Virus record (IMG/VR): IMGVR_UViG_3300009093_000128
Location: 1 to 22,229 of that record
Strand: one strand, 5' to 3'
From: a virus
DNA: 22,229 nucleotides
The notes under the pieces are model-generated. The model was given only the letters and a program-made list of their open reading frames with translations, was not told where the DNA came from and did not search any database. Both the position numbers and the translations under genes were made by a program. This document shows, piece after piece, positions 1 through 22,229 of this stretch; position 1 is the stretch's first letter, and each line of letters opens with the position of its first letter.

Positions 1-359
1 AACATGCAGTAACGCTTGAACGATTCACCGCGCAGGTTCTCGTAGTCGAAGGCCTTCAGTTGGGCGTACAGCTCAGCATTGGGGCTGGACGGGGTGGCTT
101 TTGCGACGGGCTTAGCCGGTTCAGGCTTCGAAGGAGGCGGCGGCGGGGCGGAGGTTGCGGCCTTCGCGCCGGGCTGATCAGCATTGTGGCTGGACAGGGT
201 GGCGCCATCGGGGCCCTTCTCGATGAAGGCGATGATCCCCTCAATTTCTTCAGCAGAGTAGTTTGTGACGTCCGTCTCCAGCGCCCTGCGGAGAACTTCG
301 CCCTTGAGGTGTCCGTGCTTCCTGACGGCGGTATCCCTCGTTTTGTAGTGTAAGGCCAT
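1..359 (-). CDS. Unknown phage structural-region protein, partial (runs off the left edge)
   Basis: Reading frame from an ATG at 357-359 stays open to the window edge, giving about 119 residues with no stop. The N-terminus is MALHYKTRDTAVRKHGHLKG; residues 35-48 (YSAEEIEGIIAFIE) look helical. A low-complexity Pro/Ala/Lys linker follows at about residues 60-92, and then a second charged helical segment (ELYAQLKAFDYENLRG). The start sits directly against the stop of the upstream gene at 360, as expected in a co-translated late operon. I do not recognise the family. Its place after terminase and the portal candidate suggests a head or head-tail protein, but this is inferred from position only. 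The C-terminus is not in the window. Confidence 0.7.
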   Translation of the reverse strand, partial: MALHYKTRDTAVRKHGHLKGEVLRRALETDVTNYSAEEIEGIIAFIEKGPDGATLSSHNADQPGAKAATSAPPPPPSKPEPAKPVAKATPSSPNAELYAQLKAFDYENLRGESFKRYCM

Positions 360-734
360 TTATGTGGGATTGTTGTTGAAAAAATAATTGATCAGCTGGT
401 GGTAGATCGGTTCACATTCCACCTGTTTTTTGAAATAGAGCTGAATATCCCGGGCGGTTCCCTTCATTCCAATATTTATCCGCCATCGCTTCTCATCCTG
501 AATCCACATTTTTTCCACTGCCGTCACTGCGGTCCGCTTACCAACGAGCTCGAAATCGCTATCCACCTCTTCCCAGGGCAGTGAATCATCTTTTTCCTGC
601 GGCTGACTGGCTCTAAAGCGAAGGAGAAGTGTAAAATCACGCTCCCTCAGTTCCAGATAACTGGCGCGGGGCTCAATAATATCCTGCCGGCTAAGGCTCG
701 GCAGGGCAAATTCAAGTTTGCAGGGGAATTCCAT
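360..734 (-). CDS. Hypothetical phage protein, 124 aa, downstream of portal
   Basis: An intact ORF whose ATG overlaps the TAA stop of the portal candidate by one base (TAATG), so it is probably translationally coupled. The protein is a mixed alpha/beta soluble sequence without signal peptide or membrane segment. It contains alternating charged/hydrophobic strands around residues 26-45 and 80-97 and ends in an Asn-rich tail (FFNNNPT). I do not recognise a conserved motif. Position between portal and the next late gene suggests a virion or head-assembly role, but no catalytic residues or fold signature support a specific function. Confidence 0.7.
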   Translation of the reverse strand: MEFPCKLEFALPSLSRQDIIEPRASYLELRERDFTLLLRFRASQPQEKDDSLPWEEVDSDFELVGKRTAVTAVEKMWIQDEKRWRINIGMKGTARDIQLYFKKQVECEPIYHQLINYFFNNNPT

Positions 735-2554
735 TACAGATCAGCCGGCTCCTCTACCGGTTTGGGTTTATCAACGGGCGGTACCGGTGCCGCAGGCAGA
801 GGCCTCGGCTTGATGTTCTTGGCTTTTACATAGGCCTGCAGATCGGTCCTGAGCTTTTCGACGGGCGTGTCGATGATGTAGATATCCTGCAGCGTGTCAT
901 ACCACTCCCCGAAATAGACCTTGTTGTTGTAGTCATCCTCGGATGGGATGATATCCTTGGCGTCGACAAGATCCATATGCGGGAATGGTTCGACTTTCAG
1001 CAGCTTGATGTATTTGGCGAGCTGGACCGGGCTGGATTCGTACAGACAACGCAGATAGCGCTCCATGGCCTCATCCAGCAGGAAATCCGGCGCTCCGTTG
1101 GTCCGAAGGTCAAAGTACTCCTGTCGGAGTGTGGCCGGCGTCTCGAGGATATAATTGCGTCCATAGCTGATCGGTTTGGTGCCCGTCTTGTACGAGCTAT
1201 CCAGCCAGAACTGACCAATCAGGTCCGCGATCATATTCTCGGTGCCCTCGGCCCAATCGGCGGTTGCATTCAGACGGGCATATTTGGGCCGGAGGTTAGT
1301 CTTAACCTCATAGGCCGTCTTATCTCCGGTCTTTCCCTGCTGGGCGCCGGTCGGATCCCGGGCCACTCCCCAATAGGTATAGTAGATCAGTTGCTCCAGC
1401 TGGTCGATCGACAGATCCTGCTGTGTCCAGGACTCGATATCGGGGGTCACATAGCCGAAGATCTTGCGGAAGTCAAAGCCGGTGATCGTCTCCATGATCT
1501 CCATTGGAAACTTGGATATCTCTGACACCTTTGTCCGGAGCTTGTAGCCAGTTCCGCGGTTGGCACCGGGCGGGGTGCAGTCCGGACAGGACGACCCCTT
1601 GACCTGTCCTTCGCCCGCGCATGTGGAACACTGCAGCATCGGCTCAACCGCTTTGGCGAAGCCGTGATACTTTTTTTGCAGATCACGGATTGACCTGTCC
1701 GTCAGGAAGGTGCCGCAAAGCTCGATGATGAACTCCAGCGGGGAGGCGAAACACTCCGGCTCATCGAAGCGGATCAGATCGGAGGCGATGAAGCCAGGCA
1801 CGCGGCCCCATTGGTTCGGGATAGGGTTCAGCTGCTTCATGTTGGCAACAATGAGAACCTTATCGTTATCCCGCTTCAGGATAATATCCTCTTTGTCATC
1901 GACGAACCTGTAATAAGGGGTTTGCTGGTCCTTTGGCGCTATCCGGCCATTTTCAGGGAACATCGTGAAGTCCTTGTCCTCGATCCCGAATTGCTGCAGC
2001 TGCTCGACGCTGAGCTGGAAACAGACATATTCCAGCCGGCGGCCATTGGGCTGGTAGTCGTAGACGGACTGGGTGCTCTTGTACGTGGGATAACACCTGG
2101 GCGTTTCGATCGCGACGCCATCCACCTGCAGCAGCTGCTCCACCTCCATGAACAGTATACCCATGGGATCGTTGCGGTAGGCCTGCAGACCGAAATTTTG
2201 GACCCACTGGCGCAGGTTGGATCCCCAGGCGACGTTCTCCAGCAGCCCGTTCATTTGCTGCTCGAGGTCCGTCGGCAGCTGGAAATGAGTAGCACCGCCC
2301 CGGGCGGTGAAGACCTGCTCTTCTTCCTGCAGGGTGCGGGCGAGCATGTCCTTGTTGCTGATCGCAAGCTCATGGCGGCTCTTGTAGATATCAGCATTCT
2401 CAAAATAATCCTCCTTTTTGATCGCATCCTTCAGGCCGACGCCATGGGTGTGCAGGAGAAACTTTTTGTTGCGCTCGCGGGCTTTCGCCACCAGCTTCTC
2501 GTTGGGGTTTTTGATGATGATATCCCGCTTCTGTTCAAAGGTGTAGGTTGCCAT
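734..2554 (-). CDS. Probable phage portal protein, 606 aa
   Basis: This large ORF starts 10 bases after the terminase large subunit stop, the usual place for the portal, which forms the dodecameric ring for DNA entry. It has no membrane segment. It has a charged N-terminus, a long mixed alpha/beta centre and a Pro/Lys-rich tail (about residues 580-606, PLPAAPVPPVDKPKPVEEP), a common portal layout. Length is in the usual 450-700 range. An unusual feature is a four-cysteine knuckle near residues 308-325 (CSTCAGEGQVKGSSCPDC; CxxC-x10-CxxC), resembling the zinc knuckles of DnaJ and not typical of portals. The call rests on gene order, length and general character; I do not recognise a portal signature motif directly. 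It could be another large head protein. Confidence 0.6.
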   Translation of the reverse strand: MATYTFEQKRDIIIKNPNEKLVAKARERNKKFLLHTHGVGLKDAIKKEDYFENADIYKSRHELAISNKDMLARTLQEEEQVFTARGGATHFQLPTDLEQQMNGLLENVAWGSNLRQWVQNFGLQAYRNDPMGILFMEVEQLLQVDGVAIETPRCYPTYKSTQSVYDYQPNGRRLEYVCFQLSVEQLQQFGIEDKDFTMFPENGRIAPKDQQTPYYRFVDDKEDIILKRDNDKVLIVANMKQLNPIPNQWGRVPGFIASDLIRFDEPECFASPLEFIIELCGTFLTDRSIRDLQKKYHGFAKAVEPMLQCSTCAGEGQVKGSSCPDCTPPGANRGTGYKLRTKVSEISKFPMEIMETITGFDFRKIFGYVTPDIESWTQQDLSIDQLEQLIYYTYWGVARDPTGAQQGKTGDKTAYEVKTNLRPKYARLNATADWAEGTENMIADLIGQFWLDSSYKTGTKPISYGRNYILETPATLRQEYFDLRTNGAPDFLLDEAMERYLRCLYESSPVQLAKYIKLLKVEPFPHMDLVDAKDIIPSEDDYNNKVYFGEWYDTLQDIYIIDTPVEKLRTDLQAYVKAKNIKPRPLPAAPVPPVDKPKPVEEPADL

Positions 2555-2564
2555 AGTAAAATTT

Positions 2565-3971
2565 TTATCCGACAGAAACCCCGTACGCCGACCGGGGCTT
2601 TACTCTAAAGATCATGGACATGATCAGCATGTCCAGGTAGTCCGGGGATCGTCCCAGCAGGTCCTTCATGTCCTTTTTGGGTATGATCCGTTTCCGGGAC
2701 TCGTCTTTATCCACATCCAGCGCCTTCAGGGCTGAAAGCTCCTCGATGATCCGCTCCCTTTGCTCCTCGCTGCAGATGATCCGGAGAAGGCGCTTATTCA
2801 CCATTTCGGCCAGCTTGTAGCCACACTCAGACTTCAGGTTGGCAAAAACTTTTTCATTGAAGGCCTTCGCGCCGCCGTGAAACGTCCTGATCCCCTTGAG
2901 ATAGCTGCCGAGGTAGTTGCCGAGACCGTCACTATCCGCCACCAGCTTGCTGCGTGGAATATGCTCGTCCGTCATCATTCGCCTCAGCTCCTCCTCAATC
3001 TCCTTACCGGTGGCCTCCTCCTGATCGATCCGGACGTAACAGACGTCCCCGGCCCAGCTGCCGGCGACAAACCGGTCCCGTCCCTGCATGGCCAGATCCG
3101 CGGCTCCTGTTTTGGCATCACCGGGCAGGATATGGTCATTCGTGAACAGATCGACGATCGCATCGAAGTCGCAGAGCGCGGCGGGGTCGTCATCATATTC
3201 CCAGTTGCCCAGCAGCAGGCGCTCGCGCTTTCCCTTATCCTCGATCGACTCCAGCTGTGCCTGGTAGGCGCTTTCATTGGCCGGGTTGTCCTGCACAAAG
3301 GCCTGAATGAAGAGCCGGTGCGGCTTCAGCTTCTTTTCCTTCCAAGGGCTATAAAAGCTGAAATAGAGCCAATTCTTTTTCGGGTTGCAGGTTATGAACA
3401 GCACCGGACCGATCCCATATTTGTCATTCAGGTGCCGGCCAATACGCGTCTTGAGGACGTCGAAGGCCCCGAAATGCACCTCACCAGCCTCCTCGATCCA
3501 GCCGCCGGTGAACTCCCTCGATCCGAAGCGCTCGAAGAGATCATCGGACGGGTAGTACTTCAGCTCGAGGAACTCGATCCGGCTGCCATTGCCGAACTCG
3601 ACGAAGTGGTCGTTCGCGTTATACTTCCAGCCTTCTATCCCATAGGCCTTGAACACCTTCTGGAAGGTGACCCAGGTCGATTCCCGCAGGCTTTTCAGCG
3701 ATTCCCGTCCGACAAACCAGCGCGTTCCCGGGTAACATTCCGCCATGAACGTCAGCCAGCTGGCGCCCGTCCATGACTTTGCGCCGCCCGCGGCGCCCCC
3801 GTAGAGAATCTCCCGGTAGTTGCCGCTGACGAGGGACTGCAGGGCCTGTTCCTGCTTCCAGTTCTTGCCGCGGTCGGTGACCGTGATAAAGTCGAAGTCC
3901 CTTAATTCAAATAGCTTCTTTTCGATCTCCTTCAGCGGAATGGTTACCAGCATATCAGAGATCTCACTCAT
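2565..3971 (-). CDS. terL: Phage terminase large subunit (packaging ATPase/nuclease)
   Basis: This is the packaging motor that pumps phage DNA into the prohead and cuts concatemers. The N-terminal ATPase domain has a terminase-type Walker A at residues 58-66 (GGAAGGAKS) and a Walker B/catalytic glutamate segment at about 155-164 (TGGWIEEAGE). The C-terminal RNase H-like nuclease domain starts with an acidic residue in GAADLAMQGRDRF at roughly residue 290, and a second acidic motif follows in LVADSDGLGN. At 468 aa it has family length. It overlaps the small-subunit stop by ATGA at 3968-3971, so the two are coupled. The start is the ATG in that overlap. The portal candidate follows 10 bases downstream. 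Confidence 0.93.
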   Translation of the reverse strand: MSEISDMLVTIPLKEIEKKLFELRDFDFITVTDRGKNWKQEQALQSLVSGNYREILYGGAAGGAKSWTGASWLTFMAECYPGTRWFVGRESLKSLRESTWVTFQKVFKAYGIEGWKYNANDHFVEFGNGSRIEFLELKYYPSDDLFERFGSREFTGGWIEEAGEVHFGAFDVLKTRIGRHLNDKYGIGPVLFITCNPKKNWLYFSFYSPWKEKKLKPHRLFIQAFVQDNPANESAYQAQLESIEDKGKRERLLLGNWEYDDDPAALCDFDAIVDLFTNDHILPGDAKTGAADLAMQGRDRFVAGSWAGDVCYVRIDQEEATGKEIEEELRRMMTDEHIPRSKLVADSDGLGNYLGSYLKGIRTFHGGAKAFNEKVFANLKSECGYKLAEMVNKRLLRIICSEEQRERIIEELSALKALDVDKDESRKRIIPKKDMKDLLGRSPDYLDMLIMSMIFRVKPRSAYGVSVG

Positions 3972-4504
3972 CCGCTCATCTTTTTCTTGATGGCCAGCAG
4001 ATTTTTAAGGTCGTCGGCCGATAATGTACCAAGGTTGATATTGATGGGAGGCGGAGGAGTGTCAACGAATAGTTTGAAGTGTTTGGCCAGATTGGTGAGG
4101 GCAGAGTTTTTGTCGAAGCGTTTGATCTTGCGGAGAGTGCCGACAACTGCGCCCTCTTCTTTTATCTCCTCGATCTCGATGCCGCTGACGCATGCCGCGG
4201 CATCAGCGCCGAGCTTGTGGACCGGGATCAAATTGCCATTCTCGTCGTAAAAGGCGGTAGCCGGAGTGTAGGCGACGCGGGCGAGCTCGAGGAGTGTGCG
4301 CTCAGCAGATATCTCCAGCTTTTGTTCGACCCGTTTTACCTTGGAGGCGATGTAGGCTGAGACATTGGCATTGGTTAACAGTCGTGAAGCCTGAGACGTT
4401 GCCGAACTTTTGAGATATCCGGCACGAATTGCTGCCTGCGTGGCATTGTAGTCCACCAGGTATTCATCGCAAAAGCGCTTCTGTTTGGGCGTGAGGTCCT
4501 TCAA
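3968..4504 (-). CDS. terS: Phage terminase small subunit (Terminase_2 type)
   Basis: This DNA-recognition subunit selects the phage genome for packaging and loads the large subunit. The N-terminus (LTPKQKRFCDEYLVDYNATQ, then AAIRAGY) is the characteristic opening of the Terminase_2/XtmA family and forms the helix-turn-helix DNA-binding domain. The central part has KISAERTLLELARVAYT-like helices and the C-terminus ends in a Lys-rich helix, as in the family. At 178 aa the length fits. The start codon is a TTG at 4502-4504: there is no ATG upstream before the in-frame stop, and starting at TTG gives exactly the conserved N-terminus. Its stop overlaps the start of the large subunit (ATGA). Confidence 0.9.
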   Translation of the reverse strand: MKDLTPKQKRFCDEYLVDYNATQAAIRAGYLKSSATSQASRLLTNANVSAYIASKVKRVEQKLEISAERTLLELARVAYTPATAFYDENGNLIPVHKLGADAAACVSGIEIEEIKEEGAVVGTLRKIKRFDKNSALTNLAKHFKLFVDTPPPPININLGTLSADDLKNLLAIKKKMSG

Positions 4505-4574
4505 GCTTTTAAAAGGAATTGTCCTTCAAAGCTATAAAAGACAAAATTTACGTGCCAATATTTTTAGCGACGAT

Positions 4575-4898
4575 TTAGCATTTAGATGCCAGGTTTCTTA
4601 GCTTTTCCAGCAGGCGCTGGTGTTCCTTGAGAAGATCGTTGTATTGATCGACCGGAACTGTATCGGTTTTCTTCAGGTCATGGGCAGGGTCCCAGTCGTT
4701 TTCGAGAAGGAAACCCATCCAGTCAACTATGCGATACAGGACCACGATGGCGGGAATTAATGAGGGAGCGGGTGTTGCCCGACCTTCTTCATACGAAGCA
4801 AGTGTCGAGCGCTTAATTTTGAGGACGACTGCAGCGCTGACTTGGGAAAGGTTCACGGCGCGGCGGGCTTTTTTCAGATTCTCGGAGAGGATGCTCAT
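4575..4898 (-). CDS. XRE-family helix-turn-helix regulator, 107 aa
   Basis: Residues 5-60 form a Cro/CI-type helix-turn-helix (ENLKKARRAVNLSQVSAAVV, then LKIKRSTLASYEEGRATP), with the recognition helix near KRSTLASYEEG. The C-terminal third is charged and probably coiled coil (VDQYNDLLKEHQRLLEKLR), suggesting dimerisation. It has no peptidase domain. It lies between another small HTH-like gene upstream (5-base gap) and terS downstream. A regulator of the packaging/late operon or of the neighbouring divergent membrane gene is a reasonable inference. Its operator cannot be identified from sequence alone. A plasmid-style antitoxin is an alternative, but no toxin partner is visible. Confidence 0.8.
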   Translation of the reverse strand: MSILSENLKKARRAVNLSQVSAAVVLKIKRSTLASYEEGRATPAPSLIPAIVVLYRIVDWMGFLLENDWDPAHDLKKTDTVPVDQYNDLLKEHQRLLEKLRNLASKC

Positions 4899-4903
4899 GG
4901 TCG

Positions 4904-5140
4904 TTAATAGTATGTTTCGGTGCGTGGATCAAAAAGGATATCAAAATCATCGATAAGACGGTGGACGGTTCTTTCTGTGAGCCCGGTAAGCTGCGCTGCG
5001 CCCGTCTTCGTTTTTTCCCGGTTCAGGGCTTTGACCAGGAGAAGACGCCGATGGTAGTCAATATTCAGCGTCCCCTCGAGGGCAAGGAAGGCCTGGTAAT
5101 GGGCGCGGGCCTTTTCTAAATGATAGGACAATGTGCTCAT
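4904..5140 (-). CDS. Small HTH-like DNA-binding protein, 78 aa
   Basis: A short basic protein with an N-terminal helix (STLSYHLEKARAHYQAFLAL) and a C-terminal helix-turn-helix-like stretch (KTGAAQLTGLTERTVHRLID, about residues 46-65), reading like a Fis- or Trp-repressor-type recognition unit. It is the first gene leftward of the divergent intergenic region at 5141-5222 and sits 5 bases before the XRE gene, so the two form a likely two-gene regulatory unit. ATG start. Function as a late-gene activator or as repressor of the divergent plus-strand gene is possible, but only inferred from context. Confidence 0.7.
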   Translation of the reverse strand: MSTLSYHLEKARAHYQAFLALEGTLNIDYHRRLLLVKALNREKTKTGAAQLTGLTERTVHRLIDDFDILFDPRTETYY

Positions 5141-5222
5141 ATTTCATAAAATGGGTGTTTTTACCCTTGTCATGTGACGATTATATTTATAATTTGCTGG
5201 CTTTTAACCCTTAATCTTTATT
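5141..5222. promoter_or_regulatory. AT-rich divergent intergenic region (candidate promoters)
   Basis: These 82 bases separate a minus-strand HTH gene pair from a plus-strand membrane gene. The region is clearly more AT-rich than its surroundings. On the plus strand it contains a TTG about 20 bases before TATAATTTG, which loosely resembles the Bacteroidota sigma factor pattern (TTTG at -33, TAnnTTTG at -7) but with a three-base rather than two-base gap. A small inverted repeat GGGT-N6-ACCC lies at 5153-5166 and could be an operator. These are visual matches only. Confidence 0.35.
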
Positions 5223-5918
5223 GTGACTAAAAAAGTTAAGCCGCCTTCGCAATCACCGGATCCGCCTCCACCTCCTTTGCCTTTCAAGAAGAAAATAAAA
5301 CTGGTATGGCGCGATCAATACCGATTTATTCTTGGCAGCTTTTTACTGGCGATAGTCTGGTTCTTGCAAACTTTCATAATTGACTCAAATAAAGATTCGA
5401 TCGAAGAGATCAGGCGGTCGGTCACCAATTACTGGAAATACCAATCTGATCTTAGACTGGACGATTACGTTATTGACAATTCTGATATTCATAAAGATCA
5501 CTATAAAGACACTAGCCTGTTTAATTCGAATATGTTTACAATGGTCTGGAATCAGACATTGGATAAAACGAACGCCATTTATGCCCTCAAAGTCATCAGG
5601 AACGCGGGCGAGGACAGTGCTGGCGGCCTTTTTTATGATGAATATGCACAAACAACTGTGCAGCTATTTAAACTTTTAAAAAGCGGCCATAATAGAGCAA
5701 ACGACAGCGCCCTGCATTTCCTTGCCGAAACCAAAGACCGCCAATTCAAGCATCTAGACTTCGATGCTCAGGCAGAATCTGTAAAACACATCGTTTGGCT
5801 CCAGTTTTACGACAAAATTTACAAGGGTATCGCGATTTTTCTGGTCGTGGTTGCTACCTCACTGATTACGTTCCACCAAGCCTTTAAATTTTATAAGGAA
5901 TTTAAATCGGAAAAATAG
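5223..5918 (+). CDS. Bitopic membrane protein of unknown function, probable moron
   Basis: This 231-aa protein is on the opposite strand from every neighbour and is visibly more AT-rich. It has a Pro-rich cytoplasmic N-terminus (residues 7-20), then Lys/Arg residues and a transmembrane helix at about 35-53 (FILGSFLLAIVWFLQTFII). A hydrophilic domain of about 145 residues follows. A second transmembrane helix lies at about 202-217 (GIAIFLVVVATSLITF), followed by a Lys-rich tail. The soluble domain would therefore face the periplasm, with both ends in the cytoplasm. The start is a GTG at 5223; no ATG is available nearby. It ends 2 bases from the stop of the convergent gene. I do not recognise the family. 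A lysogenic-conversion role such as superinfection exclusion is inference from strand, composition and topology. Confidence 0.75.
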   Translation: MTKKVKPPSQSPDPPPPPLPFKKKIKLVWRDQYRFILGSFLLAIVWFLQTFIIDSNKDSIEEIRRSVTNYWKYQSDLRLDDYVIDNSDIHKDHYKDTSLFNSNMFTMVWNQTLDKTNAIYALKVIRNAGEDSAGGLFYDEYAQTTVQLFKLLKSGHNRANDSALHFLAETKDRQFKHLDFDAQAESVKHIVWLQFYDKIYKGIAIFLVVVATSLITFHQAFKFYKEFKSEK

Positions 5919-5920
5919 CC

Positions 5921-6373
5921 TCATCCCGGCATCAACGCCTTAAATCCTTTGTCCTTCAGCCCCTCGTAAAAAGTCTGGTCTGTCGCGGGATTATATACGT
6001 AGGGCAGGAAGATCTGGAGCGCCTCGGCCTGCTCCAGTTGGATCATGCTCAGCTGGATCTCCACCCAGTCGGAAACGATCTTCCAGGCGGTTCGCTCCGC
6101 CTGCGCCATCCACTTTTTGCGATCGGCCTGATTCTGCCCCCGCGTAGTCATGGTTCCCCACATCGCTTTGAAGCAGGCATCGACCTTCGCCGGCAGCTGG
6201 AAGAAGAGCGGCGTCTGGTTCACCATCATCCGGAAGGTGATGGAGGAGCAGATCTGATCGGAGTATTTCTTGCTGATATCGGTCGCTCCGGCCTCCACCA
6301 GGCAGCGTTCAATTTTACCCATGGAGGTGATCGCCGGGACTTCGGAGGTGTAGTTTTTGAGATTTGTGGCCAC
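5921..6373 (-). CDS. Conserved-type hypothetical phage protein, 150 aa
   Basis: A soluble protein opening with KNYTSEVPAITSMGKIERCL, followed by GATDISKKYSDQICSSITFR. This layout (KNYTT..., short helix, then a strand-rich part) recalls a small hypothetical protein common in siphoviruses of Firmicutes and Bacteroidota, but I know of no assigned function. The C-terminal half is helical and Trp-rich (AWKIVSDWVEIQLSMIQLEQ). The start codon appears to be GTG at 6371-6373; an internal ATG at residue 18 is the alternative. It faces the moron-like gene tail to tail with 2 bases between stops. Confidence 0.75.
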   Translation of the reverse strand: MATNLKNYTSEVPAITSMGKIERCLVEAGATDISKKYSDQICSSITFRMMVNQTPLFFQLPAKVDACFKAMWGTMTTRGQNQADRKKWMAQAERTAWKIVSDWVEIQLSMIQLEQAEALQIFLPYVYNPATDQTFYEGLKDKGFKALMPG

Positions 6374-6440
6374 TGATTTGGTTTTTGTTTCTATGTTTTT
6401 TATAATTGTGTGAAGGGCATCCCCTGGGGCTTATCGGTCC

Positions 6441-6527
6441 TGTGGGGTGGCGAAACTGGTAGCCGCGCCGGACTTAAAATCCGGTTTAGGAGTAATCCTA
6501 TTGAGGGTTCGATCCCCTTCCCCTCCG
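6441..6527 (+). tRNA. tRNA-Leu (anticodon TAA), acceptor stem imperfect
   Basis: A class II tRNA fold can be drawn: D-stem GCG/CGC with loop AAACTGGTAGC, anticodon stem CCGGA/TCCGG with loop CTTAAAA (anticodon TAA), a long variable arm closed by AGGA/TCCT, and T-arm GAGGG-TTCGATC-CCCTT. The acceptor is the weak point: TGTGGGG against CCCCTCC leaves mismatches at pairs 1:72 and 3:70, and the discriminator would be G. The other three arms are sound, so it is a real or recently decayed tRNA. It is encoded on the plus strand between minus-strand phage genes, unlike the other tRNAs in the window. UUA is a rare codon in GC-rich genes, so a supply role for AT-rich phage genes is plausible. Confidence 0.8.
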
Positions 6528-6530
6528 CAA

Positions 6531-6556
6531 GACGGGCTCGCGAAAGCGGGCCTGTC
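6531..6556. other. GC-rich hairpin with GAAA tetraloop between convergent tRNA and CDS
   Basis: Eleven-base arms (GACGGGCTCGC and GCGGGCCTGTC, two G-T pairs on the plus strand) enclose a GAAA tetraloop. It begins 3 bases after the tRNA-Leu and ends 4 bases before the stop codon of the minus-strand gene. No T-run follows on either strand, so it is not a typical intrinsic terminator. It may be a processing or transcript-stabilising structure for one or both convergent transcripts. Confidence 0.5.
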
Positions 6557-6560
6557 TCAT

Positions 6561-6926
6561 TTAACACGGTTCTGCAGGCAGACATGCGCTACAAAGATCC
6601 TTCTCCACCCAGCTGCAGGGAGCGCCGGTCTTCTCGATGCATTGCCGGCAGTCGTAATCCGTGCATCCGCAGACCCTGCAGGTGCGTTCCTCAAGCCGGC
6701 TGAAGACGTCGCCACTGAAGGGCTCGGTAAAGGATAGCGCGATGAAGGGAGGTGAGCCCTCGGCCATATCCTTTTCGGTCAATGGGAAGATCTGGAAGTC
6801 GCGGTAGATACCCAGGACGCCTCCATCCTCGTCATCGGCGGATTTATTCAGAAGCAGGTCGTAGATGCAGACCTCCATTTCGGGGTCCAGGTGCTGCAGG
6901 GCAGCGATCAGGTCTTTATTTTTCAT
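6561..6926 (-). CDS. Cysteine-rich zinc-binding-type phage protein, 121 aa
   Basis: The N-terminus (NKDLIAALQHLDPEMEVCIY) is a phage-typical small domain opening seen in many 'xxLIxxLxxLDPDxEV' proteins. The C-terminus carries a dense cysteine array (CRVCGCTDYDCRQC, then CSWVEKDLCSAC, about residues 83-116) of the type RVCGCTxxDC...C.WVExDLCSAC. I have seen this array in many phage hypothetical proteins, and it very probably binds zinc. Role unknown; it may contact nucleic acid. Its ATG lies inside the 3' end of the upstream gene (11-base overlap), so translation is probably coupled. Confidence 0.8.
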   Translation of the reverse strand: MKNKDLIAALQHLDPEMEVCIYDLLLNKSADDEDGGVLGIYRDFQIFPLTEKDMAEGSPPFIALSFTEPFSGDVFSRLEERTCRVCGCTDYDCRQCIEKTGAPCSWVEKDLCSACLPAEPC

Positions 6927-7158
6927 CCTTTTTTTGTTTTGTGGCGATCGTTACGCTGTAAACGCCGATCGCCGTTAAGATCATCTTTCTGAATTTTTCA
7001 TCCGCCTCCATGTAGGCTGCTATGGCGTTGATAGCGCACGTTTGGCAGCCCTTGAATTCAAAAGAGCTATTATGAAGGCCTTGCGAGTTAACCTGGAGAT
7101 CCTCGTGGAGGATGAGGCGGAAATCCACATGGGGGGGGGTATTTTGATTATTTTCCAC
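6916..7158 (-). CDS. Small hypothetical protein containing a C9 tract, 80 aa
   Basis: The frame opens at TTG 7182, but a GTG at 7156-7158, 4 bases after the upstream stop, is a more economical start and is used here. Codons 6-8 read through a run of nine C residues (plus-strand G9 at 7131-7139; TPPHV in protein). The centre has FEFKGCQTCAINAIAAYMEA (a CxxC followed by a helix), and the C-terminus a short hydrophobic stretch (MILTAIGVYSVTIA) and KQKKDEK. Function unknown. It overlaps the downstream cysteine-rich gene by 11 bases. Length change in the C9 tract would abolish the protein. Confidence 0.55.
   Translation of the reverse strand: MENNQNTPPHVDFRLILHEDLQVNSQGLHNSSFEFKGCQTCAINAIAAYMEADEKFRKMILTAIGVYSVTIATKQKKDEK
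7131..7139. repeat. Homopolymer tract G9 (C9 in the coding strand)
   Basis: Nine consecutive G on the plus strand within the 5' part of the minus-strand gene at 6916-7158. As it stands the frame is open through the tract. Such tracts are prone to slipped-strand length change and to sequencing error. It is the first of three G/C tracts of 8-10 bases in the window. Confidence 0.9.
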
Positions 7159-7162
7159 GGCG

Positions 7163-7333
7163 CTAAAGTTTGGTGATTTCAATCTTGCCCTGCTTTTGCT
7201 CCATCACAAAGCCTTCCTCCTTGTCGTAATGCCAGAGGAGCTCCGCCGTTGCCGGCTGCGTTAGAGCGCGAGCGACTTCTTTCAATAACTTGTCAAGTGG
7301 AATATCCAATTCGACTTCAATTTTTAATTTCAT
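7163..7333 (-). CDS. Small hypothetical protein, 56 aa
   Basis: A short but well-formed gene from ATG at 7331-7333 to TAG at 7163-7165. It lies snugly between neighbours: 2 bases after the stop of the 137-aa gene and 4 bases before the likely GTG of the next. The sequence MKLKIEVELDIPLDKLLKEV opens with a beta strand (KLKIEVELDIP) and an amphipathic helix, then ends EQKQGKIEITKL. Such 50-60 aa alpha/beta proteins are common in phage early regions. No function can be assigned. Confidence 0.7.
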   Translation of the reverse strand: MKLKIEVELDIPLDKLLKEVARALTQPATAELLWHYDKEEGFVMEQKQGKIEITKL

Positions 7334-7335
7334 TT

Positions 7336-7749
7336 TCAGTAGTTTTTTAATATATGATCGATATGCTCCTGGTGCGAGCGGTTGCTATAAATAGCCGGCG
7401 GCCGGCTGATCTTTTTTGGCGGGTCGGGAATGGGTGCTTTCGAATAGGGGGCCCGGGTGCGCGAGGCAGTAGAGGGACCGTCCGGTACATCCTTTTCATG
7501 CTCGAAGACCGCAGGGTGATGCCCATCCAGAAGGTCGCGGGATTCCCAGCCGGCCGCCAGAGTGTAGGTAGCAGTATTAAACTCGTGGAGGACGACCCCC
7601 AGCCGGACAAGCGTGGCCAGCATTTGCTTGCGCCGGCGATCATCCGTTTTCACCACCAGCTCCTGCTGGAGGATCCTGATCTCCTTTTTCTGGGCCTGCG
7701 TGAGATTCCTCATCAATGTATCCTCGTATAGCTTAGTCTTCTTCGACAT
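7336..7749 (-). CDS. Hypothetical protein, 137 aa, helical N-terminus
   Basis: Residues 1-55 are charged and helical (LTQAQKKEIRILQQELVVKT, then DDRRRKQMLATLVRLGVVLH). The rest is polar and Pro/Ser-rich, probably disordered, ending in HQEHIDHILKNY. No motif is recognised. Its ATG at 7747-7749 lies within the 3' end of the small upstream frame (7733-7825), and it is followed directly by the 56-aa gene, so it belongs to the same coupled operon. Confidence 0.65.
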   Translation of the reverse strand: MSKKTKLYEDTLMRNLTQAQKKEIRILQQELVVKTDDRRRKQMLATLVRLGVVLHEFNTATYTLAAGWESRDLLDGHHPAVFEHEKDVPDGPSTASRTRAPYSKAPIPDPPKKISRPPAIYSNRSHQEHIDHILKNY

Positions 7750-7825
7750 AGGTGTTTACTTTTGAAGGGAATACCAGCCGGTAATCGATCCGGACATCCC
7801 AGTTAAATATTTTACTCAGATCCAT
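7733..7825 (-). CDS. Possible mini-gene, 30 aa or slightly longer
   Basis: ATG at 7823-7825 to TAA at 7733-7735 gives MDLSKIFNWDVRIDYRLVFP then SKVNTYVEED. The frame stays open upstream to about 7860, with TTG as an alternative start (LLELQMDLSKIF), giving a protein of about 36-43 aa. It fills the gap between the genes at 7849-7971 and 7336-7749 and overlaps the latter by 17 bases. The amino-acid pattern (strand-like VRIDYRLVFP) looks like real coding sequence. Very short, so confidence is limited. Confidence 0.4.
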   Translation of the reverse strand: MDLSKIFNWDVRIDYRLVFPSKVNTYVEED

Positions 7826-7848
7826 CTGAAGTTCGAGCAACGCCTGCT

Positions 7849-7971
7849 TTACGATGCTTTCCTATATTCCACGTTGAACCGCCACTTCGAATTTGGAAGG
7901 TCCCGAAGCTTTTCCTCCGGTATTACCCGGTAAGTTTGCCGCCGGCCGTTTATCCAGGCTTCAATGACCAT
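7849..7971 (-). CDS. Small hypothetical protein, 40 aa
   Basis: Starts at ATG 7969-7971, inside the last codons of the RuvC-like gene (11-base overlap), and ends with TAA at 7849-7851. The sequence MVIEAWINGRRQTYRVIPEE followed by KLRDLPNSKWRFNVEYRKAS is basic with strand character. The frame continues open upstream to 8088, but that portion is Arg-rich antiframe sequence of the resolvase, so the short start is chosen. Function unknown; coupled to the resolvase. Confidence 0.55.
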   Translation of the reverse strand: MVIEAWINGRRQTYRVIPEEKLRDLPNSKWRFNVEYRKAS

Positions 7972-8398
7972 ATACCAGCATTGCGGCATCCCGCCCGTGA
8001 CCGTTCGCCTGCGCCACCCAACCGGTGATCCGCGCGAAATAGGCTTGCGTAACCTTCGTCCTGTTGTTTCGCGGCGGGACCAGCTCAAAGAAGATACCCT
8101 GATCCGTCAGGAAGTCCTCCCAGATGGAGGCGTCCCGCTTGACGCTGCCAGCACCTTCCCGCCGGCCGCGCTCCGCCGATTCCGTCTTTTGCCGCGGGAT
8201 CCATTTGCGGAGCCGGGCGTCCTCGAGTCGCACCAGCAGCTGCGGACCGTACCAGCGCTTCATGATCAGGACCTTTTCCAGCGCCTGGTGGATCTTCATG
8301 CTGGCAACTTCCAGCAGGCGTTTTTCCGGGCGGGAATAGACGGCGTAGCCGGTGTTGACGCCGGTATCGATGCCGATCAATATCGTGGGTCTGATCAT
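7961..8398 (-). CDS. RuvC-like Holliday-junction resolvase
   Basis: An RNase H-fold nuclease that would resolve branched DNA during phage recombination or before packaging. From the ATG at 8396-8398 the sequence MIRPTILIGIDTGVNTGYAV has the family's first acidic motif (GIDTGxxTG, D at residue 11). A glutamate motif follows in LLVRLEDARLRKW and the C-terminal GRDAAMLVYGH supplies the last aspartate (RDAAxL is typical of RuvC-like phage enzymes). A GTG at 8462-8464 is an alternative start adding 22 residues and overlapping the initiator gene by 17 bases. Lies directly after the replication initiator, which fits a DNA-metabolism role. Confidence 0.8.
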   Translation of the reverse strand: MIRPTILIGIDTGVNTGYAVYSRPEKRLLEVASMKIHQALEKVLIMKRWYGPQLLVRLEDARLRKWIPRQKTESAERGRREGAGSVKRDASIWEDFLTDQGIFFELVPPRNNRTKVTQAYFARITGWVAQANGHGRDAAMLVYGH

Positions 8399-8447
8399 CT
8401 TGCCGGAAATAGCAGGGGAGTTCGGTCCTTCCCAAATAGGGTATTTT

Positions 8448-9770
8448 TTAATCGGGTCTTGCACCTGTGATGGTTTTGAGGTTTAAAGCCTTTCGTTTCT
8501 GAAAAAGGTCGATTAGCGCCAGCTTTTTGGCAATGCGTAACCGGTTAGGTTCATCCTGGTGACAATCCGGATCCGCGGGCCACTTGCCGCTGCCATAGGC
8601 TTCGATCATCCGAAGTTCGGCGGCATTGTTGGTGCCCTCCAGCTGCTTTGCCCGCATCAGCGCCGCCCGGTTCACAAACCTTTCGTCAAGCTCGATCAGC
8701 CCTTCCTTCAGCAGGAAATCGGTATGCCGCTCGGAAATATCCTTCGACTGCAGCTGGTCATTCAGGAAGAGCGCGTAAAGGCCAGCGATCGTCTTAATCG
8801 TGACCGGCGGAGCAGACGGCGCGCCGGCGGGCGTATCGGACTTATCGTAGTTGCCCTCCAGTAACTTCAGGTAGTTGCTTTCGTTTTCGAGGATCCAGTC
8901 GAAGGAAAACCACTTTCGGCTCAGAAGGAAATCGGAAGCCTGCCCGGCGCGCGTGAGGATTTTGACGAAATCGAACTCCTTTTCCTTCAGGCGCGTAGCC
9001 AGTTTCTTTTTCCGGGTATCGGAATGCCGGGAAACCTGCGGGATCTTGCGATCGGCCGCAAAAAGATTCCACAGTTCGGCGTACGGTTCGATAAAGACCG
9101 GCCTATACTCGGTGATGAAGGCGATAATCGCATTTTTGTTCCTCGGAACCCCCTTCCAGATAACCTTTGGATCGACCGGCGGGGCGGGAGCCCCGTCACC
9201 GCCGGCAGGCGGAGTATCACTCTCATCTTCTCTACTCTCTTCTGTTCTATTCTTCTCTTCTCTTCTCTGTGAATTCTTCGGTGGAAAAATTGAATTGTTC
9301 GGAGGAACAATTAATTTCTTCATTGGAAGAACTGCTATATTCCTCGGATGTTCCTCAGAAAAGTCCAGAAGCAGCCATTCCGCGCACATATTAAACCGGG
9401 AGTCCTTAGCACGCCTTTCAGACGTCGCAATAAGGAAAGTCTCCTGCATCATGTCGCTGGTAAGTATCCCAAACGAATCCGCCACGCGCCTGTCGAATAG
9501 GCCACGACGGACACACCCGGCGATCACTTCCTGGATGGTGCCCAGCTTTTTCTTACAGTATTCCGAGGCGAAGAGCTCCAGCTCGTCCTTGTCATTCATA
9601 TCAAAGTAATACCCCCACTTTCCATAGGCGTAATCGATCAGGGCGTGCCAGATATAATAACCGTCACTGTCGAACTCATTGAAAAGCAGCCGGACCTTCG
9701 GATGAAGGATGTGGCCGGCGTCCATGCGATAAAAAGAAATACCTTGTTTGACGGGTCTGCCCCTGCCCAT
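8448..9770 (-). CDS. Replication initiator-like protein (Lin1244/DUF4373-type N-terminus)
   Basis: A 440-aa protein. Residues about 8-120 (FYRMDAGHILHPKVRLLFNE, then FDSDGYYIWHALIDYAYGKW) match the Lin1244/Lin1753-like N-terminal domain (DUF4373) found in phage replication proteins. A disordered Pro/Glu/Arg-rich linker (about 155-205) follows. A second globular part around residues 225-310 (KLATRLKEKEFDFVKILTRA, WFSFDWILENESNYLKLLEG) is typical of the C-terminal half of phage initiators. It probably binds the origin and recruits helicase. The linker DNA contains three 21-bp iterons (9271-9333) and a pyrimidine-rich tract, the arrangement of lambda O with its internal origin. ATG start at 9768-9770. 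Confidence 0.8.
   Translation of the reverse strand: MGRGRPVKQGISFYRMDAGHILHPKVRLLFNEFDSDGYYIWHALIDYAYGKWGYYFDMNDKDELELFASEYCKKKLGTIQEVIAGCVRRGLFDRRVADSFGILTSDMMQETFLIATSERRAKDSRFNMCAEWLLLDFSEEHPRNIAVLPMKKLIVPPNNSIFPPKNSQRREEKNRTEESREDESDTPPAGGDGAPAPPVDPKVIWKGVPRNKNAIIAFITEYRPVFIEPYAELWNLFAADRKIPQVSRHSDTRKKKLATRLKEKEFDFVKILTRAGQASDFLLSRKWFSFDWILENESNYLKLLEGNYDKSDTPAGAPSAPPVTIKTIAGLYALFLNDQLQSKDISERHTDFLLKEGLIELDERFVNRAALMRAKQLEGTNNAAELRMIEAYGSGKWPADPDCHQDEPNRLRIAKKLALIDLFQKRKALNLKTITGARPD
9219..9269. repeat. Polypyrimidine/polypurine tract beside the iterons
   Basis: About 50 bases on the plus strand are almost entirely C/T, built from repeated TCTTCTCT-like units. They encode the Arg/Glu-rich stretch SQRREEKNRTEESREDESD of the initiator linker. 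The tract abuts the 21-bp iterons. Purine-rich strand asymmetry next to iterons is common at phage origins and could serve as the unwinding or primer region. Confidence 0.6.
9271..9333. repeat. Three 21-bp iterons, candidate phage replication origin
   Basis: Three adjacent 21-bp units at 9271-9291, 9292-9312 and 9313-9333. Units 1 and 2 agree at 18 of 21 positions; unit 3 agrees with unit 1 at 15 of 21. Each unit is itself an inverted repeat TTNTTC-N4-GAANAA: AATTCTTC-GGTG-GAAAAATT at 9272-9291, the perfect AATTGTTC-GGAG-GAACAATT at 9293-9312, and TTCTTC-ATTG-GAAGAA at 9316-9331. Centres are exactly 21 bp apart, two helical turns. They sit in the linker of the initiator gene. Origin function is inference from this layout. 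Confidence 0.7.
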
Positions 9771-9824
9771 AGCTCAATAGGTTTATAGGATTATCTGGCG
9801 GGGGTACGGATTAAAAACTGCTGA

Positions 9825-10049
9825 TTACTCAATATCCTGCCAGCCTGCAGGGAGAACAGTCGGCGCCATAAGCGTAAGCTGCGACACAAACCGATCGACG
9901 TCGGCCTCGCGACGGGTTGCTTCATCCAGATAGGCCTTTTTCATTCGGTCGACCCTGGGATCGCCCTTATAGGCGTAGTAATCCTTTTGAGCTTTTCGCA
10001 TCCTGACCAATTTGGTGGCCAGTTGCTGCAGGATGTATTCAGTCGTCAT
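9825..10049 (-). CDS. Hypothetical protein, 74 aa, helical
   Basis: MTTEYILQQLATKLVRMRKA opens a strongly helical, charged protein (KMKKAYLDEATRREADVDRF-like heptads over residues 8-58) with a short Pro-containing tail (TVLPAGWQDIE). ATG at 10047-10049. It lies between the broken gene at 10067-10461 and the initiator. No motif is recognised; a small accessory protein that oligomerises through coiled coil is all the sequence supports. Confidence 0.65.
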   Translation of the reverse strand: MTTEYILQQLATKLVRMRKAQKDYYAYKGDPRVDRMKKAYLDEATRREADVDRFVSQLTLMAPTVLPAGWQDIE

Positions 10050-10066
10050 AAGCGTTTTTTGTGCGG

Positions 10067-10461
10067 TTACACTGGCTTTACCAGCCAGTACTGCGTTGCA
10101 GATTTATCTCCTTTGATCGTCACCGGCTCAGGGTTGACTGCAGTTTTATAGGTCTTATCCTCCACGTAATTCCAGCAACCGAGGAATTGATCTGTCAGAT
10201 CCTGGTGGTGGAAAGTGAGGCCGCCCTTTGCGATCGGCTGCAGCGCGAAGCCTGCCTTATCCTTGTATACATACCAGCATTCGGGTTTGGCATCATCCTG
10301 GGCGAGGGAAATAGTATCTCCCTTTTTAAGGCCAATGAGATCGCAGGCCTGCACGCTGAATGATATTTTGCCCTTCGGTGAAAAGGATATGCGGGCTTTG
10401 CTTGCGCTACCCCCCCCATTTTGGCCGGAAGAGTCTCGTTCGAAAAAATTGTCAGTTTCAT
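10067..10461 (-). pseudogene. Phage early protein interrupted by a -1 shift at a G8 tract
   Basis: Two overlapping frames join into one credible protein. Frame A starts at ATG 10459-10461 (MKLTIFSNETLPAKMGG) and runs into a coding-strand run of eight G at 10410-10417, after which it becomes an improbable Arg/Ser-rich sequence. Frame B, entered if the tract had one more G (G9), reads GSASKARISFSPKGKISFSV, then QACDLIGLKKGDTISLAQDD, and continues to the stop at 10067. The joined product is about 130 aa, strand-rich, with a KGD...Q...WYVYKD pattern. The true gene is therefore 10067-10461 with a one-base deficit. Causes could be a sequencing or assembly error, a decayed gene, slippage during transcription or translation, or phase variation. 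Function unknown. Confidence 0.75.
10410..10417. repeat. Homopolymer tract C8 (G8 in the coding strand) at the frameshift
   Basis: Eight consecutive C on the plus strand. The coding sequence upstream and downstream of it is in different frames, and one additional base restores a single continuous frame. This is the second of three such tracts. Confidence 0.9.
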
Positions 10462-10497
10462 GTTGAAAAAGTGGATTTTAGCGTGTGAATGAATGGG

Positions 10498-12339
10498 TTA
10501 GTCGGCGGTCCCTACATCGTCGCTTTGATCGCCGTATTTTTTCTTGTCGTCTTCGGTGACAGGCAGACCGTAGGTCGTAAGCTCCTGGCCGAGGTGATTT
10601 TTGCGGGTAACGCGAGCTTTGGGAGGGGCGGATTTGCCGCCCTTCTTTTTTGCCTGCGCCTTTGAGCCTTTGGTGGAAGCTGCCTTTTTATCGGCCTTCT
10701 CTTTCACCTGGCTCTCCAGTTCCTTTTTCTCGGCCTCGAGGGCAGTTATCCGTTTCTCCGTCCGCGCGGTGCGCTTTTTCGTTTCCTCAGCCTGCTCCGC
10801 CTCTAGCTCGTCGATAAATTTGTCGAGCTTATAGCCGGGCAGTTTGATCATGGGCATAAGCACCCTGGCGCCCTCACTCTCAGCGGGCGATATCCCTCCT
10901 TTCAGTTCGTGGATGGTGAAGAGGCGAAGAAGGTGGGTCAGCTGCTCTTCCGTTACCTTCCAGTTCTCAAACTTCATCCCATCCTCGTCATCATCAAACC
11001 CGAACCAATAGTCCTCCCGGCTTTTTGTAAGTCCCGCAGCGAAGACAGCCTCATCCTCGAAGTCCCCATTCATTTTTTTGATCAGAGCATAGGCCATGGC
11101 GTTGCGCTCCGCCTGGAGAGTGGTGGTATAATTCAGGTTGCACCCCCTGAAAATCGCCGGATCATCCAGTTGCTTTTTAATTGGCTCCCATATTTTTTGG
11201 GAATCCAGCTCGATCTTTCGGCCAGCCCGCTGGTTTATGCCGGCGATCTCCTCCTCTATGGCCTTGACCGTTCGTTTTGCAGGTGTCCCGTCTGCGGCTT
11301 TGGCCGTGGCCTGCACCTCAACATAGATCGTTGTGATTTCCCCGCGGGCATTGCCATCAAGACGGAGAGCTTTAACTGCACCTTTGTATTTCCCTGTTGA
11401 ATACCACTTGTATTTGGAGTCATCGAGTATTGGGACGCTCATGTCCTTGATCAGCTTCTTGACGGCGGCGGGGAGCTTACCGGGATCATCTGCAATTAGA
11501 TGTACCTTAGGCTTGTTCTCAATAGTATCCTGCAACTGACGCATGAAGAAGGCATCTTGCTTAGCCCCGAAGCAGTCAGCATCGAAGCATCGGTCGTCAT
11601 CCTTCAGATCGGTAAAGAGGAGATTCGCACACCCGCTACGCTTCTGACAGGTAGTGCAGGGCCCCGCCTTCGGTACCAGGGTAGAGTCATCTTTTTTGAA
11701 ACGGGCGGAGGAGAGTTGGTGCAGCAAATTTCGGGATATCCAGTCCTGCAGCTCACCGATGGAGGTCATTTGGAACTCCTCATCCTTATACTCCTTTCTC
11801 AGCCTCTTTTGATCCTCCTGCCGTAGCCTGCAGATCACAAAGGCCTGCCCCACAGAAAGAAGGTTTTTTTTAAACGCCTTGTGAAATTCGAGTAGTAAGT
11901 CTGTGAGTTTGAGCCTATGGACCACAAATTCGAGTTTCTTGCCGAACCTGGCAGCAATATCCTCCACGGTATAGTTCCGATCCCGGATCAGCGAGCCGAA
12001 CGCAATGGCCTCATCCAGCGGATGGACATCCTTACGCTGCAGGTTCTCGGTGATCTGCAGCTCGAGGATCTCTTCGTCGGAAACATCCTTTACGTTGGCC
12101 GGGATCTTTTTCAAACCAGCGAGGCCTGCGGCCACGTTCCGGCGGTGACCGAAGATAAGTTCGTAGCGGCCGGCCTGAGCGGGGTGCGGCCGCACCAGCA
12201 CGGCCTGCAGGAGGCCATTGGCCTTAATGGAATTGGAGAGTTCGATCACATCGGCGTCGGTCGGCGTCACCGGTTCGACGTCGCGGTAGTTGCTGATCAT
12301 ATCTATATCAGCAAGAGGAATGAGTTTTAGTTCTGTCAT
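10498..12339 (-). CDS. ParB/Srx-fold protein with cysteine cluster, 613 aa
   Basis: The N-terminal 200 residues are a ParB-type domain. They begin IPLADIDMISNYRD; the nucleotide-pocket arginine motif GHRRNVAAG is at 64-72; and the second motif ENLQRKDVHPLDEA is at 98-111, followed by the HTH region TVEDIAARFGKKLEFVVHRL. In ParB these bind CTP and centromere-like DNA. A cysteine cluster near residues 225-265 (CTTCQKRSGCANL, then DDDRCFDADCF) probably binds zinc. The C-terminus is a Lys/Glu coiled coil ending in a Lys/Ala-rich basic tail. No ParA gene is present, so a specific-DNA-binding or regulatory role fits better than partition. At 613 aa it is about twice the length of a chromosomal ParB. 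Its start overlaps the previous stop (ATGA). Confidence 0.82.
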   Translation of the reverse strand: MTELKLIPLADIDMISNYRDVEPVTPTDADVIELSNSIKANGLLQAVLVRPHPAQAGRYELIFGHRRNVAAGLAGLKKIPANVKDVSDEEILELQITENLQRKDVHPLDEAIAFGSLIRDRNYTVEDIAARFGKKLEFVVHRLKLTDLLLEFHKAFKKNLLSVGQAFVICRLRQEDQKRLRKEYKDEEFQMTSIGELQDWISRNLLHQLSSARFKKDDSTLVPKAGPCTTCQKRSGCANLLFTDLKDDDRCFDADCFGAKQDAFFMRQLQDTIENKPKVHLIADDPGKLPAAVKKLIKDMSVPILDDSKYKWYSTGKYKGAVKALRLDGNARGEITTIYVEVQATAKAADGTPAKRTVKAIEEEIAGINQRAGRKIELDSQKIWEPIKKQLDDPAIFRGCNLNYTTTLQAERNAMAYALIKKMNGDFEDEAVFAAGLTKSREDYWFGFDDDEDGMKFENWKVTEEQLTHLLRLFTIHELKGGISPAESEGARVLMPMIKLPGYKLDKFIDELEAEQAEETKKRTARTEKRITALEAEKKELESQVKEKADKKAASTKGSKAQAKKKGGKSAPPKARVTRKNHLGQELTTYGLPVTEDDKKKYGDQSDDVGTAD

Positions 12340-12695
12340 TTGAAAAGAAGTGTTTTAAGCATTAAAAAAGACTTGTTTGACTGTTCGGAGGTAGCGCAGG
12401 CCGGCTTTTTATGGGGGGGGGGATTTCGGTGACCAGCTTTGACCTGTTTGCCCTTATACATGCGCTTTATGGCGCTGTTGCCATGGAGGGATCTGATCGT
12501 TTTCCTGTTGAGCTGATAAAGCTGTCCTTTCCGGCGGAGCAGGTCCCATTTCTTCAGCCAATCGAAAGTGGCCGGCCGGCAGTTGGCGACAGGATTTTTC
12601 TTATTATCCCAAACCCTGAAGGTCTTAGGCCCCAGGGCGAATATTTTATGTCCACTGAGCAGGAGAGAAAGGACGTGCTTTTGGTTGACGGTCAT
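12336..12695 (-). CDS. Hypothetical basic protein, 119 aa, with a C10 tract
   Basis: Residues 5-75 have a winged-helix-like pattern (HVLSLLLSGHKIFALGPKTF, RVWDNKKNPVANCRPATFDW, then LKKWDLLRRKGQLYQLN): a helix, a short strand turn, a putative recognition helix ending in LKKWDLL, and a beta wing. DNA binding is plausible but unproven. Near residue 92 the frame passes a C10 run (12413-12422) encoding NPPPH. The remaining tail leads to a TGA that overlaps the ParB-like start. With C9 or C11 the protein would end earlier. ATG at 12693-12695. Confidence 0.6.
   Translation of the reverse strand: MTVNQKHVLSLLLSGHKIFALGPKTFRVWDNKKNPVANCRPATFDWLKKWDLLRRKGQLYQLNRKTIRSLHGNSAIKRMYKGKQVKAGHRNPPPHKKPACATSEQSNKSFLMLKTLLFK
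12413..12422. repeat. Homopolymer tract G10 (C10 in the coding strand)
   Basis: Ten consecutive G on the plus strand inside the 119-aa gene. Adding a base gives a stop two codons later; losing one gives a different tail of about 16 residues ending before the ParB-like start. It is the third and longest G/C tract of the window. Confidence 0.9.
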
Positions 12696-12761
12696 ACTGC
12701 AGGCGTGTTCGATAACTGGATAAGAAGAATTGTGACTCGGCGGACCTCGCAGGCGATCGTT

Positions 12762-13061
12762 TCAAAAGAGCGACCCCTGCGGTATCCCGCCAGGAGGACC
12801 CTTGGCTGTAGCCGGCTTAGCCTTGTGCGGCCGGCGAGATCCGGCCGGCGGTCTATCTTCCACCAGGGCGACAGGCCCGGTCGCATCCGCCGGAGGTTTG
12901 TCGGTCATTTGATTGGGCAACACCGAAAAACGGGAGCCCCCCTTCAGCTCGACGATATAGACGCCGCCCCTGTCGCTGACTATGGTGACAGGCGCGCCCG
13001 CTTTACCATAAAGCTGATCAGGATAAAGAAGGGATCGTATGTCGCAGGCGAGGTAGAGCAT
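12762..13061 (-). CDS. Small SH3-like hypothetical protein, paralogue of next gene, 99 aa
   Basis: Starts at ATG 13059-13061 (MLYLACDIRSLLYPDQLYGK), 4 bases after the stop of its paralogue; the frame is open further upstream but that part is antiframe. The core LYGKAGAPVTIVSDRGGVYI followed by VELKGGSRFSVLPNQMTDKP is a run of short beta strands like an SH3 or Tudor barrel. It aligns with the adjacent upstream gene, which has LYAKAGTEVDITEDSHGVLI then VRPTAGGERFAVNDWEITDD. A variable basic linker leads to the shared C-terminus QGSLF. Role unknown. Confidence 0.7.
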   Translation of the reverse strand: MLYLACDIRSLLYPDQLYGKAGAPVTIVSDRGGVYIVELKGGSRFSVLPNQMTDKPPADATGPVALVEDRPPAGSRRPHKAKPATAKGPPGGIPQGSLF

Positions 13062-13065
13062 GGCG

Positions 13066-13350
13066 TTAAAACAGGCTGCCCTGAGCCGGGCTGGCGGATG
13101 AAGAAGTTGGTTTCGGAGGAAGCGGACCTTTGTAACCATACATCAGCTCGCGCATAGACCGACCCTTGCCGCAGTCGGATGGATCGTCGGTGATCTCCCA
13201 GTCGTTGACCGCGAACCGTTCTCCGCCCGCAGTTGGCCGGACAATAAGAACGCCGTGGCTGTCTTCGGTAATATCGACCTCGGTACCAGCCTTCGCATAG
13301 AGCCTGGAGGGGTTCTGATTGCTGTAGGTGTCTTCTTTGATATAAGGCAT
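13066..13350 (-). CDS. Small SH3-like hypothetical protein, 94 aa (paralogue pair)
   Basis: ATG at 13348-13350; begins MPYIKEDTYSNQNPSRLYAK. The beta-rich core (AGTEVDITEDSHGVLIVRPT, AGGERFAVNDWEITDDPS) matches the neighbour at 12762-13061, and both end in QGSLF. Such cores with 'LYAKAGTEV.I....HGV.IV....G.RF.V....ITD' occur in small phage-encoded proteins whose role I do not know. A QGSLF-type end resembles the short C-terminal clamp-binding (QxSLF-like) peptides, which would be a specific testable idea in this replication region. Confidence 0.75.
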   Translation of the reverse strand: MPYIKEDTYSNQNPSRLYAKAGTEVDITEDSHGVLIVRPTAGGERFAVNDWEITDDPSDCGKGRSMRELMYGYKGPLPPKPTSSSASPAQGSLF

Positions 13351-13381
13351 AGGTCAAAATTCGAGTCGAATGAGTGAGAAG

Positions 13382-13756
13382 TTAATTATCGAGAGAATCA
13401 GCCCTGTTTCCGAGTGCTGCAGCCAAGATGATTGAATCAGCGGCGTGAGCCCAGAAAGCCGGCAGGGAACGGTAAAGGCGAAAATTCAGGGTCCATTCTC
13501 CGGGACCTGTATGCTCAGCCAGGAAACTGCCGTTATACCAAAGCTGATTTTTACGCACACCGCTTTTCCATTGGATTAGACACAACCTGCACCGGGATGG
13601 ATCCGGAAGAATTTGTTCTACTACATATTCCGTCCCACCGCCGGGGTCCTTTCCGAGCGATGGGGCCGCGCGCTTACAAATGAAAACCAGGGAAGCTATT
13701 AATCCTGCAGCAAGGAAGATGCCGGCGATAAATCCGAGTTTGTTTTTAGGTGTCAT
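13382..13756 (-). CDS. Small single-pass membrane protein, 124 aa
   Basis: Starts at ATG 13754-13756, overlapping the exonuclease stop (ATGA). MTPKNKLGFIAGIFLAAGLI continuing to ASLVFIC gives one N-terminal transmembrane helix (about residues 8-27) after a positive N-terminus. The remaining about 95 residues are soluble with four further strands (EYVVEQILPDPSRC, CLIQWKSGVRKNQLWYNGSF). The presence of CRLC could support a disulfide if it faces the periplasm. No family is recognised. The location, inside a nuclease block, is odd for a membrane protein. Confidence 0.65.
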   Translation of the reverse strand: MTPKNKLGFIAGIFLAAGLIASLVFICKRAAPSLGKDPGGGTEYVVEQILPDPSRCRLCLIQWKSGVRKNQLWYNGSFLAEHTGPGEWTLNFRLYRSLPAFWAHAADSIILAAALGNRADSLDN

Positions 13757-14361
13757 GCTCTTACTCCGGTATTGGTGATCAATTCGGGTTTGATGACACC
13801 GCGGCGGACCAGCTCGAAGAAGCAGTCCTTGGTCGCGGTGATGTCGGCCATTGCGTCGTGGGCGCCTTCGAAGCCCTTCCCGAAGAGGATCTCGTGCAGC
13901 TCTTCGAGCTTTGGCCATTTGGGCCCGCGCTTGCCGGGAATGTTGCAGTACTTGGTCGACCTGCGCATGGTGCAAATCTTCACCAACCCGGTGCGCGGCT
14001 GCAGGCCTGCGCGAAGGATCTCGGCCCAGGTGATCGGGTGGTCATAGCTCATGTTATGCGCGACCAGAAAGTCGGCCTGTTGCTTCGCTGCCATAAAAGG
14101 CTCGAGGACATCGAGGATGGGTATGCCGTGCTCGATATTGCGCTCGGTCGACATGCCGTGCTCGATAAAAAAATCCTCCTTAGGGATTTCCCAGCCATCA
14201 GGCTTCACGAGATCCTGCCCGGAGGCGAGCACTTCGCCCTGATCGTCAGAGAGGATCCACGCCAGCTGGGCGACCCGCGGCCAGTTGTCAAGATCTGAGT
14301 AGGAGGCGCCATAGCTTTTAGGCAGGCCGTTCGTTTCGGTGTCAAAAAAGAGAAAATTCAT
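13753..14361 (-). CDS. DEDDh-type 3'-5' exonuclease (DnaQ-like), 202 aa
   Basis: From the ATG at 14359-14361 the protein opens MNFLFFDTETNGLPKSYGAS, with exonuclease motif I DxE (D7, E9). Motif II lies in LVAHNMSYDHPITWAEIL and motif III in HDAMADITATKDCF, with the catalytic histidine and aspartate of the DEDDh class. It would remove 3' nucleotides from single-stranded DNA or RNA ends. Length is typical of stand-alone phage DnaQ-like enzymes. An upstream start is possible, but this ATG overlaps the RNase H stop (ATGA) and opens directly at motif I. It follows RNase H and precedes the membrane protein gene. Confidence 0.9.
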   Translation of the reverse strand: MNFLFFDTETNGLPKSYGASYSDLDNWPRVAQLAWILSDDQGEVLASGQDLVKPDGWEIPKEDFFIEHGMSTERNIEHGIPILDVLEPFMAAKQQADFLVAHNMSYDHPITWAEILRAGLQPRTGLVKICTMRRSTKYCNIPGKRGPKWPKLEELHEILFGKGFEGAHDAMADITATKDCFFELVRRGVIKPELITNTGVRA

Positions 14362-14810
14362 TTCGATTGGTTTATGAGTGATTGTAATGCCCACTTTGCT
14401 TTGCGGTCGCACCAGTCATTGACGTATTTACGCTTCTCATCGGTGCCGGAGTGACTCTTGACATGCCGGGCTTCGATATGGATTCGGAGATCAGCCCTGA
14501 CCTTTGTGAAATGTTTTTGGACCTCAATAGCCCACTTACTTGGCTTCCTAGTCCCGTTAACACAATGAACCACGTCCATGCAGTCCGTGTTGATGATAGC
14601 CTTCGTTATGCCCGACCACTGAGATTTATCCTTGAGGTAGTGAAGCGCGTTAAGAACAGCCTTAAATTCAGCCTCCTGACTGTTCTGGATAATTCCCTTC
14701 AGGACGCCGGCGCCAAACAGACGGTTGTTATTGCAGACCATCCAGAAGGCAAAGGCGCCGATCCGGAGGTCTGGATTGAAAGAGGCGTCCGTATTGATCG
14801 TGACTAGCAT
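14358..14810 (-). CDS. Ribonuclease H (RNase HI-like), 150 aa
   Basis: Degrades RNA in RNA-DNA hybrids, for example primers or R-loops at the phage origin. From ATG 14808-14810 the first strand LVTINTDASFNPDLRIGAFA carries D8; the helix EAEFKAVLNALHYL provides the glutamate (E46 or E48); INTDCMDVV gives the next aspartate (D75); and NDWCDRKAK near the end gives the last. HVKSHSGTDEKRKYVNDWCD also holds the family's His-loop. The ATG overlaps the end of the upstream nuclease gene by 7 bases. An in-frame start further upstream at 14843 is possible but would overlap more. Confidence 0.88.
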   Translation of the reverse strand: MLVTINTDASFNPDLRIGAFAFWMVCNNNRLFGAGVLKGIIQNSQEAEFKAVLNALHYLKDKSQWSGITKAIINTDCMDVVHCVNGTRKPSKWAIEVQKHFTKVRADLRIHIEARHVKSHSGTDEKRKYVNDWCDRKAKWALQSLINQSK

Positions 14811-15523
14811 ACCGGGACCTCCGACTTTTTCAGGAAGTTCCACAGCTGCCGCAGTTCGATATAGTCCAGGAAGTCGTTCAGCATCGTCAGGCAGTCATAG
14901 CCCAGATAGGCGTACCGGTGGCAGGGAATCCGGTCGTGGGCATGGAAGCTGGCGCCGGGTATCTGATAGATTGGCCCGGTTTCCGGATCATAAGGACCCG
15001 ATACGATCCCCTGATATCCCCTGACCTCAAAGACGTCATAGAAGAAGGTATCGGTCACCAGCATATCGAGGTAGTACCGCCACTGGAAGCTATCGATGTA
15101 ATCCTGATCGTGCACCGGGCTGAACTTACACTTCTTATCCTCTGTCTCCAGCCCTTCCTGACCGTCTACCCGTCCACGCAGCTCGATCGGGCCGTATTTA
15201 GTCTGGTAGACCTTGCTGACCGGGATCTCGTGGATCATGTGGGGATGGCGGTCGCGGAACGCGAGGGCCGGCTCAACCTGTTCAGGCGTGAAGAAGAAGC
15301 GGGTAATAGCGCCATCCCGCTCCAGCTCGACCAGCAGGCCATTGTCGAGGACGATCGCTTCACCCTCGATGATCTTGTGGTAGGCCTCGCCGACGACGGT
15401 CATTTCGTTGCCTTTGAAAATACCCTTGATGGACTGGATCAGCTCCTCCTCGTTGTCCCGGGCGCTGAGGCTTTTGATATAGCGGCGGAACTTCTCGACG
15501 GTCGTTACAGATAATCGGTACAC
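14804..15523 (-). CDS. PD-(D/E)XK nuclease family protein, 239 aa
   Basis: The central motif RGRVDGQEGLETEDKKCKFS has the catalytic pattern D(120)...E(128)xK(130) of PD-(D/E)XK nucleases. The helix following (DSFQWRYYLDMLVTDTFFYD) matches the QxxxY-type motif of exonucleases in this superfamily. It probably digests linear dsDNA from the end and supplies ssDNA for the neighbouring Sak4-like ATPase, as in phage recombination modules. The start is GTG at 15521-15523 with an 18-base gap to the preceding gene. Confidence 0.85.
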   Translation of the reverse strand: MYRLSVTTVEKFRRYIKSLSARDNEEELIQSIKGIFKGNEMTVVGEAYHKIIEGEAIVLDNGLLVELERDGAITRFFFTPEQVEPALAFRDRHPHMIHEIPVSKVYQTKYGPIELRGRVDGQEGLETEDKKCKFSPVHDQDYIDSFQWRYYLDMLVTDTFFYDVFEVRGYQGIVSGPYDPETGPIYQIPGASFHAHDRIPCHRYAYLGYDCLTMLNDFLDYIELRQLWNFLKKSEVPVC

Positions 15524-15541
15524 TTGTATGGAATTTTGGAA

Positions 15542-16498
15542 TTAGCGGATGGAAATGCTCTCTTCTTCGTAGATGCGGACACCGGGAATGGACCGTTCGC
15601 CGTCGTTGACCGCGGCGCGGATCAGCGCCTCAGCGACGACGAGATAGGCGCGTGGGACCTGGCTGGCATCCGTCACCTCAAATTGCCAGCGCTTGGTCAG
15701 GCCTTTGGTCTTCGGAGCGACGTAGGTGGTAACGGTCGTCGGTGCCGCAAGGACGGGTGCAGCCTTAGCCTCATCGATCTTGATCTGGACTGCAGCTACT
15801 GCCGTATCATCGCCGAAGAAGTCGGCGCCTTCTTTTTCCTGCTCCAATGCCTTCAGCTGGGCAATCTGATGCCGGGTACGGGCAGTTGTCAGATTAAAGA
15901 TGATCATCCGCCACGTTTCATCGGAGGCCTCCTCGAGATCCCGGCGATAGATCGCGCATGCAGTATCAGTGTCCCAATAGTGGGGAACAAGAATGCCGTG
16001 TCCGGACTGGAAAAAAGGAAGGACCAAAGATTCCAGTTCGGTCTCGCGAATCGCGGCACGCTTTTTCAGTGCCTCTTTCTCTTGCTCCTTGTGGAAGGCA
16101 AGAATGACATTCTTTACTCGGATCTGTTCCGGCCCGATCGGCTTAATGAGGTCCTTGCCGTAATCATTGATCCGGTCCACCTGGTCGCGGTAGGGCTTGC
16201 TGAGCTCGAGGCGCTTTTTGTCGATAGCCTTCTCGACGGATGCTGCTTCCTTCAGGAAGAGCTGCGCCTTGTCGACACCTGCAGCGTCGGTAATAACGGA
16301 AATGCCCTTGAGGTTACCGACGACCAGGCTGACCATGGCCTGCGAACGGTTGAATTTCCGCATGTCAGCGCTGAGGGTGTCGGGTGTCTCATCCATGATA
16401 TCAGGGGTAGCACCTGCAGGATCGCCGGGCAGGCTATTGGTTACAACAGCCGGAGTCTCATTAAGGAGCTCCGGCTGTTTATTGCTTTTCTTTGACAT
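15542..16498 (-). CDS. Phage recombination-associated coiled-coil protein, 318 aa
   Basis: ATG at 16496-16498 (MSKKSNKQPELLNETPAV) is preferred; a GTG at 16540 would add 14 residues overlapping the ATPase. Residues about 75-165 are a helical, charged, probably coiled-coil region (ASVEKAIDKKRLELSKPYRD, DYGKDLIKPIGPEQIRVKNV). The C-terminus has the domain TKRWQFEVTDASQVPRAYLV, ending SIPGVRIYEEESISIR. This 'W..EV.D.S.VPR.YL ... PGVRIYEE' end is familiar from phage proteins encoded beside recombinases (DUF1351-type). The likely role is an accessory in recombination, inferred from the neighbourhood. Confidence 0.75.
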   Translation of the reverse strand: MSKKSNKQPELLNETPAVVTNSLPGDPAGATPDIMDETPDTLSADMRKFNRSQAMVSLVVGNLKGISVITDAAGVDKAQLFLKEAASVEKAIDKKRLELSKPYRDQVDRINDYGKDLIKPIGPEQIRVKNVILAFHKEQEKEALKKRAAIRETELESLVLPFFQSGHGILVPHYWDTDTACAIYRRDLEEASDETWRMIIFNLTTARTRHQIAQLKALEQEKEGADFFGDDTAVAAVQIKIDEAKAAPVLAAPTTVTTYVAPKTKGLTKRWQFEVTDASQVPRAYLVVAEALIRAAVNDGERSIPGVRIYEEESISIR

Positions 16499-16526
16499 AT
16501 AATAGTTTGCGGGTTGATAAATGGGG

Positions 16527-17732
16527 TTAACGGGCGACACTGGCCGGACGGGTGCGGGCTGGTTTCTTTGCCGCCTTCTTTGCTTCGTTGATCTTTGCCA
16601 TGGTATCGAGATACTGGTCTTCGGTCCAGTCAGCGATCTCGTCGTAGGTGAAGGTCAGATCAAACCCGTGCGCGAGGTCCTGGTCGAGCGTTACGCCGAG
16701 CCCGGCCATCACCTTGCAGCGGTCTTCGAAAGACGTGTCCAGAGCAGAGGCGCCTACGCCGCCGGACTGGCTGGCTCCCTGACCTGCATCCGCGCCCTCG
16801 CTAGCAGCAGTAGCCTGACCGGAGCTGGTAGCTGCGGGCTGGCCGGCGGGTAGCTCGTAGCGTTTGGTTTCCTTATTGGCGACGTAGCCTTTTTCCTTCG
16901 CCTTCTCGACTATAACTTTCTTCAGTGGGATCCGTAGATAATCAGGGAGGGCATTGACCTCCTCCAGGAGCGCGGTCAGCTGATCGGGGTTTTCGCAGAC
17001 TGCGACCTCCTCCTGATAGATGGCGGACTTTCTGGTGGCCTCCAGCTGCTCTTCACTCTGGGAAGCGATTGCCTCGCGGACCTTCTCGAAAATGTCTGCC
17101 ATGAATGTCCGGAAGGCCGGATCATTTTTGTCCGGCACCTCGATGGGTGGAAGACAGGCGACGTTTTTTCCGAAAGTCGTTTCCGTCGGCTCAAAGAAGA
17201 GCATACGCCGGCCATTGTGGACGGTATAGTAGCCGATCATATCGGCAATGCGCAGGATCAGGTTGAGCGACTGCCCGGTGACGTCGGGGATCATGCGCTT
17301 GGCATCCTCATCCTTGCGGGCATGACAGATGATCGCCAGATCAGCCAGGTCCTGCCTTCGGTTACTGGTAAAGAGCTTGAACTCATTTCCAATTTCTCCA
17401 AAGGCGCCGAGCTTATTGCGCTGCAGCTTGGGGTCGTTCTTGATGACATACGACAGGAGGAAGTCGTCCAGGATGGCCTTGGGAGTATCGATGCCAATGG
17501 TCGAGTACCCTTTAAAGGCTCCCTCCTTTTCATACTTCAGAACTTCGTCCCAATTCTCCGGGATCAATGTGTCTTTGCGGAGGATCGAACGGCTGACGCC
17601 GCGATCGCCGTCGATCAGCAGGGGTGTCCTGCAGGTGTTGAAGAGGGACGTTTTCCCGATACCGGGATCGCCGTACCAGGCGATAATAACCGGTCGGGGG
17701 CCGAGCGGTTCATTTGCTTTAACGATGGGCAT
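16527..17732 (-). CDS. RecA-fold ATPase, Sak4-like recombinase
   Basis: A 401-aa protein with Walker A at residues 21-28 (GDPGIGKT), a basic-rich segment (LLIDGDRGVSRSILRK), and Walker B with D82 in STIGIDTPKAILDDFL. This matches the AAA_24/Sak4 type of RecA-like recombination ATPases of phages, which promote single-strand annealing with the phage SSB and exonuclease. The C-terminal third has an Ala/Gly/Ser-rich linker (about residues 305-340) and then a small helical domain ending in a basic tail (KKAAKKPARTRPASVAR). ATG at 17730-17732. It is the first gene of the nuclease block after the terminator at 17775-17802. Confidence 0.85.
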   Translation of the reverse strand: MPIVKANEPLGPRPVIIAWYGDPGIGKTSLFNTCRTPLLIDGDRGVSRSILRKDTLIPENWDEVLKYEKEGAFKGYSTIGIDTPKAILDDFLLSYVIKNDPKLQRNKLGAFGEIGNEFKLFTSNRRQDLADLAIICHARKDEDAKRMIPDVTGQSLNLILRIADMIGYYTVHNGRRMLFFEPTETTFGKNVACLPPIEVPDKNDPAFRTFMADIFEKVREAIASQSEEQLEATRKSAIYQEEVAVCENPDQLTALLEEVNALPDYLRIPLKKVIVEKAKEKGYVANKETKRYELPAGQPAATSSGQATAASEGADAGQGASQSGGVGASALDTSFEDRCKVMAGLGVTLDQDLAHGFDLTFTYDEIADWTEDQYLDTMAKINEAKKAAKKPARTRPASVAR

Positions 17733-17774
17733 AATTGCTACTTTTTATAGATGATGATAATAATGCGGTTTAAA

Positions 17775-17802
17775 AAAGGCCCGGCCATTACTCCGGGCCT
17801 TT
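17775..17802 (-). terminator. Intrinsic terminator of the tRNA/early transcript
   Basis: Ten-base perfect arms (AAAGGCCCGG and CCGGGCCTTT) enclose an 8-nt loop. On the minus strand the hairpin is followed by a T-run (GGGCCTTTTTTAAACC), the classic rho-independent form. It lies downstream of the 17834-17908 and 17944-18168 frames and the tRNAs and 43 bases upstream of the Sak4-like gene start, so leftward transcription would be attenuated here and a promoter or antitermination would be needed for the nuclease block. Confidence 0.85.
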
Positions 17803-17833
17803 CACTTAAAACTTTCAACCAACTGACGGGGAT

Positions 17834-17908
17834 CTAGTCCTCGTCATCTTCTTCATCGCCCGGACCGATGCCGGTGAGCTTTAGCTCATCTGGGAACCTG
17901 TTGCGCAT
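17834..17908 (-). CDS. Possible acidic mini-protein, 24 aa
   Basis: ATG at 17906-17908 to TAG at 17834-17836 encodes MRNRFPDELKLTGIGPGDEE followed by DDED. The strongly acidic end and compact length resemble small phage mini-proteins or a detached acidic tail. The frame is also open upstream through the two tandem stop codons of the previous gene if shifted by one base. It is followed at once by the terminator. Too short to be sure. Confidence 0.3.
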   Translation of the reverse strand: MRNRFPDELKLTGIGPGDEEDDED

Positions 17909-17943
17909 ATATGTAGAACCGGGTAACCGTCCCGGCGGGTCTA

Positions 17944-18168
17944 CTACTTCAGCTGCGGCCGGCCGTGTTCATATTCGATCTGGCGGTACTCGGCAGTGGT
18001 ATTCATCACACCTGCACTATCCAGCGTCCTGCCATCCCGGATAAAAAAGCCGTCCCTGATGAGATACCAGTAATCGGCTTCTGATATCAGGATCCTCACA
18101 CAACGGTCACCGGTATACAGGTTACACACTGCCATCTTGTTTTCAACCCGAACTGCGTCTATTTGCAT
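17944..18168 (-). CDS. Hypothetical protein, 74 aa
   Basis: ATG at 18166-18168 (MQIDAVRVENKMAVCNLYTG), ending in two tandem TAG codons. The strand-rich beginning (DAVRVENKMAVCNLY, RCVRILISEADYWYLIRDGF) and the following ADYWYLIRDGFFIRDGRTL give an alpha/beta mini-domain. Function unknown. It is the first protein gene after the tRNA cluster in the leftward transcript. Confidence 0.65.
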   Translation of the reverse strand: MQIDAVRVENKMAVCNLYTGDRCVRILISEADYWYLIRDGFFIRDGRTLDSAGVMNTTAEYRQIEYEHGRPQLK

Positions 18169-18237
18169 AGTGATGCATTTTTAAAAGGCAGCCGGTAGAA
18201 ACCGGCCGCGTCTAACGATTCTTGCCATATAAAGAGC

Positions 18238-18308
18238 AGGGGGAAACAGGATTCGAACCTGTATCGGCGAGTTTGGAATCCGCCATTCTGCCGTTGAACT
18301 ATTCCCCT
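18238..18308 (-). tRNA. tRNA-Trp (anticodon CCA), 71 nt
   Basis: The minus strand folds as a cloverleaf: acceptor AGGGGAA/TTCCCCC (pair 1:72 mismatched, others good), D-arm GTTC-AACGGCA-GAAT, anticodon arm GCGGA-TTCCAAA-CTCGC, T-arm ACAGG-TTCGAAT-CCTGT. With T33 the anticodon reads CCA (Trp). The last pair of the anticodon stem (A-C) is mismatched and the one before it is G-T. The alternative anticodon TCC (Gly) does not give a paired stem. Confidence 0.85.
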
Positions 18309-18565
18309 ATGTGGCCGCCGGCATCACCGACGACCGTACCCCACCGAGATCAGCGGGGACTTTAACCCCTAAATTCTAAACCGTAGAAAAACTTTTAAAA
18401 GGACCGGCAGGCTACCAGTGGATTTCTGCCCCATTCCGGTCGTATATATAGAAGCGAGTCGCTGAAAAATGACCGCCGGACTCGCGATCCGACGGTCGGC
18501 CAATCTTCCGAGTGAATTGCTGCCGGGCTTCACCATTCCGGACAGCGTCCGCCAATACGGCGGAG
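18309..18565 (-). other. Inter-tRNA spacer with hairpins, no gene seen
   Basis: No credible ORF in either direction. On the minus strand it contains several GC-rich hairpins: TCCGCC-GTATT-GGCGGA right after the tRNA-Phe; a GACCGG...CCGGTC pairing about 18401-18440 followed by CTTTTAAAAG, which could be a weak terminator; and CCCCGC-N..-GTGGGG near 18340-18357. No complete additional tRNA can be folded. Confidence 0.4.
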
Positions 18566-18638
18566 TGGACGAACCTGGGATCGAACCAGGGACGCGCGGC
18601 TCTTCAAGCCGCCGCTCTACCAGCTGAGCTATTCGTCC
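18566..18638 (-). tRNA. tRNA-Phe (anticodon GAA), 73 nt
   Basis: A perfect cloverleaf on the minus strand: acceptor GGACGAA/TTCGTCC (7 of 7), D-arm GCTC-AGCTGGTA-GAGC, anticodon arm GCGGC-TTGAAGA-GCCGC (anticodon GAA), T-arm CCTGG-TTCGATC-CCAGG, discriminator A. This is the best-formed tRNA in the window and surely functional. No CCA is encoded at the 3' end (it reads A-C-T). Confidence 0.96.
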
Positions 18639-18769
18639 AGTTCCCGCACGTCTGCGGGATTCCCTGTTGTCTCAGGGCGATTGGAATCCGTCTTTCTGGT
18701 ACGCGGCCCAGGGTGATTCTCCAACCCCGCACCTAATCCAGGAGATCGAAACTTCCGCCAATCGGTTTG
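18639..18769 (-). other. Inter-tRNA spacer with two hairpins
   Basis: No gene seen. Two perfect short hairpins lie 5' to the tRNA-Phe on the minus strand: TCCCGCA-GACG-TGCGGGA and CCCTG-AGACAA-CAGGG. They could be processing signals of the tRNA precursor or parts of a small RNA. Confidence 0.4.
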
Positions 18770-18851
18770 TGGAGAATGAGAGGGTCGAACTCCCACCCGC
18801 TGCAGTGTCCGATTATACCCAGCAGCCGCACTACCCTTGTGCTAATTCCCC
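18770..18851 (-). tRNA. tRNA-like gene with expanded 18-nt anticodon loop, 82 nt
   Basis: All canonical arms are present on the minus strand: acceptor GGGGAAT/ATTCTCC (one G-T pair), D-arm GCAC-AAGGGTA-GTGC, T-arm GGGAG-TTCGACC-CTCTC, discriminator A, anticodon stem GCTGC/GCAGC perfectly paired. The loop closed by that stem is 18 nt (18804-18821) instead of 7, which accounts for the extra 11 nt in the gene. No standard 7-nt loop with T33 can be drawn, so no isotype is assigned. Weak extra pairing inside the loop is possible. It could be a decayed tRNA, an RNA needing splicing or processing, or a tRNA mimic. Confidence 0.7.
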
Positions 18852-18978
18852 ATAATGACCGGCATAACGCAGCCGGCCATCTGTATCGAAAGGTTTCCGC
18901 ATCGGGCGGATGAAAAGAACTACGGATATAGCGCCGTTCCGCTGTGTATCAGAACCTTGGCCTTGAAGCCGTCCAGGG
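18852..18978. other. Short spacer, nothing recognised
   Basis: Contains no ORF with a plausible start. A reading frame on the minus strand continues through it from the gene above (KLALDGFKAKVLIHSGTALY) but has no start of its own. A promoter for the tRNAs is expected here, but no clear box is seen. Confidence 0.3.
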
Positions 18979-19191
18979 CTAATTTTTTCTCGCCCTTCTG
19001 TCCCTGATCTCCTCCTCTATATCCTTCATCTCTTCCGGGGTCATTTGCTCGCGTATCATCTTCCAGTGCCGGGACGAGATCCGGCTGTACCTCCATTTCT
19101 CCAACCGCATCCCGAAGAAGAGCAGTGCGAGGATCCCGATCGCGACGGCATGGTAGGAGAGCACGACGCACTCATGATAGAACTTTATCAC
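18979..19191 (-). CDS. Small membrane protein with charged coiled-coil tail, 70 aa
   Basis: Starts at GTG 19189-19191 overlapping the TGA of the preceding gene (GTGA), a standard coupled start. VIKFYHECVVLSYHAVAIGI continuing to LALLFFGMRL gives one transmembrane helix near residues 12-27. A basic cytoplasmic segment (EKWRYSRISSRHWKMIREQM) and a charged helix (TPEEMKDIEEEIRDRRARKN) follow. The frame remains open upstream, but the overlap supports the short start. Function unknown. Confidence 0.65.
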   Translation of the reverse strand: MIKFYHECVVLSYHAVAIGILALLFFGMRLEKWRYSRISSRHWKMIREQMTPEEMKDIEEEIRDRRARKN

Positions 19192-19367
19192 AGATTGAAC
19201 TTTTTGGATGATCTGAAAAAGAATATGGCTACCAGCAGGAGCACACAGAAGAAGAGAGCAGCCACACCCAGCGGCCATCCTTGCCCGAACAGCCAGAGCC
19301 AGAACGCGATACAGGCCAGTAAGGCGAACAGGAGAATAAAGCCTTTAAATACGGTTGAGTCTTTCAT
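19188..19367 (-). CDS. Small two-TM membrane protein, 59 aa
   Basis: ATG at 19365-19367 to TGA at 19188-19190. MKDSTVFKGFILLFALLACI is the first hydrophobic helix (about 8-27). The second is about residues 32-52 (PLGVAALFFCVLLLVAIFFF), with a short basic end (RSSKKFNL). It forms a pair with the next gene through the GTGA overlap and starts 5 bases after the stop of the 49-aa gene. Size and topology would suit an inner-membrane effector or a small phage holin, but it lies in the early region, not a lysis cassette. No family recognised. Confidence 0.72.
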   Translation of the reverse strand: MKDSTVFKGFILLFALLACIAFWLWLFGQGWPLGVAALFFCVLLLVAIFFFRSSKKFNL

Positions 19368-19372
19368 CTTAC

Positions 19373-19522
19373 TCAGTTAAGGATTTTAGCGTAATCAGTA
19401 TAGTTGACCAGGGCGATGTACATTTCCTGTTCGGTCAGCACCACCTTTCCCTTGCCACATGCGAAGTCCTGCACTACCCGGCGAAAGGCCTCGTTCGACA
19501 CAAGCGCATAGACCTGGCTCAT
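19373..19522 (-). CDS. Small hypothetical protein, 49 aa
   Basis: ATG at 19520-19522 overlaps the stop of the upstream gene (ATGA); the frame ends with TGA at 19373-19375. The sequence MSQVYALVSNEAFRRVVQDF then ACGKGKVVLTEQEMYIALVN looks like a compact helix-strand-helix domain. No function recognised. The perfect coupling at both ends supports it being real. Confidence 0.68.
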   Translation of the reverse strand: MSQVYALVSNEAFRRVVQDFACGKGKVVLTEQEMYIALVNYTDYAKILN

Positions 19523-19719
19523 CGCTGGATTCGTTTATTACGTTTCATCACCGCCAGCTCAGCCTTCGATGGCTGCCGCGTGCGGGACCCCTTCGGGCGA
19601 GCTGGCGCCTCGACAGGAGCCAGCTCTTGCTTCAGACGAGAAGTGAGTTGCTGACCCTCGTTGAAGAGGGCCTCGAGGGCTTCCACCCTGCGAATGAGCT
19701 TATCGTTGTTTTCCGACAT
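19519..19719 (-). CDS. Small basic coiled-coil protein, 66 aa
   Basis: MSENNDKLIRRVEALEALFN then EGQQLTSRLKQEL is a heptad-like coil over about residues 7-32. A Pro/Ala linker and a very basic end (GSRTRQPSKAELAVMKRNKR) could bind nucleic acid. ATG at 19717-19719, overlapping the end of the upstream gene by 20 bases. Function unknown. Confidence 0.65.
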   Translation of the reverse strand: MSENNDKLIRRVEALEALFNEGQQLTSRLKQELAPVEAPARPKGSRTRQPSKAELAVMKRNKRIQR

Positions 19720-20014
19720 AGGTAATAACCAGGTTATCTTCGAAAACGACGTCGCCGATCGCGAACCCGTCGTTAGAGGCCTCCAGCGGCAGCTGGTGGG
19801 TCCTGATGACCAGCCGGGCCATCTTCAGGTAGTTGTCCATGAGCTTCGTACCGCGGAGACGGTATTGCATGCTCTTTCCATCCTCAGCGACGTGAGCAGC
19901 TGTAGGGTATAAAGGAAACAGCATCCGGAAGCTATCCAGTGCCTGATCCCAGGCAGGGAGCTCATCCAGCTGCGGGAACTGGTCGACGGAGTGGTGGTTG
20001 AAAAAGTCCTTCAT
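19700..20014 (-). CDS. Hypothetical early protein, 104 aa
   Basis: MKDFFNHHSVDQFPQLDELP begins an acidic alpha/beta protein with a beta-rich end (GDVVFEDNLVITYVGKQR). ATG at 20012-20014, 43 bases after the stop of the Cro-like regulator, so it is probably in the same leftward early transcript. No motif recognised. Confidence 0.65.
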   Translation of the reverse strand: MKDFFNHHSVDQFPQLDELPAWDQALDSFRMLFPLYPTAAHVAEDGKSMQYRLRGTKLMDNYLKMARLVIRTHQLPLEASNDGFAIGDVVFEDNLVITYVGKQR

Positions 20015-20057
20015 ATACAGTAGTTTTTAACGGGGTTGCATTTGTGGAAAGTGGGTA

Positions 20058-20288
20058 TTAGCTTTGTGGTACCTGCTCCTGCTCATCCTGCTCCAGTATC
20101 TCACCGACAGCGATACCCGATACCTGAGAAATAGCCTGCAAAAAATCCATCTTCGTCATACGGCCGTTATCCGCATTCCTACGCATCGCGATGGCGACAT
20201 TATTTTCGCCGGTCTTTACAAGCACGGCGATCTGGGTGCGCACCTGCGGGGTATTGATTTCGTCCAGTATCTTTTGCTTAACTTTCAT
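20058..20288 (-). CDS. Cro-like small regulator, 76 aa
   Basis: ATG at 20286-20288. The N-terminus (VKQKILDEINTPQVRTQIAV) followed by LVKTGENNVAIAMRRNADNG and RMTKMDFLQAISQVSGIAVG has the layout of small Bacteroidota phage Cro-type proteins: a helix, an HTH-like region with recognition residues near NNVAIAMRRN, and a C-terminal 'xxQxISxxTGxxxxEIL' helix. It is the first gene of the leftward early operon and diverges from the HTH repressor across 106 bases containing the operators. An open frame extends further upstream over the operators but is not used. The lytic-side repressor role is inferred from this arrangement. Confidence 0.75.
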   Translation of the reverse strand: MKVKQKILDEINTPQVRTQIAVLVKTGENNVAIAMRRNADNGRMTKMDFLQAISQVSGIAVGEILEQDEQEQVPQS

Positions 20289-20316
20289 ATATTCGTTTCG
20301 TACGTTGATTGCAAAA

Positions 20317-20348
20317 CAAAGATTTAGAAAACTTTCCAAATTTCCAAA
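20317..20348 (-). promoter_or_regulatory. Leftward early promoter, Bacteroidota-type
   Basis: On the minus strand a TTTG (20345-20348) is followed after 20 bases by AATCTTTG (20317-20324), differing in one base from the Bacteroidota -7 consensus TAnnTTTG. The start of the Cro-like gene is about 29 bases downstream. The -33 TTTG lies inside one of the operator half-sites TTTCCAAA, so a bound repressor would block it. Confidence 0.6.
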
Positions 20349-20372
20349 TTTATTGGAATGTTTTCCAATAAA
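20333..20372. promoter_or_regulatory. Operator array of TTCCAA/TTGGAA half-sites
   Basis: Two tandem TTTCCAAA units (20333-20340 and 20341-20348) abut a perfect palindrome with arms TTTATTGGAA (20349-20358) and TTCCAATAAA (20363-20372) and spacer TGTT. The core is TTGGAA-N4-TTCCAA. It lies between the divergent Cro-like and repressor genes, overlapping the leftward promoter, which is where a repressor operator must be. Four half-sites suggest cooperative binding by dimers of the repressor. Confidence 0.85.
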
Positions 20373-20394
20373 TTTTAATAACAAATTGATCCTG

Positions 20395-20961
20395 TTGGAC
20401 TTAGGTAAACAAATAAGAGATAAGCGTAAAGCTGAAAAGCTCTCAGCCGAGGAGTTGGCTAAAAAGCTGAAAGTCAGTGCTGCAAATATTTACAAATGGG
20501 AGAAGGGGACAAAGCCGAGCGATCCTGAGGACTACATTAGGTTGGCAAACTGGCTGAAGATATTGGAAACTATTCCAAATGCGGTTAGTGAGCCAGAAAC
20601 GTCTTACGGGGAGGTTTCGGACCTTTCGGCAAAGGAGATAATATCCGTGCTTTCGTTGGCGTTAAAAAACGAGTCTGAGGCCCGTAAAGAACAGGCGGAA
20701 ACCCTTAAAATTCAGGTCCGCATTCTAGAGAAAATGCAGGAAGAGATGGCCCGGAAGGATATCCAGGCCACCATGGATCTCAATTTAAAAGAGGTTCTGG
20801 CAATAGTTGATAAACTGTCGAAAGGTCAGAATAAGGCGATAACTCGGTTTCTTCATGAGTTTCGGGAAATTCGAAGCGCCCAGGCTCCTCTTCCGGTAAA
20901 AGGTCAAGTTCATCCAACGGTAAAAGACAAGCGGAAACTGGGGGATGGTAAGGGAGCTTAA
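20395..20961 (+). CDS. Phage repressor, CI-type HTH with coiled coil, no peptidase domain
   Basis: From TTG 20395-20397 the protein (188 aa) begins MDLGKQIRDKRKAEKLSAEE, a clear XRE/CI helix-turn-helix (residues 3-60; recognition helix in SAANIYKWEKGTKP). The C-terminal half is a long charged, helical, probably coiled-coil segment (ALKNESEARKEQAETLKIQV, KMQEEMARKDIQATMDLNLK) and a basic tail. There is no LexA/S24-type cleavage domain, so RecA-dependent autocleavage is not expected. No ATG start exists near the HTH; TTG 20386 is the alternative. Diverges from the Cro-like gene over an operator array and contains a further operator-like site at 20563-20578. Probably keeps lysogeny. Confidence 0.82.
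   Translation: MDLGKQIRDKRKAEKLSAEELAKKLKVSAANIYKWEKGTKPSDPEDYIRLANWLKILETIPNAVSEPETSYGEVSDLSAKEIISVLSLALKNESEARKEQAETLKIQVRILEKMQEEMARKDIQATMDLNLKEVLAIVDKLSKGQNKAITRFLHEFREIRSAQAPLPVKGQVHPTVKDKRKLGDGKGA
20563..20578. promoter_or_regulatory. Intragenic copy of the operator core
   Basis: TTGGAA-ACTA-TTCCAA has the same arms and spacer length (4) as the main operator core. It lies inside the repressor coding sequence, 168 bases into the gene. I could find no other TTGGAA-N4-TTCCAA elsewhere in the window by eye. It could be an autoregulatory site or loop partner. Confidence 0.6.
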
Positions 20962-21261
20962 AACCGGCGCATTCATCCCGTAGTTGACAGGTTTGACAAT
21001 GCAATTTCATAGACGGTTAGGTCTTTTTTGTGGTTTGTAAAAAATGGGGTTATTGACTATGCTACTAATCAGGCCGCCATTTCTGGAGGTAAAGTTTGAC
21101 CGATGAGAGGAGATTTAAAGTGGGATAAGATTTATCCGCGGAGGACGAATATAGGGATTTTTTTAAACCACCAAACAGTTAGGTACATATTTTCTCTTAA
21201 TAAAAATGTCGGTAGTTAATCTAAGGTGTTGACCGTACACATGCCCGTTAAACCATTAAAC
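20962..21261. other. Spacer between repressor and DUF4468-like gene
   Basis: About 300 AT-rich bases. A 6-bp inverted repeat GGATAA-GAT-TTATCC lies at 21123-21137. No clear Bacteroidota promoter is found, and no strong terminator after the repressor. A cysteine-containing minus-strand frame (20780-21010) starts here and runs antisense into the repressor gene; it is not called. Confidence 0.4.
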
Positions 21262-21780
21262 ATGTATAAAATCCTTTATTTGTTCTTGCTACTCCCCTTT
21301 ACAAATTTTGCTCAGTCGGCCTCGGACAGAAAACTCCTGCCCTCAAGGGATGGTAAAATTTTTTACGAGATGGTAGATTCTCCCCTGTCGAAAAAGAAAA
21401 GTGAGATATTCGCTTCTGCGAAGACGTGGTTTGCCGAAAAGTTTAATGATTCAAAAACCATCTTGCAGATAGATGATCAGGAGGGTGGTGAACTACTGGG
21501 TAAGGCGACTTTCTCAACTCGCATCAGCGATGGTAGCGCTTCGCCCTTAAATTCGGTTCAATTTACGATTAAGGTCAGCTGCAGAGATCGGAAATATAGG
21601 ATACAAATTTATGATCTAGGGTCCAGACACAGTTCTGAATATGATTTTGAACCAATGGATTGGATGAACAAACCCGGATCAACCGCCGGCCAGGTCTTTC
21701 TGGCCAATGTCGACAAAGAGATACTTTCAATTATGTTGGCCGCGAAGGACCATATCGAAAAACAATCCGACAACTTCTAA
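21262..21780 (+). CDS. Secreted DUF4468-like protein, probable lysogenic conversion gene
   Basis: From ATG 21262 the protein is 172 aa. MYKILYLFLLLPFTNFAQSA is a Sec signal peptide with a likely cut after FAQ or AQS. The mature part follows the DUF4468 (TBP-like fold) pattern of Bacteroidota: DGKIFYEMVDSPLSKKKSEI, FASAKTWFAEKFNDSKTILQ, then DDQEGGELLGKATFS and a strand-rich end (FTIKVSCRDRKYRIQIYDLG). The frame is open upstream to a TTG at 21226, with ATG 21241 as another candidate; the signal peptide fits ATG 21262. The function of the family is unknown to me. It is in the phage's plus-strand end, near the attachment site, so it is likely expressed in the lysogen. Confidence 0.75.
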   Translation: MYKILYLFLLLPFTNFAQSASDRKLLPSRDGKIFYEMVDSPLSKKKSEIFASAKTWFAEKFNDSKTILQIDDQEGGELLGKATFSTRISDGSASPLNSVQFTIKVSCRDRKYRIQIYDLGSRHSSEYDFEPMDWMNKPGSTAGQVFLANVDKEILSIMLAAKDHIEKQSDNF

Positions 21781-21794
21781 TCAAAAACCGCTTT

Positions 21795-22001
21795 ATGAAT
21801 CAGGATCTTATTTTCTTTTACATGGTAGGCGCTGCCGTAAGTGCCGGCGTTCTTTACCTAATTATTGCAGGCGCCACCAGATCAAAACAGCGGGCGCTAT
21901 ACGAATGGGCTCAGCTGGAATTGCTCGCCAAGATCGCCCGGGCTCAGGGTGTACCCGAAGAGGAGATAAAGGTCACATTCAAGGCGATAAAAACGGATTA
22001 A
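21795..22001 (+). CDS. Small single-TM membrane protein, 68 aa
   Basis: ATG 21795-21797 follows the DUF4468-like stop by 14 bases and probably forms an operon with it. MNQDLIFFYMVGAAVSAGVL continuing to YLIIAGA is one transmembrane helix (about residues 7-27) with a short N-terminus. A basic turn follows, and then a charged amphipathic helix (YEWAQLELLAKIARAQGVPE, EEIKVTFKAIKTD). The upstream frame to 21660 is antiframe. Function unknown. Confidence 0.7.
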   Translation: MNQDLIFFYMVGAAVSAGVLYLIIAGATRSKQRALYEWAQLELLAKIARAQGVPEEEIKVTFKAIKTD

Positions 22002-22024
22002 CCCGGAACACCACCCGGAACACC
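22001..22024. repeat. Tandem 12-bp direct repeat near the attachment end
   Basis: ACCCGGAACACC occurs twice in immediate succession, starting at the stop codon of the small membrane gene. It lies about 100 bases from the attachment site. It could be an arm-type site for the recombinase or excisionase, but a two-copy repeat is weak evidence. Confidence 0.5.
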
Positions 22025-22126
22025 GACCCCGAAAACTGACCGAAGATGACCTATATAGGTTCTTTTGATTATATTCAACCGCCTCTCTGTCAGTAAAAGC
22101 AGAATTTGAAACCGTGACCTGCTGCC

Positions 22127-22168
22127 CTCTTAATCAGCGGGTCCACAGTTCGAGCCTGTGCGGGGACA
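22127..22168 (+). other. attR: Attachment site scar: 3' part of tRNA-Lys (anticodon CTT)
   Basis: From the anticodon loop CTCTTAA (22127-22133), the sequence reads on as tRNA-Lys(CTT): half stem TCAGC, variable GGGTC, T-arm CACAG-TTCGAGC-CTGTG, acceptor half CGGGGAC and discriminator A. Upstream the pairing fails: a GTCCCCG 5' acceptor half and a D-arm are absent, and the expected GCTGA 5' anticodon stem is replaced by GCTGCC. This is the usual product of prophage integration in a tRNA gene, where identity restarts at the anticodon loop. The intact tRNA should lie at the other prophage end, outside this window. The attR name assumes the usual orientation. Confidence 0.82.
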
Positions 22169-22171
22169 CAA

Positions 22172-22202
22172 AAAAAGCACCTGAATGATTCAGGTGCTTT
22201 TT
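22172..22202 (+). terminator. Intrinsic terminator downstream of the tRNA-Lys end
   Basis: Fourteen-base arms (AAAAAGCACCTGAA and TTCAGGTGCTTTTT) with a 3-base loop. The T-run in the right arm makes a bidirectional rho-independent terminator. It is probably host DNA, terminating the original tRNA-Lys transcript; in the lysogen it could also end the plus-strand conversion genes. Confidence 0.9.
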
Positions 22203-22229
22203 AATTTGCCACATGGCCGTCCCTATACC

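Follow-up and report, generated by a model that had tools for sequence, protein, structure and literature searches.

The window analysed here is a viral record of 22,229 bases from IMG/VR (IMGVR_UViG_3300009093_000128), and the virus is one that infects Bacteroidota. Its genes include those for a terminase and a portal protein, and it has a replication and recombination block in which most genes lie on the minus strand. Members of this block encode a Holliday-junction resolvase, an initiator, a ParB-like protein, an exonuclease, an RNase H and a Sak4-like ATPase. The ParB-like protein (613 aa; 10498-12339, minus strand) is encoded upstream of the initiator; it has ParB_N and HTH_ParB domains and a long C-terminal part without assignment. 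Four tRNA genes (Leu, Trp, Phe and Pro) are predicted within this 22-kb phage fragment, at 6441-6528 (+), 18238-18308 (-), 18565-18638 (-) and 18769-18851 (-). Close to its right-hand end, at 22001-22041, the window has a 13-bp unit (ACCCGGAACACCG) repeated 3.2 times.

The initiator gene (8448-9770, minus strand) encodes a protein of 440 aa belonging to the Lin1244_N/DUF4373 family (Pfam PF14297, E 6.7e-16). PF14297 is the sole Pfam match at E <= 0.001, and a RepA_N domain was not found. Matches among the PHROGs are annotated as 'DNA replication initiation' (2.8e-25) and 'replication initiation protein' (8.9e-23); phrog_345, 'replication initiation O-like', matches residues 28-311 (E 8e-10), where Pfam reports Lin1244_N only. 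The Lin1244_N domain is N-terminal (residues 13-106; 9453-9734, minus strand) and is presumed to be the iteron-binding domain. AlphaFold2 gives an ordered and confident N-domain (approximately residues 20-148), a disordered linker (residues 152-197; 9180-9317, minus strand; pLDDT <50) and a partly ordered C-terminal half. This half includes a DnaD-like helicase-loader module (residues 221-312; 8835-9110, minus strand; phrog_10469, E 1.2e-11). Neither the full-length model nor that of the N-domain gave a significant match in fold searches; the VIA-align rows are mostly winged-helix regulators, all weak (Z at most 5). A sequence search for a solved relative returned none, and for the N-domain no solved DNA-binding initiator gave a convincing match.

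Approximately 440 bp into the initiator gene, in the part encoding the interdomain linker, there are three regularly spaced palindromic iterons of the form TTNTTC-N4-GAANAA. These are iteron 1 (TTCTTC-ATTG-GAAGAA; 9316-9331, TTCTTCATTGGAAGAA), iteron 2 (TTGTTC-GGAG-GAACAA; 9295-9310, TTGTTCGGAGGAACAA) and iteron 3 (TTCTTC-GGTG-GAAAAA; 9274-9289, TTCTTCGGTGGAAAAA), the last of which adjoins the purine tract described below. Each unit consists of a 16-bp palindrome and an AT-rich 5-bp spacer, and the period is exactly 21 bp. A degenerate fourth unit (9337-9352; AACATCCGAGGAATAT on the minus strand) matches 6 of the 10 consensus positions and keeps the 21-bp register; two related viral contigs, L005 and L012, have an intact TTC-N4-GAA at this place. 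TTNTTC-N4-GAANAA occurs three times in the whole window, always within the array. Dinucleotide shuffles (n=100) contained 0.05 matches on average and never reached three, and Tandem Repeats Finder gave the 21-bp array (9270-9328) the top score among the tandem arrays of the window. A sequence-only reading had described three 21-bp palindromes inside the disordered linker of a DUF4373-type initiator; the repeats, their spacing and their coordinates were correct, and Pfam (Lin1244_N) and AlphaFold2 agree with their placement. Half-matching palindromes at 9136-9149 and elsewhere were rejected; they are probably due to chance, since the bare core NTTCNNNNGAAN occurs 12 times in the window.

Read on the coding strand, the purine tract (9219-9268, minus strand) begins 5 bp after iteron 3 and consists of ten pentamers: AGAGA AGAGA AGAGA AGAAT AGAAC AGAAG AGAGT AGAGA AGATG AGAGT. 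In the coding direction, the 5-bp spacer between the last iteron and the pentamers ends in CAC. Tandem Repeats Finder reports a 5/15-bp array at 9219-9268, adjoining the iteron array. The lag-5 score of the tract is 0.80, a value reached by none of 200 synonymous shuffles, versus 0.51 at lag 3; the repeat is thus not trinucleotide. The polypyrimidine tract noted earlier beside the iterons is real: no other 40 bp of the window are as rich in pyrimidines (92.5%). It has an AT content of 60%, compared with 48% for the gene. The region 9224-9323, which spans tract and iterons, is the least stable 100 bp of the gene and stands at the 98.6th percentile of the window for instability; several stretches of the window are less stable than this (six at the 100-bp scale). 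The iterons therefore have an AT-rich neighbour that is predicted to melt easily. The tract is presumed to be an unwinding or single-strand element. Its pentamer period and its spread through the family, which were missed by the sequence-only reading, are the more informative parts.

Relatives of the initiator were found by protein sequence search in viral contigs (L005, L012, L013, L014, L016 and L029) and in prophages of Chitinophagales and Sphingobacteriales. The prophages are those of a Chitinophagales MAG (L017), Paraflavitalea (L018), Flavihumibacter (L019), Chitinophaga tropicalis (L020), Desertivirga (L021) and Pedobacter (L022), together with L041, which shares its family with L022. 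A DNA-pattern scan contributed L008, which the protein search recovered as L015. The clade set comprises 14 genes including that of the window; L014 and L020 are identical in sequence. Palindromes of the TTC-N4-GAA type are present in the matching linker of all 14 genes, with a 21-bp register in all but L021 (22 bp) and L029 (33 bp). Comparison of this linker in relatives had been proposed as a check on the origin reading, and it comes out in favour of that reading. The L005 initiator shares 69% identity with that of the window in the N-terminal part and has an unrelated C-terminal half; the same N-domain and iterons thus occur with a different partner, which indicates that they travel as a module. 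The C-terminal swap in L005 sets in immediately past the linker that overlaps the putative origin, as though a recombination joint were marked by it. L007, L009 and L010, which the pattern scan also returned, are not initiators and appear to reflect chance or low complexity; an initial scan of genome contigs found nothing.

The pentamer tract extends well beyond this clade. Of 42 family genes, 30 surpass the synonymous null for lag-5 self-similarity at P <= 0.015 and 33 do so at P <= 0.03; nearly all of these have their lag-5 peak in the linker. The aligned pentamer reads A(94%)-A/G-A(94%)-G-N. Tracts of the family average 83% purine and 73% AT; the genes average 58% AT. Where the tract is clear, window-clade genes have 21 bp from the start of the last unit to that of the first pentamer after it; the distance is 23 bp in L041 and L022. 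L016 and L012 show a weak lag-5 signal only, and in L052 and L048 no pentamer tract was detected by the lag-5 test. In another Lin1244_N gene, L051, the linker has an array with a 6-bp period (peptide TETETETE) in place of the pentamers, preceded by 7-aa repeats (KTEVITG). A DNA-only scan of viral contigs, with 25 bases of the tract as the query and without protein information, returned at least 120 stretches. Lin1244_N open reading frames contained 76 of the 80 loci examined; two were cut by a contig end and two were odd. Exact copies of the tract are found outside a recognisable Lin1244_N gene in L159 (6138-6162, minus strand) and L145 (4077-4101, plus strand); one lies behind a short HNH-like frame and the other in a domain-less open reading frame overlapping the reverse strand of another gene.

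Spacing of the repeats was surveyed in the 105 bp preceding the tract in 93 non-redundant genes. A strong 21-bp repeat is present in 43 of them and in none of the control stretches of those genes; other peaks are at 11, 22, 32-33 and 42 bp, with few besides. These spacings (11, 21-22, 32-33 and 42 bp) are whole helical turns, and 11, 22 and 32 bp do not amount to whole codons. The iterons vary in sequence from one branch of the family to another, whereas the spacing rule and the tract are retained, as would be expected if every initiator recognises sites of its own along a single helical face. As a check, the lag test recovered the known iterons of lambda O at lag 20 (0 of 300 shuffles). It gave no signal in the rep gene of TP901-1, which is known to contain an origin; the test therefore misses some kinds of origin.

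The repeats are constrained as DNA. Relatives keep the 21-bp palindromes while the residues change, and the frame itself differs in L041 and L022, where the palindrome TTCCCGGGAA is shifted in codon phase and encodes S-R-E instead of P-x-N/K; constraint on the peptide cannot account for this. Synonymous codons were shuffled within each gene and three chained units were scored. The window gives a P value of 0.014 and L005, L008, L012, L013, L016, L017 and L041 give values of 0.0002-0.006; the window gene alone yields just the former, and the case gains its strength from relatives with a common ancestry. Across ten genes, the last base of codon 1 is T in 33 of 33 units (12.7 expected) and that of codon 3 is G in 33 of 33 (15.7 expected), with z values of 7.9 and 6.7 which are somewhat inflated, as the units were picked partly by motif; ten amino acids are nevertheless encoded at codon 3. 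The coding repeat had been explained as a by-product of constraint on the DNA, and this explanation holds. It is very improbable that the linker heptads and QSKVKESK are selected as peptide and that the DNA repeats are secondary. Peptides of the relatives are indeed alike (VPPNN/PPKN and QSKVKESK), the tract holds a single codon phase, and part of the lag-21 signal survives synonymous shuffling. Fixed third positions beside varying residues argue against selection on the peptide, however, and the palindromes in the other codon frame contradict it; periods of 5, 11 and 22 bp do not fit codons, and the predicted disorder of the linker also speaks against it. A function in the initiator mRNA, with the palindromes forming hairpins for attenuation or translation control, has next to no probability in our estimation. 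The window stretch does fold far better than its shuffles (z -6.7), but folding is not conserved: z ranges from +0.6 to -5.5 within the clade, and in other family members the median is -1.3 while repeat spacing is kept. The hairpin in the window exists because the DNA sites are palindromic.

We regard the array as very probably a phage replication origin of the lambda type, located within the initiator gene, with iterons bound by the N-domain beside an unwinding tract. Initiators that bind iterons often regulate themselves, and the sites might instead serve mainly in autoregulation or copy control, with replication starting elsewhere. SPP1 offers a precedent of sorts, since another origin, oriR, lies outside gene 38 (PMC6316719); a site within the gene need not be the sole origin. 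We consider this role unlikely for the present array, as the iterons are regularly paired with a purine pentamer tract at a distance that hardly varies, a pairing for which a repressor site would have no use, and the site lies some 440 bp within the gene, away from the promoter. The iterons could also be thought of as parS-like centromere sites for the ParB-like protein of 10498-12339. A 16-bp palindrome is the size of parS, and the window encodes a protein with ParB_N and HTH_ParB domains. This role is disfavoured to the point of being hardly credible, because five of eight iteron-bearing viral contigs (including contigs of 60 kb and 55 kb) have no ParB_N match, with the reservation that contigs are possibly incomplete; moreover, the iteron sites are always within the initiator gene. 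ParB_N is present in the L012 and L014 contigs as well as in the window.

The arrangement has parallels in several known systems. The origin of phage lambda lies inside gene O, where four iterons, each an inverted repeat, occupy the central part of the gene and adjoin an AT-rich tract (PMC7466680). The window shares inverted-repeat iterons in mid-gene beside an AT-rich tract; it differs in the family of the N-terminal domain and in its regular 21-bp spacing, which is 20-24 bp in lambda. No significant pentamer period was detected in lambda, where the best lag-5 window is directly after the iterons (P 0.11). In SPP1, the initiator binds direct repeats at oriL in its own gene 38, next to an AT-rich unwinding element (PMC6316719); by published description this matches the in-gene repeats and adjoining AT-rich element of the window, although SPP1 differs in having a second origin. 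In the RepA_N initiator of pSK41, the repeat boxes of the origin are central in rep and are bound by the N-domain, the origin-encoded central linker is dispensable as protein, and both end domains are DnaD-like (PMC5703833). The central position in the gene is shared by the putative origin of the window, but pSK41 is a Firmicutes plasmid with a RepA_N protein, whereas the window protein was matched to Lin1244_N in Pfam. ORF49 of Listeria phage A118, a DnaD-like loader, likewise has in-gene repeats followed by an array of short units; it differs in the unit of the array (8 bp; lag 8, P 0.003), the spacing (approximately 23 bp; P 0.013) and the N-domain. This array is L081 6029-6075, with an 8-bp period of AATTAAAG-like units. 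Other initiator families may thus have a tract period of their own.

Assuming an origin at this position, dimers of the Lin1244_N domain would occupy three, perhaps four, of the palindromic iterons. Because the iteron centres are 21 bp apart, which is two helical turns, the bound dimers would stack on a single face of the DNA, much like the lambda O-some. The stacked assembly could then strain or melt the pentamer tract beside it, a stretch of higher AT content with a strong purine/pyrimidine asymmetry. A single strand of the tract would subsequently be kept open, the C-terminal DnaD-like half would recruit the helicase, and replication would start here. The linker peptide would act as a spacer, with a sequence dictated by the DNA elements encoded in it.

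A further suggestion concerns the tract (A-[A/G]-A-G-N, repeated along the coding strand), which might be a single-strand assembly element that a non-AAA+ initiator or its helicase loader reads in 5-nt steps, as an independently evolved phage counterpart of the DnaA-trios. We put this forward tentatively and think it rather doubtful. In the basal unwinding system of bacterial oriC, DnaA-boxes are combined with DnaA-trios, and a short repeated motif guides the initiator onto one strand (PMC8287927). The two arrangements are alike in that double-strand binding sites lie a short way from a brief motif that repeats; they differ in the period (three in oriC, five in the window) and in the initiator, which is DnaA in the former and a protein that is neither DnaA nor AAA+ in the latter, where the single-strand role is putative. 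If the suggestion is right, Lin1244_N origins would follow one grammar: initiator-specific iterons at helical-turn spacing, a short spacer ending in CAC or CGC, and then pentamers.

The lambda-like layout in another initiator family, as claimed by the sequence-only reading, is supported; an origin within the gene outside lambda O is not in itself new, given SPP1 oriL and the pSK41 ori. Three points appear to be new: the layout occurs throughout the Lin1244_N initiators, its spacing follows a rule of whole helical turns, and a pentamer tract accompanies it. In the literature searched, publications naming DUF4373, Lin1244 or PF14297 included none on replication origins, as judged by title and abstract, which is weak evidence.

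The layout recurs throughout a large and little-studied family of phage initiators. A sequence rule of this kind could locate the origins of many DUF4373/Lin1244 phages and prophages of Bacteroidota and Firmicutes without experiments, and it is directly testable with a DNA fragment of 80-130 bp. The pentamer tract would provide a new case for DNA opening by initiators other than DnaA, and small origin fragments would be useful for vectors in poorly tractable Bacteroidota. Seven Lin1244_N genes are present in a single genome of the same phylum (G924), which suggests that several related elements, each with an origin of its own, may coexist; this genome could be used to test iteron divergence as avoidance of cross-talk.
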